Origin: Acidobacteriota bacterium
Lineage (GTDB): Bacteria > Acidobacteriota > Terriglobia > Bryobacterales > Bryobacteraceae
Direction: 5' to 3'
Assembly: GCA_947470805.1 (NCBI GenBank)
Contig: CANIVU010000008.1
Coordinates: forward strand, 62,001-126,000
Length of the DNA stretch: 64,000 bases
Under the pieces are notes generated by a model. The model saw nothing but the letters and a program-made list of their open reading frames with translations. It was not told the origin of the DNA and searched no databases. The position numbers were made by a program, and so were the translations under genes. The first letter of the stretch is position 1, and each line of letters opens with the position of its first letter. This document shows, piece after piece, positions 1 to 64,000 of the stretch.

Positions 1-1454
1 GGCGACACCTCACCTTGGCGCAACCAGGCTTGTTCGATGGCGGCTTTGCGCTCGCCTTTCGCCCGCTCATAGGCAATCGACAGCGGCAGCGACGGGCGGA
101 CATCGGCCGGGGCCATGTCGTCCAGATCGTCACGGATCTGATAGGCGATGCCGAGCGCGTCGCTATACTTGCGCAGCACTTCGACGACATCGTCATCGGC
201 GCCGGCGAGCAGCGCGCCCACTTCGAGCGACACCGCGAAGGCCGGTGCCGTCTTCTGGCGGAAGATCTCCAATACTTCGAGGCTCGACATGACGCGCGGC
301 TTGCGCATCCACGCCAGTTCCGCGCCCTGGCCGAGGCATAGAGTCCGATGACCTTGGGCGGCGGCTTGCAGTACGCGGCCCGGGGCTCCGGACATGGCGA
401 TGAGGCGGTAGCCTTCGCCGACGAGGAGGTCGCCGCAGTTCAGTGCCATGGGCACGCCGTGTTCGACGTGCAGCGCTTCGGTGCCGTAGCGTTCGGCATC
501 GTCATCCTCGATATCGTCGTGTACGAGCGAGGCTTTGTGGAAGCACTCCATGGCGACGGCGAGCTGCTTCAGGGCCCGCGGCATCTCCGCATCGGGATCC
601 GATTGCAGTGCCTTCCAGGCGCAGACCGTGAGGAACGGGCGCCAACGTTTGCCGGCGCGGGCAAGCCATTCGCGCGAGATGCGATCCGTTTCGCCGGGCG
701 CTTCGGGGCCCATGATTTCCCGCAGACCGGCCGGGGTGAACCACTCTTGCACTTCGCGGCGCAGGGCATCCAGATCCATGCGGCGGGTCTTGTCTTCTCC
801 GCTCAAATGGATGACGTCCCAGACCCATTCGATATCGACCGACGTATCCTTGCAGTCGTCCTGCAAGAGCGGAATGGCGATACCGGGAACGGCGGCGGCT
901 TCCATGTAGGGGAACGCTTTTTCGAGCACGCTCAGGCAGCTGATGCCGACGATGGCATCGATCTTACCCGTCTGAATCAACGCCATGACGAGCGCGGAGC
1001 CTTCGGCCACCAGGACGGCGTAACCCAGCTTTTCCGCCTCTTCCTGCAGATCCTGAATGGAGCACAGGCCGCACTGTTTGCAGAGCAGGCCGAAATCGTC
1101 GAAGGGGGCGGGGCACTTGTCTTCGACGCGCAGGCACTTGGGCATCAACAGCAGGCGGCGTTGGTAGGGAACGGTGGCCAGTTGTTCGCGCCAGACTTCG
1201 TTGTTGAGCAGGACGCCGACGTAATCGGTAAAGAGAGGATCGATGGCGGCGGCGCGGACGATCTCCTCAGCCCCGAGGCGGAGTTCGTCCAGCACGAGCG
1301 GCGGGACGAAGCGTGTCGAGTGTTCGGCCACGTAATCGGTGACGAACTGCTTCAGATGCTCGCGTTCGGCGCGGGTCTGCGGGACATTTTCCTGGGGCTG
1401 CCGGCTGGGCAGAACAGGGATCCGTTTCGGGAGTTGTAGGATCGGCAGTAGCAT
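1..1454 (-). CDS. DUF116 / polyprenyl diphosphate synthase fusion (3' end beyond window)
   Basis: Translated by hand from the complement; the ATG is at 1454, with AAAGG about 7 bases upstream, and the frame stays open to the window edge (484 codons seen). Residues about 100-215 carry a cysteine-rich DUF116-like module: C107, C114, C125, C128 and C131, then further cysteines near 173 and 201. Residues about 255 onward are an all-trans polyprenyl diphosphate synthase: GKRWRP at 268-273 (isopentenyl diphosphate binding), first aspartate-rich motif DDIEDD at 313-318 and second motif DDLDD at 442-446. The usual RRG after the first motif is ERYG. It would condense isopentenyl diphosphate with an allylic diphosphate; product length cannot be read. 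It is the last visible gene of the operon, 9 bases after the radical SAM gene. The fusion is unusual, and the role of the DUF116 part is unknown. Confidence 0.85.
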   Translation of the reverse strand, partial: MLLPILQLPKRIPVLPSRQPQENVPQTRAEREHLKQFVTDYVAEHSTRFVPPLVLDELRLGAEEIVRAAAIDPLFTDYVGVLLNNEVWREQLATVPYQRRLLLMPKCLRVEDKCPAPFDDFGLLCKQCGLCSIQDLQEEAEKLGYAVLVAEGSALVMALIQTGKIDAIVGISCLSVLEKAFPYMEAAAVPGIAIPLLQDDCKDTSVDIEWVWDVIHLSGEDKTRRMDLDALRREVQEWFTPAGLREIMGPEAPGETDRISREWLARAGKRWRPFLTVCAWKALQSDPDAEMPRALKQLAVAMECFHKASLVHDDIEDDDAERYGTEALHVEHGVPMALNCGDLLVGEGYRLIAMSGAPGRVLQAAAQGHRTLCLGQGAELAWMRKPRVMSSLEVLEIFRQKTAPAFAVSLEVGALLAGADDDVVEVLRKYSDALGIAYQIRDDLDDMAPADVRPSLPLSIAYERAKGERKAAIEQAWLRQGEVS

Positions 1455-1463
1455 CAGGGGCCT

Positions 1464-2654
1464 TTACGAGTATGCGCCAAAACCGAAGAACCAGTGCTTC
1501 TTGGCGAAGCGGTACATCCAGTGGTCTTCGGGGATTTCATTGCCGGGGTCGTGCTGGCTGTTGCGCGGTTCGAGCGCACGAAGTTCGGCGAGGGCTTCCT
1601 GCCGTTGCGTCGTGTCGCGCGCGCCGTACTTCACCACTAAACCCTCCACCAGGTCCGGCCGTTCCAGCATCACGCAACCGCGAGTGGCGCCGGCCGAAGT
1701 TTTCCGGAAGTCCTTGAGGAACTCCGATTGGGTCATTGTCTCAAAAACGCTCGCCCCATCGTGGATGGTCTCTTTGGCGAATTGGATGATGGGGCAGGGT
1801 TCGATGTCGCCGTAGGGACTGATGTGATGGCTGACGCCGGTGGCCATGGGGCAGAGGGCTTCGCCTTTGTCGTCCCAATAGGCGTCGACGATGGCGATGG
1901 GCAGTTTCTTGCGCATCTCCACCATGAACTTGCGCACGCGACGGACCTGTTCCTGGCTGAGCGCCAGATGCGAGGCCGGCTTGGGGCCGACGACGCGATA
2001 GGTGTGGAACCAGGCGTAGTGGACCCCCAGGGAGATCAGCTTCTGCAGCCAGGCTTCGGAGACCAGTTCGATATTGGTCTGGCAAACCGAGGTGGCGACG
2101 CCGATGATGAGTTTGTTGCGGCGGCAGTTTTCCAGGCCCGCGAGCGTCTTACTGAAGACGTTCAGCCGGCCGCGGCGTTCGTCGGAGATGATTTCGTTGC
2201 CTTCGATGGAGATGAGCGGGGTGACGTTGCCGAGTTCGCGGAGGCGCTTGGCGACGGCGTCGGTGATCATCTGGCCGTTGGTGAAGACCTGGAAATAGCA
2301 GTCCGGATGGGCGGCAAAGATCTCCAAGATCTCCGGGTGCATGAACGGTTCGCCGCCGAGGATGCCGAAGAAGCTGTTGCCGTGCGCCTTGGCGTCGTTG
2401 ATCAGCTTGTTCATGTCGGCGAGGTTGATGTGTTTGCTGGGGGCTTCGACGTCGACCCAGCAGCCCTGGCAGCGCAAGTTACAACCGGAAATGACCGAGA
2501 TAAATAGGAACGGCGGGAAGTGAACGCCCTGTTTGATGCGTTTCTTGTATAACTCTACGCTACGGACGCCTTTGTAGCCGAAGTTATAGGCGATTTTGAA
2601 CAGCGCCTTGGGATCGGCTTCCTGTAACATTCGCCAGCCGTACTTGAAGATCAT
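1464..2654 (-). CDS. radical SAM protein with SPASM-like C-terminal cysteines
   Basis: This 396-residue protein has the radical SAM CX3CX2C motif at C58, C62 and C65 (CNLRCQGC), which binds the [4Fe-4S] cluster that cleaves S-adenosylmethionine, and a GGEP motif at 100-103. Further cysteines at 268, 287 and 327 could hold an auxiliary cluster, as in SPASM/twitch-type enzymes. The substrate cannot be read from sequence. The start overlaps the ferredoxin gene by 4 bases, which implies translational coupling; the ferredoxin is the obvious candidate electron donor. The N-terminal 50 residues are basic and aromatic without a signal peptide. It does not look like lipoyl synthase LipA, which has an additional N-terminal cysteine motif. 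Confidence 0.85.
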   Translation of the reverse strand: MIFKYGWRMLQEADPKALFKIAYNFGYKGVRSVELYKKRIKQGVHFPPFLFISVISGCNLRCQGCWVDVEAPSKHINLADMNKLINDAKAHGNSFFGILGGEPFMHPEILEIFAAHPDCYFQVFTNGQMITDAVAKRLRELGNVTPLISIEGNEIISDERRGRLNVFSKTLAGLENCRRNKLIIGVATSVCQTNIELVSEAWLQKLISLGVHYAWFHTYRVVGPKPASHLALSQEQVRRVRKFMVEMRKKLPIAIVDAYWDDKGEALCPMATGVSHHISPYGDIEPCPIIQFAKETIHDGASVFETMTQSEFLKDFRKTSAGATRGCVMLERPDLVEGLVVKYGARDTTQRQEALAELRALEPRNSQHDPGNEIPEDHWMYRFAKKHWFFGFGAYS

Positions 2655-3469
2655 GATTGCGCTTTCTCCGCCAGGGCAGCTTCGGCTTTGCGCTTGGCCG
2701 CGTCGGCCTTGGCGCGGATCTCATCCACGCTGGGCAGGGCGGCGAACACTTCGGCCGGAATATCCATCTCTTTTTGCAGCTTGTTCAGGCAGTTCATGCG
2801 TTCTTTCAACGCGCGGTCCTCGTCGCGCTCCTTGGAGAAGCGGGACTTGGCTTTGATGCTGCGATCACGCAGGGCGGAGTAAATATCACCGCCCAAGAGG
2901 GCGGAAATATCCACTTTCATCGCTTCCCGGCGCATGTCGTCGGCGTTCACTTCGCCGCCGTGGATGGGGCCGTGCTTGTACTTGGGGAAGAGAATGGCGA
3001 CTTCCGGGCAGACGCGGGAGCAGGCCGGGCATTCAGTTTTGCAGTTGGTCTGGTTCTGGACCTGGATCTTGCCGTCTTTGGCGACGCCGTAGACGTCGAA
3101 GAGGCAGAAGCTCAGGCATTGCATGCAGTTGGTGCAGCGCTTGTAATCGATGACCGGGAACCAGGGTTTCCACTTGCCGGGTTGGGGCAGGGAAGCGGCC
3201 TCGCGGACGGAATCGATGGCCGATAGGATGTCGGGGGTGGCGGTGCCGTCGAGGTCGCGGAAGTGGAGTTCGGGGGCTTGGGGGAGCGGGCCATCGAACT
3301 TGCCGAGGACGACAGTGGCCGCGCCGGGGGATAAGTTGGCCACGCCGCCGGCGCGCACGGATTCGACGGGGTAGCCCTTTTCGAGCAACGCGCGCATCAT
3401 GGCGCCGCGTTCGGCGGGTTCGAGCGGCTGGCTTCCCGAGCCTTCGTAGAGAACGACTTGCACGCTCAT
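2651..3469 (-). CDS. 2[4Fe-4S] ferredoxin-type protein with unknown N-terminal domain
   Basis: This 272-residue protein has two ferredoxin cluster motifs, C112-C115-C118-C122 and C143-C147-C150-C154, each ending in a CP or CL(F) turn typical of electron-transfer [4Fe-4S] domains. Residues 1-100 form a separate domain I do not recognise. Residues 190-272 are charged and probably helical. The ATG at 3469 is chosen because it overlaps the stop of the upstream gene (ATGA); a longer open frame exists but enters the neighbour. It probably passes electrons to or from the radical SAM enzyme or the HdrA-like protein encoded next to it. Confidence 0.85.
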   Translation of the reverse strand: MSVQVVLYEGSGSQPLEPAERGAMMRALLEKGYPVESVRAGGVANLSPGAATVVLGKFDGPLPQAPELHFRDLDGTATPDILSAIDSVREAASLPQPGKWKPWFPVIDYKRCTNCMQCLSFCLFDVYGVAKDGKIQVQNQTNCKTECPACSRVCPEVAILFPKYKHGPIHGGEVNADDMRREAMKVDISALLGGDIYSALRDRSIKAKSRFSKERDEDRALKERMNCLNKLQKEMDIPAEVFAALPSVDEIRAKADAAKRKAEAALAEKAQS

Positions 3470-3798
3470 GATTTGGCCTCCAGGATTGAGGTTACGATAT
3501 CGCTGGCCGGCAGTTCGCGCATATTCAAGATTTGCACGCGATCTTCGGGGAGTACAACGCCGGCGGCGGAAAACAGCCACTTGATGGCGCGGGGGTAGCA
3601 GGCGGCGATTTGCAGTGTGTCGCCGCTATCGACCCACGCGGCCAGGCGCGGATCGCGACGGGCCGACATTTCGCACATGTCGGGCACGGCTTCGAATTCC
3701 AGGTTCGATGCGGCGAGGCCGGAGAGCACCTCCTGCTTCACCGCTTCCGGGACCACGCGCGCGAAGGCGCAATGGCAGTAGAGAACGCGCTGGCTCAT
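3466..3798 (-). CDS. stand-alone HdrA N-terminal-like Fe-S protein
   Basis: This 110-residue protein has CHC at 8-10, C42 in a DMCEMS context, and AACYPR with C67 at 65-70, followed by an F-x-x-AG and an NMRE motif. The order and spacing match the N-terminal cluster-binding domain of heterodisulfide reductase subunit A (CHC, MC, AACSPR, AG, NIRE). That domain is normally fused to a flavin domain; here it is alone. The start at 3798 overlaps the CobW-type gene by 4 bases and the stop overlaps the ferredoxin gene by 4. A cluster-binding role is inferred from the motif match and should be tested by profile search. Confidence 0.75.
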   Translation of the reverse strand: MSQRVLYCHCAFARVVPEAVKQEVLSGLAASNLEFEAVPDMCEMSARRDPRLAAWVDSGDTLQIAACYPRAIKWLFSAAGVVLPEDRVQILNMRELPASDIVTSILEAKS

Positions 3799-4886
3799 CG
3801 ATGCGCCATTCGGTAGGTGGGCTCCGGTTTGCCGGGGCGGAAGTGTTCCAGGTGCTTCACTTCGGCTTCGCAGCCGCAGGCGGCGAGCGAGTCGAGCACG
3901 GCGGTGCGGAGGAGTTCGGGATCGGCTTCGGCGCGGAGGTTGAGCAGGAGTTCGCCGGCGGCCAGCGGGGCTTTGAGGGAATGGGAGATTTCGGCCACGC
4001 CATCGGTGCGGACCAGATTCAGCACGCCGATATCGCCGCCGTCTTCGGTGGGGATGAGCGTCATTTTCAGATGGGCGATTTCGATGTCCGGCATGGCGGC
4101 GCGGGTGCGGGCGGCGACGGTGCGGAGGAGTTCGTTGCCATCGATTTCGTGGAGAGCGGTGATCGAGATCGTCGCGTTCAGCCAGCCGAGGAGGGCTTCG
4201 CCTTCGGCGTAGATTTGGTAGTCGACATCGGGGGCGGTTTCGGCCTGCATCTCTTCGGCGGTCATGCGGGTGAGCCAGCTGTCGAGCCCCACGTCTTGGC
4301 GGGCGGAGATGCGGACGACGTCGGCCTGCGGATACTTGGCGCGGAGGGCGGCTTCCAGGCGGTCCTGGCGGGCATCGTCGAGCAGATCGCACTTATTGAG
4401 CACGATGATTTCGGCCTCTTCGAGCTGCTTGCCGTAGACGTAGATGACCTTGCTGGAGAAGCTGGCGCCGGGGGCGAGCCCGAGGACGCGTTCGGCGCGA
4501 ATGGGATCGACCAGGACGCTGAGCGGGGCGACGCGGAACGATTCGCCATAGATCTGGCGGAGCGGGAAGCTGACGGCGGCCACCAGATCGGTACAACTGC
4601 CGACGGGTTCGGCGATGAAGACGTCGGGGCGGGTAGATTCGGTGAGCCGATCGGAGGCTTCGACGAGCGTGTTGAAACGGCAGCAGAAGCAGCCGCCGGT
4701 GATCTCTTCGACGGGGAATTCGGCGTGGGAGAGGACGGCGGAATCGACCAGGCCGACGCTTTGATCGTTGGTGATGAGGCCGACTCTTTTGCCCTGGGCG
4801 GTGAGGTGGCGGGCGAGTTGGAGAATGGCGGTCGTTTTGCCGGCGCCCAGAAAACCGCCGATCATCAGGTATTGTGATTTGCTCAT
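3795..4886 (-). CDS. CobW/COG0523-family GTPase (metal chaperone type)
   Basis: This 363-residue G3E-family P-loop GTPase has Walker A GGFLGAGKTT at 10-19, the metal-binding GGCFCC at 64-69 (the CXCC of COG0523 proteins) and the guanine-specificity NKCD at 164-167. The C-terminal half carries the usual CobW C-terminal region. Family members deliver zinc, cobalt or iron to client enzymes in the cytoplasm. In this operon the client is probably one of the Fe-S or radical proteins, but which metal and client cannot be read. The start overlaps the end of the GcvH-like gene by 4 bases. Confidence 0.88.
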   Translation of the reverse strand: MSKSQYLMIGGFLGAGKTTAILQLARHLTAQGKRVGLITNDQSVGLVDSAVLSHAEFPVEEITGGCFCCRFNTLVEASDRLTESTRPDVFIAEPVGSCTDLVAAVSFPLRQIYGESFRVAPLSVLVDPIRAERVLGLAPGASFSSKVIYVYGKQLEEAEIIVLNKCDLLDDARQDRLEAALRAKYPQADVVRISARQDVGLDSWLTRMTAEEMQAETAPDVDYQIYAEGEALLGWLNATISITALHEIDGNELLRTVAARTRAAMPDIEIAHLKMTLIPTEDGGDIGVLNLVRTDGVAEISHSLKAPLAAGELLLNLRAEADPELLRTAVLDSLAACGCEAEVKHLEHFRPGKPEPTYRMAHR

Positions 4887-5335
4887 TTTTCCTCGTGTCT
4901 GTTGGCTAGCATCTTGTCTATTGTGGCATCAAGAATGCCGACGTAGCCGTGGACGTCGACGGCTTCCGGTTCGGGCGTACCGTGGACGGCGTAGAGCCAG
5001 CCGCGGCCGTAGGGGTCGCTTTCGAGCAGGGTGATGTCGTCGCGGAGGGCGGGGTTGGACCCGGCGAACTGGCCCCGGGCGACGGAGAAGATGTCGCTGA
5101 CGGCTTTGAAGCCTTCGATCCAGCCGATGCGGGCGCCGATTTCGATCTCGGTTTTGCCGGCCGGTTCGAGTTGGAATTCGACCAGGTCGCCGAGCATGCG
5201 GAGGGCGAATTTGGTGAAGCCGACGCGCCAGAGGCCGGGTTCATTTGGGGCTTCGGCGAGCCAGTAGTGGCTGCGGGTGTAGAGGATGTTTTCGGGCAGG
5301 CGGGTGCCGAAACGGGTCCGCTTATACTCGAGCAA
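4883..5335 (-). CDS. GcvH-like lipoyl carrier protein
   Basis: This 150-residue protein resembles glycine cleavage H protein. The E74-GF-K77-AVSD motif lines up with the ESVKAASD lipoylation site of GcvH, so K77 is the predicted lipoyl lysine. The start is TTG at 5335 with a full AGGAGG ribosome site 6 bases before it, inside the end of the desulfurase gene. No gcvT or gcvP is in the window, so a role outside glycine cleavage is likely, comparable to the lipoate-binding protein of sulfur-oxidising Hdr systems. A divergent lipoate-ligase-like gene two genes away supports it as the lipoylated partner. Lipoylation is inferred. Confidence 0.85.
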   Translation of the reverse strand: MLEYKRTRFGTRLPENILYTRSHYWLAEAPNEPGLWRVGFTKFALRMLGDLVEFQLEPAGKTEIEIGARIGWIEGFKAVSDIFSVARGQFAGSNPALRDDITLLESDPYGRGWLYAVHGTPEPEAVDVHGYVGILDATIDKMLANRHEEK

Positions 5336-6464
5336 GCCGCGCCTCCTGGAGGGTGGCGACCATGGCGTCGAGGTCCGGCAGTTCGGAGAGGTGGCACCAG
5401 CTGAGGCGGATGGCGCCGGCGGCGCGGTCGCCCCCGATGCCCATCGCGGCGAGGACCGGGCTGCAGGTATAAGACTGGGCCGAGCAGGCCGCGCCGCTGC
5501 TTACCGCCGCCAGATGTTCCCAGGCCTGCATAACCTCATTGGATTCAAATCCCGGTATAGAAAGATTCAGAATAAATGGCAAACTTTGTTCGGGGGCGCC
5601 GTTGATTTGGGGATGGAGCGGGGCGAGGCCTTCGAGGATTTGTTGGCGGAATCGTTTTCCGGCTTGTTGGCGTTCGGCTGCGGCGCGGCTCCAGCGTTCG
5701 GCGGCTTCGCCGAGGGCGGCTATCAGTGCCACCGGGAGGGTGCCGGGGCGGAGGCCGCGTTCCTGGCCGCCGCCGAAGGTGAGCGGTTGGAGAGGGGGCT
5801 TTTCGCGGCCGCGGCGGCGGGCGATGAGGGCGCCTACGCCTTTGGGGCCGCAGATTTTGTGGGCGCTGAGGCTGATGAGGTCGATCCTTGGGTGGTGCAG
5901 GGCTTCGGGTGATTTGGCGAAGCCTTGGGAGGCGTCGGTATGGAAGTATACGGGTTCGTTGACGATTTGTTCCGCGATTTGGCCCAGGGGCTGGAGGGCG
6001 CCGGTCTCGTTGTTGACCTGCATGACGGAGAGGAGCAGGGTGTCGGGGCGGAGGGCTTGCGTGATGGTCTGCGGGTCGATGACGCCGTCCGAGTTGGGAC
6101 GGACCAGGGTGAGGGTGAAGCCGCGGCGTTCGAGCTCTTCGAGGGGTTCGAGGACGGCGCGGTGTTCGATGGCGGTGGAGACGAGATGGGTCTTGCCGGT
6201 TTGGCGGCCGTATAGTTCGAGGCCGAGGAGGGCGAGGTTGTTGGCCTCCGTCGCGCCGCTGGTGAAGAGGACGTCGCCGCGTTGGGCTTGGGCGACAGCG
6301 GCGACTTGATCGCGGGCGCGTTCGACGGCGCGGCGGGCCTCCTGACCGGGGGCGTGGGTGCGGCTGCCGGCGTTGCCGAAGTCGGTTTTTAGATAGCGGA
6401 TGCACACGTCGAGCACGTGGGGGTCGAGGGGTGTTGTGGCGGCGCAGTCCAGGTAAGCGGCCAT
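5322..6464 (-). CDS. cysteine desulfurase (NifS/IscS family)
   Basis: This 380-residue class V aminotransferase-fold enzyme has HRAV near 101, the PLP lysine K203 in an AHKICGPKG context, and the catalytic cysteine C327 in SSGAACS followed by SPVLAAMG. It would remove sulfur from L-cysteine as an enzyme-bound persulfide. It is the first gene of the minus-strand operon, with its ATG 47 bases from the divergent lipoate-ligase start, so both promoters must lie in that gap. No iscU or sufBCD genes are next to it, which suggests the sulfur goes to this operon's product rather than to general Fe-S assembly. Confidence 0.9.
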   Translation of the reverse strand: MAAYLDCAATTPLDPHVLDVCIRYLKTDFGNAGSRTHAPGQEARRAVERARDQVAAVAQAQRGDVLFTSGATEANNLALLGLELYGRQTGKTHLVSTAIEHRAVLEPLEELERRGFTLTLVRPNSDGVIDPQTITQALRPDTLLLSVMQVNNETGALQPLGQIAEQIVNEPVYFHTDASQGFAKSPEALHHPRIDLISLSAHKICGPKGVGALIARRRGREKPPLQPLTFGGGQERGLRPGTLPVALIAALGEAAERWSRAAAERQQAGKRFRQQILEGLAPLHPQINGAPEQSLPFILNLSIPGFESNEVMQAWEHLAAVSSGAACSAQSYTCSPVLAAMGIGGDRAAGAIRLSWCHLSELPDLDAMVATLQEARLARV

Positions 6465-6511
6465 GGTCTCTCAATAGGGTGACGGAACGGGTGGGGTAGA
6501 GTCAAAGAGAC

Positions 6512-7138
6512 GTGTTTTCCGTGCTCGAAGTAACCCGGCCGACGCCGGAAGAAAACCTGGCTTTTGATGACGAACTGCTGGCCGGCGGGCGGGAGGTTTT
6601 GCGTTTGTGGGAGAGTCCGCGGCCGTTTGTGGTGTTGGGGCGGAGTTGCCGGGTGGAGACGGATGTTGATGTGGAGGCGTGTAAGGCGGAGGGGGTGCCG
6701 GTGTTGCGGCGGAGTTCGGGGGGCGGGACGGTGTTGTTGGCGCCGGGGTGTTTGAATTATGCGCTGGTGTTGTCGATGGAGGCGCGGCCGGGGTTGATGA
6801 ACGTTTCTTCGAGTTATTCGTTGATTTTGGGGGCGGTGGTGGAGGCGATGGGCGTCGCGGGATTGGCGGTGGAGGGGACGGATTTGGTTGTTGCGGGGCG
6901 GAAGGTGGCTGGGTGCGCGCAGCGCCGGTCGGGCGGTTGGCTGCTGCATCATGGGACGATACTGTGCGAGGGGGTGGATCTGGGGCAGATCGGGCGGCTG
7001 TTGCAGGAGCCGCCGCGGCAACCTTCTTATCGCGCGGGACGGTCGCATGCGGCTTTCCTGGCGCCGTTGATTAAATTGGTGCCTGGCACCAATTTAATGA
7101 AAAAGGGGCGGTGGGCGGGGATTGGTGGATTGGCATAG
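6512..7138 (+). CDS. lipoate-protein ligase A-like protein
   Basis: This 208-residue protein has the RRSSGGGTV motif near 70-78 and GRKVAGCAQRR with HHGTIL near 128-150, the core of the LplA/BPL catalytic domain that adenylates lipoate and transfers it to a lysine. It starts at GTG 6512 with AGAG just upstream. It is shorter than E. coli LplA and lacks the C-terminal accessory domain. The last residues are encoded by a 27-base palindrome (7071-7097), so the natural C-terminus may have been replaced when that element arrived. It is divergent from the operon that encodes the GcvH-like carrier and probably acts on it. Confidence 0.85.
   Translation: MFSVLEVTRPTPEENLAFDDELLAGGREVLRLWESPRPFVVLGRSCRVETDVDVEACKAEGVPVLRRSSGGGTVLLAPGCLNYALVLSMEARPGLMNVSSSYSLILGAVVEAMGVAGLAVEGTDLVVAGRKVAGCAQRRSGGWLLHHGTILCEGVDLGQIGRLLQEPPRQPSYRAGRSHAAFLAPLIKLVPGTNLMKKGRWAGIGGLA
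7071..7097. repeat. REP-like perfect palindrome
   Basis: Two perfect 13-base arms (TTAAATTGGTGCC and its complement) flank a single central T. The element sits inside the 3' end of the lipoate-ligase-like gene and is more AT-rich at its ends than the surroundings. The GGTGCC core resembles small palindromes spread by REP-associated transposases. A related, weaker core occurs at 39132-39144. Confidence 0.7.
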
Positions 7139-7143
7139 AAAAA

Positions 7144-7172
7144 GGGCAGCCCGGAGGCTGCCCTTTTTTTTC
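7144..7172. terminator. bidirectional intrinsic terminator
   Basis: An 8-bp stem, GGGCAGCC with GGCTGCCC (7144-7151 and 7156-7163), has a 4-base loop and is followed by a run of nine T on the plus strand and preceded by five A, so it can work in both directions. It lies between the convergent ends of the lipoate-ligase-like gene and clpC. Confidence 0.92.
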
Positions 7173-7188
7173 TTTGCGGATTTCCGGT

Positions 7189-9660
7189 TTAGAGGAAAGA
7201 ATAGAGTTCGGCTACGATCGGCGCGACGGCGGTGCCAGCGCCAACAGTCGCCTCTTCGGTGACCATCTGGCGGATGTAAATCCCGGTGTCGCCCAGGTAG
7301 ACGTCGAACTCCGCCGGGTGGGGCAGGGAACCCTGAATGAGCGCCTCCGACAGCGGATCTTCGATGTACTTCTGTAGCGCCCGGCGCAGCGGCCGCGCGC
7401 CGTAGCTGCGGTCGACCAGGGTTTTCTCCAGAATGTATTTCGCCGCGTCCGGCAGCAACTTGATCTTGATCTGCTTGGCCAGCAGATTTAGATTCACCTG
7501 ATCTACAAGCAGGAACATGATCTGCAGCAGATCCTCATCGGCAAGCGAGGTGAACAGAATCACTTCGTCCAACCGGTTCAGGAACTCCGGATTGAACGCC
7601 TTCTTCACTTCGTTCATCACCTGGTCTTCCACCTTCTGCGGCATGCCGGCCGCAGGTGTGGCAAAACCGAGAGTGGCCTTCTTGTCCAGGAACCGGGCTC
7701 CGAGATTCGAAGTCATGATGATCATGGTGTTCTTGAAGTCCACCGTGTTGCCGAGTCCATCGGTCAACTGGCCGTCTTCAAACACCTGCAGAAGGATGTT
7801 GTAGATGTCCGGATGCGCCTTTTCGATTTCGTCGAGCAGGATGATGGAATAGGGCTGGCGCTTGACGCGTTCGGTCAACTGCCCGCCCTCCTCGTACCCG
7901 ACATAACCGGGAGGCGAACCGATCAACTTCGAGACCGAATGCTTCTCCATGTACTCGGACATGTCGAAACGGATGAGCGACTTCTCCGAGCCGAACAGAA
8001 AATCGGCCAGCGCTCGGGCGACTTCGGTCTTGCCGACGCCCGTGGGTCCCAGAAATAGGAAGGAGCCCGACGGCCGCTTCGGCGATTTCAACCCGGCGCG
8101 CGACCGGCGAATGGCGCGGGCGAGGGCGCTGATCGCCTTCTCCTGACTCACGACGCGCTTGTGCAGTTCCTGTTCGATGCGCAGGAGCTTCGACACTTCC
8201 TCTTCGCGAATGGCGGTCATTGGCACGCCGGTCCACCGCGCGACGACGTCTTCAATGTCATCTTTGGTGACGACGCCCGTTGACGTGTCGTCGAGGTTAT
8301 ACTTTTCACGCAGCGCCCGCAAATTCTCGCGTTCTTTGCGCTCTTCGTCGGAGTAGAAGCGCGCCTTTTCGAACTCGTGATTCGCAATGGCGTTTTCCAT
8401 GCGGTGCACGATGAACTTGATGCGCTTCTGGATTTCGGAAACGTCGGCGGGCAGGGTGGTCTGCTTCAGCTTCACGCGAGCGCCCGCTTCGTCGATCAAA
8501 TCGATCGCCTTATCAGGAAGGAAACGATCCGGAATGAACCGGTTGGAGGCGAACACCGCAGTCTCGATCGACTCGTCCGTGTAGGCCACGGCGTGGAACT
8601 TCTCGTAGCGTTCCTTGATGCCGAACATGATCTTGATCGCGTCGCTCTCGTTCGGCGGCGGTACCTTTACGGCTTGGAATCGCCGTTCGAGCGAACGGTC
8701 CTTCTCAATCGACTTGCGGTATTCCGAGGGCGTCGTGGCGCCGATGCACTGAATTTCGCCGCGGCTCAAGGCCGGTTTCAAGATGTTGGCGGCGTCGAGC
8801 GATCCTTCGGCCGAACCCGCGCCCACCAGCGTGTGCAACTCGTCGATGAAGATGATCGCGTTCTGATTCTCCATCAACTCTTTCATGATGGTCTTCAGCC
8901 GCTCTTCGAACTGGCCGCGATACTTGGTGCCGGCGACGATCAACGACAGGTCGAGCGCCAGGATCCGCTTTTCGCTCAGGAACGACGGCACGTCGCCATC
9001 GCTGATCCGCTGCGCCAAACCTTCGACAATCGCCGTCTTGCCGACGCCGGGTTCGCCGATCAGCACCGGGTTGTTCTTCGTGCGGCGGCAGAGGATTTGC
9101 ACCACGCGTTCCAACTCGTGGTCGCGCCCGATGAGCGGGTCGAGCTGGCCGTCGATCGCCGCCTGCGTCAGGTCGCGCGAGAACTCGGCCAACAGCGACG
9201 ACTCTTTTGGCTTGTTCGTCGTGATCCGCTCCGACGAGCTGCGCGCGATTTCTTCCCGTACCTGCGAAAGCCGCAGTCCGCGCTCATGCAGGATCTCGGC
9301 GGCGAAGCACTTTTCTTCGCGCAGCAGGCCCAGCAACAGATGTTCGGTGCCGATGTGCTTGTGGTTCAGCCGTTCTGCCTCTTCGGCGCCGTAGGCGAGC
9401 ACGCGTTTACACTCGTGACTCAACGGTAGATCGACCGACGTCGAAACTTTTTCACGGATGGTGGTATGCGCTTCGATCTGTTTCCGGATCGATTCGATGG
9501 CAGCATTGGACCGCAGAAAGCGGTTGGCCAGCGCCTTGTCTTCGCGCAACAGCCCCAGCAACAGATGCTCTGTTTCTATGTAGGGACTGCCGAACTGGGA
9601 AGCTTCATAACGGGCAAAGAAAATCACCCGGCGGGCTTTCTCGGTATAACGTTCAAACAT
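7189..9660 (-). CDS. clpC: ATP-dependent Clp protease ATPase subunit ClpC
   Basis: This 823-residue Hsp100 ATPase begins [11 protein letters not shown] as ClpC does. It has the double Clp N-domain repeat (two [20 protein letters not shown] segments), a first AAA+ domain with GEPGVGKT, a middle coiled-coil linker, and a second AAA+ domain with GPTGVGKT and the usual sensor regions. It unfolds proteins for ClpP. The ATG at 9660 is preferred over a longer frame because GGGGAG lies 6 bases upstream and homology begins there. It follows the LolD-like gene by 2 bases. No clpP, mcsA or mcsB gene is adjacent. Confidence 0.97.
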
Positions 9661-9662
9661 GG

Positions 9663-10355
9663 CTACTCCCCGGCCGTGACATCGGCCAGACCTCCGTGCT
9701 GTAGACGCAAAACCCGGTCGCAAGACCGGGCAAAGTCACGGCTATGCGTGACGTAAATGGACGTGAGCTGATGCGTCCGGTGCAACTCCGTCAATAAATT
9801 CGAGATCATCGTGCCCGTCCGTTCATCCAGATTCCCGGTCGGCTCGTCGGCGAACAAATATTTTGGCTTTCCCACAAGCGCCCTCGCCAGCACCACTCGC
9901 TGCTGTTCGCCGCCGGAGAGTTCGCCGCTCCGATGGTGCGCCCGTGCTCGCAAACCAACTTCATCTAACCTCGCTAACGCCACCGGCGCCGCTTCCTCGT
10001 ACTGGACTCCGCGGATGAGCAGCGGCATCATAACGTTTTCCTGCGCGGTAAACTCCGGCAGCAAATAATGGGTTTGCCACACGAAACCTATCTCACGGTT
10101 GCGAAAATCTGCCAGCCTAGTTTCTGAAAGCGCCTGAAGGTCGTTCTGCCCGAAGTATATCTTACCCTTGGAGGGCCTGTCCAGACCGCCTAAACAATGC
10201 AAAAGACTGGACTTCCCTGTTCCGGATTCACCGATCAGGGCCACGCGCTCGCCTTGTGCGACAGTGAGGTTCAATTTGTCGAAGACCGTCAATATCTCAT
10301 CGCCAGATCGGTACGATTTCGTTAGGGCTTCTGTGCGGATGGCGGGGATTTCCAC
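9663..10355 (-). CDS. ABC transporter ATP-binding protein, LolD/MacB type
   Basis: This 230-residue ATPase has Walker A GESGTGKSS, a Q-loop (WQTHYLLPEFT), the LSGGEQQRV signature and Walker B LFADEPTGNLD with the D-loop. The ENVMMPLL segment is typical of LolD, which powers release of lipoproteins from the inner membrane. The permease gene (lolC/E) is not adjacent. The start is GTG 10355. It lies 43 bases after the second HEAT-repeat gene and 2 bases before clpC, so the two are probably co-transcribed. MacB- or FtsE-like roles cannot be excluded from the ATPase alone. Confidence 0.9.
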   Translation of the reverse strand: MEIPAIRTEALTKSYRSGDEILTVFDKLNLTVAQGERVALIGESGTGKSSLLHCLGGLDRPSKGKIYFGQNDLQALSETRLADFRNREIGFVWQTHYLLPEFTAQENVMMPLLIRGVQYEEAAPVALARLDEVGLRARAHHRSGELSGGEQQRVVLARALVGKPKYLFADEPTGNLDERTGTMISNLLTELHRTHQLTSIYVTHSRDFARSCDRVLRLQHGGLADVTAGE

Positions 10356-10397
10356 ACCTTCAGGCTATCACGCCCATTTTCGGGATATTTCCTTTTC

Positions 10398-11114
10398 CTA
10401 TACAGATGATTCCTGCACGCCAAACGTTCCAAATTGCGGCGGCGCCAACAACTGCGCGTCTTCATCCTCCTGGACGTCCGCCCGTTCCAGCGCGGCCTGC
10501 AGTTCCACGCCGATCGGAGTTCCAAGAACCCGCCCCGCCTCAATCGCCCGCAGTGCCGAATTCCTGACCATCGGCAATGGATCACTCAAATACCGGGCCA
10601 GCGCCCTCTGCACCTGCCACCGGTGTGCGCTTATCCCGAGCGCCTCCACCGCGATCATCCGTTCCTTCTCTGACGCATCCCTATTCCCCGCCACTCGCAA
10701 AAACAATGACCTTGCCCGCCGATCCCCCAGCAGCCACAACGCAAGCAACCCCGCCGCCCGGCGGTTCGGTTCGCCAGACTCTCGCACGATCCGCATCACC
10801 GGCCGCGTCGCCCGCCGGAAGCCCAACGACCCGATTTTCCCTGCGGCATCCCAATAGCCATTCATATCCGGTCCCTCGGCCAATTCCGTCAGCCACTCCT
10901 CCAACGCCGCTCCCCGCCGCTTCCGCCGTTCGAACCGCCGCCCATGTGCCCAAAGAATCGCTGCCCCCAGCACCGGCTCCCGCACCCACCGCATCACGGC
11001 CCCACGCTGCTCCAAATCCCCCAACAAATAAATCGCCTTCACCGCCAAACATCGCCGCCGGATCGCCTGCCCCTCATCCCCAAAAATAGAAATGGCCTCC
11101 TCCACGGAAGCCAT
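10398..11114 (-). CDS. HEAT-repeat protein, second tandem copy
   Basis: This protein of about 238 residues is made of helical repeats with RRAAGLLALWLLGDRRA and ERMIAVEALGISAHR segments typical of HEAT/PBS-lyase-type repeats. It is clearly a paralogue of the protein encoded just upstream at 11149-11715, sharing the order of these motifs through to an ALERA stretch. It has no signal peptide. The ATG at 11114 with GGGGAA upstream is the chosen start; a GTG at 11162, overlapping the upstream gene, is the alternative. The function is unknown; such repeats usually bind other proteins. Confidence 0.75.
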   Translation of the reverse strand: MASVEEAISIFGDEGQAIRRRCLAVKAIYLLGDLEQRGAVMRWVREPVLGAAILWAHGRRFERRKRRGAALEEWLTELAEGPDMNGYWDAAGKIGSLGFRRATRPVMRIVRESGEPNRRAAGLLALWLLGDRRARSLFLRVAGNRDASEKERMIAVEALGISAHRWQVQRALARYLSDPLPMVRNSALRAIEAGRVLGTPIGVELQAALERADVQEDEDAQLLAPPQFGTFGVQESSV

Positions 11115-11148
11115 TTCCCCAACTCGTAAATACGCTAAACCCTTCCGC

Positions 11149-11715
11149 TCAACCGCGTCCACCGGGATACTCCGCCGAACCTTCCCGCGAAATCGCCGCC
11201 CGCTTCGCTGGGTCCAACAACTGCGTCGCCAACCGCGCGATATCGCCGTCCTCATACACCCGCGCCGTATCGCCCTGCGCCCGTTCCAACGCCTCACGCA
11301 ACGCTGGGCCCACCGGCGCGCCAATACTCCGCACCCAGCTCACCGCGCACAGCGCCGAATAACGAACCTCCGGCAACCGGTCGCTCAGATACCGCGCCAG
11401 CTCCCGCTGCACATGCGGACGGTGCGCGCTTACCCACAACGCCTCGACGGCAATGATCCGCTCCTGGTCGGAGGCGTTCGCGTCCGCCGCCACCCGCAGG
11501 CACAACGCCGTCGCCCGCCGGTCGCCCATCAGCCACAGCGCATACAGCGCCGCCGCCCGCCGGTCCGGCTCGGCCGATTCCAGCACCACCTGCTTCAACC
11601 GCCGCGTGGCCCGCATTGCGCCCAATTCGCCAATGTGCATCGCCGCCCGCCAGTACTCCAGGCGGTCCAGCCCCTCGGCCACTTCAATCAACCACAAGCC
11701 CAATTCGGTTTCCAT
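11149..11715 (-). CDS. HEAT-repeat protein, first tandem copy
   Basis: This 188-residue protein has the repeat pattern AALYALWLMGDRRATAL and ERIIAVEALWVSAHRPHV, paralogous to the next gene. The ATG at 11715 has AAGGAA 5 bases upstream. It starts 9 bases after argJ, within the aroC-def-fmt-argJ run. It is shorter than its paralogue at the N-terminus, where the copy has a longer lead-in region. There is no signal peptide or membrane segment. The function is unknown; a scaffolding role is an inference from the fold. Confidence 0.78.
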   Translation of the reverse strand: METELGLWLIEVAEGLDRLEYWRAAMHIGELGAMRATRRLKQVVLESAEPDRRAAALYALWLMGDRRATALCLRVAADANASDQERIIAVEALWVSAHRPHVQRELARYLSDRLPEVRYSALCAVSWVRSIGAPVGPALREALERAQGDTARVYEDGDIARLATQLLDPAKRAAISREGSAEYPGGRG

Positions 11716-11724
11716 TATTTCCTT

Positions 11725-12903
11725 CTACGTCCGGTAACTGCCATTGATCTGAATGTAGCCCTCAGTAAAGTCGCAGGTATAGAACCGCGCCTTGCCCTTG
11801 CCATCTCCCTTAATAGAAAACGAGATATGACAATCCGGCTCATCCAGCAATTTAGTCAGTTCCGGTTCCGAAAAATCCTTCGCCAGCCCGCCCTTACAAA
11901 CCAGCAGCCCCTGCATGCGGATATCGACGTTCTTCAACTCGAAATCCACGCCAGCATTCCCGGCCGCCATCATGATCCGGCCCCAGTTCGGGTCGCTGCC
12001 CGCAATGGCCGTCTTCACCAGCGGCGAATTGCCAATGACGCGCGCAATCTGCATTGCCTGCTTGTCGTTCCGCGTGCCTTCGACGTCGATCGTCACCAGC
12101 TTTTTGGCGCCCTCGCCGTCTCGGGCGATCTGTTTGGCCAGGTCTTCCATCAGCACTGTCAACGCATCGGCGAACAGCGCCTTGTCCGACGATGACATCG
12201 TCAGTCCGCTCGCGCCATTGGCCAGCAAATATACCGAATCGTTCGTCGACGTATCGCCGTCCACGCTCATCGCGTTGTAACTCCGGTCGGCCGCCTTGCG
12301 TAACATCTTTTGTAACTCAGGCGCGGCCAGTGGCGCGTCGGTCACAATGTATCCCAGTGTCGTCGCCATCAACGGCTGAATCATCCCGCTGCCCTTGGTC
12401 ATCCCCGCGATATGAATCACGCCGCCTTTTACTGCCAGCGATGCCGTCGCCCGCTTCGGCGCCAGATCGGTGGTCATGATCGCGTTCACCACGTCTTCAA
12501 ACCGGTCGGCCGAAAGTCCCGCCGCCAGCGCCCCGGCCTGCGAGATGATCTTTGACGGGTCGAGTTCAACGCCAATCACACCGGTCGACGCCGGCAGTAC
12601 CTGCGTCGCCGGCACCTTCAGCGCCTTCGCCACGGCCTTGGAGGTCGACAGCGCCACCTTCATCCCGGTCCGCGTAGCGCAGTTGGCGTTGCCCGCGTTG
12701 GTCAGAATGGCGCGCGCCACCCCGCCTGTCGCCGCCAGGTTCTCCTGCGACAAAATCACCGGCGCGGCCTTGGCCTTATTCTGCGTAAACACCCCCGCCG
12801 CCGCCGCCGGCACGTCGGAGACAATCAACGACAAGTCATCTTTTTGTGCCTTGCGAATGCCGGCATACAAGGCCGAGTAGCGAAACCCAAGCGGTAAGTT
12901 CAC
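11725..12903 (-). CDS. argJ: bifunctional glutamate N-acetyltransferase / ornithine acetyltransferase
   Basis: This 392-residue ArgJ moves the acetyl group from N-acetylornithine to glutamate, closing the arginine acetyl cycle. The autocleavage region, a KGSGMI.P.MATTLGYI-type stretch near 190-206, contains the conserved threonine that becomes the nucleophile of the beta chain. SVDGDTSTND and the C-terminal GSDPNWGRI motif are also present. The start is GTG 12903 with AGGAAA 5-6 bases upstream, 1 base after fmt. The length is normal for the family. Whether it is mono- or bifunctional cannot be told from the sequence alone. Confidence 0.96.
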   Translation of the reverse strand: MNLPLGFRYSALYAGIRKAQKDDLSLIVSDVPAAAAGVFTQNKAKAAPVILSQENLAATGGVARAILTNAGNANCATRTGMKVALSTSKAVAKALKVPATQVLPASTGVIGVELDPSKIISQAGALAAGLSADRFEDVVNAIMTTDLAPKRATASLAVKGGVIHIAGMTKGSGMIQPLMATTLGYIVTDAPLAAPELQKMLRKAADRSYNAMSVDGDTSTNDSVYLLANGASGLTMSSSDKALFADALTVLMEDLAKQIARDGEGAKKLVTIDVEGTRNDKQAMQIARVIGNSPLVKTAIAGSDPNWGRIMMAAGNAGVDFELKNVDIRMQGLLVCKGGLAKDFSEPELTKLLDEPDCHISFSIKGDGKGKARFYTCDFTEGYIQINGSYRT

Positions 12904-12904
12904 G

Positions 12905-13828
12905 TTATTTTCCTAACTGTTCATTCTCTAACAACCGCGCGCCGTTGGCGAAGCTTTCTCCACTTACCCGCTTCCGCCCCTCCGGCTGCACTTCCGCCAG
13001 TTCCAACGCGGTTCCCTCGCCGCACCCGGCCACCAGCGACCGCGCGCGAACCGCCAACTCGCCCGGCTCCAGCCCGGTCACCCCGGAAACTCGCGCTGTC
13101 AGAATCTTCAACCCCGTCCCGCGGAACGTCGTCGTCGCCCCCGGCCACGGCGTAAATCCGCGCAATCGCGCATGGATTACCGCCGCCGGCCACGACCAAT
13201 CGATCACCCCGTCGTCCTTCTTCAAAATCGGCGCCAACGTCGCCACGGCGCTGTCCTGCGGCTCGGGCGTCATCCGCCCATGCTCCATCGCCGAGAGTGT
13301 TGCGATCAACAACTCCGCGCCCATCCCCGCCAGCCGTGCCGAAAGTTCCGGCGCCGTCTCCTCAGCCCCGATGGCGGTTGTGGCTTTCATCAACATATCG
13401 CCCGTGTCCAACCCCGCGTCAATCCGCATTGTCGTCACGCCCGTCTCGGTTTCGCCATTGGCAATCGCCCACTGAATCGGCGCCGCCCCGCGATACTTCG
13501 GCAGCAGCGAAGCATGCACATTCACAATCCCCAACGGCGCCAGATCAATAATCGACTGCGGAATGATCTGCCCGTAGCCCACCACCACCATCGCCTTCGC
13601 CCAAAACGCCGCCAACTCCTCCGTGCACCGCCGCACCCGCTCCGGCTGATAAACCGGCAATCCCAATCGCAGCGCCGCTTCCTTCACCGGCGAAATCGCC
13701 AGCTCCTGCCCCCGGCCCTTCGGCCGATCGGGCTGCGTATAAACCGCCGCCACCGTATGACCGGCCGCGACCAGGGCCTCCAAAGACGCCACCGCAAACA
13801 GCGGCGTCCCCATAAAAACGACTACCAC
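12905..13828 (-). CDS. fmt: methionyl-tRNA formyltransferase
   Basis: This 307-residue enzyme formylates initiator Met-tRNA with 10-formyl-tetrahydrofolate. The N-terminal FMGTPLFA and PDRPKGRG motifs, the NVHASLLPKYRGAAPIQWA catalytic segment (residues near 106-124, with the conserved N and H) and D(T)GD near 145 are all present, followed by the C-terminal tRNA-binding domain. It starts at GTG 13828, overlapping def by 7 bases. The def-fmt pairing is the usual arrangement for N-terminal formyl-methionine metabolism. Confidence 0.97.
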   Translation of the reverse strand: MVVVFMGTPLFAVASLEALVAAGHTVAAVYTQPDRPKGRGQELAISPVKEAALRLGLPVYQPERVRRCTEELAAFWAKAMVVVGYGQIIPQSIIDLAPLGIVNVHASLLPKYRGAAPIQWAIANGETETGVTTMRIDAGLDTGDMLMKATTAIGAEETAPELSARLAGMGAELLIATLSAMEHGRMTPEPQDSAVATLAPILKKDDGVIDWSWPAAVIHARLRGFTPWPGATTTFRGTGLKILTARVSGVTGLEPGELAVRARSLVAGCGEGTALELAEVQPEGRKRVSGESFANGARLLENEQLGK

Positions 13829-14334
13829 TCGCCAGCCTTCACGAGTTTCGAAATCTTCCGCCGGATCAGGTCCCGCTTCAACGGCGACAGGTGCTTCAGG
13901 AACAAAATTCCATGCAAATGGTCGATTTCGTGCTGCATCGCCCGCGCCAGCAGCTCTTCGCCAGTCACTTCAAACGCATTGCCGTCCACGTCGAACGCCC
14001 GCACCTTGGCCGTCATCGCCCGCCGCACATCTTCGCGGAACCCGGGAATGCTCAGGCATCCTTCTTCGCCCAGCTGCTGCCCGTCCAGATGCACGATCTC
14101 CGGGTTAATCAGCACCAGCCGTTCCTCGTCCACTTCGCCCGCCGACGTGTCGATTACCGTCACCTGCTGCAGCACGCCGACTTGCGGCGCCGCCAGCCCC
14201 ACGCCCTTGTTGGCATACATGGTTTCGAACATGTCGAACACCAGTGCCTTCAACTCTTTACTGCCGAAGTTCGCCACCTTGTCGCAAGGCGTCTCCAGCA
14301 CCGCGTCACCGTATTTCCGTATCCCTAAAACCAT
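13822..14334 (-). CDS. def: peptide deformylase
   Basis: This 170-residue metalloenzyme removes the formyl group from new proteins. All three family motifs are present: GVGLAAPQ near 44-51, EGCLS near 90-94 with the metal-binding cysteine, and QHEIDHL near 133-139 with the two metal-binding histidines and catalytic glutamate. The ATG at 14334 overlaps the aroC stop by one base (TAATG), and the end overlaps fmt, so translation is probably coupled. Confidence 0.97.
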   Translation of the reverse strand: MVLGIRKYGDAVLETPCDKVANFGSKELKALVFDMFETMYANKGVGLAAPQVGVLQQVTVIDTSAGEVDEERLVLINPEIVHLDGQQLGEEGCLSIPGFREDVRRAMTAKVRAFDVDGNAFEVTGEELLARAMQHEIDHLHGILFLKHLSPLKRDLIRRKISKLVKAGEW

Positions 14335-15506
14335 TAGAAATTTCGCACCTGCTCTAAATACCCATCATAATTCCGGCGCGTCTCTTCCATCGAATCGCCG
14401 CCGAACTTCTCCAAAAACACCTGCGCCAGCACGATCGCCACCATCGCCTCGCCAATCACGCCAGCCGCCGGAACCACCGCCACGTCGCTGCGCTCATAGG
14501 CGGCTTTTTCCGCCTCGCGCGTGACAATATCGACACTCTCCAACGGACGGCGTAACGTCGAGATCGGTTTCAACATGCCGCGCACCAGGAGGTCCTGCCC
14601 GTTGGTGATGCCGCCTTCCAGGCCACCGGCGCGGTTGGCGCCACGGAAGAACGCCCGGTCCTCTTTGTTGTAGTGAATCGTGTCCTGCACCTTCGACCCA
14701 AACGCCTCGGCGCCCTCGGCCGCGTAGCCGATCTCCACGCCCTTCACCGCCTGCATCGAAACAATGGCCTGCGCCAGCTTCCCGTCCAGCCGCTGGTCCC
14801 ACGTGATGTGCGAGCCCAGCCCGATGGGCAGCCCGTGCGCCACTACTTCAAACACCCCGCCCACGGTGTCGCCCGTCTTGTAGGCCTCGTCCACGACGGC
14901 CTTCATCCGCTGCTCGGCTTCCGGGTCCACGCACCCCAGCAGCACCTCTTCCTTCAACGAAAGCGCCACCAGTTCGTCCCACGTCGCCGCCCGGCCCAGT
15001 TTTTCCGTGCCCACGGCGATCACGTGGCTCAACACCGTAATGCCGAACTCTCGCAGCAACTCTTTGGCAACCGCGCCAACCGCTACCCGCGCCGTCGTTT
15101 CCCGCGCGCTCGCCCGCTCCAGAATGTAGCGCGCGTCGTGGTAGTTGTACTTGATCATGCCCGCCAAATCGGCGTGCCCCGGCCGCGGCCGCAGTACTTT
15201 CTTCCGCTTCTCGTCGCTGCCCTCGAAGTCCTCGACGGCCATCGGCTCCAGCCAGTTCTTCCAATCCTTATTGCGAATAATCATCGCAATCGGCGCGCCA
15301 ATCGTCTGCGAATGGCGCACCCCGGCGACGATCTCCACCGTATCGGTTTCAATCTTCATCCGGCCGCCACGCCCAAACCCTTGTTGGCGCCGCCACAATT
15401 CACGATTCACGCGCTCCAGGGACACCGGAACGCCGGAGGGCAGACCCGTCAGGGTCGCCACTAAACATTCGCCGTGCGACTCGCCGGCAGTTTCGAAACG
15501 GAACAT
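14334..15506 (-). CDS. aroC: chorismate synthase
   Basis: This 390-residue enzyme makes chorismate from EPSP with reduced FMN, the last shared step to aromatic amino acids. It starts MFRFETAGESHG with the first family signature, and has the GMIKYNYHDAR-ILERASARETTARVA segment and the RAGGLEGGITNG region near 285-300. The length is normal. It begins 7 bases after the end of the broken histidine kinase and is followed directly by def. Confidence 0.97.
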   Translation of the reverse strand: MFRFETAGESHGECLVATLTGLPSGVPVSLERVNRELWRRQQGFGRGGRMKIETDTVEIVAGVRHSQTIGAPIAMIIRNKDWKNWLEPMAVEDFEGSDEKRKKVLRPRPGHADLAGMIKYNYHDARYILERASARETTARVAVGAVAKELLREFGITVLSHVIAVGTEKLGRAATWDELVALSLKEEVLLGCVDPEAEQRMKAVVDEAYKTGDTVGGVFEVVAHGLPIGLGSHITWDQRLDGKLAQAIVSMQAVKGVEIGYAAEGAEAFGSKVQDTIHYNKEDRAFFRGANRAGGLEGGITNGQDLLVRGMLKPISTLRRPLESVDIVTREAEKAAYERSDVAVVPAAGVIGEAMVAIVLAQVFLEKFGGDSMEETRRNYDGYLEQVRNF

Positions 15507-15513
15507 GAACCTA

Positions 15514-18500
15514 CTATTCTCTCAGAGTCCGCACCCATTTCCGCAATGCCCCCGCCAAACTCTCCAAAGTAACCGGTTTCGACAGGTGGTCGTCCATCCC
15601 TGCCTCCCGGCAACGGCTCAAATCCTCCGGAAACGCCGCTGCCGTCAATGCAATCACCGGCAGCTCCGCCAAACCCGCCATCCGCCGGATCCGCCGCGTC
15701 GCCTCGAACCCGTCCATGTGCGGCATCTGACAGTCCATCAACACAGCGTCAAACTGCTCCGCCGTCAACCGCTCCAACGCCTCGCCGCCGTGCCCGGCCA
15801 CCGTCACCCGGCAACCCAACTTCTCCAGCATCTTCTGCGCCACCCGCTGGTTGACGACATTGTCTTCCACCAGCAACACCGCCGCACCCGGAACCGGTTC
15901 CCACGTTGCCGCCGGTCCCACCCAGTGGGGCTCCGCCGCCATCCCGCACAGCGCCGCCGCCAGCGCCCGGGACTTCAGCGGTTGCGTCAAGACCGTCACC
16001 CCGATTCGCTCGCCGTACCGCCGTTCCGGCACCACCAGCACCGCCCGCCGCCCCGCCTCCGCCACGAAACTGGCCTCGTCGAAGATCACCAGATCCCCGC
16101 CATCGGCCGCCTCCACATGCGCCAGTTCCAACATATACTCCACCAGCCGCCGCACCGGACCGGCCTGCATTCGCACCTCGCAGTGCTCCGGTAACGCCGC
16201 CGCCGTCGCCTCCGCCACCGTCTCCAGCGGCACGTGAAACGAAAATACCGACCCCTCTCCCAAGACACTCGAACAGAACATCTGCCCGCCCATCCGCTCC
16301 ACCAGTTCGTTGCTGATCGCCAATCCCAGTCCCGTCCCGCCGAACCGCCGCGACGTTGACGAATCGGCTTGCGTGAAACTGTCGAAAAGCCGGTGGATCT
16401 GCCCCGCCGGAATCCCGATTCCCGTATCGCGCACCGTAAACCGCACCTCGCCCGGCCGCACCGTATTCACCGTCAGCGTCACCGTCCCCCGCTCGGTAAA
16501 TTTCACCGCATTCCCCAGCAAATTCAGGATAATCTGCCGCAATCGCCCCGCGTCCCCGCGCGCCTCCGCCGGCACCGTCGGACAGATCAACACCCCCAGC
16601 ACCAACCCCTTCTCCGCTGCCCGCGGCTGCAATAAATCCGCCGTGTCCTCCACCATCCGGTACAGCCCGAACGGATCGCTCTCCAACTCCAGCTTGCCGC
16701 CTCAATCTTCGAAAAGTCCAGAATGTCGTTGATAATCCCTAGCAGCGCCTCGCCGCTCCGCACCACCGTTCCGGCCATGTCCCGCTCTTCATCCGGCAAC
16801 TCACTCTCGGCCAACAGCCGGCTCATGCCCAGAATCCCATTCAGCGGCGTACGAATCTCGTGGCTCATCACCGCCAGAAATTCACCCTTCGCCCGGTTCG
16901 CTTTTTCCGCCCGCTCCTTGGCCGTCTGTAGCTCGACGTTCAGCGCCGTCTGCTCCTCTCTGGCCTGTTCCAATTCGGCCAAATGCTCCGCCGCGGCCTT
17001 CTCCGCCCGCCACCGTGTCGTCGTGTCCCGGCAGCCGCCGATGATGTTCCGCGCCCGCCCGTCCGGTGCACGCTGCACCAGCACTCGACCCTCGCAATAC
17101 CGGATCTCCCCACTACTCCAAATCTCATAGTCAAACTGCAACTCGTCTTGGCCCAGGAAGTTCCGCCGCACCATCGACGAGAACCGGCGGTAGTCCTTCG
17201 GCCGGATCGCCGATCCAAATTTCTGGGGCGTCATCGGCCCATCCCGCTTCAACCCATGCAACGGATACATCGCGTCGTCCCACAGGATCTCGTCCTTATC
17301 CAGATCCCACGTCCATGTCGCCAGCCCCGAAGCCTGCAACGCCAGTCGCAACCGCTCTCCGGCCTCCCACTGCTGCGTGATGTCCTGCAACGTCCCCACC
17401 AGCCGCACACACCGGCCGCCCTCCACCTCCGGCGTCCCCACCAGGCGCACCCGTAACGGCCGGCCCTTCTCGGTCACAAATGCCGACTCAATATCAAAGG
17501 ACAACAGTTCCGCAATGGCCCGTTCCACGCTCCGCCGTATCTCCTCCACCGTCTCCGGGTGGTAATGCCGGTGCGACATCTCCCGCGTCACCGGCGTGCC
17601 CTCCGCCACATCGTGGATCCGGTACACCTCCCTCGACCACACCAATTCGTCCCGTGCTACGTCGTACTCCCACCCGCCGATCTTTGCCAACTCGCCCGTT
17701 CGCTCCAACAGCGCCCGTTGCGTGGCCACCTGCGCTTCGGCCCGCTTCCGCTCTGAAATGTCGGTCTGCAGCTTTACATGGTGCGTAATTCGGCCCGATT
17801 CATCCCGCAAGGGCCTCACCTCGAACTGCGCCCAGTAGGTTCCCCCATCTCTCCTCTGGCCCTGCGTCTCCCCAAACACCGCCTCCCCTCGCTCCAACTG
17901 CGCCAGGATTCCCAGGCTCTTGCAGCGCGCGTCCAACTCCAGATATCGCCGCCCTTGCAACTGTTCCAGCGTGAATCCCGTCAAACGCTCAAACGCTTCG
18001 TTCGTCCACTCCACCCGGTGATCGAAGTCGGTCAACAACACGGCCGTCTCCGTCCGCTCCAGAATCAATGCCAGCGTCCGGATTCGTTCCAGTTGCGCCC
18101 GTTCGTCGGTGATGTCTCGCCCGACGCAGAAAATCATTCCCCGTTCGTTCCGCTCGGTCCGAGCATTCCAGGATGTCCACAAGATCTCCCCGTCCTTGCG
18201 CGGCAGGGCTAATTGCAGCCCCCGTACAATCTGTCCCTCCAACACCGTCCGCATCGCCGCCGCCGTCGTCTGCCGGTGCCGCACTCCTGAAAGGTAGAGC
18301 GGCGTCAGCGTCAGCAGTTCGTCCATCGTGTACCCCAGCGCGCGCGGAAACGCCGCATTGCATTCAATCACTTTGCCGGTGCTGTCCAGCGTGCACAGGA
18401 ACTCATCGGACACCTCCGCCAGCCCGCGCAAACGGTCTTCCAGCCGCTCCCGCTCCTGTCGCTGCCGGCATGCCTGCAACAGGCTCGCGCAGGCGGTGCG

Positions 18501-19067
18501 CAGCGGTTCCAGGCTCTGTCGCAACTCTTCGTCGTAGCCGCCCGGCCGCCCGCTGATTCGCGCCGTGCCGACTCTGGCCTCGCCTGCCTCCAGCGGTAAC
18601 GCCAGTCCATCCGCGGCCGGCGTCCCGCGGCCGGCCGCAACCACCGTCGTGCCATCGGCCTGTTCTTCAATCGCACCTGCGTCACTGTCGGTCACCGCCA
18701 ACAGTAACTCCAATAGCTCTTCGATCGCCCGGGGCGTGTCTCCGTCGGCCCGGCAGTTCGCCTGTGCCCTAGTAATCCCGTGCAGCATCTGCTCGGCTCG
18801 CCATTCGGCTGTAACATCGCGAAGCCACACATGCCGCAACCCGTCTTCATCGAATTGCTCCGCCGCCACCCACCGCAACGGTCGCCCGTGTTCCCGCACG
18901 GCAATCCGCGCCACCGGAGCCTGGCACCACCTCGCCAGCCCGTCGTCGCCTAATAGCCTTTCGACATCACCAGCGGTGGAAACAACGGCAATGCTGCCGT
19001 CCTCTTTCACCTGGCCCGTTACCCGGCCCAAGCGTCCTTCCCACTGCCTTGGTTCAGGACTTGTCAT
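15514..19067 (-). pseudogene. multi-PAS hybrid histidine kinase, interrupted by a one-base frameshift
   Basis: The first frame encodes several PAS domains, each ending in a PAC-like stretch, and a HisKA domain with the phosphorylated histidine in [16 protein letters not shown]. The second frame, ending at 15514, continues with the HATPase domain (NLLGNAVKFT, GIGIP, GTGLGLAIS) and a receiver domain with phospho-acceptor aspartate in LLVEDN...VLMDCQMPHMDG. The frames meet near 16696-16700, where the coding strand reads GAGGCGGCAAG; adding one G gives [14 protein letters not shown], the normal family sequence. The loss is in a short G run, so it is either a real mutation or a base-call error. 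The start at ATG 19067 is preferred; ATG 19163 would add a hydrophobic stretch. Confidence 0.88.
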
Positions 19068-19190
19068 TTCATTCCAAAAGAAAAGTCCTCTCAAGAATAA
19101 TCCCATTGCACTCAGAACGAAACCACCCTGCAGCCAAAAAGCACTACAGGATTTTCTATTCAAAACCGATTACAATAAAGAGGCTCCCCC

Positions 19191-19580
19191 ATGCCCGCCC
19201 GGTCACCGAAATCCAAAACGGTCCGCATAGGCCACATCTCGATCACGCTACTGCCCGGCGAGACAGTCAAGCGAATCGAGCACTTCTCCCGTCAGGTACG
19301 GGAACAATGGCATCCCTCGAACATCGTTGAAGAGTTCGATTGCGACACTATTATTCACGCGCTCTTTAAGCTCGAACGCTATCAGCGCTTCTTTGATCAC
19401 TTTGTCCGCAGCGGGATCAAGGCCGAAGATATTCGTGGCGCCGAATCCACGTACCACGCCGCCATCCGCTCCGCCGAACGCTCGCTCGAAATCGCCCGCG
19501 AAGGTCTGCAACGCAAGCCACCGGCCCGCGCTACAGAGGACGAATTCGCCAGCATGCCCGTGCAATCGCGCGTGCAGTAG
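19191..19580 (+). CDS. hypothetical protein
   Basis: This 129-residue protein is divergent from the kinase gene. GAGG lies 6-10 bases before the ATG. The N-terminus is basic, the middle (residues 25-75) is rich in charged and aromatic residues and probably helical, and the tail is disordered. It has no signal peptide or recognisable motif. Residues 45-75 include a D-C-D-T followed by an LFKLERYQRFF helix. I do not recognise the family. The clear ribosome site and non-repetitive sequence favour a real gene. Confidence 0.55.
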   Translation: MPARSPKSKTVRIGHISITLLPGETVKRIEHFSRQVREQWHPSNIVEEFDCDTIIHALFKLERYQRFFDHFVRSGIKAEDIRGAESTYHAAIRSAERSLEIAREGLQRKPPARATEDEFASMPVQSRVQ

Positions 19581-19737
19581 CTTCGGTAAAAGTCGCCAAG
19601 CCGCATCGTACAACCACCACCGGGGACATGGCGGGCAGAACCCCCAACGAGATTCGGCCCGTAACCCAACCACAGGCTTGTCCCCCCAAGACCTGACACA
19701 CCCCTCCGAAGGAGGAGCGAAAAGTCGGAAGCCCCCC

Positions 19738-21108
19738 CTACACCAAAATATCCTTCACAACTTCCCCGCTAATCCCGGTCAACCGCGCGTCCAGCCCTTG
19801 GAACTTCACCGTCATCCGCAGATGGTCAATCCCCAGCACATGCAGCATCGTCGCATGGAAATCATGCACACTCACCGGCTTCTCCACCGCCGCATACCCC
19901 AACTCATCCGTATTCCCATACGCCAACCCACCGCGAATCCCGCCCCCCGCCATCATGTAGCTGAAGCCCTTAATGTGGTGGTCGCGCCCGTCCCCACCCT
20001 GCGACATCGGCGTCCGCCCAAACTCCCCACCCCACACAACCAGCGTATCGTCCAGCATCCCGCGCTGCTTCAAATCCCGGATCAACGCCGCCGTCGGCCG
20101 GTCTACCTCCTCGGCCTTCAACGCCACATTCGCCTTTACGCCACCGTGGTGATCCCAGTCGCGGTGGTATAGCTGAATGAACCGCACCCCGCTCTCGGCC
20201 AACTTCCGCGCCAGCAGGCAATTGGACGCAAACGACCCATCACCCGGCACCGCCCCGTAATCCTCCAACACCGACTTCGGCTCCTTCGTCATATCCATCA
20301 ACCCTGGCACCGACGTCTGCATCCGGAACGCCATCTCATACTGCGAAACGCGCGTCAAAATCTCCGGATCCCGCAGCTCTTTATACGCCGCCTGGTTCAA
20401 CGCCCCCACCGCGTCAATCGACTCCTTCTGTAACTCGCCCGACAGTCCCGCCGGGTTCTTGATATACAATACCGGATCGCCAATCGAGTTCAACTTCACA
20501 CCCTGCAACTTACTCGGCAAAATCCCGGCGGACCACTGCCGCGCGGCAATCGGCTGCATCTGCCCGCCGCGTCCCGCCGACATTAACACTACATACCCCG
20601 GCAGGTCCTGCGTCTCCGCGCCCAACCCATACAACACCCAAGACCCCATACTCGGGCGCCCCGCCAGAATCGATCCCGTGTTCATCAACGTGTGCGCGGG
20701 ATCGTGGTTAATCTGTTCCCCCCACATCGAGCGAATAATACACATCTCATCCGCCACCGACCCCATGTGCGGGAACAACTCACACATCTCCATCCCCGAC
20801 TTACCGAACTTCTTAAAACCCAACTGCGGCCCATAACAAATCAGCGGCTTGCCTTGTAATTGTGCAATCTGCTGCCCCTTGGTAAAGGAGTCCGGCATCG
20901 GCTTCAGATGCATTTCCGCCAGCCGGGGCTTGTAGTCAAAGGTCTCCAAATGCGAAGGCCCGCCGGCTTGGTACAGGAAAATCACCCGTTTCGCCGTCGG
21001 CTTATGATGCAGCGGCGAAATCACGCCCTTGCCCATCAACTGCTGCAACGCCGTCATCCCCAGCGCCCCAGCCAGTGTCTTGTTCAGAAATGCCCGTCTC
21101 GTATCCAT
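19738..21108 (-). CDS. DUF1501 secreted protein (sulfatase-fold)
   Basis: This 456-residue protein has a Tat-like leader (RRAFLNKTLAGALGM) and the DUF1501 landmarks: QAGGPSHLETFDYKP near 47-61, NHDPAHTLMNTG near 131-142, HRDWDHHGG near 310-318, and GGEFGRTP near 350-357. The family has an alkaline phosphatase/sulfatase-like fold. It follows the PSD1-type cytochrome gene by 6 bases, the standard pairing in Planctomycetes and Acidobacteria. The pair is often tied to polysaccharide breakdown, but its reaction has not been shown. The ATG has AGGAA 9 bases upstream. Confidence 0.92.
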   Translation of the reverse strand: MDTRRAFLNKTLAGALGMTALQQLMGKGVISPLHHKPTAKRVIFLYQAGGPSHLETFDYKPRLAEMHLKPMPDSFTKGQQIAQLQGKPLICYGPQLGFKKFGKSGMEMCELFPHMGSVADEMCIIRSMWGEQINHDPAHTLMNTGSILAGRPSMGSWVLYGLGAETQDLPGYVVLMSAGRGGQMQPIAARQWSAGILPSKLQGVKLNSIGDPVLYIKNPAGLSGELQKESIDAVGALNQAAYKELRDPEILTRVSQYEMAFRMQTSVPGLMDMTKEPKSVLEDYGAVPGDGSFASNCLLARKLAESGVRFIQLYHRDWDHHGGVKANVALKAEEVDRPTAALIRDLKQRGMLDDTLVVWGGEFGRTPMSQGGDGRDHHIKGFSYMMAGGGIRGGLAYGNTDELGYAAVEKPVSVHDFHATMLHVLGIDHLRMTVKFQGLDARLTGISGEVVKDILV

Positions 21109-21114
21109 GGCCAG

Positions 21115-24100
21115 TTAGTTCCTCGTGATCGTCTCGTGCAGGTTCAAAATCGCGCGCGTCACCGTGGCCGTCGCCGCCACCTCCACCGGGTTCGCACCAA
21201 CCAGCACCGGCGCATCGCCCGTGTTGATAAACGCCCGCGCCCCTGCCGGATCGGCGTCAAACCGGCGCAGGGCTTTCTTATACAGGTCCACCAGAATCCC
21301 GCGCTCTTCGTCGCTGGGCCCGCGCCCCAGCGCCCGCCGGAACGCCCAGATCACCCGGCCCTCCGCCGTCGGCGCATCGGCGCTCTTCATCGTGTGCTGC
21401 GCAAACACTCGTGCCGCCTCCACGAAAGTCGGATCATTCAACAACACCAGCGCCTGCAACGGCGTGTTTGAAACACTCCGGTTCACCGTGCACTCCTCCC
21501 GGCTCGCCGCGTCAAACGTCACCAGGCTCGGATGCAAAAACGTGCGCTGCCAGAAGGTGTACAACCCGCGCCGGTATTGGTCCTCGCCCTTGCTCGCCGC
21601 GTAGTCGCGCTTCGGAAAGTTCAGCGCCGTCAAATACCCGTCCGGCTGATACGGCCGCGCGCTCGGCCCGCCGAACTTCTCCGTCAACAACCCGGAAACA
21701 TGCAGCGCAATATCCCGCACCACTTCGGCATCCACTCGCAGCCTGTTCTGCCGCGTCAGTAGCCGGTTGTCCGGATCCTGGTCGCCCGTCACCGCCGAAC
21801 TCTGCCGGTACGCGTGGCTCATCACAATCAACTTACTAACATGCTTCCGGTCCCAACCCTTGTCCATAAACTCGGAAGCCAGGTAGTCCAACACATCCGC
21901 ATGCACCGGCCACTCGCCCTGCGACCCTAAATCCTCCAGAACCTTCGACAGCCCTGTCCCAAAGAACAGCCGCCACTGCCGGTTCACAAACGCCCGCGCC
22001 GTCAGCGGATTGTCCTTGGAAACCAGCCAATTGGCCAAGTCCAGCCGCGTCGCCCTTCCGCTGGTATTCACCTTGCCCAAAAACGCCGGCACCGCCGGTT
22101 CCACCACCGGCCCGTCCTCGTCCATAAAGTTCCCGCGCCGCAACACCCGCATCGTCTCCGGCGTCGTCGCCTCGGTCACCAGCACCCGCGGCACGGTCAG
22201 TTCAAACGCGTCCAGCTTCGCCTGCGCCCGCTCCCGCGCCGCCACCAGGTCCATTCGCTTCCCATCGGTCCAATTCAATACCTTCGCAATCAGGGTCTTG
22301 TCTTCTTCGCTGCGCTTCTCCGCCGGCTTCTTCAACGCATCCACAATCGCGCCCGAAAGCCCCTTGTCCACCTGCTCATGTTTCTTATTCGTCCCGTCCA
22401 TTACCGGCGCCGCCAACCCAGGCGAAAGCGCAATCCGCACCCGCCCCGTCGTCGCTTTCCGAAATGCTGTCTCATGCCGCAGCCGGATGAAAATCTGCGT
22501 GTCCGCCGTGGTCTGAACGGGCTCCGCCAACCGCAACGCGAGGAAGGGAAGTACCCCATCGTGATAAGGCGACCCTCCCCAACCCGTCGCCGCGTTCCCA
22601 TCAATCGCATTCATCGGGTTCTGGTCCAAATTGTGCAGCCGCGCACTAGCCGCCGCCGACACGAACTTCAGCTTCTTCTTCGAAGGCAACAACTCTGCCT
22701 CCACCTCGGAAATCATCAACCGGTCCGCCCCCCGCGCCACGCCCAACCCGGCCAGCGATTCATCCTGCACCGCCTGCACGCCCAACTGCGACCACTTCCC
22801 CGCGCCCGGCCGAATCGTAATCGTGTAGGTCTCCGTCTCCGGGTTCTCCCCACTCGCGATAATCAACCCATTCCCCGGCCGTTCCATCTTCGGCGTATTC
22901 ACCATCGGCGGAATCTCGTCGTTGTAAATCGTCAACGTCGCCTTGCCCGCCGCGGCCGCCACCGGCCGCTGATACACCCACTGCAACTCCCCCGCCTCGT
23001 TCCGCTGCATCAACCCCGCCTCGGTCCCCCGGCCCTTCACCAACTCCGCCGACGCCTTATCCACCGCCGCCCGCAACTCCCGCCGCTTCGCCTTCTGCTC
23101 CGCCGTCGCCAGGTCCAACTGCGAACCCCAAGCCAACGGCCCCTTATCGGCCACCAACCCGGTCTCTTTGATATCGGCGAAGAACGCCTTCATCGAATAA
23201 AAATCCTTCGCCGTAAACGGATCAAACTTATGGTCGTGGCACTCCGCGCAACCCAACGTCGAACCCAGCCACACCGTCGCCGTCGTCCGCACCCGGTCGG
23301 CCCCGTACTTGGCCAGATACTCCTTTGGTTGCACGCCTCCCTCCGCGGAAACCCGCAGAATCCGATTAAAAGCCGACGCCGTCTTCTGCTCCACCGTCGC
23401 ATTCGGCAACAAATCCCCGGCAAACTGCTCCCGTGTGAACTGGTCAAACGGCTGGTTCGTATGGATCGACTTCAATACATAATCCCGGTACGGCCACGCC
23501 GGAAACGGGTTGTCCCCGTGGAACCCCGCCGTATCGGCGTAGCGAACGGCGTCCAGCCAATGCATGGCCTGTTTCTCGGCATACCGCGTCGACGCCATCA
23601 GCCGGTCCACCAGCTTTTCATACGCATCGGCCGACTTGTCATTCACAAACGCGTTCACCTCGTCCGGCAACGGTGGCAAGCCCGTCAGGTCTAGCGAAAC
23701 CCGCCGAATGAGCGTCCGCCGGTCCGCCTCCGGAGCCGGTTGCAACGCCCCCATCCGCGCCCGCAGCAGGGAATCGATGGTGGCCCCCGCCGCTGGCCGC
23801 TTCACCGGTTCATATGCCCAATGGCCTTCGTACTTGGCGCCTTCGGCCACCCATCGCTTAATGGTTTCCTTCTGCGCCGCGGTCAATCTTTTGTGCGAAG
23901 ACTCGGGCGGCATCTGCTGCCCGCCCGTCGCAAAAATCCGCTGAATAATGTGGCTCTTCCCCGGATCGCCCGGCACAATCGGTGCCAACCCGCGCCGGTT
24001 CGGCTTCGTCGCCTCGTCCCGCAAATCCAAACGCAGATTCGCCATCCGCCCGGACCGGTCCGGCCCGTGACATTTGAAGCACGTGTCCGACATAATCGGC

Positions 24101-24177
24101 CGTATATCCCGGTTAAAACTTACCGGCTCCTGCGCCATCGCTACCAGGGGAATCGCAACAAAAAGGAAGGTCCGCAC
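21115..24177 (-). CDS. PSD1-type cytochrome c (DUF1549/DUF1553) secreted protein
   Basis: This protein of about 1,020 residues starts with a short signal peptide ([16 protein letters not shown]) and a planctomycete-type cytochrome c domain with the haem motif CFKCH near residue 35. DUF1549 ([23 protein letters not shown]) and DUF1553 ([33 protein letters not shown]) follow; a second CXXCH (CAECH) sits between them. GTG 24177 is the chosen start because it begins the signal peptide; the ribosome site is poorly spaced. It is the first gene of the DUF1501 pair, 36 bases from the divergent SDR gene. Confidence 0.9.
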
Positions 24178-24213
24178 GTCCCCAGCATATACCGAATCGA
24201 ATATGCTGGATCG

Positions 24214-24960
24214 ATGCAAACCAATGGGAAAGTCGCTGTTGTCACCGGAGCCGGCAGCGGCATCGGCCGCGCCGCAGCCGTCCGTCTCGCCACCGCCGGA
24301 TATAAGGTCGTAATCGCTGGCCGCCGCGCCGAAGAACTCGAAAAAACTGTGGCTCTCGCCCCCGGCATTCTGGCCGTCCCCACCGACGTCAGCGACCCCG
24401 ACGCCGTCAAAAATCTCTTCGCCAAAACCAAGGATGCCCACGGCCGTGTCGATGTCCTATTCAACAATGCCGGCATGGGTGCCCCGGGCGTCCCTATGGA
24501 AGAGGTGACGTTCGCCCAGTGGTCGGCGGTCGTCGGCGTGAACTTGACCGGCGCCTTCCTCTGCGCGCAGGAAGCGATGCGCATGATGAAGGAGCAGACC
24601 CCGCAAGGCGGCCGCATTATCAACAACGGCTCCATCTCTGCCCAAACGCCCCGGCCTAACTCAGCCCCCTACACGGCGACGAAGCACGCCATCACCGGCC
24701 TGACGAAATGCATCTCCTTGGACGGCCGCCCCTGGAACATCGCCTGCAGCCAGATCGACATCGGTAACGCCGCCACCGAAATGACCGAGCGCATGCAACA
24801 AGGCGTCCCGCAGGCGAATGGAACGATGATGGTCGAACCTCGCATGGACGTCCAGCACGTGGCCGACGCCATCCTCCACATGGCGAATCTCCCGCTCGAA
24901 GCGAACATCCTGACCATGACCATCATGGCGACCAAAATGCCTCTCTCCGGCCGCGGCTAA
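24214..24960 (+). CDS. SDR-family NAD(P)-dependent oxidoreductase
   Basis: This 248-residue classical short-chain dehydrogenase has TGAGSGIG at 11-18 (cofactor binding), FNNAG near 84-88, the catalytic serine in NGSIS and YTATK with the catalytic tyrosine and lysine. A basic residue pair after the second strand (AGRR) suggests NADP(H). The ATG at 24214 is chosen because the Rossmann fold starts there, though the frame is open far upstream inside the antisense cytochrome gene. The substrate is unknown. It ends 40 bases from the convergent TonB receptor. Confidence 0.93.
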
Positions 24961-25000
24961 ATTTATCCGGCGCATCGATTTGACGCTCTTTGTCGCGACG

Positions 25001-27115
25001 CTATTTCTCCAGGGAGAGGCCGGCGGAGGGGAGGATGGGAAAGAGTTTGTCGAAGCCGAGGCGGGTGATGCCGGTGCGCGCGTCGACCGAACGGATTTCG
25101 TCGTAGCGGATGTTGCGGTGGTTGTAGACGTTGACTACTTCAGCGTACAGGGTCATCTGCCAGCCTTTGCGGCTGTAGGTTTTGTTCGCTCGGAGGTCCA
25201 GGCGGTGGTAGGTGGGCAGGCGGAGGAGGTTGCGGGTTTCGGAAAAGCGGTATTGGGTTTCGTTGCCGGTTACGTAAGCTCTTATTGGGAAGCCGGAGCC
25301 GTAACTCCAACGGGCACTTAGATTCACGGTCGGGCGGAGACGGTAACTCGAATACACGTTCATTGTGTGCTTTTGTTCGTAGTCGGCTCCGGGGGCTTCG
25401 GTGTAGGAGTAAGAGGCCCAACCTGTAAGGCCGTTGGCGGAACGGCGCTGGAGGAAGATCTGGGCGCCGCGGGCGTGGAGGCGTTGGGCGTTGGCCCACG
25501 GGGCGAGGATGTTGCCGGTGTAGACGCGGCCGTTCAGGATACGTGGGTCGAAGAGGGGGCGGATGAGGAGGTCGCGGTCGGCACGGTGCCAGAGTTCGGC
25601 GCGGAGGCGGGTCTTTTCGTCCAGACGCTGTTCGACGGAGAACATGGCGTGGTTGGCCCGTTCCGGGTTGAGTTTTGTGTTGCGGATTTGGTTGAGTTCG
25701 GGGAGCTGGCTGGCGGCGCCGAAGGAGAGGCTGATTCGGGTTTTGGTTGTTGCGGCGAGGCCGATGGAGGCGTTGGCGTTGCGGGCGGTGCGGCCTCCGG
25801 CACGGAGGGTGATTCGGCCGTTGGCCAGACGGAACTCCTGGCTGAGGTGGGCGCTCGGGCGGATGGCATCGCGACGGTAGTCGTCGAGGCGCGTGGTGAT
25901 GCGATTGAGGAAGCCCTGGTCGGCGAGGTGTCGGACGTTGGCGCCGAAGTAGAGTGTTGCGTGTTCGCCCTGTTGCCAGCTGTTGTCGGAGTTCCAGACC
26001 CATTCGTGGTAGTTGCCGCCGGAGAGCGGATTGGCTTGGCGATTGACGTTTTCGAAGTTTTCGCGGAGGAAGGCGGCGTTGTTTTGGATGAGCCAGCGGC
26101 CGGTGGGCGTCCATCGGGAGGCGGCGTTGGCCAGGCTGAATTTGTAGTCTGTTTTGAAGATGCTGTTGAGGCCGAGGGTGGTTTCGGCGCCTTCGCGGTT
26201 GAGGCCGGATTGGCCTTGGACCACCGATAGGGAGACGCGGTGGGAGGGGGCGAGGTCGTAGCTGAGGCGGCCCTGGATGTCCCAGAAGCCGAAGGCGAGA
26301 GTGGGGTCGGTGGACGCCGATTGGATGAGGTATTGGAGGTAGCTTTTGCGGAGGCTGACGAGCCAACTGCCGCGGCCGTTTGCGAGGGGGCCTTCGGTGC
26401 TGACGCTGGCGTTGGAGGCGCTGACGGCGGCGCGGAGGAAGTGGCGTTGGCGGTCTCCGTCGCGGTAACGCATGTCGATGGCGCCGCCGGTGCGGTCGTT
26501 GAACGGGACGGGGATGGGGCCGGCGTGGAGTTCGACTTGGTCGAGCATATCGGCGCTGAGGAGGGTCAATGATCCGGCGCCGGTTTCGTTTTGGATGGTG
26601 TGGAGAGGGGAGTGGAGGAGGATGCCGTCGAGATAGACGCCGATGCGGTTGAAGGGGGCCGCGCGGAGGGAGAGTTGTGCCGAGAAATCGTCGTTGGAGG
26701 TGACGCCGGGGAGGCCTTGGACGGCGCGGAGAGGGTCGTCGGCAAGGACGCTGGCGAGATTACGGAGTTCGGTGCCGGCGAGGTTCAAGTTGGGCTCGGC
26801 GGGGAAGGGGCCAGCCTGGACCTGGACGGTTTCGGTGCGGCGGAGGGAGTCGGGGATGAGGCGGATTTCGAGGTCGGTGGTTTCCGGGGTGAGCTTGACG
26901 GTGAACTGGCGGTAGCCGACGCAGGTGATTTTCAGGTCGCCTGTCGCGGCGTTGAGTTCGAAACGGCCTTCGGCGGTGGTGGTAGTCTGGGCGCCGGATT
27001 CAAGGAGCGCGCGGTGGATGGGTTCGTTGGTTACGGCGTCGATAACGCGGCCGCGAATGGGGGCGGCCGCGAGTGTGGCGGATAGGAGAAACGCGAGGAT
27101 TATTGCAGGAGCCAG
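25001..27115 (-). CDS. TonB-dependent receptor with non-standard start codon
   Basis: Read from the complement, this frame encodes a signal peptide (APAIILAFLLSATLAAAP), a carboxypeptidase-regulatory-like domain (about residues 22-100), a plug domain (LPGVTSNDDFSAQLSLRAA, YLDGILLHSPLH) and a 22-strand-type barrel ending LEK. No ATG, GTG or TTG starts this frame upstream of the plug: the in-frame TGA is 13 codons before the signal peptide core. CTG at 27115, 8 bases after GAGGGG and overlapping the end of the hydrolase gene, is the likeliest start. TTG at 26788 would lose the signal and N-domain. The ligand is unknown; the hydrolase upstream suggests a carbohydrate or ester. Confidence 0.85.
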   Translation of the reverse strand: MAPAIILAFLLSATLAAAPIRGRVIDAVTNEPIHRALLESGAQTTTTAEGRFELNAATGDLKITCVGYRQFTVKLTPETTDLEIRLIPDSLRRTETVQVQAGPFPAEPNLNLAGTELRNLASVLADDPLRAVQGLPGVTSNDDFSAQLSLRAAPFNRIGVYLDGILLHSPLHTIQNETGAGSLTLLSADMLDQVELHAGPIPVPFNDRTGGAIDMRYRDGDRQRHFLRAAVSASNASVSTEGPLANGRGSWLVSLRKSYLQYLIQSASTDPTLAFGFWDIQGRLSYDLAPSHRVSLSVVQGQSGLNREGAETTLGLNSIFKTDYKFSLANAASRWTPTGRWLIQNNAAFLRENFENVNRQANPLSGGNYHEWVWNSDNSWQQGEHATLYFGANVRHLADQGFLNRITTRLDDYRRDAIRPSAHLSQEFRLANGRITLRAGGRTARNANASIGLAATTKTRISLSFGAASQLPELNQIRNTKLNPERANHAMFSVEQRLDEKTRLRAELWHRADRDLLIRPLFDPRILNGRVYTGNILAPWANAQRLHARGAQIFLQRRSANGLTGWASYSYTEAPGADYEQKHTMNVYSSYRLRPTVNLSARWSYGSGFPIRAYVTGNETQYRFSETRNLLRLPTYHRLDLRANKTYSRKGWQMTLYAEVVNVYNHRNIRYDEIRSVDARTGITRLGFDKLFPILPSAGLSLEK

Positions 27116-29034
27116 CGGACGATCCCCTCGTTCATTTCATCAAAGGCGCGGTGGCGGTACAAGGGGCCGGTGATGGGGAGGATGTTGTTGTTCCAATCGG
27201 TGGGCTGCATCCAGGTGACTTGGCGGTCCTGGGCCATGTCGGCCAAGTCCCAGCGGGTGTAGAAGCCGGGCATGACGGCGTCGTGGAGGCCGAGGTGGCG
27301 GGGGCTTTCGAAGACTGGCGCGAACGAGTATGGCGCGCGTTCCAGCCAGAGTTTGTTGAGCTTGGGTTCGAGGCGGCTGGCGATCAAGAGGGCCACGGCG
27401 TGGGGGCCATCGGCGACGCCGCGGACGGGGCCGTTGGCATTGAGGGCGCGGGCGGCGTTGACGATATCGATGGCGCGCATGGCGGGTAGGTTGCGGCCGG
27501 TGAGCCAGGCGCGGGTGGCGGCTTCCCAGTTGCCGTGTTCGGCGAACTGAACGGGGTTGGGCAGGGCGCGGGGCATGAGGGCGAAGACGTGGGCGCCGGC
27601 CTTGGCGATTTCGATGGCGCGGGGGCTGAGCTTTTCGGTGCGTTCGACGTGGACTACGGCGGGGAGATTGGATTTGCCTTGCGGTGTTAGGATCCAGCCT
27701 TCGAGATTTACGCCGGGTTCGGTGGTCAGTTTCACCTTGCGGATTTGGAGGCCGTCGCGGGTTTCTTCGGAGATGGTTTGGGGCTTGTTGTTGGTTGGTT
27801 CGACCACGGCGAGTTTGCGGATGAACTCATCGAGGGTGCCGGAGACGGGGCGGGCGGTGCGCTGTTCCTTGAGGATCTCGATGAGGTCGCGCGATTCGGC
27901 GGCGAGCTGGCCGGAGGGGGTGACGCGGAGATCTTCGTTGGTGAACATCTTCACGGGGCGCTCTTTCCAGTTGGGGTTGCCGTTGTTGAGCCAGCGGTTA
28001 AACCACTCGTAGACGCCTTCGCGGATCTCGATGGGCGTGCCGTGGCCGCCGGGGCCGACGACCCATTTGATTCTGTCCTGGACGCCGAGGATTTCGTAGA
28101 AATTGCGGGCCTCTTCGTAGACGACTTTGGCGCCGGCGGGGGTGAAGAAATCCTCCTTCGTCGAGCCGATGAACCAGGGCTTAGGGGCGAAGATTTCGAC
28201 GTAGTCGGTTTGGTCGAGGCCGGCGGCGAGGAAGCCGGGGGGGCTTTGTTCGGAGTCGCCGATGGGCCCGGGGAAGAGGATTTCGAACGACTGCATGTAG
28301 CAGAGGGGGGCGGCGACTTTGACGCGCGGGTCGAGCGCGGAGATGTAGGTGGACTGGGTGCCGCCGCCGGAGCAGCCGGTGGCGCCGATGCGGTCGGGGT
28401 CGACTTCGGGACGGGTGTTCAAGTAGTCGATGGAGCGGATGCCGTCCCAGACGAAGTAGGAGGAGAGGGTTTGGTTGATGAGGAAGGCGGCGGTGCCGGC
28501 GGTCCAGTGTTGGGGGACGCCGGGGGTGACGAGGGAGACGCCGGCGCGGGACCAGTAGCCCTGGAAGCGTTCGCCCTGGCCCATGGGGTCGAAGGCGAGG
28601 ACGACGAAGCCTTGCATGGCGAGGTTGGCGGCCATGCGCTGGGCGGCGGGTTTGCCTTCGTTCCAGTGGCCGATGGCGTAGAGAATTGCCGGGTGTTTGC
28701 CGGGGGTGGCGGGGAGGTAGAGATTGCCGGTGACCCGGTATTTGGGGAGGCTTTCGAACATCACCTTTTCGATTTTGTAGGAGCCGGCGTCGAGGGTGCC
28801 GGTGGTGCGGGCGTTGAGTGGGCCGCGGTAGGTGGGGAGGCCGCCGTAGACTTCGAGGATTTTGGCGTGGGCGGCGCGTTGGTGGGCTTCGGCTTCGGCG
28901 CGGGATTTGATTTGGCGGATGGCGGATTTGCGGGCGGCGAGTTGGGATTGGGCGATCTGGTTGATCCAGGCGGTATAGGCGGGCTGGGCTTGGAGGGTGG
29001 TGGCGAGGAGAAGAAGGGCGGGGAGGAGGCGCAT
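27100..29034 (-). CDS. secreted alpha/beta hydrolase (acetylxylan esterase/dienelactone hydrolase type)
   Basis: This 644-residue protein has a signal peptide (LLPALLLLATTLQAQ), a strand-rich lid (residues 60-110), and an alpha/beta hydrolase core with FDPMGQGERFQGY and the nucleophile GCSGGGTQ near 225-232, followed by HGTPIE with a histidine near 345. Residues 400-644 look like a second, degenerate hydrolase-like half. Related proteins cleave acetyl or other esters from sugars. It is followed directly by the TonB receptor, whose start overlaps its end, so the two probably act together on an imported ester or glycan. Confidence 0.85.
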   Translation of the reverse strand: MRLLPALLLLATTLQAQPAYTAWINQIAQSQLAARKSAIRQIKSRAEAEAHQRAAHAKILEVYGGLPTYRGPLNARTTGTLDAGSYKIEKVMFESLPKYRVTGNLYLPATPGKHPAILYAIGHWNEGKPAAQRMAANLAMQGFVVLAFDPMGQGERFQGYWSRAGVSLVTPGVPQHWTAGTAAFLINQTLSSYFVWDGIRSIDYLNTRPEVDPDRIGATGCSGGGTQSTYISALDPRVKVAAPLCYMQSFEILFPGPIGDSEQSPPGFLAAGLDQTDYVEIFAPKPWFIGSTKEDFFTPAGAKVVYEEARNFYEILGVQDRIKWVVGPGGHGTPIEIREGVYEWFNRWLNNGNPNWKERPVKMFTNEDLRVTPSGQLAAESRDLIEILKEQRTARPVSGTLDEFIRKLAVVEPTNNKPQTISEETRDGLQIRKVKLTTEPGVNLEGWILTPQGKSNLPAVVHVERTEKLSPRAIEIAKAGAHVFALMPRALPNPVQFAEHGNWEAATRAWLTGRNLPAMRAIDIVNAARALNANGPVRGVADGPHAVALLIASRLEPKLNKLWLERAPYSFAPVFESPRHLGLHDAVMPGFYTRWDLADMAQDRQVTWMQPTDWNNNILPITGPLYRHRAFDEMNEGIVRWLLQ

Positions 29035-29255
29035 CTGTGGATTTTATCGGAAATGGGGTGGCGTGGGTGGGAATATTGGGCGGCTGAGTCGACTGATGGG
29101 GCTTCTTGGGCGCACCTATCTTGGCGGGCGGTGTCACTACTTTGGCGTAAGACTTTACAGGCGATTGGCGTCGCGGCTGGACTGGCTCGTGGGGGAGCTG
29201 CTCATGGGTTTCCTCTATGCTGTGCTATGCCACGCGACTTCACAGGATTGAAGAG

Positions 29256-29723
29256 TTACGCGCGGGTTGATCGGATCAATTCTCCAAGCCGTTTGTGGGC
29301 GCTGTCAGGAAAGTCCCACCGCCATCGCAGCCTGTATTCTTCGCGCCCGTAGCGATCGAGGATTGCCTGCGTAGCTGCTCGAACCTGCCGGGCAAATCGT
29401 AGCAGGCTGCATACGGAGCTGAATACGAGAGTGCCTTCCTCTTCGTTCAGGCTTCGGCCCGCTTGCTTAAGGCACCAGACTCGAATGCTGACTGATTCTC
29501 CCATTCGCTCAATGCGCCAACGGTACTCGCCGGGCTCATGAAACCAGTGGATGCGTACCATTGGCGTCGACTCCAGCAACTGAACTGGCGCCCAGAGAAG
29601 ATCAGTGGGCGCATCGTATAGGTATGCACTGGCGATGAGCGTTACCGACTGCTCGCCATCGGTCAACGTTGCATCAAGCCATCTGTGCTCGAACGTCCCG
29701 TAAGAGAAACCAAACGAATCCAT
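29256..29723 (-). CDS. hypothetical protein
   Basis: This 155-residue protein is rich in aromatic and strand-forming residues (SFGFSYGTFEHRWLDATL at the start; HWFHEPGEYRWRIERM in the middle) and ends in a helical, arginine-rich region. It has no signal peptide or motif that I recognise. The base composition is more balanced than the neighbours, which, with the adjacent toxin-antitoxin pair, suggests a small acquired segment. An immunity-protein-like role is possible but there is no direct evidence. About 220 bases upstream of its 3' end (29035-29255) show no convincing gene. Confidence 0.6.
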   Translation of the reverse strand: MDSFGFSYGTFEHRWLDATLTDGEQSVTLIASAYLYDAPTDLLWAPVQLLESTPMVRIHWFHEPGEYRWRIERMGESVSIRVWCLKQAGRSLNEEEGTLVFSSVCSLLRFARQVRAATQAILDRYGREEYRLRWRWDFPDSAHKRLGELIRSTRA

Positions 29724-29893
29724 GCCCTACTGACAGTGTATTAATTTCGTGTCACTCACGATCAACGGCGTAGAGTAGAGTTTACTTGGTCACTACCCCG
29801 GAACGGGTTCGGGGCGTGCCAAACCGAAAAAATAAACATCGGCGGGGCGTTGAGCGTCGTGAGGCTGAAGCGACCCGGGACGCGTGCGGCGGG

Positions 29894-29911
29894 TATAGCA
29901 TTGTAGGAGAG
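29894..29911 (+). promoter_or_regulatory. putative -10 and ribosome site of brnT
   Basis: TATAGC at 29894-29899 could be the -10 element. GGAGAG at 29906-29911 lies 7 bases before the TTG start of brnT and supports that start. No clear -35 or operator is visible. Confidence 0.45.
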
Positions 29912-29918
29912 TTTCGGT

Positions 29919-30224
29919 TTGAACGAACACCAGTTCCAGTTCGAATGGAATGAGGGGAAGGCTGTGGCCAATCTTCTCAAACACGGCGTCTCGTTCGAGC
30001 TGGCATCGTCGATCTTCAGTGATCCTCGCATTCTCACACTCGCCGACACGGCGCACAGCGAGTCGGAAGAACGCTGGTTCTCAATTGGATTGGCGAACAA
30101 TGGGGTTCCGATGACGGTATCCTACCTATGGACGGACGTTGGTGCCGGCCTGATCAAAATTCGACTCATCTCCGCCCGCCGTTCGACGGCCATCGAGATT
30201 CGTAACTACACCGAAAGCCAATGA
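29919..30224 (+). CDS. brnT: BrnT-family toxin (RelE-like RNase)
   Basis: This 101-residue protein has the BrnT signature: FEWNEGKAVANLLKHGVSFELA near 8-29, then RWFSIGL and IRLISARRSTAIE. BrnT is a ribonuclease toxin with a RelE-like fold; the histidine of KHGV and the C-terminal arginines are typical. The start is TTG with GGAGAG 7 bases upstream. The stop overlaps the brnA start by 4 bases, the usual toxin-first order. BrnA normally represses the operon in complex with BrnT. Confidence 0.88.
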   Translation: MNEHQFQFEWNEGKAVANLLKHGVSFELASSIFSDPRILTLADTAHSESEERWFSIGLANNGVPMTVSYLWTDVGAGLIKIRLISARRSTAIEIRNYTESQ

Positions 30225-30451
30225 CAAACCAACCGATCGACGAAGAAATGCCGGCGGAAGTCGACTTCAGCAAAGCCACGCGAGGCCGTCATCATGTTCC
30301 CGCGGCGGCGACTGTTTTTCTACCCGCTTCGATCGAAAAGAGCGTGTGGGAATATTTTTCGGAAAAGGCTGACCGTAAAGGCGTGGGCCTCTCGCAGCTT
30401 CTCACTGAGGTTCTTAAGCGCGACATTGAAATCAACGAAGCCCTCAAATAG
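30221..30451 (+). CDS. brnA: BrnA-family antitoxin
   Basis: This 76-residue protein has an acidic, flexible N-terminus (toxin-binding in BrnA) and a C-terminal ribbon-helix-helix-like DNA-binding part with VFLPASIEKSVWEYFSEKA and a GLSQLLTEVLKRDIE helix. Overlap with brnT and the size fit the antitoxin. It would bind BrnT and repress its own promoter. The similarity to described BrnA is at the level of fold and arrangement rather than long identical motifs. Confidence 0.8.
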   Translation: MTNQPIDEEMPAEVDFSKATRGRHHVPAAATVFLPASIEKSVWEYFSEKADRKGVGLSQLLTEVLKRDIEINEALK

Positions 30452-30483
30452 CGGGCCTTCTGGCGAACGGTGAGCTCAATATC

Positions 30484-31620
30484 TTACTTGGGCAGGAACG
30501 TCTGCAGGAGGTCGGTGACTTCGAAGATGGCGCGGTTGCGGATAGCGCGGGCGTTGGCTTGGAGTTGCTGGAGCCGGCCGGGGGCGAGCATGCGGTTGAG
30601 GGCGGGGACGATTTGTTTGAACGATTTCAGCGACTCGCCGACGTTGTGTTCGACGACCCAGTCCGCATTGAAACGCTCTTGCGGGAGGGTCCAGGCGTTC
30701 TTTTCGACAATGACGGGCAAGCCCATATGGATCGCTTCGCTGATGGATCCGGGGCCGGGTTTGCCGATGAAGAAGTCGGCCATCTGCATGTAGCGGGGGA
30801 TATCGCGGGTGAAGCCTTCGACGAACTTGGCAATGCGAGTGGGGCGTTCGGCGAGGCGGCGGCGGAGCTTTTCGTTTTTGCCGCAGATGAGGATGAGCTG
30901 GATGTCGAAGTTGGATTGATCGATCAGGTTCAGGATCTCTTCCATCTTCTCCGAGCCCTGGCCGCCGAAGAGGACGAGGCCAGTGGCGCGTTGCGGGTCG
31001 AGAGCAAGTTTGGCGCGTTCGGCGGCGACATTGATGGGCGTTACATCGTAAAACTTCGGGTTGAGGATCATGCCGGAGACGCGGTGAGCGGAACTCTCGG
31101 GGCTGATTTCCCGTACCTGTTGCATGGCCTTCTCCGTCCCACAGATGAAGGTCTGTTTCTGACGCTCGATCCAGAAGTGGGGCGGGTAGTCGGCCATGTC
31201 CGTCAGGATGGTGACGAAGGGAATGGAGGGGTTGACCCGTTGCAGGGCTTGCCACAGGGAACGGTCGAAGTTGGGCACCACGGAGACCACCATGTCCGGG
31301 GTATTGGTGGACCAGTAACGCTCCAGCACCTTGACCTGAGCGGAATGGTAGAAGCGGATGATGGCGTGCATGACCGGCACCAGTTGAGTGGAGCCGAGGG
31401 TCCAGCCCTTTTCGAGGAGGGTGTTGTAGATGTCCTCCATGCGCAGGCCGGTGAGTTTGTGGAAGATGTCGAGTTCGTCAAGGACGTCCTGGAGATCGAC
31501 GAGGCGAACGTCCCAGGGGCGGTCTTGCTGTTTGATGAGCGCTTCGAGAGCGGTGGCGGCGGCGCGGTGGCCTCCTCCGGCATCAAAGAATATGAAATCG
31601 ACGGCTGGTCTTTTCGCCAC
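30484..31620 (-). CDS. diacylglycerol glucosyltransferase-like (GT28, MGDG synthase type)
   Basis: This 378-residue protein has the MGDG-synthase/MurG-type layout: FFDAGGGHRAAA at the N-terminus, a middle TDMADYPPHFW segment, VLFGGQGSEKM, and a GKPGPGSISEAI nucleotide-sugar-binding motif near 300. It would transfer a sugar from UDP-sugar to diacylglycerol at the membrane. No ATG precedes the conserved start; GTG 31620 begins just before the first strand and is preferred over an upstream TTG at 31722. It is divergent from a PAP2 phosphatase, which could supply diacylglycerol from phosphatidate. Confidence 0.82.
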   Translation of the reverse strand: MAKRPAVDFIFFDAGGGHRAAATALEALIKQQDRPWDVRLVDLQDVLDELDIFHKLTGLRMEDIYNTLLEKGWTLGSTQLVPVMHAIIRFYHSAQVKVLERYWSTNTPDMVVSVVPNFDRSLWQALQRVNPSIPFVTILTDMADYPPHFWIERQKQTFICGTEKAMQQVREISPESSAHRVSGMILNPKFYDVTPINVAAERAKLALDPQRATGLVLFGGQGSEKMEEILNLIDQSNFDIQLILICGKNEKLRRRLAERPTRIAKFVEGFTRDIPRYMQMADFFIGKPGPGSISEAIHMGLPVIVEKNAWTLPQERFNADWVVEHNVGESLKSFKQIVPALNRMLAPGRLQQLQANARAIRNRAIFEVTDLLQTFLPK

Positions 31621-31728
31621 TTGGTAAACTAGTTCTATTGTAGCGGTCCGGCTGGCGAAACAAATTGATTCACGAATGTTTTTTGAAGTCTTCAAAGGTT
31701 TGTAACAGAGTGCGGAGTACAAGTAAGC

Positions 31729-32286
31729 ATGCGCACTAGCCGCCTATTGACAGCGAACGTATTGGACTACATCGCCACGCGGGACATGGTGGTGATGCGG
31801 CGTTGTAATAATTGGATGGCGCCGCGATGGGTGCGGCTGTGGATGATCTGGGCGACACGGGGCGGGGACGGGTGGCTTTGGTACGCCGTGGGACTTGCGG
31901 TGCTGTTGTTTGGCGGGGAAGGGCGATTCCAGGCGGTGGGCGCGGCGACGGCGGCGGGCGCGGTAGGCGTGGGGTTGTTTGTTGTGTTGAAGAAGCTGGC
32001 GAACCGGCCGCGGCCGTGTGCGATAGCGCCGCACGCGTGGGCGACTCTGTTGCCGCCGGATCAGTTTTCGTTCCCGAGCGGGCACACGATGACTGCGTTC
32101 GCGGTGATTACACCGTTATTGATGTGGTCGCCGGAAATGGCATTGGGGTTGGTGTTCTGCGCGCTCAGTATCGCGGTGTCGCGCATCCTACTGGGCATGC
32201 ATTTCCTGAGCGACGTGGTGGCTGGGGCGGTTCTTGGTGTCGTGTTGGGTTATTTGAGTTCGACGACGATCCACTCGGTAGTTTGA
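31729..32286 (+). CDS. PAP2-family membrane phosphatase
   Basis: This 185-residue protein has the three phosphatase motifs: KKLANRPRP near 87-95 (KX6RP), SFPSGHT near 113-119 and SRILLGMHFLSDV near 146-158 (SRX5HX3D). At least four membrane helices surround them. It removes a phosphate from lipid phosphates such as phosphatidate or undecaprenyl diphosphate. Its 3' end overlaps the convergent cupin-like gene by 37 bases. The divergent glycosyltransferase favours a role in glycolipid synthesis. Confidence 0.9.
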   Translation: MRTSRLLTANVLDYIATRDMVVMRRCNNWMAPRWVRLWMIWATRGGDGWLWYAVGLAVLLFGGEGRFQAVGAATAAGAVGVGLFVVLKKLANRPRPCAIAPHAWATLLPPDQFSFPSGHTMTAFAVITPLLMWSPEMALGLVFCALSIAVSRILLGMHFLSDVVAGAVLGVVLGYLSSTTIHSVV

Positions 32287-32813
32287 AGTGCCTTGTTTTC
32301 CATCGTCGTGTTGCCCGGGTGGAAGTGCGTCTGCCCGGAGGGGATGCCGACGGCGATGAAGGGTGACAGGATTCTCGTCGATTCGCGGGGTTGCAGGATG
32401 ACGCGAAGGACGCGGACCTGACTGTTTTCGATTTCGATTTTGTGTGGCGTAGGCGGGAGTTTGGCGGGGGCGGGGGACTTGCGGGGCGGGTTGTCATTCA
32501 GTTCGACTTCGACGATCTTGAAGGCCGTGCCTCCGCTGTTCTCGCTGGTGTGAAGGCCTACGCGCGGATCCCAGCGGACCTGGCCGGCGGTGAATGGGAT
32601 GTCCTTGGCGGTGTTGGATTCGAGGTTGACGATGCGCTGGGCACCGCGGTCGAGGTGAATCATGACGCGGTTGATTTTGTGGACGTGGGGGCGGGAGAGC
32701 TGACCGGGGACGGTGGCGCCCATGACGACGCGGGCCCAGCCATTTTCGAGGATGAGCGGGTTCTGGGCGAGGGTGGGGAGAGCGAGAAGAACTGCTACGA
32801 CGAGTGAGCGCAT
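32250..32813 (-). CDS. secreted cupin-like protein
   Basis: This 187-residue protein has a signal peptide (MRSLVVAVLLALPTLAQ) and two similar strand-rich halves, each with histidine-bearing segments (SRPHVHKIN near 40-48, QTHFHPGN near 165-172), as expected for a bicupin-like fold. The ligand and function are unknown. The ATG at 32813 is preferred over one 9 bases upstream because the signal peptide begins there. It is adjacent to the transporter at 32827 in the same direction, 13 bases downstream of it. Confidence 0.65.
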   Translation of the reverse strand: MRSLVVAVLLALPTLAQNPLILENGWARVVMGATVPGQLSRPHVHKINRVMIHLDRGAQRIVNLESNTAKDIPFTAGQVRWDPRVGLHTSENSGGTAFKIVEVELNDNPPRKSPAPAKLPPTPHKIEIENSQVRVLRVILQPRESTRILSPFIAVGIPSGQTHFHPGNTTMENKALQTTEWIVVELK

Positions 32814-32826
32814 TGGTGGCAAGGTA

Positions 32827-34029
32827 TCACAGAGTGAGCCACCAGGCCCCGAAGAGGATGGTGAGTATTGTGATAGGCAGGCCGATACGGGTGTAGTCCC
32901 AGAAGGTGATGGTGACCTGTTTGCGGGCTTGTTCGACGACGATCAGATTGGCGACGGAGCCGAGGAGGGTGAGGTTGCCGGCGAGGGTGGAGGACATGGC
33001 GAGGGCGAGCCAGCCGGTGATGGCGTCGGGCAGGCGCTGGACGACGGGCTTCATGACCATGACGGCGGGGACGTTGGAGATGATGTTCGACAGAGCGGCG
33101 GAGACGAGGCTGAGGATGCCGATGTTTTGCAGGCCGAGGCGGTTGGTGAGTTGGAGGAAGTGTTCGTCGAGGGAGGTTTTTTCCACGCCTTCGAGGACGA
33201 CGAAGAGGCCGGAGAACATGACCAGGAGCGACCAATCGATTTGTTCGTAGATGCGTTCGGGGTGGATGCGACGGGTGATTAAGAGCAGGGCGCCGGCGAT
33301 CATGGCGGCTTTGGCAACGGGCACGCCGGCGAAGAAGGCGATGAAGAGGAGAGTGGCGGCGGCGAGGGATTTCCAGAGGAGGAGTTTGTCGATTTCGATG
33401 GGGTGGGCGGGGACTTCGAGTTGGGCCTGGGCCTTGAATTCGTCGCGGTTGAGGAGGACGATGACAGCGATGGCGAGGAGGGTGCCGAAGAGGGCGACGG
33501 GGGCGAGACGGAGGAAGAACTGGGCGTAGGGGATTTGGGAGTAGCTGCCGATCATCATGTTCTGCGGGTTGCCGGTGATGGTGGTGACCGAGCCGATGTT
33601 GGAGGCGACGGCGACTCCGATCAGATAGGGCAGAGGCCGGCGGTTGAGGGCGAGGGTGACTTCGAGGACGAGGGGCGTCATGACGAGGCACATGGTGTCG
33701 TTGACGAACAGGGCGCTGAGTACGGCGGTGGAGAGGACGATGGCGGTGAGCAGTGTGGTAGGGTGATGGGCGCGGCGTACAATGGCTTGACCGGCGAGGG
33801 CGAAGAAGCCGCTTAACCTGAGATTTGCGATGAGGATCATCATGCCGAACAACAGCAGGATGGTGTCGTGGTGGATGGCGTTCCAGGCTTCGTCGATGGA
33901 CATGGCGCCGATGGCGAGCATGAGGCCGGCGCCGATGACGGAGGCGCCAGTACGGTCGATGCGGAGGCCGGGGAGGCGGCCGAGGCCGAGGACGAGGAAC
34001 GTCAGCGCGAAAATCAGAATCGTTTCGAT
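32827..34029 (-). CDS. ArsB/NhaD-type ion transporter (start codon unclear)
   Basis: This protein of about 400 residues has 10-12 membrane helices with family landmarks: DTILLLFGMMILIANLRLSGFF, NDTMCLVMTPL, GNPQNMMIG, SNIISNVPAVMVMKP and an SSTLAGNLTLLGSVANLIV hairpin. It belongs to the ion transporter superfamily that includes arsenite efflux ArsB and sodium/proton antiporter NhaD. The first helix (ETILIFALTFLVLGLG) lies upstream of any ATG, GTG or TTG in this frame; an ATC at 34029 or CTG at 34056 are the only nearby options. The ion cannot be read, and no ars genes are adjacent. Confidence 0.8.
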   Translation of the reverse strand: METILIFALTFLVLGLGRLPGLRIDRTGASVIGAGLMLAIGAMSIDEAWNAIHHDTILLLFGMMILIANLRLSGFFALAGQAIVRRAHHPTTLLTAIVLSTAVLSALFVNDTMCLVMTPLVLEVTLALNRRPLPYLIGVAVASNIGSVTTITGNPQNMMIGSYSQIPYAQFFLRLAPVALFGTLLAIAVIVLLNRDEFKAQAQLEVPAHPIEIDKLLLWKSLAAATLLFIAFFAGVPVAKAAMIAGALLLITRRIHPERIYEQIDWSLLVMFSGLFVVLEGVEKTSLDEHFLQLTNRLGLQNIGILSLVSAALSNIISNVPAVMVMKPVVQRLPDAITGWLALAMSSTLAGNLTLLGSVANLIVVEQARKQVTITFWDYTRIGLPITILTILFGAWWLTL

Positions 34030-35377
34030 TTGCTTTGGGTGGCTCGTAGGTTTCAGTTTAGTACTGGGGGCGGCGGAGCGGCCGAAGGAGTTGGTGGCGT
34101 TTGCGGACCGGGTGCGGGCGTTGCCGCCGGAGTTTGGGGCGGATTTGTTGTTGGGGATTGCGGAAGGGAAGGTTGAAACTGTTTGGCGGAAAGAGCTGAC
34201 GGAGGAGGCGTTTCGATTGGCGTTGTTGGCACCGGATATCTATCCGACTCGGGGCGGTAGCCATACGGACTCGCGCGGGTATGTGACGTCGTCGCAGCAT
34301 GGGCTGGATATCCTTTCGCTGCGGATGCGGGCGGTGCGGCTGGCGTTGCGGGATGACCCGGAGCGGGCGGCGGCGATGTTTGCCGAGACCCGTTTGCCGG
34401 GGTTGCCGGTGTCGGAGTGCAGCGCGACGCAGGTGCCGGACTTGGAGGATTACTACACGACATTGGGGCTGGTGTTTGCGAAGGGGTTTTCGGTGAAGCA
34501 GAGGGAGCGGGGGGAGCCCCGGCACCTGCTGAAGGCGGCGATTGCTGCGATGCATTCGCCGGCGCAGGTGGAGCCGTTGGGGAAGTTGCTTGTGGGGCTG
34601 GATCAGGAGTTGTTGGATGCGTTTGCGGGGGCGCTGGAACGGGTGGCGCCGTCGGAACGGGTGTTTGGGCGCCATACGCGGAGTTTGTTGGGGATTGTGT
34701 ACGCGGCGCGGCGGCGGGGATTGGCTGTCTCCGCGCTGTTGCGTGGACTGCACGGGTATCTGGCGGCGCATTTGAGCGGGCCGCGATGCACGCCGTATTT
34801 GAAAGATGGGGCGGAGATGGGGAAGGAGTTCAATGTTCTGGCGGGGGAGGCCGGGTTGACGCCGGAGCAGATGCGACCGGCGCGGGATGCGGGGGCGTGG
34901 GAGACGGTGAGCTTCTGGGAGTCGGAGCGATCGAAGCTCGTGTTGGAGGACTTGCGGTGGTTGAATCATGGGAATCGGGAGTTGCCGGGGGAGACGCGGT
35001 ATTGGACTTTGGAGGAGCGGAAGAGCCAGGCATGGACGGGGCGGTATGGGGAGTTGCAGTCGCGGATTGAGGGGTGGCGGGAAAGTGAAGAGAAGGGGGC
35101 GGTGGACTTCCGGTGGATGCAGTCGCACGCGTTGGGGGTGGCGGCGCAATTGGTGCCGCCGGGGCCGGCGCGGGATGCGGCGATGCGGCGGTGGCTGACT
35201 CATTTTGAGCAGTGGTACGAGCCGGGGGCTTCGCAGAACGCGTGGTTTGGAGCTTTGCAAGCGATGTTACGGGAGCGGGAGTTGGTGATGGGGGAGATGC
35301 GGGGGAGCCGGAATGCGGTGGTGGCGGCGTATGCGGAATGGGCGGTGATGAAACAAGGGAAGGTAGGGAATCCATGA
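33959..35377 (+). CDS. hypothetical exported protein
   Basis: This protein of about 472 residues has an arginine-rich start, a hydrophobic segment (ICFGWLVGFSLVLGA) ending in an Ala-x-Ala-like cleavage region, and a long helical body with no repeats that I recognise. Residues 60-150 include a GGSHTDSRGY-VTSSQHG stretch. The start is uncertain: ATG 33959 lies inside the antisense transporter gene, and no closer start codon precedes the signal peptide. The stop overlaps the SnoaL-like gene by 4 bases. The family is unknown to me; similar proteins are hypothetical in Solibacter-type genomes. Confidence 0.65.
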   Translation: MRRPGRRPRPRTRNVSAKIRIVSICFGWLVGFSLVLGAAERPKELVAFADRVRALPPEFGADLLLGIAEGKVETVWRKELTEEAFRLALLAPDIYPTRGGSHTDSRGYVTSSQHGLDILSLRMRAVRLALRDDPERAAAMFAETRLPGLPVSECSATQVPDLEDYYTTLGLVFAKGFSVKQRERGEPRHLLKAAIAAMHSPAQVEPLGKLLVGLDQELLDAFAGALERVAPSERVFGRHTRSLLGIVYAARRRGLAVSALLRGLHGYLAAHLSGPRCTPYLKDGAEMGKEFNVLAGEAGLTPEQMRPARDAGAWETVSFWESERSKLVLEDLRWLNHGNRELPGETRYWTLEERKSQAWTGRYGELQSRIEGWRESEEKGAVDFRWMQSHALGVAAQLVPPGPARDAAMRRWLTHFEQWYEPGASQNAWFGALQAMLRERELVMGEMRGSRNAVVAAYAEWAVMKQGKVGNP

Positions 35378-35787
35378 ACGAGGCGCAGGTGGTGCGGGAC
35401 TTCTACGCGGCATTGAACAGGAACGATATCGCGGCGGCGGTTCGGGACTTTAACCCGGAATTCGAATGGGTGGAGCCGGCTGAATATCCGGGTGCGGGGA
35501 CCTATCGGGGGCTGGAGACGGTGACGGAGCATTTTCTGTGGGCGCGTGGAAGGTGGGCGGAGGGGAGTTGTGAATTGGAGCGATTGATCGTGGCGGGCGA
35601 TCGGGTGGTGGCGTTAGTGGCGGTGCGGGTGCGGCTGAAAGATGAGGCGGAATGGCGGGTGGGGGATATCGGCGACGTGTTTACGTTTCGGGATGGCAAG
35701 CTGATTCAGGGGCGAACGTTTGGGGACCGGCGGGAGGCGCTGGAGTGGGCTGGGGCGGGGACGGTATCCCCGGAGGCGGCGCGATGA
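35374..35787 (+). CDS. SnoaL-like / NTF2-fold protein
   Basis: This 137-residue protein has the NTF2-like pattern: FYAALNRNDIAAAVRDFNPEFEW at the N-terminus, a YRGLETVTEHF helix, then strands ending GDIGDVFTFRDGKLIQGRTF. Such small proteins are often isomerases, cyclases or binding proteins. The ATG at 35374 overlaps the upstream stop (ATGA) and has GGAAGG upstream. The substrate is unknown. Confidence 0.82.
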   Translation: MNEAQVVRDFYAALNRNDIAAAVRDFNPEFEWVEPAEYPGAGTYRGLETVTEHFLWARGRWAEGSCELERLIVAGDRVVALVAVRVRLKDEAEWRVGDIGDVFTFRDGKLIQGRTFGDRREALEWAGAGTVSPEAAR

Positions 35788-35801
35788 CACAATGGAGTTG
35801 A

Positions 35802-37598
35802 TTGGACATACTTACTCAGCCCCGTACGCGATTTGAGAGTTTGCTGGCCGCGCGGCAACAGGCGGCGAAGGAACACGAACGGCGCCACCTGAACTTTGGC
35901 TATCTGCGGTTGGCGATTGGGGCGATGTTGGCCTACAGCGGGTGGCTGGCGTTGAGCTCGCCGGACGATGTGCCGTGGCCGTTCCTGCTCCAGCTGGTTT
36001 TGTTCTTCGGGGCGACGATGATTCATTCGCGGGTGATCCGCCGGATGGAGCAGGCGCAGCGGGCTGTCGACCACTTCCAGCGTGGACTGGCGCGTTTGCA
36101 GGGAGATTTTTCGAAAGCTGCTTCGCGCGGGGAACGGTTTAACGATCCGCACCATCCGTTTTCGGGGGATCTCGATTTGTTTGGGCCCGGTGGGTTGTTT
36201 GAGCGGATGTGCCATGCGCGGACCAAAGAAGGGGAATCGATTCTGGCCGGGTGGCTGCTGCGGATGGACGGGCCGCCGGTGGCGCCGCGACGGTTGGCGG
36301 CGGCCGAGGAGTTGGCGGAACGGTTGGAGTTGCGGGAGCAACTGGCGGTGTTGGGACCGGATCTGAAAGCGGCGCTGCATCCGGCGGCGTTGCGGGCGTG
36401 GGCGGTGGATGACTCGCGCCTATTTCCGAAGGCCGCTGTTTGGTTGTATTGGGCGAATGGCGTGTCGGTGCTGTGTGTGATTGCTTCCTTGTACTTTTGG
36501 ATTTTGAGCCCGCTGGCGCTGGCGGCGATGGTTTCGGCGGCGGTGGCGGGGCTGTACAAAGGCCGGGTGGCGGAGACGCTGCATACGACGTCGCAGGCGG
36601 GGCTGGATTTGCGGGTGTTGGAAGGCGCGCTGAAGCTGTTGGAAGAGTCGGCCTTTACGAGCGAGATGATGGCGGAGGTGCAGGCGCGGATCCGGCGGGA
36701 CGGGCCGCCGGCGAGTGAGCGGATTGCGAAGTTGGCGCATTTGGCGGAGTGGATCGATTCGCTGGACAACGCGGCGTTTAAGCTGCTGGATTTGTTGTTT
36801 CTGTTTTCACTGCATTTTTCGCGGGCGGCGGACCGTTGGCGGCGTGAGAACGGGGCGATGGTGGACACGTGGCTGACGGCGGCGGGGGAGTTTGAGGCGT
36901 TGTGTTCGGTGGCGGCGTTCCACTTTGAGAATCCGGATACCGTGGCTCCTTCGTGGGAGACAGGGGCGCCGACTCTTGTGGGGACGGCGTTGCGGCATCC
37001 GCTGATTGACCGGACGAAGGCGGTGGTGAATGACGCATCGCTTGATTCGACGCATCGATTGCTGGTGGTGAGCGGGTCGAATATGAGCGGGAAGAGTACG
37101 TTTTTGCGGACGATTGGGCTGAATGTTGTGTTGGCGCATGCGGGGGCGCGGGTGCCGGCGGGGAGTTTGCGGCTGACGCCGTTGCGGCTGGGAGCTTCGA
37201 TCCGGACGGTGGATTCGCTGCAGGAGGGGGCGTCGCGGTTTTATGCGGAGTTGCAGCGGTTAAAGGCGATTGTGGATTTGTCGTTGGAGGAGCGGAAGCT
37301 GCTGTTTTTGTTGGATGAGTTGTTGAGTGGGACGAATTCGCACGATCGGAAGATCGGGGCGGAGGGAATTGTGGAGACGCTGTTGCGGCGCGGATCGATT
37401 GGGCTGGTGACGACGCATGATTTGGCGCTGGCGGCGATTGCCGAGCGCGCGGAGAACCAGGCCGTGAACGTGCATTTTGAAGATCAGATTATTGACGGGC
37501 GGATCCGGTTTGATTATCGGATGAAGCCGGGTGTGGTGAAGACGAGTAATGCGCTGGCGTTGATGCGGGCGGTGGGGTTGGACGTTCCGGAAAGGTAG
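35802..37598 (+). CDS. membrane-bound MutS-like ATPase
   Basis: This 598-residue protein starts at TTG 35802 with GGAG 6 bases upstream. It has hydrophobic helices at about 35-70 and 210-250, and then a MutS core/ATPase: Walker A GSNMSGKSTF near 427-436, a SLQEGASRFYAELQRL segment, Walker B LLFLLDELLSGTNSHDR and a VTTHDL switch. It lacks the mismatch-recognition and connector domains of MutS. Several Bacteroidota and Acidobacteriota carry such membrane proteins of unknown role. It is followed 7 bases later by the proline dehydrogenase gene. Confidence 0.88.
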   Translation: MDILTQPRTRFESLLAARQQAAKEHERRHLNFGYLRLAIGAMLAYSGWLALSSPDDVPWPFLLQLVLFFGATMIHSRVIRRMEQAQRAVDHFQRGLARLQGDFSKAASRGERFNDPHHPFSGDLDLFGPGGLFERMCHARTKEGESILAGWLLRMDGPPVAPRRLAAAEELAERLELREQLAVLGPDLKAALHPAALRAWAVDDSRLFPKAAVWLYWANGVSVLCVIASLYFWILSPLALAAMVSAAVAGLYKGRVAETLHTTSQAGLDLRVLEGALKLLEESAFTSEMMAEVQARIRRDGPPASERIAKLAHLAEWIDSLDNAAFKLLDLLFLFSLHFSRAADRWRRENGAMVDTWLTAAGEFEALCSVAAFHFENPDTVAPSWETGAPTLVGTALRHPLIDRTKAVVNDASLDSTHRLLVVSGSNMSGKSTFLRTIGLNVVLAHAGARVPAGSLRLTPLRLGASIRTVDSLQEGASRFYAELQRLKAIVDLSLEERKLLFLLDELLSGTNSHDRKIGAEGIVETLLRRGSIGLVTTHDLALAAIAERAENQAVNVHFEDQIIDGRIRFDYRMKPGVVKTSNALALMRAVGLDVPER

Positions 37599-37605
37599 GT
37601 TTTCC

Positions 37606-38499
37606 ATGTTTAAGAACTTCTTTCTCTACTTGTCGAGGCAACGGGGGCTGCGACGGTGGATGGAGACGTCGCCATCGGCGCGGGTGTTGAGCCGGCGGTT
37701 CATTGCGGGGAACCGGTGGGAGGATGGGTTGGCGGTGGTGCGGGAGTTGCGGGCGCGGGGGATTTTCACGGCGCTTGATCCGTTGGGGGAGAACCTTTCC
37801 AGCGAGGCCGAGGCGCGGGCGGCGGCGGAGAATGCGATGGCGACGTTGCGGGGGGCGATTGGGGAGGCGGCGGTGGCTGTCCTTTCGATCAAATTGACGC
37901 AGTTCGGGTTGGATTTTTCGCAGGAGCTGACGTTGGAGAATGTATTGCCGCTTGTGCGGGTGGCGGGGGAGGCGGGGTCGCGAGTTGAGGTGGATATGGA
38001 GTCGACGGCGTATACGGAGCGGACGCTGACGATTCTGGAGACGATGGCGGGGGCGGGGCCGGTGCGGGGGGTGATTCAGGCGTATTTGTACCGGACGGCG
38101 GGGGATATTGCGCGGTTGAATGGGCTTCGCGTGCCGGTGCGGTTGTGCAAGGGGGCGTATAACGAACCGGCGGATTTGGCGATGCAGCGGAAGGCGGATG
38201 TGGATGAAAGCTATAAGCGGATGGCGACTTTATTGTTGGAAAAGGGGACGTATCCGGCGTTTGCGACGCATGATCCGGCAATGATCGAGCACGTATTGGC
38301 GCAGCGGCCGGCGAAGGACCAGTTGGAGTTTCAGATGCTTTATGGGATCCGGCGGGATTTACAGGAGCGGTTGTTGGGGGAGGGGTGGCGGGTGCGGCTG
38401 TACGTGCCGTATGGGGAGGCGTGGTATCCGTACTTTATGCGGAGGCTAGCGGAGCGGCCGGCGAACGTGTGGTTTGTGGCGAAGGGGTTACTACGGTGA
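37606..38499 (+). CDS. proline dehydrogenase, monofunctional
   Basis: This 297-residue FAD enzyme oxidises proline to pyrroline-5-carboxylate at the membrane. The TIM-barrel landmarks are present: SIKLTQFGLD near 92-101, VDMESTAYTERTL near 127-139, QAYLYRT near 160-166, RLCKGAYNEP near 179-188 and YVPYGEAWYPYFMRRL near 264-279. It has the length of the single-domain form; no P5C dehydrogenase gene is adjacent. It follows the MutS-like gene by 7 bases, with AGGT upstream. Confidence 0.94.
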   Translation: MFKNFFLYLSRQRGLRRWMETSPSARVLSRRFIAGNRWEDGLAVVRELRARGIFTALDPLGENLSSEAEARAAAENAMATLRGAIGEAAVAVLSIKLTQFGLDFSQELTLENVLPLVRVAGEAGSRVEVDMESTAYTERTLTILETMAGAGPVRGVIQAYLYRTAGDIARLNGLRVPVRLCKGAYNEPADLAMQRKADVDESYKRMATLLLEKGTYPAFATHDPAMIEHVLAQRPAKDQLEFQMLYGIRRDLQERLLGEGWRVRLYVPYGEAWYPYFMRRLAERPANVWFVAKGLLR

Positions 38500-38634
38500 T
38501 TTTAGCCGGAATAATCCTCTAAAGCGCGGCGGGAGAGGCTGCCGATAGATATTGCAGAAGGAGAATTCGCCACGCGCGGCGAGAATCCCGGGGGATTCGG
38601 CAACCAAACCGCCGCTGGTGGAGTCTATACCGAT

Positions 38635-39081
38635 ATGAAGTACTGGCTTTTCTTTGTAGCCAAACTCGTACTGACTGTTGCCCTGTTCGTGGGAATCTGG
38701 GCGGTGATGGAAGCGGTGTTGCCGGAACCGGCGAGCATTCGCGCTTATAAGTTGGGCCGGTTCGGTCAGGATCTGACCTGGACGACGGCTATTTTTGTTT
38801 ATTTCCTGGCGGCGGCCGGGGCGATGTTTTTGATTGTGCTGGACCAGCGTTACCGGTGCCGCACGTGTCTGCGTCGGTTGCGGATGCCTGTGAACTCCGG
38901 CGCCTGGGACAATATGTTGCGGTTGGGAATGCCGCAGGTGGAGTACATCTGTCCGTTTGGGCACGGCACGTTGAATGTGAAGTTGGTGCAGTTTACTGGG
39001 CGCGAAGGCGATGACTGGCGGGAACATGACGACAACATCTGGCGAGAGCTGGAGAGTTTATCGTCCGGCGGCCGTAAGTAA
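38635..39081 (+). CDS. hypothetical membrane protein with zinc-ribbon-like cysteines
   Basis: This 148-residue protein has two membrane helices (residues 5-27 and 50-72), then a cytoplasmic part with CRTC near 79-82 and a YICPFGHGTLNV stretch, which could hold a metal with the second cysteine and histidine. No family is recognised. The 135 bases upstream show no gene; a TATACC at about 38625-38630 might be a -10 element. Confidence 0.65.
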   Translation: MKYWLFFVAKLVLTVALFVGIWAVMEAVLPEPASIRAYKLGRFGQDLTWTTAIFVYFLAAAGAMFLIVLDQRYRCRTCLRRLRMPVNSGAWDNMLRLGMPQVEYICPFGHGTLNVKLVQFTGREGDDWREHDDNIWRELESLSSGGRK

Positions 39082-39131
39082 GCCAGTTTGGCCTTTGTAA
39101 ACGGGATGGATCGTGCTGGCTGTGCGAAAAT

Positions 39132-39144
39132 GGTATCTGACACC
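39132..39144. repeat. REP-like short imperfect palindrome
   Basis: GGTATC and GACACC flank one T, with one mismatch between the arms. The core is close to that of the palindrome at 7071-7097. It ends 2 bases before the ATG of the penicillin-binding protein, in the place where a ribosome site would be. Confidence 0.35.
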
Positions 39145-39146
39145 GT

Positions 39147-41675
39147 ATGGCGAAGAGCGATCCGCTCATAAAATCCGAGGGAAAAGGCGGACCCCGGAAG
39201 ACGAACACGCCAACCCCGTTTCGACGCTACCTGCTCTATGGGGTGACGTTCTTTGGTGTAACCGGACTGGTGTTCGGCACCTTCACCTATATTCACTACT
39301 CGAACCTGATCGATGAGAAGTTGAAGGATGGGCCGTTTCCGAACACGTCGATGATCTTCGCGGCGCCGCGGAGCCTGAACGTAGGCGAAGAGGTCTCGCG
39401 GGAAGAGATTATCCGGGCGTTGCGGAATGCCGGGTACGGGGAAGCGAAATCGAACCGGATGGGCTGGTACAACCAGCGCTCCGACGCTATTGAGGTTCTG
39501 CCGGGACCGGACTCGTATTTCGATAACGAAGGTGGCGTGATCCGGTTCGCGGACGGGAAGATCCAGAGCATCATCTCGCTGCGGGATAACACGACGCGGA
39601 CGGCGTATTCGCTGGAGCCGGAGTTGATTACGCACTTGTTTGACCGGAAACGGGAGAAGCGGCGCGTGCTGGCGTTTGAGGACATGCCGAAGACGCTGGT
39701 GAATGCGGTCGTGTCGGTGGAAGATAAGCGGTTCTTTGAACACGCCGGGTTTGATCCGTTGCGGATTGCCAAGGCGGTCTACGTCAATGTGAAGTCCGGG
39801 CGGAAGGACGAGGGCGCCTCGACGTTATCGATGCAGCTGTCGCGCAACTTCTGGCTGAACTTGGACAAGAACTGGAAGCGGAAGATTGAAGAGTCGCTGA
39901 TCACGTTGGTGCTGGAACAGAAGCTGACCAAGCAGCAGATTTTTGAGTATTACGCGAACATGATCCCGCTGGGGCGGCGTGGGAGTTTTGAGATTTGCGG
40001 TGTGGGCGAGGCGTCGCAGGCGTATTTCGGAAAAGACGTTCGGTCGCTGACGCTGGCTGAATCGGCGACGCTGGCTGGGTTGATTCAACGTCCTAGCTTT
40101 ACGAATCCGGTGCGGTGGCCGGACCGGGCGAAGTCGCGGCGGAATATCGTGCTGACGTTGATGCGCGATAACGGCTACATCACCGATAAAGAGTTTGCCG
40201 AAGCCTCCGCGACTCCGATGACGGTGACCAAGGGCGGCGGGGATATCGGCGATGCGCCGTATTTTGTAGACCTGGTGAACGATTTCCTGCATGAATCGCT
40301 GGCCGACCACGACTTTACGGCGCGTAGTTACCGGGTTTATACGACGCTCGATCCGGAGTTGCAGCAGGATGCTGTGGAGGCTGTCCGGGCTGGGATGGCG
40401 GAAGTTGACAAGCTGCTGGAGAAGCGGAAGAAGCCGAATCCGGGCGGGGCGCAGGTGTCTTTGATTGCCATGGACCCGGTGACGGGGGAGATCCGGGCGC
40501 TGATTGGCGGACGGAATTATGGCGTTTCCCAGTTGAACCGCGCGGTGGCGAAGCGGCAGCCGGGGTCGAGTTTTAAACCATTTGTATATGCGACGGCGTT
40601 GAACACGGCGCTGGGTTCCGGCGGGACGATTTTCACGCCGACTACGACGATGGTGGATGAGCCGACGACGTTCTGGTTCGATGGGAAATCCTACGAACCG
40701 AACAACCACGGGGACCACTATTTTGGAACGGTGACGCTGCGGACGGCGCTGGCGAAGTCGTTGAACATCCCGGCGGTGAAGTTGGCCGAAGCGGTGGGGT
40801 ATGGGGAGGTTGTCAAAGTAGCGCGGAGCGCGGGGATGAACCTGCAGATCCGGCCGACGCCGGCGTTGGCGCTGGGCGCATATGAAGTGACACCGATCGA
40901 AGTGGCCGGCGGGTATACAGTGTTTGCGAACAAGGGTTTGTACAGCAAGCCGAGTTGGGTACGGTCTGTCCGGGACGATGCGGGGTCGGAGATTTTTTCG
41001 CACAAGCCGGTGAAGCGGCAGGCGTTGGATCCGCGGATTGCGTACCTGATGACGAACATGATGGAAGAGGTGACGCGTTCCGGCACCGGCGCCGGGATTC
41101 GTAATCGTGGGTTTGCGTTTCCGGCGGCGGGCAAGACGGGGACGTCGCATGATGGCTGGTTTGCCGGGTATACGTCGAAGCTGATTTGCGTGGTTTGGGT
41201 TGGGTTTGACGATAACGAGGAGTTGAAACTGGAAGGTTCGCAGTCGGCGTTGCCGGTGTGGACGGAGTTCATGAAGCGGGCGCATACGCGGCGGTCCTAT
41301 CGCGGCGCGGGGCCGTTTCCAATGCCGGATGGCGTGGTGGCGGTGCCAATCGACCCTTCGAATGGATTGCTGGCGTCAGGTGGGAACCAAGGGGCGAAGA
41401 CCGAAGTGTTTGTGACCGGGACGCAGCCGACGGGTGTATCAAGCGTAGGTGGCGGATCGTCGACGCAGGTGGCCAGTTGGGACGCGCCCGCCGATGCGAC
41501 GACGCCCGCGCCCACGGCGACGGCGGAGAACCGGGCGAGGCCCCGGCGGCCGGTGGCGGTGCAGCAGCCCGCGGCGGGCGACCCGCCGGCACCGGCACCA
41601 GCACAGCCGGCCAAGGAAGAGAAGGGGATGTTCGGGCGGATTGGGGACTGGTTCAAGCGGCGCGGCGGGAACTAG
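39147..41675 (+). CDS. class A penicillin-binding protein (PBP1-type)
   Basis: This 842-residue peptidoglycan synthase has one membrane helix (residues 27-50), a UvrB-like/GT51 domain with EDKRFFEHAGFDP near 191-203 and GASTLSMQLSRN near 222-233, and a transpeptidase domain with SSFK near 470 (active serine), SLN near 530 and KTGTS near 665. It polymerises and cross-links glycan strands in the periplasm. A proline/alanine-rich tail and a basic C-terminus follow. No ribosome site precedes the ATG, where a REP-like core lies instead. It resembles PBP1b more than PBP1a in domain order. Confidence 0.95.
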   Translation: MAKSDPLIKSEGKGGPRKTNTPTPFRRYLLYGVTFFGVTGLVFGTFTYIHYSNLIDEKLKDGPFPNTSMIFAAPRSLNVGEEVSREEIIRALRNAGYGEAKSNRMGWYNQRSDAIEVLPGPDSYFDNEGGVIRFADGKIQSIISLRDNTTRTAYSLEPELITHLFDRKREKRRVLAFEDMPKTLVNAVVSVEDKRFFEHAGFDPLRIAKAVYVNVKSGRKDEGASTLSMQLSRNFWLNLDKNWKRKIEESLITLVLEQKLTKQQIFEYYANMIPLGRRGSFEICGVGEASQAYFGKDVRSLTLAESATLAGLIQRPSFTNPVRWPDRAKSRRNIVLTLMRDNGYITDKEFAEASATPMTVTKGGGDIGDAPYFVDLVNDFLHESLADHDFTARSYRVYTTLDPELQQDAVEAVRAGMAEVDKLLEKRKKPNPGGAQVSLIAMDPVTGEIRALIGGRNYGVSQLNRAVAKRQPGSSFKPFVYATALNTALGSGGTIFTPTTTMVDEPTTFWFDGKSYEPNNHGDHYFGTVTLRTALAKSLNIPAVKLAEAVGYGEVVKVARSAGMNLQIRPTPALALGAYEVTPIEVAGGYTVFANKGLYSKPSWVRSVRDDAGSEIFSHKPVKRQALDPRIAYLMTNMMEEVTRSGTGAGIRNRGFAFPAAGKTGTSHDGWFAGYTSKLICVVWVGFDDNEELKLEGSQSALPVWTEFMKRAHTRRSYRGAGPFPMPDGVVAVPIDPSNGLLASGGNQGAKTEVFVTGTQPTGVSSVGGGSSTQVASWDAPADATTPAPTATAENRARPRRPVAVQQPAAGDPPAPAPAQPAKEEKGMFGRIGDWFKRRGGN

Positions 41676-41726
41676 AACGCAACGCCCGCGAAGTAGAGTT
41701 AAACTGATGGCAAAGGAGGCGCATGC

Positions 41727-42509
41727 ATGAAACGCCAGTCTGCCCCCCTCTGGGTCCTTGTTGTGGGCGCCGGAACACTTTGCCTGTCTGCCCAGCAGGC
41801 CAGTAACGATGGATTAAAGCTGCCGTCCCGCGATCAGGCGGCGCAGTCGCAACGCCCCAATCTCACGCATGAGCAACGTGGCGATATCTTCATGGCGCGC
41901 AAAATGTATCGGGAAGCGGTGGAAGTTTACCAGCAAGGGCCCGCCGATTCCCCGATTCTGGCCAACAAGATCGGGATTGCCTACCATCAAATGACGTTTC
42001 TGCCGCAGGCGCGGAAGCAGTACGAGCGGGCGCAGCGACTGGACGCGAAGTACTCTGAGGCGATCAACAATCTGGGCACGGTTTACTACGCGCAGAAGAG
42101 TTACCGGAAGGCGATTACGCAGTACCGGAAGGCGCTGGCGCTGACGCCTGGATCGGCGTCGATCCACTCCAATCTGGGAACGGCTTACTTTGCGCGCAAG
42201 AAGTACAAGGAAGCGTTTGATGAGTATCAGACGGCGTTGTCACTGGATCCGGAAGTGTTTGAACACCGGAATTCGCACGGCGTATTGCTGCAGGAACGCA
42301 GCGTGGACGAGCGGGCGAAGTTCCATTTCTATCTGGCGAAGACGTACGCCAAATCGGGGCAGACGGACCGGGCGCTGCTCTACATTCGGAAGGCGATTGA
42401 AGAGGGCTTCAAGGAACGCACGAAGTTCGCCGAGGACTCTGACTTTCAGGCAATGCGGCAGTTGCCGGAGTTTCAGGATCTGATGAAGTTGGAGGCGCGT
42501 GCGCTGTAG
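41727..42509 (+). CDS. exported TPR protein
   Basis: This 260-residue protein has a signal peptide (residues 1-22) and at least four tetratricopeptide repeats at about 50-190 (EAVEVYQQGP, AINNLGTVYYAQKSYRKAITQYRKAL, IHSNLGTAYFARKKYKEAFDEYQTAL), with a last repeat near 195-230. TPRs bind other proteins. The ATG is preceded by AAAGGAGG at good spacing. It overlaps the next lipoprotein gene by 11 bases. Confidence 0.88.
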   Translation: MKRQSAPLWVLVVGAGTLCLSAQQASNDGLKLPSRDQAAQSQRPNLTHEQRGDIFMARKMYREAVEVYQQGPADSPILANKIGIAYHQMTFLPQARKQYERAQRLDAKYSEAINNLGTVYYAQKSYRKAITQYRKALALTPGSASIHSNLGTAYFARKKYKEAFDEYQTALSLDPEVFEHRNSHGVLLQERSVDERAKFHFYLAKTYAKSGQTDRALLYIRKAIEEGFKERTKFAEDSDFQAMRQLPEFQDLMKLEARAL

Positions 42510-44034
42510 CTGGTTGGGCTTATTGGTAGTGCTGGCAGGGTGTTCGCGGCAGGAGGCTCCGGTGTTCCGGCGCGTTCTTCTGCCGCCGCTGGAGAACCTG
42601 ACCGGAAACGACGCCGGGGCGGTGGAGGCGCAGGCCTTGCGATTGGCGATTTGGGATGGGTTGCAGGGGCAGCCACGGATATTTGCGTCGATGGTGGGGC
42701 ACCGGCGGGAGATCGCGGAGTTGGGGCCATCGCTGGTGGTGGACGGGTATGTGGCGAAGAACCGGTTTCATTTGCGGTTGAACGACCAACCGGTGGTGTG
42801 TGATGGGATGTTGGAAGAGTGCATCGTGCGTTTGACAGGCGCGGTGGGGGCGGCGTTGGCGGCTGAGAAACGGACGGCACCGAAGGCGGCGACGGTGCGG
42901 GCGGTGGCCAAAGGGGACGGGTTGGAGCCGGTAGTGAAGGTGGATCCTTTGTTCGGGAGTGGCTGGCAGGCGTGGGCGGCGCAGGCGCAGCGGCAGGGCG
43001 GTGTGACGGCGGCGGTGGCTGTCTTGGAACAGGCGCCGGTGGGGCAGATGACGCCGTACGATGCGGCGCGGATCCGAGCGACGCTGGCGGAACTGCGAAA
43101 GGACAAGAAGGCGCACGCGGCTGCGATGCTGACGCTGGCGGAGCATTCGCCGGCGGATTTGGACTTGCAGGAGCAGGCGGCGCGGGAGGCGATGGCGGGG
43201 CGGAATTTTGCGGGGGCGATGGGGCTGTATGAACGGTTGGCGGGTTTGACGCGGCATCCACGGTTTTCGAATCAGCTGGCGTATGTGGCTCTGTATGCCG
43301 GCGACCGGGCGAAGGCGGAAAGCGCGGCGGCGTCGGCCATGGCGGCGGCGCCGAACGAGCCGTCCTTTACCGACACGCGCGGCGAGGTGGCGTATGCGTT
43401 TGGCGATTACGCGGCGGCGGCGCAGTTTTTTGAGGCCGCGGCGAATTTGAACGCTACGTTTGCCGGTGGACTGGATCTGTGGAAAGCGGCTGACGCGGCG
43501 CGGCGGGCCGGGGACAAAGCGCGGGCCGAGGCGTTGCTGCAGCGCTACCTGGACGTTCGGGCCAAAGGCGGGATGCGCAATCCGCTGGTGGTGCAGGCGG
43601 TGTGGGATTGGTATGGGGATGCGCCGGAGGCGGCGGCGGAGAAGTTGCGGGCTGCCGCGCAATCGACGGAGCGGGGGAAAGCCCTGTTTTTATTGGGGCT
43701 GATGGCTTTGAACCGGCGGGACTTCGCGGCGGCGGAGCGGGTGCGGCGGGAGTTAGACGGCAATACGGTGGAGAGTGTTTTTCTGGGTTCGCTGCTGACG
43801 GGGGCGCCCATGCCGCCGGGACTGCCGGTTCCGGCGGAGGCGATTCGGGCGCTGCAGTTGTATCTGAAAGGCGACAAGGACGGGGCGGCGAAGGCGCTGG
43901 CCGTGGCGCGGGATGGGATGGATCCGGCGGGAGATGGGCAGTGGCGGAAGTTGGAATCGTTAATCGCCGGCACGAAGCCGACGGGGCAGTTGCCGCCATC
44001 GCCGGATGACTGGTTAGCTGTTTTGTTGCGGTAA
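42499..44034 (+). CDS. TPR-containing lipoprotein with FlgO/TolB-like N-domain
   Basis: This 511-residue protein starts at GTG 42499 inside the end of the previous gene. It has a lipoprotein signal with lipobox LAGC (Cys15). Residues 20-110 (LLPPLENLTGNDAG...) resemble the TolB/FlgO-type N-terminal domain. Residues 130-480 are helical repeats in TPR style. It would be anchored in the outer or inner membrane. A stem-loop terminator follows, so this gene and the TPR gene form a two-gene unit. Confidence 0.82.
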   Translation: MRCSWLGLLVVLAGCSRQEAPVFRRVLLPPLENLTGNDAGAVEAQALRLAIWDGLQGQPRIFASMVGHRREIAELGPSLVVDGYVAKNRFHLRLNDQPVVCDGMLEECIVRLTGAVGAALAAEKRTAPKAATVRAVAKGDGLEPVVKVDPLFGSGWQAWAAQAQRQGGVTAAVAVLEQAPVGQMTPYDAARIRATLAELRKDKKAHAAAMLTLAEHSPADLDLQEQAAREAMAGRNFAGAMGLYERLAGLTRHPRFSNQLAYVALYAGDRAKAESAAASAMAAAPNEPSFTDTRGEVAYAFGDYAAAAQFFEAAANLNATFAGGLDLWKAADAARRAGDKARAEALLQRYLDVRAKGGMRNPLVVQAVWDWYGDAPEAAAEKLRAAAQSTERGKALFLLGLMALNRRDFAAAERVRRELDGNTVESVFLGSLLTGAPMPPGLPVPAEAIRALQLYLKGDKDGAAKALAVARDGMDPAGDGQWRKLESLIAGTKPTGQLPPSPDDWLAVLLR

Positions 44035-44038
44035 CGAA

Positions 44039-44064
44039 AAAAGGAGGCCGATGGGCCCCCTTTT
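44039..44064. terminator. bidirectional stem-loop terminator
   Basis: An 11-bp stem with one A-C mismatch, AAAAGGAGGCC with GGCCCCCTTTT, has a 4-base loop. The A and T runs at its ends allow it to work in either direction between the convergent lipoprotein gene and the gene at 44090. Confidence 0.75.
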
Positions 44065-44089
44065 CATTTCGATTTCGCTTTGTGGCCGG

Positions 44090-44509
44090 TTATTCCCAGG
44101 GGCGCTTGTCGGCGCCGTGATCGCGGTCCTTCACGCGGTCGTAGAGATGGCCGGTGCAGATGGTGCCGAGGCCGGTGTTGTACATGGACGTGGCTCCGAG
44201 GGCTTCGGTGAGGTCTTCGGTGAAGGTGTGGAGCGCCTTGAGGTGCTCCGAGAGGGCCGCCAGTTTGTGTCCGTCGCGAGTGACGAAGAACATCTGATAG
44301 CCGCCGTGGACAAGGCGGGCGATCTCCTTGCCATGCACGAGCAGACCGGCTTCGCCGATTTCCGGCATGCCTTCCGCCCCTTCGGTGACTTCGCAGCCGA
44401 GGCCGCGACGCGTGACCAGCGTGCCTTCAACGGTGAATCCAGCCGTTCGGGCGGCGCTCAATCGGTCAGAAAAAGTGAGCTTGGTTTCTTTCTCGCGGCG
44501 GAAGAACAT
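44090..44509 (-). CDS. hypothetical protein
   Basis: This 139-residue protein starts with MFFRREKE and has a mixed alpha/beta body with GEAGLLVHGKEIARLVHGGYQMFF and an HLKALHTFTEDLTEALG helix. No signal peptide or known motif is seen. It is divergent from glpK with only 23 bases between the starts and has no ribosome site; see the shared promoter entry. I do not recognise the family. Confidence 0.65.
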   Translation of the reverse strand: MFFRREKETKLTFSDRLSAARTAGFTVEGTLVTRRGLGCEVTEGAEGMPEIGEAGLLVHGKEIARLVHGGYQMFFVTRDGHKLAALSEHLKALHTFTEDLTEALGATSMYNTGLGTICTGHLYDRVKDRDHGADKRPWE

Positions 44510-44517
44510 ATAACGAC

Positions 44518-44525
44518 ATTATAAT
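44518..44525. promoter_or_regulatory. symmetric -10 element shared by divergent genes
   Basis: ATTATAAT contains TATAAT on both strands (44520-44525 plus, 44518-44523 minus). Each lies about 7-8 bases before the start codon of its gene, too close for a leader, so both mRNAs would be leaderless. No Shine-Dalgarno sequence precedes either start, which fits. Confidence 0.55.
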
Positions 44526-44532
44526 CACCTCG

Positions 44533-46008
44533 ATGTCCTATATTCTCTCCCTCGACGAAGGTACGACTTCCGCGCGCGCCGCGCTTTACAATCGGGAGGC
44601 CCGGCGGATCGCGCTGGCGTCGGTTCCGACGGTCTCTCATTTCCCCCATCCGGGTTGGGTGGAACAGGATGCGGCGCAGATCTGGGCGTCGCAGATGCAG
44701 GCTGTGCGGAACACGCTGGGGCTGGCTGGATTCGGTCCGAACGATGTGCGTGCCATTGGGATCACCAACCAGCGGGAGACAACTGTAGTGTGGGACAAGG
44801 CGACGGGCGTGCCCGTGGCGCCGGCGATTGTGTGGCAGTGCCGGCGGACGGCGGCGCGGTGCCGCGAACTGGTGGCGCATGCGACGAAGATTACGCGGAA
44901 GTCCGGGTTGGTTGTCGACGCCTATTTTTCGGGCACCAAGATCGAGTGGATTCTGGACAAAGTGGACGGCGCGCGGGCCAAGGCGGCCAACGGCGATTTG
45001 CTCTTTGGCAATATCGACACGTGGCTGATCTGGAACCTGACGGGCGGACGTGTGCATGTGACCGATCCGACGAACGCGTCGCGGACGATGCTGTTTAATC
45101 TGGGCGCCGGGGATTGGGACGACGAACTGCTGGCGCTATTGAACGTGCCGCGGGCGATGCTGCCGAAGGTGGTGCCGAGCTCGGCGATCGTCGGGTATAC
45201 CGATGCGGCGGTGTTTGGCGCCGAGGTGCCGATTGCCGGCATCGCTGGCGACCAGCAGGCGGCGCTGGCTGGCCAAGCGTGTTTTGCCAAGGGGATGTCG
45301 AAGAACACCTATGGCACGGGCTGTTTTGCGCTGTTGCATGCCGGGGATAAAGAACCGATTTCGGAGAACCGGTTGCTCGCGACCCGAGCGGCGTCGGTGA
45401 CGGCGGAGGCACAGTTTGCCGTCGAGGGCAGCATCTTCGTGGCAGGCGCTGCGGTGCAGTGGTTGCGGGACAAGGTTGGCCTGATTGAAAGCGCGCCGGA
45501 GACCGAGGCGATTGCGAATTCGATTCCGAACACGGGGGGCGTTTACGTGGTGCCGGCGTTTGTGGGGCTGGGCGCGCCGCACTGGGACGCGGAGGCGCGG
45601 GCGGAGATCACTGGGTTGACGCTGGGATCTGGTAAGGCCGAGATTGTGCGGGCGACGCTCGAATCGATGGCGTACCAGACGCGGGAACTGATTGCGGCAA
45701 TGGAGGCCGATAGTGGGGCGCGGCTGGCGGAGTTGCGCGTGGATGGCGGCGCGGCGGCGAATAACTTCCTGATGCAGTTCCAGGCCGACATTCTGGACCG
45801 CCCGGTGGTGCGTCCGGCGGACCCGGAGACGACGGCGCTGGGGGCGGCGTTCCTGGCCGGGTTGGCGACGGGGTATTGGAAGTCGCTGGGCGAGGTACAG
45901 TCGTTCTGGCGGGCGGAGCGGACGTTTGAACCGGCGATGGCGGCGTCGACGCGGGATACGCTGTGGAGCGGCTGGCAGCGGGCCGTCGGCAAGGCGCGAA
46001 CGGCGTAA
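44533..46008 (+). CDS. glpK: glycerol kinase
   Basis: This 491-residue FGGY-family kinase phosphorylates glycerol to glycerol-3-phosphate. It has the ATP-binding DEGTTSARA at 8-16, the substrate region GITNQRETTVVW near 77-88, IAGDQQAAL near 237-245, YGTGCF near 258-263 and the C-terminal LRVDGGAAANNFLMQFQADIL signature near 400-420. The length is normal. The ATG is 7 bases after a TATAAT, implying a leaderless transcript. No glpF or glpD is adjacent. Confidence 0.96.
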   Translation: MSYILSLDEGTTSARAALYNREARRIALASVPTVSHFPHPGWVEQDAAQIWASQMQAVRNTLGLAGFGPNDVRAIGITNQRETTVVWDKATGVPVAPAIVWQCRRTAARCRELVAHATKITRKSGLVVDAYFSGTKIEWILDKVDGARAKAANGDLLFGNIDTWLIWNLTGGRVHVTDPTNASRTMLFNLGAGDWDDELLALLNVPRAMLPKVVPSSAIVGYTDAAVFGAEVPIAGIAGDQQAALAGQACFAKGMSKNTYGTGCFALLHAGDKEPISENRLLATRAASVTAEAQFAVEGSIFVAGAAVQWLRDKVGLIESAPETEAIANSIPNTGGVYVVPAFVGLGAPHWDAEARAEITGLTLGSGKAEIVRATLESMAYQTRELIAAMEADSGARLAELRVDGGAAANNFLMQFQADILDRPVVRPADPETTALGAAFLAGLATGYWKSLGEVQSFWRAERTFEPAMAASTRDTLWSGWQRAVGKARTA

Positions 46009-46037
46009 GGCACCACCGGTAAAACAGTGCGAAGTAC

Positions 46038-46066
46038 TTGTTAATTCTGCAGTTTGCGCGTATTCA
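46038..46066 (+). promoter_or_regulatory. putative promoter of the CHRD gene
   Basis: TTGTTA at 46038-46043 and TATTCA at 46061-46066 are separated by 17 bases, a good spacing for a housekeeping promoter. Each matches the consensus at 4 of 6 positions. Transcription would begin near 46073. Confidence 0.5.
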
Positions 46067-46068
46067 TC

Positions 46069-46101
46069 CCCCGCTTGTTTGTCGTATGGTTACAAGCGGG
46101 G
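46069..46101 (+). promoter_or_regulatory. leader inverted repeat overlapping the ribosome site
   Basis: Perfect 10-base arms CCCCGCTTGT (46069-46078) and ACAAGCGGGG (46092-46101) flank a 13-base loop. The right arm contains the only purine-rich candidate ribosome site before the CHRD start at 46115. It could mask the ribosome site in RNA or act as an operator near the start of transcription. Confidence 0.55.
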
Positions 46102-46114
46102 AAATGAAAACGAT

Positions 46115-48190
46115 ATGAAAAAAATCCTACTCGCATTGTGCGCCTTCGGCGCCAGTGTATTTGCTCAGTCCGCAGAAACCGCAGTCTTCGTTGCCGCGCT
46201 CTCCCCGGCCAACGAAGTACCAGCAATTACAGGTTACGACGCCTCCGGCACGGCCGTTCTCTACGCCCATGCTGTGCGTAATGCCCAGGGACAGATCGTC
46301 TCTGGCTCCGTAGATTTCGTGGTCTACCACAACTTCCCCGACACGCCGACGGTCACTGGCCTGCACGTGCACAACGGTGCGGCGGGCGTGAACGCGGGTG
46401 TCGTGATCAACACCGGGATTGCCGGCGGCGTGAACTCGGTAACGGTGACTTCCGCGCGCGGAATCATCGAACGTCAGGCTCAGGTGCTGGCGACCGACAC
46501 AGCCGCTGTGGCGGCGTTGAACGGCCTGTTTACCAATCCGAACGGCTACTACGCCAATCTGCACACCACGGTGTACGCGGGCGGCATCATTCGTGGTCAG
46601 TTGTATCGCGCCGAACGGTCGATGCTGATCGGCCGTATGAACCCGCGGAATGAGATCCCGGCCATCACCGATTTCAACGGTACGGCGCTGGGCAGCGTGG
46701 AAGCCATCCGCGCCTACGACCCCAACTACCGCTACATCGGCGGTGCGACGACGTTTAGTGTCGACTACACGGTTCCGGAAGCGACGAACTTCACGGGGCT
46801 GCACATCCACACCGGCAATCGCACGGTGAACGGCGGCGTGATCATCAACACCGGTATCGCCGGCGGGGTGAACTCCGTTGATTCTGCCGCGGGCGGCACG
46901 GGCAACATCACCCGGCGCGTGGAAGTGGTCGCGGGCACCGCGGCTGTTCCGGCGCTGGAAGGGCTGTTCGATTTCCCGGAAGAGTTCTACATCAACATCC
47001 ACTCGACGAAGTACCCGGGCGGCGTGATGCGTTCGCAGTTGGGCCGCACGGAGCTGATCCGGTTCCCGGTAAACATGCTGACCTCGAATGAAGTGCCGGC
47101 GATTACGGGCCTGGACGCGACGGCGGTGGGCAACCTCTGGATCGACGCTTCGCGCGACCGTACGGGCGCGGTGACGGCGGCTGTGGTGACCTTTGACGTC
47201 AACGCCCGGTTCCCCGGCGAGACGCGCTTCACGGGTCTGCACATTCACGACGGCAAGGCCGGCGCCAACGGCGGCGTGACGATTAACAGCGGCCTGCGCA
47301 CGCTGGACACGACGGCCGGGTTCGCCAACCTCTTCCTCCCGGTGAACATCGCCGGCGGCCAGGCGTTGACCTCGCTGAACTCGCTTCTGACCAATCCGGA
47401 AAACCACTACATCAACCTGCACACGGCGGTGAACGCCGGTGGCGCGGTGCGTATGCAGATGGCGGCCGAAAACACGAAGGCCCCGAGCATTCTGACCGTC
47501 ATCAGCGCGGTGAGCGACACGAACGTGCGCAACATCGCCCCCGGCGGCCAGTTCACTATCTTCGGTAGCGACTTGGTGAAGGTCGGTTCGAACCTGGGCG
47601 GGCTGGACGGATTGTCCCTCCCGGCGGCCGTTAACGGCACCAGCGTGACGGTGGCGGGCATCGCCGCTCCGATCGTTGCGGTGGGCGTTGAGCCGCGGAA
47701 CAACCCCTCCACCTACATCGTGGCGCAGGTTCCCTTCAACGTCCCGGTGGGTTCGCAGCCTGTGGTGGTGAAGACCGCCAACGGCACGTCGAACACCATG
47801 CAGGCGACGGTGGCGGCGCAGGCTCCGGCGTTGTTCTTCGACGGCGGCGGCGCGATTGTGATCCGCGCTTCGTCGTTGGAACTGGTTCGCGCGGCTTCCC
47901 CGGCGCGGGCTGGTGAGGCGCTGGCGATCCTGTCGACCGGCCTTGGCCAGACGACTCCGGCGCTGGCGACCGGCGAAATCGCTGTGAACCCCAATCCGGT
48001 GACTCTGGGCGTGACCCTGACCGTGGGCGGCCAGAACGCGACGGTGGCGGGCACGACGGTGATTCCGGGCTTCCCCGGCTGCTACGTCACCCTCTTCCAG
48101 ATGCCGGCGGGCGTGGCGGCTGGCAGTGCGCCGGTCTCCCTGCGCATCAACAGCCTGACGTCGAACACGGTGCAGCTGCCCACGCGGTAG
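46115..48190 (+). CDS. secreted protein with three CHRD domains and a TIGR03437-like C-terminus
   Basis: This 691-residue protein has a signal peptide (residues 1-18) and three CHRD repeats at about 20-145, 150-295 and 300-440. Each opens with an NEVPAIT or NEIPAIT motif and holds a GLHIH or GLHVH with an NGGV-type turn and a YxNxHT or YINIHS segment. Residues 445-690 match the Solibacter-type C-terminal domain (IFGSDL, VAQVPFNVP, LSTGLGQTTP). CHRD domains occur in chordin and in bacterial surface proteins of unknown ligand. The ATG at 46115 begins the signal peptide; an inverted repeat covers the ribosome site. Confidence 0.9.
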   Translation: MKKILLALCAFGASVFAQSAETAVFVAALSPANEVPAITGYDASGTAVLYAHAVRNAQGQIVSGSVDFVVYHNFPDTPTVTGLHVHNGAAGVNAGVVINTGIAGGVNSVTVTSARGIIERQAQVLATDTAAVAALNGLFTNPNGYYANLHTTVYAGGIIRGQLYRAERSMLIGRMNPRNEIPAITDFNGTALGSVEAIRAYDPNYRYIGGATTFSVDYTVPEATNFTGLHIHTGNRTVNGGVIINTGIAGGVNSVDSAAGGTGNITRRVEVVAGTAAVPALEGLFDFPEEFYINIHSTKYPGGVMRSQLGRTELIRFPVNMLTSNEVPAITGLDATAVGNLWIDASRDRTGAVTAAVVTFDVNARFPGETRFTGLHIHDGKAGANGGVTINSGLRTLDTTAGFANLFLPVNIAGGQALTSLNSLLTNPENHYINLHTAVNAGGAVRMQMAAENTKAPSILTVISAVSDTNVRNIAPGGQFTIFGSDLVKVGSNLGGLDGLSLPAAVNGTSVTVAGIAAPIVAVGVEPRNNPSTYIVAQVPFNVPVGSQPVVVKTANGTSNTMQATVAAQAPALFFDGGGAIVIRASSLELVRAASPARAGEALAILSTGLGQTTPALATGEIAVNPNPVTLGVTLTVGGQNATVAGTTVIPGFPGCYVTLFQMPAGVAAGSAPVSLRINSLTSNTVQLPTR

Positions 48191-48236
48191 TTCTGCACTT
48201 TTCGTGAATCGGACGGGCGCGGGTACAATCCATTCC

Positions 48237-51086
48237 ATGGGTATGTATTCGCGCCTTTTCGTTTTGTTCGCCGGGGTTTTGCTTTTCGGGCAGCGTCCGG
48301 CGGCGGATGGGGACCGGTTGGCGGCCGTCCGCAATCTGGGCAAGGCGTTTTATGAGAACCCGACGACGCATAAAGAGTCGGCTGCGGAGTTCGCCAAGGC
48401 CGTGGCGATGCGGCCGAATGAGGCGAAAGACCGGCTGAATTACGGGCTGGCGCTGTTGCGCAGCGGGGCGACGCGGGAGGGGATGGCGGAGTTGGAACGG
48501 GTGCAGAAGCAGGACCCGTCGTTGCCGCACACCTGGTTCAACCTGGGCATTCAGTGGAAGAAGTTCGGGGAAACGGATAAGGCGCTGGCGCAGATCCGGA
48601 AGTTTGTGGAGTTGGTGCCGGGGGATGCGCCGGGGGCTTATAATTTGGGCGTTTTGCTGAAGCAGAACGGGGATATGGCGGGGGCGATCGGGGCGTTCCG
48701 GAAGACGATTGAACTGGACGGGCGGCTGTTCGGACCGCACTTTCAACTGTTCAATCTGTACCGGCAGGCGGGGCAGGCCGAAGAAGGTCGGAAGGAGTTG
48801 GAGATCTTTCAGCGCTTGAAGAAAGAGCGCGAGGGGGACCCGATTCCGGAGGATCTGGAGTGGTCGTGGTATTCGGAGATTCTGGATGAGCCGGAGCCGG
48901 TGGCGGCGGCTTCTTCTCTGAAGGCCACGTTTACGGATTTGCCGACGGCGATTGTGATGGATGCGGGGACGGCGCAGTTGACGGCGGTGAAAGATGGCGT
49001 CTTGGCGGCGTCGTCCACGGGCGTGGCGGTGGTGGGGCGGAATGGGGTGGTGCGATGGAAGGTGGGCGGGCCGGTGCTGGGTGCGGCGGCTGGCGACGCG
49101 AACAATGATGGGGTGTTGGACGTGGCGGTGTTGACGCCGGCGGGTGTGGTTCTCCATTTGGCGGGCGGCGCAGGGAAGACGATCGCGCCCGGGGTGTTTA
49201 CGGCGGCGTTGTGGCTGGATTATGACCACGACTACGACCAGGATCTGCTGCTGTTGGGCGATGTGCCGCAGCTGCTGCGTAACGAGGGCGACAAGGGGTT
49301 TCAGCCGCAGCCCTATCCCTTCGGGGCGGGCAAGGTCGTGCGGGCGTTTGCGCTGCGCGTGGAGCCGGATTCGAAGGCGTTGGATGTGGTGATTGGGTAT
49401 GCCAACGGGGAGCGGGTTTTGTATCGCGATCAGTTGGGCGGCGTCTACAAGGCGCAGCCGGCCGAGCGCGGGCCGCTCGCGCCGCCGTTTGATTTGCGGA
49501 ACCGCGGGGCGTATGAGTTTGCGGGGGATTTCTACACGGCGGCGGATTTGAATGGCGATGGGATTTTGGAGCCTGTGGCGGGAGTGGCGGCGGCGGATGA
49601 TTTCGATGGCGATGGGCGCGTGGACTTGTGGGCGTTGGACGGCAAGGGAACGCTGGTGCGGCGGCGGAACACGACGCCGGTGGCGAATTGGATTACGGTC
49701 TCTTTGGAGGGTGTGAAGAACGCGAAATTGGCTTTCGGCGCTGAGGTGGAAGTGAAGGCGGGCGCGCTGTACCAGAAGCGCTTCTACACAGGGGCGCCGT
49801 TGACGTTTTCGCTGGGCACGCATCTAGCCGCTGATACTGTGCGGATTACGTGGCCGAATGGGCTGATTCAGAACGAGACGCGGCAGGCGGGGAGGCGGGC
49901 CTATTTGTACAAGGAAGCGCAGCGGTTGTCGGGGTCGTGCCCACATATCTGGACGTGGAATGGGCGCGAATTTGAGTACATTACCGACGTGCTGGGCGTG
50001 GCGCCGCTGGGGGCTTCGTCGGGCGACGGACAGTATTTTCCAACCGATCACGACGAGTACATTCAGATTCCCGCGCGGGCGCTGGCGGCGCGCAATGGAC
50101 AGTATGAGATCCGGATTACCGAGGAGTTGGCGGAGGTGGCGTATCTGGATCAGGTGCAGTTGATTGCCGTCGACCATGCGACGGGCGAGCGCTTGCTGGT
50201 GAACGATAAATTCAAGGCGCCACCGTTTCCGGAGTTCCGGCTTTTCGGTGCCCGAAGGAGGATCGAAGCGCGGCGGGATGGGAATGTCTACGACTTCGGC
50301 GCAGCGGTGCCGCGGCGGGCGCTGTTGGTGCTGACGGGATGGGTGGACTGGGCCGATGGGTCCACGTTCCTGCAGGCGGCGCAGACGCGCGATTCGCAGT
50401 TGCAGTTTCCTCGGCTGGAAGCGCAGGATGCGACGGGCAAGTGGGTGACGGTGGTGGAGGACATGGGGCTGCCGGCGGGCAAGCCGAAGACCATCGTGGT
50501 GCCGGTGCGGGATCTGCCCTCGGGGCGGCTGCGGATTGTCTCGAACCTGGCGGTGCATTGGACCGAAGTGTTTTTGACGCCGGACCTGGGGACGCCCGCG
50601 CATACGCTGCGCACGGTGCCGATGCAGGTGGCCGATCTGCACTTCCGCGGCTTCAGCGCGGTGACGATCGATCCGCTGCGCCGGGAGCCGGAGAAATTCC
50701 ACTACGGACAGGTGTCGCCGGCCTCAATGTGGAACCCGACGCCGGGGCAATATACACGTTATGGCGGAGTGGGCGAGTTGATTGGTACAATTGACGACCG
50801 TCTGGTTCTGATGGGTAGCGGCGATGAACTTGTGCTTCGTTTTGACGCCAACTTGCCGCCCGTGCCGGAAGGCCAACAGCGGGATTTCCTGCTGAAAGTC
50901 GATGGCTGGGCCAAGGATCGCGATCCGAACACAGCGTTCTCACAGGCTGTTGAGCCACTACCACATCACCGTATGACCACCTACCCTTACGCTCCCAATG
51001 AGGCCCATCCGGGCGGCGACTGGATCCGGCAGTACAACACGCGCCCTGCGTTGCGATTGCTGCGGCCGCTGGTTAGCGCGCGATGA
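48237..51086 (+). CDS. exported TPR / FG-GAP-ASPIC protein
   Basis: This protein of about 949 residues has a signal peptide, TPRs at about 25-185, a VCBS/FG-GAP-like beta-propeller region at about 245-500 with calcium-loop motifs (GDANNDGVLDVAV, DLNGDGILEPV, DDFDGDGRVDLW), an ASPIC/UnbV-like stretch (VRITWPNGLIQ) and a C-terminal domain opening CPHIWTWNGREFEYITDV. ATG 48237 is chosen for the signal peptide. The gene overlaps the cytochrome gene by 4 bases. The function is unknown; the domain set suggests surface binding with an extracellular role. Confidence 0.88.
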   Translation: MGMYSRLFVLFAGVLLFGQRPAADGDRLAAVRNLGKAFYENPTTHKESAAEFAKAVAMRPNEAKDRLNYGLALLRSGATREGMAELERVQKQDPSLPHTWFNLGIQWKKFGETDKALAQIRKFVELVPGDAPGAYNLGVLLKQNGDMAGAIGAFRKTIELDGRLFGPHFQLFNLYRQAGQAEEGRKELEIFQRLKKEREGDPIPEDLEWSWYSEILDEPEPVAAASSLKATFTDLPTAIVMDAGTAQLTAVKDGVLAASSTGVAVVGRNGVVRWKVGGPVLGAAAGDANNDGVLDVAVLTPAGVVLHLAGGAGKTIAPGVFTAALWLDYDHDYDQDLLLLGDVPQLLRNEGDKGFQPQPYPFGAGKVVRAFALRVEPDSKALDVVIGYANGERVLYRDQLGGVYKAQPAERGPLAPPFDLRNRGAYEFAGDFYTAADLNGDGILEPVAGVAAADDFDGDGRVDLWALDGKGTLVRRRNTTPVANWITVSLEGVKNAKLAFGAEVEVKAGALYQKRFYTGAPLTFSLGTHLAADTVRITWPNGLIQNETRQAGRRAYLYKEAQRLSGSCPHIWTWNGREFEYITDVLGVAPLGASSGDGQYFPTDHDEYIQIPARALAARNGQYEIRITEELAEVAYLDQVQLIAVDHATGERLLVNDKFKAPPFPEFRLFGARRRIEARRDGNVYDFGAAVPRRALLVLTGWVDWADGSTFLQAAQTRDSQLQFPRLEAQDATGKWVTVVEDMGLPAGKPKTIVVPVRDLPSGRLRIVSNLAVHWTEVFLTPDLGTPAHTLRTVPMQVADLHFRGFSAVTIDPLRREPEKFHYGQVSPASMWNPTPGQYTRYGGVGELIGTIDDRLVLMGSGDELVLRFDANLPPVPEGQQRDFLLKVDGWAKDRDPNTAFSQAVEPLPHHRMTTYPYAPNEAHPGGDWIRQYNTRPALRLLRPLVSAR

Positions 51087-53668
51087 GGCTCGCAAAATTC
51101 ACGGCCGCGGCATTTGTTTTGCTATTGGTGAACACGGCCTATATTGGGGCCTTCGCGGAGCCCACGATCTTTTACATGGGCAACGTGCTGCTGCATGTGG
51201 CGCTGGGCGCGTTGGTCTATGTACTGGCCATCCGTAGCCTGCCGAAGCCGGTGGCGCTGGTTGCGTTCGCGGTGTTCGCTACGGGCGCGTTCCTGACGTG
51301 GAAGGGCGCGGTGCTGCCGAACCAGAAGGTGCTGTGGGCGCATATCGCGGCGGGCGTATTGGTGGCGCTATTGGCTGGGTTCCACTTCCCGAAACTGCGC
51401 ACGGCGACGTTGGTTCTGGTGGTGGGGGGCGTGGCGCTGGCGCTGCGGCCGCAGCATGAACAGCGCATTGTGAATCCCACCGTGGTGCCGGTATCGATGG
51501 AGGAAGAGGGCGAGGGGCCGAAGAGCTCGTTCTGGCCGTCGAGCGCGCGGACAAACGTCGGCGGCACGATTCCTTCGGACTTCTTCATGGATTCGAAACT
51601 GTGCGGGGAATGCCACAAGGACGCCTACGAGCAGTGGAACTCCTCCGTCCACCACTTTGCCAGCTTCAACAATCAGTTCTACCGGAAATCGATTGAACAC
51701 ATGCAGGATGTGATCGGCACCAAGCCCAGCAAATGGTGCGCCGGGTGTCACGATCACGCGGTGTTTTTCAATGGGCGTTTTGATAAGCCGATCAAAGAGC
51801 AGGTCAACACGCCGGAAGCGCAGAACGGGTTGGGCTGTGTGTCGTGCCACTCGATTTCGAACGTCGATTCGTCGATGGGCAATGGTGGTTTCACGATTGA
51901 ATATCCGCCGTTGCATGAGTTGGCCAGCAGCCGGAACCGGTACATCCGGGCGCTCGACAACTTCCTGACGTACCTCGATCCGGAGCCGCACCGGAAGACC
52001 TTCATGAAGCCGTTCATGAAGAAAGACAGCGCGGAGTTTTGTTCGACTTGCCACAAAGTGCACCTGGACATTCCGGTGAACAACTACCGCTGGCAGCGTG
52101 GATTCAACGATTACGATAACTGGCAGGCGTCCGGCGTCAGTGGCCAGGGCGCGCGCAGTTTTTACTACCCGCCGAAGACGCAAACCTGTACCGATTGCCA
52201 CATGCAGATGGTGGATTCGAGCGATCCCGGCAATCGCGATGGGAAGGTGCATAGCCACCGATTCGCGGCGGCCAATACCGCCGTAGCGCACGTGAATAAC
52301 GACAAGGTGCAGTTGGCCGAGACGGAGAAGTTTTTGAAGTCCGGGTTCATTACTGTCGACCTCTTCGCGGCAACGCCGATTCGTGGCGAGGGCGAGACGC
52401 GGCAGAAGACCGGGGACACCGGGCCGCGTTTGAATACGACCTTCGCGATCGGCGAAGAGGCCGAGAGCGGCGGGCCGGTGATGATCCGCGAGATCAACGA
52501 TGTGGTGGCGCCGTTGGACAAGTCCGGCGCGACGTTTCAGCCGGGCGACACGGTGCGGCTGGACGCGGTGGTGCGTACACGGAAGATCGGTCATTTCTTC
52601 CCGGGCGGTACCGTGGATTCCTTCGATATCTGGTTGGAATTGACTGGCACGGACGCGACAGGCAAGACGGTGTTTTGGAGCGGCAAGGTGGAGGATGACG
52701 GGAAGGGGCCGGTGGATCCAGGAGCCCATTTCTACCGCAGCTACTTGCTGGATGGCGAGTCGAACCATATCAACAAACGTAATGCCTGGCAGGCGCGCAG
52801 CAGCCTGTACGTCCGGCTGATTCCGCCGGGCGCGGCCGATACGGTGCACTACAAGGTGCGCATTCCGAAAGATGCCAAAGGGCCGATCCAGTTTCACCTG
52901 AAACTGAACCATCGGAAGTTCTCCCACTTCTATAATCAGTACGCGTTTAACGAGTTTCCAGAGAAGACGCCGGTATTGCCGATCGTTACTCTGGCCGAAG
53001 CTAAGGCGCGGTTGAACGTTGCCAGCGGGCCGACGGTTTGGAAGCCGGTGGTGGAGAAGAAGGATCGCGAACGGTGGAACGACTGGGGCATCGGCATGCT
53101 GTTGCAGGGCGATATCAAGGGTGCCGAGTTCGCCTTCCAGAAGGTGATCGCCGCCGAGCCTGAATATGCCGATGGCTATGTGAACGTGGCGCGGGCGTTG
53201 ATTCAGGAAGGCGAAGTGGAATCGGCCAAGGGGTATCTGCAGAAGGCCCTGGCGTTGCAGCCGAACCTGGCGCGGGCGCACTTCTTCCGGGCGTTGGCGC
53301 AGAAGACCGATGGAGATTACGACGGCGCGCTGGCCAGTTTGGCGAAGGTCATTGAACAGTATCCGCGCGACCGCGTGGTGCAGAATCAGATCGCTCGCGT
53401 ACAGTTCCTGCGGCGCGATTTCAAGGCCTCAGTGGAGGCCGGGCGGCGCGTATTGGCCATCGATCCGGAGGACGTGCAGGCGCACTACACGCTCATGCTG
53501 GCCTATCGCGGGCTGGGCGACGCGGCGGCGGCCGATCGCGAACAGAAACTGTTCCAGCGGTTCAAGGCCGATGAGTCGTCGCAAGCCATTACGCAGACCC
53601 GCCGACTGCAAAGCAAAGAAGACAACAACGAACGTCAGATGATCCACGATCACGAGTCGCCCCTGTGA
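51083..53668 (+). CDS. membrane-anchored multihaem cytochrome c with TPRs
   Basis: This 861-residue protein has five hydrophobic helices within residues 5-120, then five CXXCH haem sites at about 173 (CGECH), 219 (CAGCH), 252 (CVSCH), 319 (CSTCH) and 369 (CTDCH), similar to the cytochrome c554-type fold. A strand-rich domain (about 420-640) and TPRs (about 655-830) follow. It would carry electrons across or outside the inner membrane. Both ends overlap their neighbours by 4 bases (ATGA), so it is in the middle of a coupled operon. The electron partner is unknown. Confidence 0.9.
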   Translation: MRLAKFTAAAFVLLLVNTAYIGAFAEPTIFYMGNVLLHVALGALVYVLAIRSLPKPVALVAFAVFATGAFLTWKGAVLPNQKVLWAHIAAGVLVALLAGFHFPKLRTATLVLVVGGVALALRPQHEQRIVNPTVVPVSMEEEGEGPKSSFWPSSARTNVGGTIPSDFFMDSKLCGECHKDAYEQWNSSVHHFASFNNQFYRKSIEHMQDVIGTKPSKWCAGCHDHAVFFNGRFDKPIKEQVNTPEAQNGLGCVSCHSISNVDSSMGNGGFTIEYPPLHELASSRNRYIRALDNFLTYLDPEPHRKTFMKPFMKKDSAEFCSTCHKVHLDIPVNNYRWQRGFNDYDNWQASGVSGQGARSFYYPPKTQTCTDCHMQMVDSSDPGNRDGKVHSHRFAAANTAVAHVNNDKVQLAETEKFLKSGFITVDLFAATPIRGEGETRQKTGDTGPRLNTTFAIGEEAESGGPVMIREINDVVAPLDKSGATFQPGDTVRLDAVVRTRKIGHFFPGGTVDSFDIWLELTGTDATGKTVFWSGKVEDDGKGPVDPGAHFYRSYLLDGESNHINKRNAWQARSSLYVRLIPPGAADTVHYKVRIPKDAKGPIQFHLKLNHRKFSHFYNQYAFNEFPEKTPVLPIVTLAEAKARLNVASGPTVWKPVVEKKDRERWNDWGIGMLLQGDIKGAEFAFQKVIAAEPEYADGYVNVARALIQEGEVESAKGYLQKALALQPNLARAHFFRALAQKTDGDYDGALASLAKVIEQYPRDRVVQNQIARVQFLRRDFKASVEAGRRVLAIDPEDVQAHYTLMLAYRGLGDAAAADREQKLFQRFKADESSQAITQTRRLQSKEDNNERQMIHDHESPL

Positions 53669-55269
53669 AGCCTACTCTCCTACTCCTGGCCGCGCTCTCC
53701 GCGCTGCCGCAAACTGTCCAATTCACCGACGTCACCAAAGCCGCCGGCATCACCTTCACCCACAATGCAGGCAAGGCCGGTAAACGCTGGCTGCCGGAGA
53801 CGATGGGGAGCGGGTGCGCCTTCATCGATGCCGACGGCGATGGCTGGCCTGATATTGTTTTCGTGAATAGCAAGGACTGGACGCCGCGCGGGCGGAAGTC
53901 GATCCAGGCGTTGTACCGGAACAACAAGAACGGCACCTTTACCAACGTCACGGCTGGTAGCGGGTTGGACATTGAACTCTACGGGTTGGGCGTGGCGTTT
54001 GCCGATTACGATAACGACGGGCGCGACGATCTGTACATCACGGCCCTCGAAGGCGATCGGCTGTTTCACAACGAAGGGAACTTCAAGTTCCGCGATGTGA
54101 CGGCGCAAAGTGGGATTGCGAACAAGGGCTTTCCGGCGAGCGCGGCGTTCGTCGATTACGACAAAGACGGGCGCGCCGATCTCTTCGTCGCCAACTACGT
54201 GCAGTGGTCGGCAAAGGCCGATGTGTTCTGCTCGCTCGATGGGTCGGCAAAATCGTACTGCACGCCGGAGAGCTATAAGGGCTTGCCGAATAAGCTGTAT
54301 CGTAACCTGGGAGACGGGAAGTTTGAGGATGTGACGGCGAAGGCGGGGCTGGCGGATGCGACGACGAAGTCGTTGGGAATCGCCGTGATGGACTACAACG
54401 GTGACGGGTATTCGGACCTGTTTGTGGCCAACGATACGCAGCCGAACAAGCTCTACCGGAACAATAAAAACGGTACGTTTACCGACGTGGCCGTGCAGGC
54501 CGGCGTGGCGTTCAGCGAAGACGGAGTGGCCCGTGGCGCGATGGGCGTCGATGCGTTGGACTACGACGGCTCCGCCCGGATGCATCTGCTGGTGGGTAAT
54601 TTTTCGAATCAGATGTTGGGGCTCTATCACAACGAAGGCAACGGCCTGTTTGTGGACGAAGCGCCGCGGAGCGCCGTGGGAAAGGCCAGCCTCCTGTCGC
54701 TCGCCTTTGGCGTGTTTTTCTTCGACTACGACCTGGACGGACGCGCCGATATCTTCGCCGCCAACGGACACATCGACGAAGACATCGGGCGCGTGCAGCC
54801 CAAGATTCAGTTCCGCCAGCCGCCGCTGTTGTTCCGCAATGAAGGGCAGGGGAAGTTCTCTGAGGCTGGCAAGAAGGTGGGCGCAGCGTTTCAGCAGGCG
54901 CTGGTGGCGCGCGGTGCGGCGTATGCGGATTTCGATCGGGATGGGGATCTGGATGTGTTGATCGCCAATAACAACGGGCCCGCGGTGTTGTATCGGAATG
55001 ACGGCGGCAACAAGAACAATTACCTGTCGGTTCGTTTGCGCGGCAAGGCCTCCGCGCTGGGCGCTGTGGTACGCGTGACCACGGCCGCCGGGCGCCAATG
55101 GCAGACCGTTCACAGCGGGTCTAGCTACTGCAGCCAGAGCGATCTGGCGCTGGTCTTCGGCCTCGGCATGCAGGCGGTGGCGAAGGTGGAAGTGGAGTGG
55201 CCGAGCGGAAAGAAACAGGTGATGGAGAACGTGAAGGCGCGGCAGCATCTGGACATTCGGGAGCCGTAG
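53665..55269 (+). CDS. CRTAC1-family protein (FG-GAP/VCBS plus ASPIC/UnbV)
   Basis: This 534-residue protein has a short signal peptide and repeated calcium-loop motifs of the FG-GAP type (IDADGDGWPDIVF, ADYDNDGRDDLYI, VDYDKDGRADLFV, MDYNGDGYSDLFV, FDYDLDGRADIFA, ADFDRDGDLDVLI), forming a beta-propeller, and a C-terminal ASPIC/UnbV domain (VRLRGKASALGAVVRV, VEVEWPSGKKQ). Such proteins are exported and may bind surfaces or redox partners. It is third in the five-gene operon, overlapping the cytochrome gene by 4 bases. Confidence 0.93.
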   Translation: MKPTLLLLAALSALPQTVQFTDVTKAAGITFTHNAGKAGKRWLPETMGSGCAFIDADGDGWPDIVFVNSKDWTPRGRKSIQALYRNNKNGTFTNVTAGSGLDIELYGLGVAFADYDNDGRDDLYITALEGDRLFHNEGNFKFRDVTAQSGIANKGFPASAAFVDYDKDGRADLFVANYVQWSAKADVFCSLDGSAKSYCTPESYKGLPNKLYRNLGDGKFEDVTAKAGLADATTKSLGIAVMDYNGDGYSDLFVANDTQPNKLYRNNKNGTFTDVAVQAGVAFSEDGVARGAMGVDALDYDGSARMHLLVGNFSNQMLGLYHNEGNGLFVDEAPRSAVGKASLLSLAFGVFFFDYDLDGRADIFAANGHIDEDIGRVQPKIQFRQPPLLFRNEGQGKFSEAGKKVGAAFQQALVARGAAYADFDRDGDLDVLIANNNGPAVLYRNDGGNKNNYLSVRLRGKASALGAVVRVTTAAGRQWQTVHSGSSYCSQSDLALVFGLGMQAVAKVEVEWPSGKKQVMENVKARQHLDIREP

Positions 55270-55286
55270 TTTTAGACTGCCAGTGC

Positions 55287-56165
55287 ATGCTCCGGCGCAA
55301 TCTCCTCCAAACTCTTTTCACTCCGCAGGTGGCAGCCGTTGCGGTTCCGCCGGCGAATGACTTTCACTTCTCAATCCTGGGCGACCGCACCGGGTCCTCG
55401 CAGCCACAAATTTACGGGCGCACGTTGCGGGAGATCGCCATGCTTGCGCCGGACTTCGTGGTGAATGTCGGGGATTCGATCCAGGGTCACGATGGCGCGA
55501 AGACGGAGTCGCAGTGGGAAGAGGTAAAGGCCATCTGGGCGCGGTATCTGACGCAGAAGCACTACGCGCTAGCCGGCAATCACGACGTCTGGGATGACCG
55601 TTCGGCCGCGCTCTATACCCGGCACACCGGCTTTCCGCTCCACTATAGTTTTACCCATCAGAATGCGCTGTTCGTTATGCTGGATAACTCGCGGACCGAG
55701 GCGCTGGACGCGGGGGAATTGCGGTTCCTGGAGGCGGAGTTGGAACGGTACAGATCCGCTTCGCCGAAGCTGGTGTTCTGCCACAAACCCTTCTGGGCGG
55801 GGCCGCTGGCGAATGGGGACGCGAGCTTTCCGCTGCACGCGATTCTGCGTAACTACGGAGTCGGGCATTTGATTTCCGGCCATCAGCACAAGTTCATTCG
55901 CACCGTGAAAGATGGCGTTGCCTACATGGCCTGCGGAAGTTCGGGCGGCGATATGCACGGCAAACTGCTGCGCGGCGAAGGCTTCGCGCAGGGCTGTTTC
56001 TACCACCACATCTGGGCACGCGTGCGGGGCGGGGAAGTACGCTTCACAGTGCGGGAACTGGATGGCATGGGCGGGCAAGGACGCATGTTCGCCGCTGAAG
56101 AGTGGGAAGGCATGCCCCGGTTCGATTCGGGTGATCCGGGCATCGCCGGTCGCCCCGCGACATAA
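55287..56165 (+). CDS. metallophosphoesterase
   Basis: This 292-residue protein has the calcineurin-like motifs GDRTG near 31, GDSIQ near 62 (metal-binding D), GNHD near 97 and GHQHK near 203, the full set for a two-metal phosphoesterase. The N-terminus has a short hydrophobic stretch that could be a weak export signal. It starts 17 bases after the CRTAC1 gene and ends 11 bases before the YfhO-like gene. The substrate is unknown. ATG 55287 was chosen because homology starts directly after. Confidence 0.9.
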   Translation: MLRRNLLQTLFTPQVAAVAVPPANDFHFSILGDRTGSSQPQIYGRTLREIAMLAPDFVVNVGDSIQGHDGAKTESQWEEVKAIWARYLTQKHYALAGNHDVWDDRSAALYTRHTGFPLHYSFTHQNALFVMLDNSRTEALDAGELRFLEAELERYRSASPKLVFCHKPFWAGPLANGDASFPLHAILRNYGVGHLISGHQHKFIRTVKDGVAYMACGSSGGDMHGKLLRGEGFAQGCFYHHIWARVRGGEVRFTVRELDGMGGQGRMFAAEEWEGMPRFDSGDPGIAGRPAT

Positions 56166-56176
56166 TAGGAATTCGA

Positions 56177-58384
56177 TTGAGACGGCTGACCTACCCGCTA
56201 TTGATTGCGCTCGGCATTGTGCTGATCTTCTGGAAGATCACGCTCTCCGGCCAGTTCACGTGGATGAACGGTGACGACACCGTGCAGCAGGTACTGCCGT
56301 GGCTGCAGATGCAGGCGCGCGAATGGCACCGCTGGCATTTTCCAGTCTTGGATCCGTTCCATTGGGCCGGCCAATCGCTAATCGGGCAGACCCAGCCGGG
56401 GGCCGTTTTTCCTTGGAATTGGCTGCTTTTTCTGACACCGCTCAAGAACGGGCGGCTGCAGACCGGCTACCTGAACGCCTACTTCGTTTCGTTGCATGTG
56501 TTGGGCGCGTGGGCCATGTTTCTGTTACTCCGTAGCCTGGGTGCGGTGCGGCCGTTGGCGGCCGTGGGCGCGGTGCTGTTCGGCGGCGGCGGATTCATGG
56601 CCACCGTGGACTGGCCGCAGATGTTGAACGGCGCGCTCTGCATGCCGGTGGTATTGCTGTTTTGGTTCCGGTTTCTACGTGCGCCCGGGCGGTGGATCTT
56701 CGCCGCGCTGGCTGGTGCGGCGGGGGGCTGTTCCATCCTGGCGGGCCACCATAGCGCCCCAGTGGTGATCCTGGCGGCGGTGGCGGGTGTGACGGCGTAC
56801 ATGCTCTTTGAGCGGCGTCCGACTCGGCGGCGGCTCATCGATTACGGCATCGGTCTCGCCTGGTTCGGGCTGTTCTTCTTCCTCCTTGGCGCGGCGCAGA
56901 TCCTGCCCGCGGTGGAGTATTGGCGCGTCTCCTATCGCTTCGTGAATGCCAAGGAACCGGTGACCTTCGCACAGCAGATCCCGTACCTGATTCATCGCCA
57001 TTTTTCCTTTGGCCCGGCGTCATTGCCCGGACTCGTCGTGAGCGGCTTTTATCGCGATACGATGCTCGATCCGTTTCTTGGCGTCTGCGCGACGGCGCTC
57101 GCCGCGCTGGGCTTCTGGGTGTATCGTACCCGCCTCTACGCGCGGATGGCGCTGTTCCTGGTGGTGTACTCGCTGCTGCTCGCGATGGGGGAGAACTCGC
57201 TCCTTCATGGTGTCTTCTTCGCGCGGTTTCCGCTGTTCGACAAGCTGCGCAATCCATCCATGCTGGTGCTGGGGATTCATCTCGCGCTGATTGTATTAGC
57301 GGTCTATGGGCTGGAGGCAATTCGGCGGGATCGTGTCCCTCGTGAGGGCGCGGTGTGGCTGGTGCGGATAGGCGGCGCGGCGATCGCAGTGCTGTTTGCT
57401 CTATGGTCTGTAGACCCGGCGAAGGCCGCGCTGGCGCAGGGCCTGGGCCAGTTTGCGGTGAACACGCTTGCCCTGGGCTGCATTCTGCTAGTCCCGATGG
57501 CGGCTGGCCGGCGCCTGGTGCTGGTGGCGGTGCTGACGCTGTTGGAAACCGGGTCGAACAGCACCAAAGGCTATCCGGACCGCGAGATGGGCTTCGCCAA
57601 TTTCGATACGCTATCGCGGTACGACGATATCGCCGCGTTCCTGAAATCCGGGCAGCACGATCCGTCGTTCCGGATCAGCATCGATGACTCGGTGGTGTTG
57701 AAGAACTTCGGCGACTGGTATGGCATCCGCCAGGTGAATGGCTTTATGGGCATGAGCATCAACATGTTTCGCGAACAGTGGCGGCCAGAGCTCGATGGGT
57801 TGCTGGGCGCGCGCTATCACGTCGGGAAAGAACCACGCCGCCCGGAGCAGGTGAAGCGGTTTACAGGCACCAGTGGCGTGTCGGTGTGGGAGTCTCCGGA
57901 GTATGCCCCGATGGCCTGGACGGCCCATCAGTTTGAGCGCGTCAACGAAGGCCAACTGGCTGAACGTTATGCGCGCGGCTGGCCCGCCGTTCGCGAGCCC
58001 ATGTTCGCTCTAGCGGGGGCGGCGAGTCCCGCTGTCTGCCCCGGCGCAGACGAAGTCGGCTTTCAAGAAATTGGCAGCGAACGCGCGTCCGTGGAAGTCA
58101 AAATGGCCTGCGACGGACTGTTGGTCTACTCGTCGGCATTTCTGCCTGGATGGGAAGCGCATGTCGACGGCCAGCCCGCTGCGATCATCGAAGCGTACGG
58201 AAAGCTGATGGCTGTGGCCGTCCCGGAGGGAACGCACAAAGTCACCTTCCGCTACGCGCCGGTGAGCGTGCGCGCGGGGGCGCTGCTGAGCCTGGGCGGC
58301 TTGTTGGCGTTATTCGGTTGGCTCTGGATCAGTCGACAGAGGGAACGGGAATCCCGAGATCGGCCGCGCCCAGTGGCGACATGA
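56177..58384 (+). CDS. YfhO-like multi-pass membrane protein
   Basis: This 735-residue protein has about 12-14 membrane helices in residues 5-470 and a soluble C-terminal domain (about 480-690) before a last helix near 705-720. The early WMNGDDTVQQVLPWLQ segment is typical of YfhO-type proteins, which resemble GT-C glycosyltransferases acting on lipid-linked sugars. The start is TTG 56177, preceded by AGGAATTCGA. It is the last gene of the operon and its end overlaps the convergent U32-like gene by 56 bases. The role is inferred from the family. Confidence 0.85.
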   Translation: MRRLTYPLLIALGIVLIFWKITLSGQFTWMNGDDTVQQVLPWLQMQAREWHRWHFPVLDPFHWAGQSLIGQTQPGAVFPWNWLLFLTPLKNGRLQTGYLNAYFVSLHVLGAWAMFLLLRSLGAVRPLAAVGAVLFGGGGFMATVDWPQMLNGALCMPVVLLFWFRFLRAPGRWIFAALAGAAGGCSILAGHHSAPVVILAAVAGVTAYMLFERRPTRRRLIDYGIGLAWFGLFFFLLGAAQILPAVEYWRVSYRFVNAKEPVTFAQQIPYLIHRHFSFGPASLPGLVVSGFYRDTMLDPFLGVCATALAALGFWVYRTRLYARMALFLVVYSLLLAMGENSLLHGVFFARFPLFDKLRNPSMLVLGIHLALIVLAVYGLEAIRRDRVPREGAVWLVRIGGAAIAVLFALWSVDPAKAALAQGLGQFAVNTLALGCILLVPMAAGRRLVLVAVLTLLETGSNSTKGYPDREMGFANFDTLSRYDDIAAFLKSGQHDPSFRISIDDSVVLKNFGDWYGIRQVNGFMGMSINMFREQWRPELDGLLGARYHVGKEPRRPEQVKRFTGTSGVSVWESPEYAPMAWTAHQFERVNEGQLAERYARGWPAVREPMFALAGAASPAVCPGADEVGFQEIGSERASVEVKMACDGLLVYSSAFLPGWEAHVDGQPAAIIEAYGKLMAVAVPEGTHKVTFRYAPVSVRAGALLSLGGLLALFGWLWISRQRERESRDRPRPVAT

Positions 58385-59267
58385 TGGCATCCGGGCAGTA
58401 GCGGGCGATGTTCTCGCAGGCGATCTGCGCGCGCCGGACACGCTCCTTGCTCAGCGCCACCACGGTGTTCTCCAGGTGCGTGCCGCTGGGGTAGACGTCG
58501 GGCGAATTGCGCAGGCCGAACTTCAAATAGATCGGCGAAGCAATCCGGATTAGCTCCGGAATTTCGTAATAACGCAGGAAGCCACCGATGTTATCCGGCG
58601 CCTCCACGTAGAAGTCGATGGGCTTGGTGATCGCCGCGCGGATGGAAGCGATCTGCGGCAGCGTGAGGTCCGACGGAATGTTGATCGTATCGGCGCCGAG
58701 CCGTTCCAGCAGACGCGCGCTGGCCGGATTGGCGGGCGCCATCATCACCGAAGTCTTGATGATCAGGTTCGACGGCAGCAGGCCCTTGGCGCGCATCTCC
58801 GATACCATCTCGAGCGAACCCAGATCGCTCACCAGCACGCTGCGGATGCCGAACTCCACGGCCCGTTCCACATCGGCCAACCCCTGCGCCAACTGATTCG
58901 AACCGCGCTGCGAAAGAGCGATCGACTTACCCGCCGCCGAAAACGCCTGCGCGCCTATGTCGAAGCTCGCTCGCGGCCCCAGGAACAGATTTACTTCGAT
59001 GCTGTGCTTCGTCCCAATGGCCGCCATCTCGCGAATCTCGTCGTCGGTCAAGAGCATGATGCCGCTGCCCTGGCTGATGCGGTGCACCGGGACCTGCCGC
59101 GCCTCCGCTTCGTCCAGTACCGCCGTCAGCGACCGCGGCCCTTCCGTGGACGGGATCTCGATACGATACTGCCCGCCGTCTGGAAAACGGAGCGGGGAAT
59201 CGGGACTGACGGGCGCGTCTTCACCGGGCAGGCCGGCGCTGATCAGAAAATTGCGAATGGTGTCCAT
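58329..59267 (-). CDS. U32 peptidase-like TIM-barrel protein
   Basis: This 312-residue protein has a soluble alpha/beta barrel-like pattern: repeated strand-helix units with SIALSQRGSNQLAQGL, IRSVLVSDLGSLEMV, GADTINIPSDLTLPQ and KPIDFYVEAPDNIGG. The pattern is closest to the U32 peptidase family, but the family signature near the metal-binding cysteines is not obvious, so the assignment is moderate. It may instead be another barrel enzyme. ATG 59267 is chosen; it follows thrB by 5 bases, so it is the last gene of an operon with Gfo/Idh and thrB. Confidence 0.55.
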   Translation of the reverse strand: MDTIRNFLISAGLPGEDAPVSPDSPLRFPDGGQYRIEIPSTEGPRSLTAVLDEAEARQVPVHRISQGSGIMLLTDDEIREMAAIGTKHSIEVNLFLGPRASFDIGAQAFSAAGKSIALSQRGSNQLAQGLADVERAVEFGIRSVLVSDLGSLEMVSEMRAKGLLPSNLIIKTSVMMAPANPASARLLERLGADTINIPSDLTLPQIASIRAAITKPIDFYVEAPDNIGGFLRYYEIPELIRIASPIYLKFGLRNSPDVYPSGTHLENTVVALSKERVRRAQIACENIARYCPDAIMSPLGAADLGIPVPSVD

Positions 59268-59272
59268 GGAAC

Positions 59273-60175
59273 CTACTCGATGGTTGTGACTTCGTATCCT
59301 GCGCCCCATATCTGCGCGTGCAGGATTTCCGACTGATGCCCGTGGTGGGCGAAAATTTGCGAAACCAGTTCGGCCACGTTCTCCGAACCCCGCTCGTACA
59401 ACACCAGCACCGATGGTCCGGCGCCGGACAGCGCGCAGCCCAGCAAGCCCGGCGCGCGCAACTTCAATATCTCTTCCAACCCCGGCACCAGCCGCGCCCG
59501 GTAGGGCTGATGGAACCGATCTTCAAGCGCCGTTGGAAACGCGGATACAGTTCCCGTAGCCAGCGCCGCAATCAGCAGCGCGCTGCGTTGCACGTTGAAG
59601 ATCGCGTCGGCCTTCGAATACGACGACGGCAGCACCGTACGCGCCTCATGTGTGAGGAGCACGAAATCCGGTACCACCACAGCCACGCCGAACTTCTCCG
59701 GCAACTCCAGACGCACCGCGCGCGCCACCCCGTTATTATCAATGGCGCTGGCAACAATCGAACCCAGCACACAAGCGGCAACGTTATCCGGATGGCCCTC
59801 AATCCGCGCGGCCTCATCCAAAATACGATGCGCCGACCAGCCCAGCCCCAACAACTGATCGGCTATGATGACGCCGGCCGTCAGCGCCGCGGCGCTCGAA
59901 CCCAGCCCCTTACCGATCGGAATTTCGTTATGCACTTCCAGATAAATCGGCGGCAACACGCGCCCAGCCGTCGTCGCAACGTTCAGCGCCGTCTGCCAGA
60001 TCAGATTGTTTTCCCCGGGCGAGATCAACGACGCGTCCCGCCCGTAGCCGTGAATTTCCAACCGTTCTGCGGCGCGGAAACGGCAGGTGAGATGGATGCC
60101 CAGCGCCATGCCGAGGGCGTCAAATCCAGGCCCCAGATTCGCGCTCGACGCCGGTACTTTTACTTGATGCAGCAC
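59273..60175 (-). CDS. thrB: homoserine kinase
   Basis: This 300-residue GHMP kinase phosphorylates homoserine on the threonine pathway. It has the N-terminal VPASSANLGPGFDALGMAL and the ATP-binding IPIGKGLGSSAAALTAG near 86-102, and the C-terminal GCALSGAGPSVLVL motif. The ATG is 4 bases after the end of the Gfo/Idh gene. No thrA or thrC is in the window. The length is normal. Confidence 0.95.
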   Translation of the reverse strand: MLHQVKVPASSANLGPGFDALGMALGIHLTCRFRAAERLEIHGYGRDASLISPGENNLIWQTALNVATTAGRVLPPIYLEVHNEIPIGKGLGSSAAALTAGVIIADQLLGLGWSAHRILDEAARIEGHPDNVAACVLGSIVASAIDNNGVARAVRLELPEKFGVAVVVPDFVLLTHEARTVLPSSYSKADAIFNVQRSALLIAALATGTVSAFPTALEDRFHQPYRARLVPGLEEILKLRAPGLLGCALSGAGPSVLVLYERGSENVAELVSQIFAHHGHQSEILHAQIWGAGYEVTTIE

Positions 60176-60178
60176 TCG

Positions 60179-61192
60179 CTATCCGATCGCCACTCGACGC
60201 TCTTCGCGGCAGGATTGATAGACGCCGGAAACCACTTCCAACGCATGCAGGCCCGATTCGCCGGAGGTCAACGGCGCCCGGCCGGTTTTGCACGCTTCGC
60301 CGAAATCCAGGAACTGGCGTTCGAACGGCGTCAGCGGAATCGCCATTGGATCGGAGGCGCCCGACATCACCAGCTTCTCCACCGGCGCCGGCTCGCCCTC
60401 GTCGTCCTGCACGTCCCACGCCGTCAGCTTGTCGCCCGTAATCACCGCGGTGCCCTTGGTGCCGTGAATCTCAATGCGCTCGGAGTAGCCCGGCCAGAAC
60501 GCCGTCGACGCCTGGATCACGCCCGTCGCGCCATTCTCATAACGCAGCATCGCGTTGACGATATCTTCCGATTCAATCTTGTGCAACGCTCCCAGTTGCC
60601 AGTAGCCGTTCACTTCCTTCACGCGGCCAATCAGGTACAGCAGAATATCGATCTGGTGCACGGCCTGATTGATCAGCGCGCCGCCGCCTTCGGTCGCCCA
60701 GCTGCCCTTGATCGGACGCGAATAATACTGGGCACTGCGATACCACTTCACGTACGCGTCGGCCTGCAGGATTTTGCCCAGCCGTCCGTCGGCGAGCGCT
60801 TTCTTCAGAAACCGGGTCGAATCATCAAACCGATGCTGGCTGACGACACCGAACACGATCCCGGCGCGCTTGGCGGTTTCCACCATTGCTCGCGCGGTTT
60901 CAACGCTGGTCGAAATCGGCTTCTGCACCTGGATGTGCTTCTTCGTCTCCGCGCAGATTTCCAGCGGTTGCAGCCGGAAGTCGGGGAACGTGCAGACGTC
61001 AACGTAATCCACCTTCGGATGGCGGCACACCTCTTCATACGTCCGCACAAATTCGCAGCCGTTGGCCTCGGCGAATTTGCGCCCGTACTCCTCGTTCACA
61101 TCCGTGCAAACGACCAGTTCATACCCAATGTTTTTCAAAGCCCGGGCATGCATATTCGAGATAGCGCCCGTGCCGATCATTCCTACGCGCAA
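60179..61192 (-). CDS. Gfo/Idh/MocA-family oxidoreductase
   Basis: This 337-residue protein has the N-terminal Rossmann motif GMIGTGAISNMHARAL, the QKPIST catalytic stretch (K of EKP-type) near 94-99 and the GGGALINQAVHQIDILLYL segment near 168-186 with the catalytic histidine. It is an NAD(P)-dependent sugar or polyol dehydrogenase-like enzyme; the substrate is unknown. It is first in the operon with thrB and the U32-like gene. Confidence 0.92.
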   Translation of the reverse strand: MRVGMIGTGAISNMHARALKNIGYELVVCTDVNEEYGRKFAEANGCEFVRTYEEVCRHPKVDYVDVCTFPDFRLQPLEICAETKKHIQVQKPISTSVETARAMVETAKRAGIVFGVVSQHRFDDSTRFLKKALADGRLGKILQADAYVKWYRSAQYYSRPIKGSWATEGGGALINQAVHQIDILLYLIGRVKEVNGYWQLGALHKIESEDIVNAMLRYENGATGVIQASTAFWPGYSERIEIHGTKGTAVITGDKLTAWDVQDDEGEPAPVEKLVMSGASDPMAIPLTPFERQFLDFGEACKTGRAPLTSGESGLHALEVVSGVYQSCREERRVAIG

Positions 61193-61280
61193 ATGGTTTC
61201 TCCTAAAACAGTTGAGTATATCGCAGGGGCCCCAGGGCCCGTCCCTTCCACGGCATCCAAATGTGCATTATCCTGTGGGC

Positions 61281-62396
61281 ATGACGCCCCGCCCTTGCCT
61301 GCACCGCCGCCGCTTTTTGCAGACGCTTCCCGCCGGCCCGTTGGCGCTCAGTTCGCAGTTCGCTTCGCACGCCGCCGCATTGAAAGGCCTGGGCATGCCC
61401 GGGCCGTATAAGGGCCGGGTGATCGACGTGGAACACCCCGGCTCCATCGTCAACGGCGCCTATCAGGCCGGCCCCGTCACAACAATGATGCGCCGGGGCA
61501 TGCAGGAACTCACCGGCGCCGACGGCTGGCTGGACGCCTGGAAGCGCTTCTTCGAACCCGGCGACGTCGTCGGTATCAAAGTAAACCCTGTCGGTATGCC
61601 CCACGTCATCTCCGCGCCGGAGGTGCTGCGCGAAATCATCGCCGGCGTCATGGCCACGGGCGTCAAGGCGCAGGACATCGTCGTCTACGACCGCTACCGC
61701 CGCCAGTTCCTGCAAGCCGGCTTCGACAAATGGTTGCCCGAAAAAGTGCGCTGGATGCACGCCGCCGAAGACTACGAGGAGATCCAGCTCGGCATCGATG
61801 GCTACGACCGCGATCACTACATGGAAATGGCGCTGGTGCAGCCCGGTCAGGACTTGACCAACCTCACCATGCGCCGCTCTTTCGCCTCCAACTTCATTTC
61901 GAAATCGGTCAACAAGCTGATCAATCTCTGCGTACTCAAGGACCACCAATCGGCCGGCGTCACCCTCGCGCTCAAGAACCTTTCGCACGGCCTGGTGAAC
62001 AACGTCGCCCGCAGCCATTCCAGCGTTTCCCTGAACGCCTGTGGCGCCTTCATCCCCGCTGTCGTCCAGATGCCCGTCATTCGCAACAAAGCTGTCCTGC
62101 ACATTCTCGACGGCGTCAAAGGCCTCTATCACGGCGGCCCCGGCGCTAAACCCCAGTTCGTCTGGGAACATAAACATATCTATTTCGCCACTGACCCGGT
62201 AGCGCTCGATCACGTCGGCTGGCGCGTCATCGACGCCAAGCGCGTCGCCGTCGGCAAGTCGAAACTCGTCGATGACAAACCCGACGAGTTCAGCCATTTC
62301 ATCCACCGCCAGCCCGAACACATCGAGATCGCAGGCGCCATGGGGCTGGGAGAATGGAACTGGGACAAGATCGACCTCCGCGCCGTCCGCTACTAA
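61281..62396 (+). CDS. DUF362-like protein with Tat-like leader
   Basis: This 371-residue protein has a twin-arginine-like leader (RRRFLQTLPAGPLALSS) and a body resembling DUF362 (VGIKVNPVGMPHVISAPEVLREI, VLKDHQSAGVTLALKNLSHGLV, FATDPVALDHVGWRVID). It lacks the extra ferredoxin cysteines some DUF362 proteins have. The function is unknown; export is inferred from the leader. ATG 61281 was chosen as it starts the leader. It is followed by tRNA-Lys. Confidence 0.8.
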   Translation: MTPRPCLHRRRFLQTLPAGPLALSSQFASHAAALKGLGMPGPYKGRVIDVEHPGSIVNGAYQAGPVTTMMRRGMQELTGADGWLDAWKRFFEPGDVVGIKVNPVGMPHVISAPEVLREIIAGVMATGVKAQDIVVYDRYRRQFLQAGFDKWLPEKVRWMHAAEDYEEIQLGIDGYDRDHYMEMALVQPGQDLTNLTMRRSFASNFISKSVNKLINLCVLKDHQSAGVTLALKNLSHGLVNNVARSHSSVSLNACGAFIPAVVQMPVIRNKAVLHILDGVKGLYHGGPGAKPQFVWEHKHIYFATDPVALDHVGWRVIDAKRVAVGKSKLVDDKPDEFSHFIHRQPEHIEIAGAMGLGEWNWDKIDLRAVRY

Positions 62397-62473
62397 AACG
62401 CCATTTTATAGGCCTTTTGTGCTATCCTGACACAAGACGGCTGGGCGGAATGGCGCCTCTGCTTGTGTACGAT

Positions 62474-62549
62474 GAGTCGGTAGCTCAGTTGGTAGAGCAT
62501 CGCACTTTTAATGCGGTGGTCGCGGGTTCGAGCCCCGCCCGACTCACCA
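62474..62549 (+). tRNA. tRNA-Lys (anticodon TTT)
   Basis: The 76-base cloverleaf has a 7-bp acceptor stem GAGTCGG/CCGACTC, D arm TAGCTCAGTTGGTAGAG, anticodon loop CTTTTAA giving TTT, T arm GGGTTCGAGCCCC and an encoded CCA tail. The discriminator base is A. The 70 bases upstream contain a TATCCT that could be a -10. Confidence 0.97.
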
Positions 62550-62586
62550 TCCCTCCCCCACTATACCCCTCGGAGGCGATGACAAA

Positions 62587-63573
62587 ATGAAGCAGCCCCG
62601 TTCTATCCTCCTGCTCTCAGTTGGCGGGTTGTTCGCGGTCCTCACGCTCCTCTGCCTCTACGGCTTCGGACGGAACCTGCGCACCTACGCGCGGATGCGC
62701 ACCGTCCCCGTCGAAGTCGTCAGAAGTTCCCTGCTGATCGACGCCTCCTCCGACCCTACCGGCGATCCCACCGACGTCGATTACACCCTGCGTCTCGACC
62801 TTGTCACCACCGATGGCTCCTCTCGCCCCATCCATTGGGAAGACGTCCCCGCCCGCTCCGCCTACCCCGAAGAAGCCTTCGATGAACTCACCCGCTGGGC
62901 CCCAGGCGCCCGCCATCAAATCTTCCAACTCCGCGGTGAAGCCCGGGCCATTCGTCTGCCCGGCTCCTCGGCGTCCCAGGAGTTAAACGCCGCCATCGGC
63001 TTCGCTTTTGCCACTGCCTTCTTCGCCTTCTTTACCCTCACCTTTGGCGCTATCGCCGGTGAGGAATCCACCTGGTTTCGGCGCCCCTGGCTGAAGCGAA
63101 ACCTCGGCGTCTGGCTCGTCTTCTTCAGCGTGGGAGTCGCCGCCTTCATCGGGGATTTCTTTTTTCTTGCCAACCAACTCTCAAAGATCCTCTACTGGCC
63201 CGCCGCCGTCGCCACAATGCGGCACGCTCCCGCCGAGTACGACCCGCAATCCCTCCCTCCCAACGTTCACATGACCGCCGCCGCCCGCGATCGGCTTCGT
63301 CTCCGCTCGCATGAGGTGCTCACCTTTCAATGGAACGGCGCCACGCTCCACGGCGGCATTGGATCCAATGAAGGACCCTACGATGAACTCGCCCACCAGG
63401 CCTGTCGCTCTTCCGAAGAGTCGTGTCAGTTCCGCATCAGCCCAACTGACCGCTGGAACGTCGCCGCAAAGCCCGGTTGGAATGTCGAGTTCTTCATGCC
63501 CGTCGGCATGTTCACTCTATTCGGCGTCGCCTTTACCGGTGCCGGACTCATGATTCGGCGCGACAAGTTCTAA
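62587..63573 (+). CDS. DUF3592-like membrane protein
   Basis: This 328-residue protein has an N-terminal helix (residues 7-27), an extracytoplasmic domain (about 30-130), two or more further helices (135-160, 175-200), a second soluble domain and a C-terminal helix (about 300-322). The pattern resembles DUF3592 proteins, which have no known function. The 3' end overlaps the convergent small gene by 57 bases. The ATG at 62587 is preceded by GGAGG (62571-62575), 11 bases upstream. Confidence 0.6.
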   Translation: MKQPRSILLLSVGGLFAVLTLLCLYGFGRNLRTYARMRTVPVEVVRSSLLIDASSDPTGDPTDVDYTLRLDLVTTDGSSRPIHWEDVPARSAYPEEAFDELTRWAPGARHQIFQLRGEARAIRLPGSSASQELNAAIGFAFATAFFAFFTLTFGAIAGEESTWFRRPWLKRNLGVWLVFFSVGVAAFIGDFFFLANQLSKILYWPAAVATMRHAPAEYDPQSLPPNVHMTAAARDRLRLRSHEVLTFQWNGATLHGGIGSNEGPYDELAHQACRSSEESCQFRISPTDRWNVAAKPGWNVEFFMPVGMFTLFGVAFTGAGLMIRRDKF

Positions 63574-63807
63574 CGCCGCCAACTGCGCGTCCAAGTGCTG
63601 CAACGCCGCCTCCAACTGCGCCCGCTGTCGCGGATGACTCGCCCGCTCCAAGTCGTTCAATACCCCCTTCCGCGACAACTCCAATCCGTATTTCTTCTTT
63701 TCCCACGCCAGCTGTTCCGCCGATTTCTCGGGCTCACGGTGCTTGGGACGATTATCGTGATCGTCCATCATCCCCTGCACCGATTTGTTCTCCCAGCCGC
63801 GTGACAT
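63517..63807 (-). CDS. small coiled-coil hypothetical protein
   Basis: This 96-residue protein starts MSRGWENKSVQ, an opening seen in a conserved acidobacterial hypothetical family as far as I recall. The rest is charged and probably coiled coil (residues 25-80). It begins 2 bases after the stop of the FGE-like gene and so is probably co-transcribed. It has no known function. Its 3' end overlaps the convergent DUF3592-like gene. Confidence 0.65.
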   Translation of the reverse strand: MSRGWENKSVQGMMDDHDNRPKHREPEKSAEQLAWEKKKYGLELSRKGVLNDLERASHPRQRAQLEAALQHLDAQLAALELVAPNHESGTGKGDAE

Positions 63808-63809
63808 CG

Positions 63810-64000
63810 CTATTTCCTGTCGCGCGCCACTCGGAACCCCAGCCATGGGCCCTTTGCCTTCGGTTCATCCGCCGCCCGGAACGAATAGAACGCCAGCGGC
63901 ATGCCCGCGCCGCCATTGCCGCTGCGGAATAGGCGCATCGTTCCGCTGGCCGGCCCCTTCGGGTCCTTCCCCGGACTGTTGCGATAGTAATCCTCGCCCA
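63810..64000 (-). CDS. formylglycine-generating-enzyme-like protein, C-terminal part
   Basis: Only the last 63 codons are in the window, read from the complement to the TAG at 63812-63810. The visible part has YYRNSPGKDPKGPASGTMRLFRSG and ends GFRVARDRK, which matches the C-terminal FGE-sulfatase (SUMF1) pattern with an unusual stretch between. Such proteins activate sulfatases or act as binding domains. The start is beyond the right edge, so the full domain set is unknown. Confidence 0.7.
   Translation of the reverse strand, partial: GEDYYRNSPGKDPKGPASGTMRLFRSGNGGAGMPLAFYSFRAADEPKAKGPWLGFRVARDRK

Follow-up and report, generated by a model that had tools for sequence, protein, structure and literature searches.

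A bacterial operon with a predicted terpene cyclase, radical SAM enzyme and lipoyl carrier: a candidate pathway to a modified cyclic terpenoid

What might one bacterial operon make with a predicted lipoyl carrier, a ferredoxin-like protein, a radical SAM enzyme and a polyprenyl diphosphate synthase? The question arises at the left end of a 64,000-nucleotide stretch of an Acidobacteriota genome (the window).

Gene content of the operon

Seven minus-strand genes, separated by five overlaps (4–14 bases) and one gap (9 bases), lie beside a divergent ligase-like gene; coordinates, overlaps and gap were re-found as a first-pass annotation had described them. That annotation had also suspected that more genes belonged beyond the open left end, and extension leftward bore this out. 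The operon continues with a gene for a 293-residue toroid protein, CYCB, overlapping its neighbour by 59 bases, and then, after a gap of 427 bases in which a search for tandem repeats found none, with a 541-residue squalene-cyclase-like protein, SHC, carrying a DxDD motif. The operon comprises nine genes in the window’s genome, eight of which are kept together in other genomes. Pfam matches to Aminotran_5, GCV_H, cobW, Radical_SAM, DUF116 with polyprenyl_synt, and LplA-B_cat were all above cut-offs. Residue counts below are for homologues reaching 70% query cover and 20–30% of the self score.

GCVH (4883..5335, minus strand; PF01597, GCV_H, 68.4 bits) may be a lipoyl carrier, as predicted from the lysine in its GcvH domain. 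This residue, K77, singled out in the first-pass annotation, is invariant in 75/75 homologues and aligns with the lipoyl lysine of the same genome’s canonical GcvH. The annotation had set beforehand one outcome against its own reading, that GCVH be an ordinary glycine-cleavage GcvH, and this was not what we found: the canonical GcvH (151 bits) adjoins GCV_T (309 bits) at another locus, and Pfam searches of the operon, leftward extension included, found no gcvT or gcvP partner. Ordinary glycine cleavage genes were therefore rejected. Around GCVH lie NFS (5322..6464, minus; PF00266, Aminotran_5, 220.8 bits), an IscS/DndA-type cysteine desulfurase that keeps C327 and K203 in 53/53 homologues and scored 443.6 against the DndA model, below that model’s cut-off of 480, and COBW (3795..4886, minus; PF02492, cobW, 89.1 bits), a CobW/HypB/UreG-type GTPase whose K17 and GCFCC metal motif residues C66, C68 and C69 are present in 78/78. 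The divergent gene, LPLA (6512..7138, plus strand; PF21948, LplA-B_cat, 110.4 bits), encodes a 208-residue LplA/LipM-like acyl or lipoate transferase consisting of the catalytic domain only; K131 is kept in 23/23 homologues. A relative accompanies 19 of 52 assessable loci, and LplA/LipB-type genes occur somewhere in 34/34 host genomes.

HDRA (3466..3798, minus) is a 110-residue protein, likened to the HdrA N-terminus by pattern only. Its CxC..C..C cysteines are almost invariant (C8 in 82/83 homologues; C10, C42 and C67 in 83/83), an arrangement which we take to resemble HdrA. The first-pass label ‘HdrA-like Fe-S domain’ draws on this pattern and on weak fold matches: profile searches (Pfam and further models) gave no family match, PDB sequence searches returned designed proteins only, with no credible match, and the AF2 model (pLDDT 95) gave no Foldseek match with E under 0.001, the weak matches being MvhD (E 0.012) and HdrA (E 0.033, TMq 0.47). 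FER (2651..3469, minus), a two-[4Fe-4S] ferredoxin-like protein just under the Fer4 cut-off, has a long conserved tail and retains eight cluster cysteines and C227 in 81/81 homologues.

Twitch/SPASM radical SAM enzymes carry CxxxCxxC, a CX9-15GX4C motif and one more cysteine. RSAM (1464..2654, minus; PF04055, Radical_SAM, 57 bits) has C58/C62/C65, a Twitch-like C268-x13-G-x4-C287 (spacing taken from sequence) and C327, all six in 76/76 homologues and retained in the readable rows of both variants described below. It shares CxxxCxxC and C-x13-G-x4-C with NirJ2, AhbC, AhbD and BlsE but stands in another genetic setting, and scores for its best models (NirJ2, AhbC and AhbD) were far under family cut-offs. 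The best PDB sequence match was cytosylglucuronate decarboxylase; a weak match to HpnH reached 38.5 bits against a cut-off of 225. The next gene, running from 1454 on the minus strand past position 1 so that its last 74 codons fall left of the window, encodes a 558-residue fusion of DUF116 (PF01976, 124.9 bits) to a polyprenyl diphosphate synthase (PPS; PF00348, 136.1 bits). Seven DUF116 cysteines are invariant (68/68) and persist in all 21 readable rows of the two diverged variants. The first DDxxD of PPS is present in 68/68 and the second in 67/68; in the variants the second motif reads ND..D in 8/8 planctomycete rows and DD..E in 4/13 minimal rows. This PPS is an extra copy, since 34/34 host genomes hold one or more others.

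By its DxDD motif (61/61 homologues; 15/15 readable variant rows, with one row gapped) and its SQHop_cyclase domains (PF13243/PF13249), SHC is a predicted class II terpene cyclase. Its PDB kin include hopene cyclase 1gsz (E 7.9e-20), 7xq4 and 8zg1, the last named drimenyl diphosphate synthase. CYCB has the alpha/alpha-toroid fold of the RabGGTase beta subunit (TM up to 0.72), with weak sequence kinship. In protein prenyltransferase beta subunits the zinc site is formed by Asp, Cys and His. The one conserved cysteine of CYCB, C89 (64/67), gives way to Ser in the planctomycete variant (3/3), so the zinc-site cysteine looks absent. A protein-prenylating role was judged unlikely: none of the operon’s genes was recognised as an alpha subunit, and no conserved cysteine matches. 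Only D47, D228, D277 and E279 of CYCB are well kept in the variants, which makes its assigned role in the pathway proposed below less certain.

Conservation and natural variants

Of 52 assessable loci, 46, from Acidobacteriota and Planctomycetota, keep GCVH, COBW, HDRA, FER, RSAM, DUF116/PPS, CYCB and SHC side by side. This answers the call for a gene-order check in other genomes, in which a scattering of the genes would have told against the first-pass reading; one or more of the eight genes are missing from the other six, and both assessable named Verrucomicrobiota loci are incomplete (0/2 with all eight). The 52 exclude the window’s own loci (L003 and L004), the duplicates L031 and L032 and loci with too short flanks; the locus tree was built without L025–L034. 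The idea that these are chance neighbours, ordinary glycine cleavage or lipoate genes, a desulfurase and terpenoid genes, is extremely improbable: all domains except HDRA do come from common families, but the eight-gene co-occurrence refutes it, HDRA and the close form of FER (E<1e-70) occupy the identical set of 11/396 Acidobacteriota genomes, and canonical gcvH lies elsewhere.

Close or distant FER (E<=1e-25) was found in 83/392 sampled Planctomycetota and 37/288 Verrucomicrobiota genomes (phylum names of the sampled sets were inferred from named members). Carriers fall in several groups of mostly uncultured bacteria, among them a named strain and a complete genome. Of 39 Verrucomicrobiota genomes with FER, four gave no HDRA; a contig end cuts one of these four. 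Across the flanks of 89 loci, no gene family beyond the cassette recurred in more than eight; the widest by raw count were a Lon-domain protein, a TRAP transporter, a sulfatase and PQQ-like propellers (seven loci), the last three being large families.

A minimal variant consists of HDRA fused to FER (10/10 loci), RSAM, DUF116/PPS, CYCB and SHC, all five in one cluster in 7/10 loci, with the four HDRA cysteines intact in 10/10. No GCVH was found within 6–20 kb windows around these loci, and no cassette-like COBW anywhere in the genome. Cassette COBW (E<1e-100) accompanies close FER (E<1e-50) in 13/13 Verrucomicrobiota, whereas only 1/26 with distant FER gave a COBW match below 1e-20, at 37% identity. 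The lipoyl carrier, CobW GTPase and desulfurase therefore look like a tailoring arm. Some minimal variants adjoin Fe-S protein and PQQ-like propeller genes.

In a planctomycete variant, the GCVH lysine is intact (10/10) and no four-cysteine HDRA was seen in the locus windows examined. The FER N-terminus aligns with HDRA without its four cysteines; the HDRA profile did not pick it up at E 1e-4, and profile–profile comparison gave 33% probability over 61 columns (E 4e-4). Since this profile evidence is weak, ‘HDRA with lost cysteines’ is an alignment reading and not firm homology. The first-pass annotation had seen in the carrier, HDRA and ferredoxin the parts of a dithiol relay. Those parts are present and conserved, but the two variants argue against one obligatory lipoyl–HdrA relay, which is weakened, not refuted.

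Single loci depart further. L068 holds FER, DUF116/PPS, CYCB and SHC, followed 363 bases on by chorismate-binding, TPP-enzyme, hydrolase, enoyl-CoA hydratase and UbiA genes. L205 has a different radical SAM gene in place of RSAM and no SHC near, and L104 has NFS, GCVH, COBW, HDRA, FER and SHC without RSAM, PPS or CYCB; both count against a terpenoid operon.

Candidate pathway and competing explanations

The cyclases left of the window, which the first-pass annotation could not see, point to a cyclic terpenoid, and we think it probable that the genes form one operon of a dedicated pathway to such a product and that a Twitch-type radical SAM enzyme modifies it. The PPS domain would make a polyprenyl diphosphate whose chain, by a rule of thumb, is probably C20 or longer. 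SHC, as a DxDD class II cyclase, would protonate and cyclise the far end of the polyprenyl, with CYCB as its partner or as a second prenyl-binding unit. RSAM would then modify this terpenoid; FER would supply the electrons, perhaps together with the cysteine-rich DUF116 domain that is fused to the synthase. One more step, either the formation of a C–S bond or the reduction of a dithiol, may come in many lineages from a tailoring arm made up of GCVH and the CobW GTPase, often with the desulfurase and lipoate ligase; the minimal variant seems to manage without this arm.

A more specific version, which we hold only tentatively, has the lipoylated carrier and radical SAM enzyme acting on the cyclised polyprenyl, with sulfur from the desulfurase passed through the lipoyl arm and CobW helping, to give a thio-terpenoid. 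The product would be a membrane lipid or redox cofactor, and the five-gene minimal variant would make its sulfur-free parent. The first-pass annotation’s own suggestion, a sulfur-containing prenyl product made on a lipoyl carrier, may likewise hold.

Less likely is a redox pathway resembling sulfur-oxidising Hdr (sHdr), in which the desulfurase loads the lipoyl carrier with sulfur, HDRA and FER take the electrons and the terpenoid genes provide a membrane anchor or electron acceptor. A GcvH-like carrier, an LplA relative at some of the loci, the HdrA-like cysteine pattern, the ferredoxin and the fusion of HDRA to FER in several loci all favour it, and we weighted it slightly up because the planctomycete cysteine loss rests on weak homology. 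Against it, GCVH and four-cysteine HDRA part ways in two variants, in which the terpenoid enzymes still go with FER. The first-pass annotation had noted that no HdrB, HdrC or flavin domain was visible. No HdrB-like pattern stands near the cassette and no HdrB or HdrC was among the Pfam-tested genes; a rough CCG pattern hit one chance 174-residue frame among all open reading frames of the loci. An FAD/halogenase-like gene does lie about 7 kb upstream in five loci, all of one lineage, outside the cassette.

That SHC cyclises squalene in a variant hopanoid or triterpenoid operon, with the other enzymes decorating the product as HpnH does, is somewhat less likely again. The SQHop_cyclase domains, the kinship to 1gsz and the weak HpnH match of RSAM agree with it, as does a squalene/phytoene synthase in 22/34 hosts, the window’s genome among them. 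However, three cassette SHC proteins scored 80–91 bits against the TIGR01507 cut-off of 431.1, and that of the window’s genome 69.7 in a genome search, in which two canonical hopene cyclase matches reached 628 (with one internal stop) and 611 bits. Canonical hopene cyclases occur in only 8/34 hosts, 12/34 have no squalene/phytoene synthase at E<=1e-10, including the named strain Aeoliella straminimaris, and no squalene synthase accompanies the polyprenyl synthase of the operon. We rejected a hopanoid operon on the SHC score and the hosts without a detectable squalene/phytoene synthase.

Equally doubtful is the making or modification of a lipid-soluble redox carrier, be it a respiratory quinone or not, with a cyclised prenyl chain. 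The menaquinone-like gene set of L068 and the Fe-S and propeller neighbours of some minimal variants speak for it, but such a gene set adjoins one locus only, inspection by eye found no aromatic-ring gene among the recurrent neighbours of the other loci, and all 34 host genomes have other polyprenyl synthases.

Relation to known systems

The first-pass annotation knew of no described pathway with this gene set, and the accessible open-access literature gave only a passing mention of the DUF116–synthase fusion: in one sentence of a 2015 paper on archaeal proteins (Biochimie, PMC5898192), whose accessible text assigns no pathway or terpenoid role, the same fusion is cited for Psta_0175 of Pirellula staleyi, and DUF116 is predicted to bind metal and to serve in electron transfer as a flavodoxin-like domain.

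sHdr clusters, with LbpA and specific sLpl ligases (PMC6067878, PMC10332631), share with the cassette, as far as the accessible text goes, a GcvH-like single lipoyl-domain protein and a radical SAM gene, besides the HdrA-like cysteine pattern and, in part of the loci, a nearby LplA-like gene. The cassette differs in its terpenoid enzymes, the lack of a nearby HdrB-like pattern and its one radical SAM enzyme (NirJ2/AhbC-type models best), against the LipS1/LipS2 pair. According to the same accessible text, LbpA has two conserved cysteines, absent only in some archaeal members (PMC6067878); these are missing from GCVH, whose best cysteine column holds 24/75 rows and which has no cysteine at all in 16/75. 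Membership of sHdr was rejected on these missing cysteines and the lack of an HdrB-like pattern nearby. SHC, for its part, shares SQHop domains and DxDD with squalene-hopene cyclase and class II cyclases such as drimenyl diphosphate synthase; it differs from hopene cyclase in scoring far under the cut-off and in its neighbours FER, RSAM and DUF116/PPS.

We found no description of a combination of radical chemistry, a probable cyclic terpenoid and, mostly, a lipoyl carrier. The spread of FER over three phyla points to a lipid or cofactor that is widespread yet has no name. With the cassette present in a named strain and a complete genome, the pathway should be open to experiment; the five-gene variant found in nature offers a built-in dissection of its parts. 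Lipoic acid would take on a new part, in isoprenoid metabolism, if the lipoyl carrier works in this pathway, and DUF116, a family without known function, would be offered a pathway.

A nine-gene operon with terpenoid enzymes at its end

In this 8.7-Mb genome, acidobacterial by its closest named relatives, the window spans C8:62001–126000. Minus-strand genes for a cysteine desulfurase (NFS), a GcvH-like carrier (GCVH), a CobW-type GTPase (COBW), a 110-residue four-cysteine protein (HDRA), a two-[4Fe-4S] ferredoxin-like protein (FER), a radical SAM protein (RSAM) and a DUF116–polyprenyl diphosphate synthase fusion (DUF116/PPS) follow one another in that order, five of their junctions overlapping by 4–14 bases and one being a 9-base gap. 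The first-pass annotation had allowed for more genes beyond the open left end, and leftward extension along the contig (C8) added the rest of the 558-residue, minus-strand DUF116/PPS and two further minus-strand genes: CYCB (C8:60955–61836), which encodes a 293-residue toroid protein and overlaps DUF116/PPS by 59 bases, and SHC (C8:58902–60527), which encodes a 541-residue squalene-cyclase-like protein and begins 427 bases past CYCB. The operon is one of nine genes, with terpenoid enzymes at its end that lay outside the sequence available to the first-pass annotation. The 427-base CYCB–SHC gap (L003:16528–16954, left of the window) is C-rich, was without a tandem repeat (TRF) and contains most of a 167-residue reading frame without a family match.

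The LplA/LipM-like gene (LPLA, window 6512–7138) encodes a catalytic domain alone, with C80 near the GGG motif in 22/23 sequences; given these two features, it could be a LipM-like acyl transferase rather than a ligase.

The CYCB model (pLDDT 96.6) is an all-helical toroid whose nearest structural match is RabGGTase beta (TM up to 0.72), followed by class II cyclases. HDRA was modelled (pLDDT 95) as a small alternating strand–helix fold for which Foldseek returned nothing under E 0.001; its weak matches include MvhD and HdrA, plus unrelated Rossmann-like proteins.

Conservation of the gene set across phyla

Scanning named genome contigs for FER yielded 77 loci, to which ten were added from further genomes of the window’s phylum; the phylum of part of the sampled genomes was inferred from their closest named relatives. 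By record title, the 77 comprised 38 Acidobacteriota, 30 Planctomycetota, 6 Verrucomicrobiota, 1 Hydrogenedentota, 1 unplaced and 1 Actinomycetota, the last probably mislabelled. Carriers include Aeoliella straminimaris ICT_H6.2 (L105) and Planctomycetales bacterium ZRK34 (L070), both presumably in culture. We treated as assessable the 52 loci with at least 3.3 kb upstream and at least 6.5 kb downstream of FER, leaving out our own genome and two duplicates. As expected from the first-pass annotation, the genes stay together: all eight from GCVH through COBW, HDRA, FER, RSAM, DUF116/PPS and CYCB to SHC lay on one strand in 46/52 loci (Acidobacteriota 28/30, Planctomycetota 12/12, other genomes of the window’s phylum 5/6, unplaced 1/1, Actinomycetota 0/1, Verrucomicrobiota 0/2), and the order of those present was kept in 51/52, a FER-only locus being scored as in order. 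NFS was adjacent in 43/52 (upstream in 29, downstream in 14) and an LPLA relative was present in 19/52, while no further gene family besides the cassette went beyond 8/89 loci.

Close FER (E<1e-70) and HDRA (E<=1e-6) occurred in an identical 11 of 396 genomes of the window’s phylum and neither occurred elsewhere among them; eight further genomes had weak ferredoxin matches only. A DUF116/PPS tree (60 rows, quick method) groups by phylum, and its starred branches force three changes each for Acidobacteriota and Planctomycetota, a topology compatible with some transfer.

Conserved residues in the cassette alignments were NFS C327 and K203 (53/53), the COBW Walker lysine and CFCC motif (78/78), eight FER cluster cysteines and C227 (81/81), RSAM C58, C62, C65, C268, C287 and C327 (76/76), seven DUF116 cysteines (68/68), the first (68/68) and second (67/68) DDxxD of PPS, and SHC DxDD (61/61). 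The RSAM spacing C268-x13-G-x4-C287 fits the Twitch/SPASM pattern.

The cassette genes are not the housekeeping copies. Canonical GcvH (about 120 bits or more) accompanied the cassette carrier (60–83 bits) in 25/28 carrier genomes, only G398, G402 and G414 having the cassette type alone; in our own genome the two are distinct, with the canonical GcvH (151 bits) encoded elsewhere, adjoining a GCV_T gene. One or more other polyprenyl synthases were found in 34/34 carrier genomes and a canonical hopene cyclase in 8/34; our genome has two canonical hopene cyclase matches, one of 628 bits with a single internal stop and another of 611 bits, and its cassette SHC scores 69.7.

At L068:5667–10720 (Verrucomicrobium), a gene set resembling that for menaquinone starts 363 bases after FER–DUF116/PPS–CYCB–SHC; it comprises genes for a chorismate-binding protein, a TPP enzyme, a hydrolase, an enoyl-CoA hydratase and UbiA. 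At L205:10047–11582 a different, 511-residue radical SAM protein replaces RSAM between FER and DUF116/PPS; this locus has no SHC nearby, and proteins of 323 and 356 residues without a Pfam match are encoded downstream on the opposite strand. A 40%-identity radical SAM relative lies elsewhere in the operon, not between FER and DUF116/PPS, in L033, L034 and L143. In L104 the FER match ends early and RSAM, DUF116/PPS and CYCB are absent between FER and SHC, and at L107:5310–8678 (Acidobacteria MAG 277c_2) FER, RSAM and DUF116/PPS are in broken pieces, reflecting either a decayed copy or assembly errors. In a single, marine-looking lineage (L090, L097, L099 and L101; L031 is the same contig), genes for an AMP-binding enzyme, a TRAP transporter and an FAD/tryptophan-halogenase-like protein precede the cassette on its own strand.

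Minimal and planctomycete variants

Verrucomicrobiota carry these genes in a rearranged or divided arrangement. In L146, GCVH, COBW, a fused HDRA–FER, RSAM, DUF116/PPS, CYCB and SHC form a single cluster, and L143 has the same minus SHC; in others GCVH or COBW sits on a separate contig. Cassette COBW (E<1e-100) was present in 13/13 Verrucomicrobiota genomes with close FER (E<1e-50), and among the remaining 26 a COBW match below 1e-20 was found in G491 only (37% identity).

A minimal variant was seen at ten loci, each in a different Verrucomicrobiota genome with a distant FER (44–50% identity). Nine have FER, RSAM and DUF116/PPS side by side, and seven have the five core genes in a single cluster, one of them with an extra gene separating CYCB from SHC. 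An HDRA–FER fusion that retains the four HDRA cysteines is present in 10/10; such a fusion also occurs outside this variant, in L106 and L144–L146. Windows of 6–20 kb around the minimal loci contained no GCVH, COBW or NFS. Genes for PQQ-like beta-propeller proteins surround four minimal loci (L148, L151, L152 and L156), joined in L151 and L152 by multi-Fe-S proteins of NapG/NapH-like appearance and in L152 by a glycosyltransferase and an ABC transporter.

FER in the Planctomycetota sample was close (E<1e-70) in 32 genomes, intermediate in 7 and distant in 44. Twelve distant-FER loci (20-kb windows) contained GCVH in 10, its lysine retained 10/10, SHC and DUF116/PPS in 8 each, CYCB and COBW in 3 each and RSAM in 2; these windows held no four-Cys HDRA, and no desulfurase was found in those examined. 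When the FER N-terminus was aligned to HDRA, a weak homology (no profile match at 1e-4; profile–profile probability 33%), other residues stood in place of three of the four HDRA cysteines in 12/12 sequences and in place of the remaining one in 11/12; the eight cluster cysteines of FER were retained in 18/18 rows of the alignment. DUF116 cysteines (21/21) and SHC DxDD (all 15 readable rows) were kept across both variants.

Across the two variants, FER, RSAM, DUF116/PPS and SHC are kept wherever readable, GCVH and COBW appear to form an arm of the pathway, and four-Cys HDRA varies independently of the other parts. The first-pass annotation had noted the parts of a dithiol carrier relay, a lipoyl carrier and an HdrA-like protein among them. 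Full cassettes keep GCVH K77 (75/75) and the HDRA cysteines (C8 82/83; C10, C42 and C67 83/83). An obligatory lipoyl–HdrA relay is weakened above all by the variants: minimal loci have four-Cys HDRA without a nearby GCVH, and planctomycete loci GCVH without a nearby four-Cys HDRA.

A proposed terpenoid pathway

We propose as the most likely scheme that PPS would make a polyprenyl diphosphate, which SHC would cyclise with assistance from CYCB, and that RSAM would modify the terpenoid, fed by FER and perhaps DUF116. Squalene/phytoene synthase was present in 22/34 carrier genomes and not found at E<=1e-10 in 12/34 (G077, G183, G407, G408, G410 (Aeoliella straminimaris), G415 and six tested minimal-variant genomes), so cassette SHC in those 12 hosts cannot depend on squalene unless a very distant synthase was missed or a genome is incomplete. 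The GCVH–COBW(–NFS–LPLA) arm would contribute an additional reaction, C–S bond formation or dithiol reduction. On the boldest reading, sulfur might be incorporated into the product; a desulfurase is adjacent in 43/52 loci, but none was found beside the planctomycete variant in the windows examined.

Comparison with sHdr systems drew on PMC6067878 and PMC10332631. As a whole word, DUF116 occurred in a single paper of the open-access PMC literature (PMC5898192), which mentions a DUF116–polyprenyl synthetase fusion from Pirellula staleyi along with a predicted role in electron transfer. No description of the gene set was found in that literature, which excludes many subscription papers and all preprints. 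The gene set is real and widespread and most likely encodes a terpenoid pathway, apparently undescribed.
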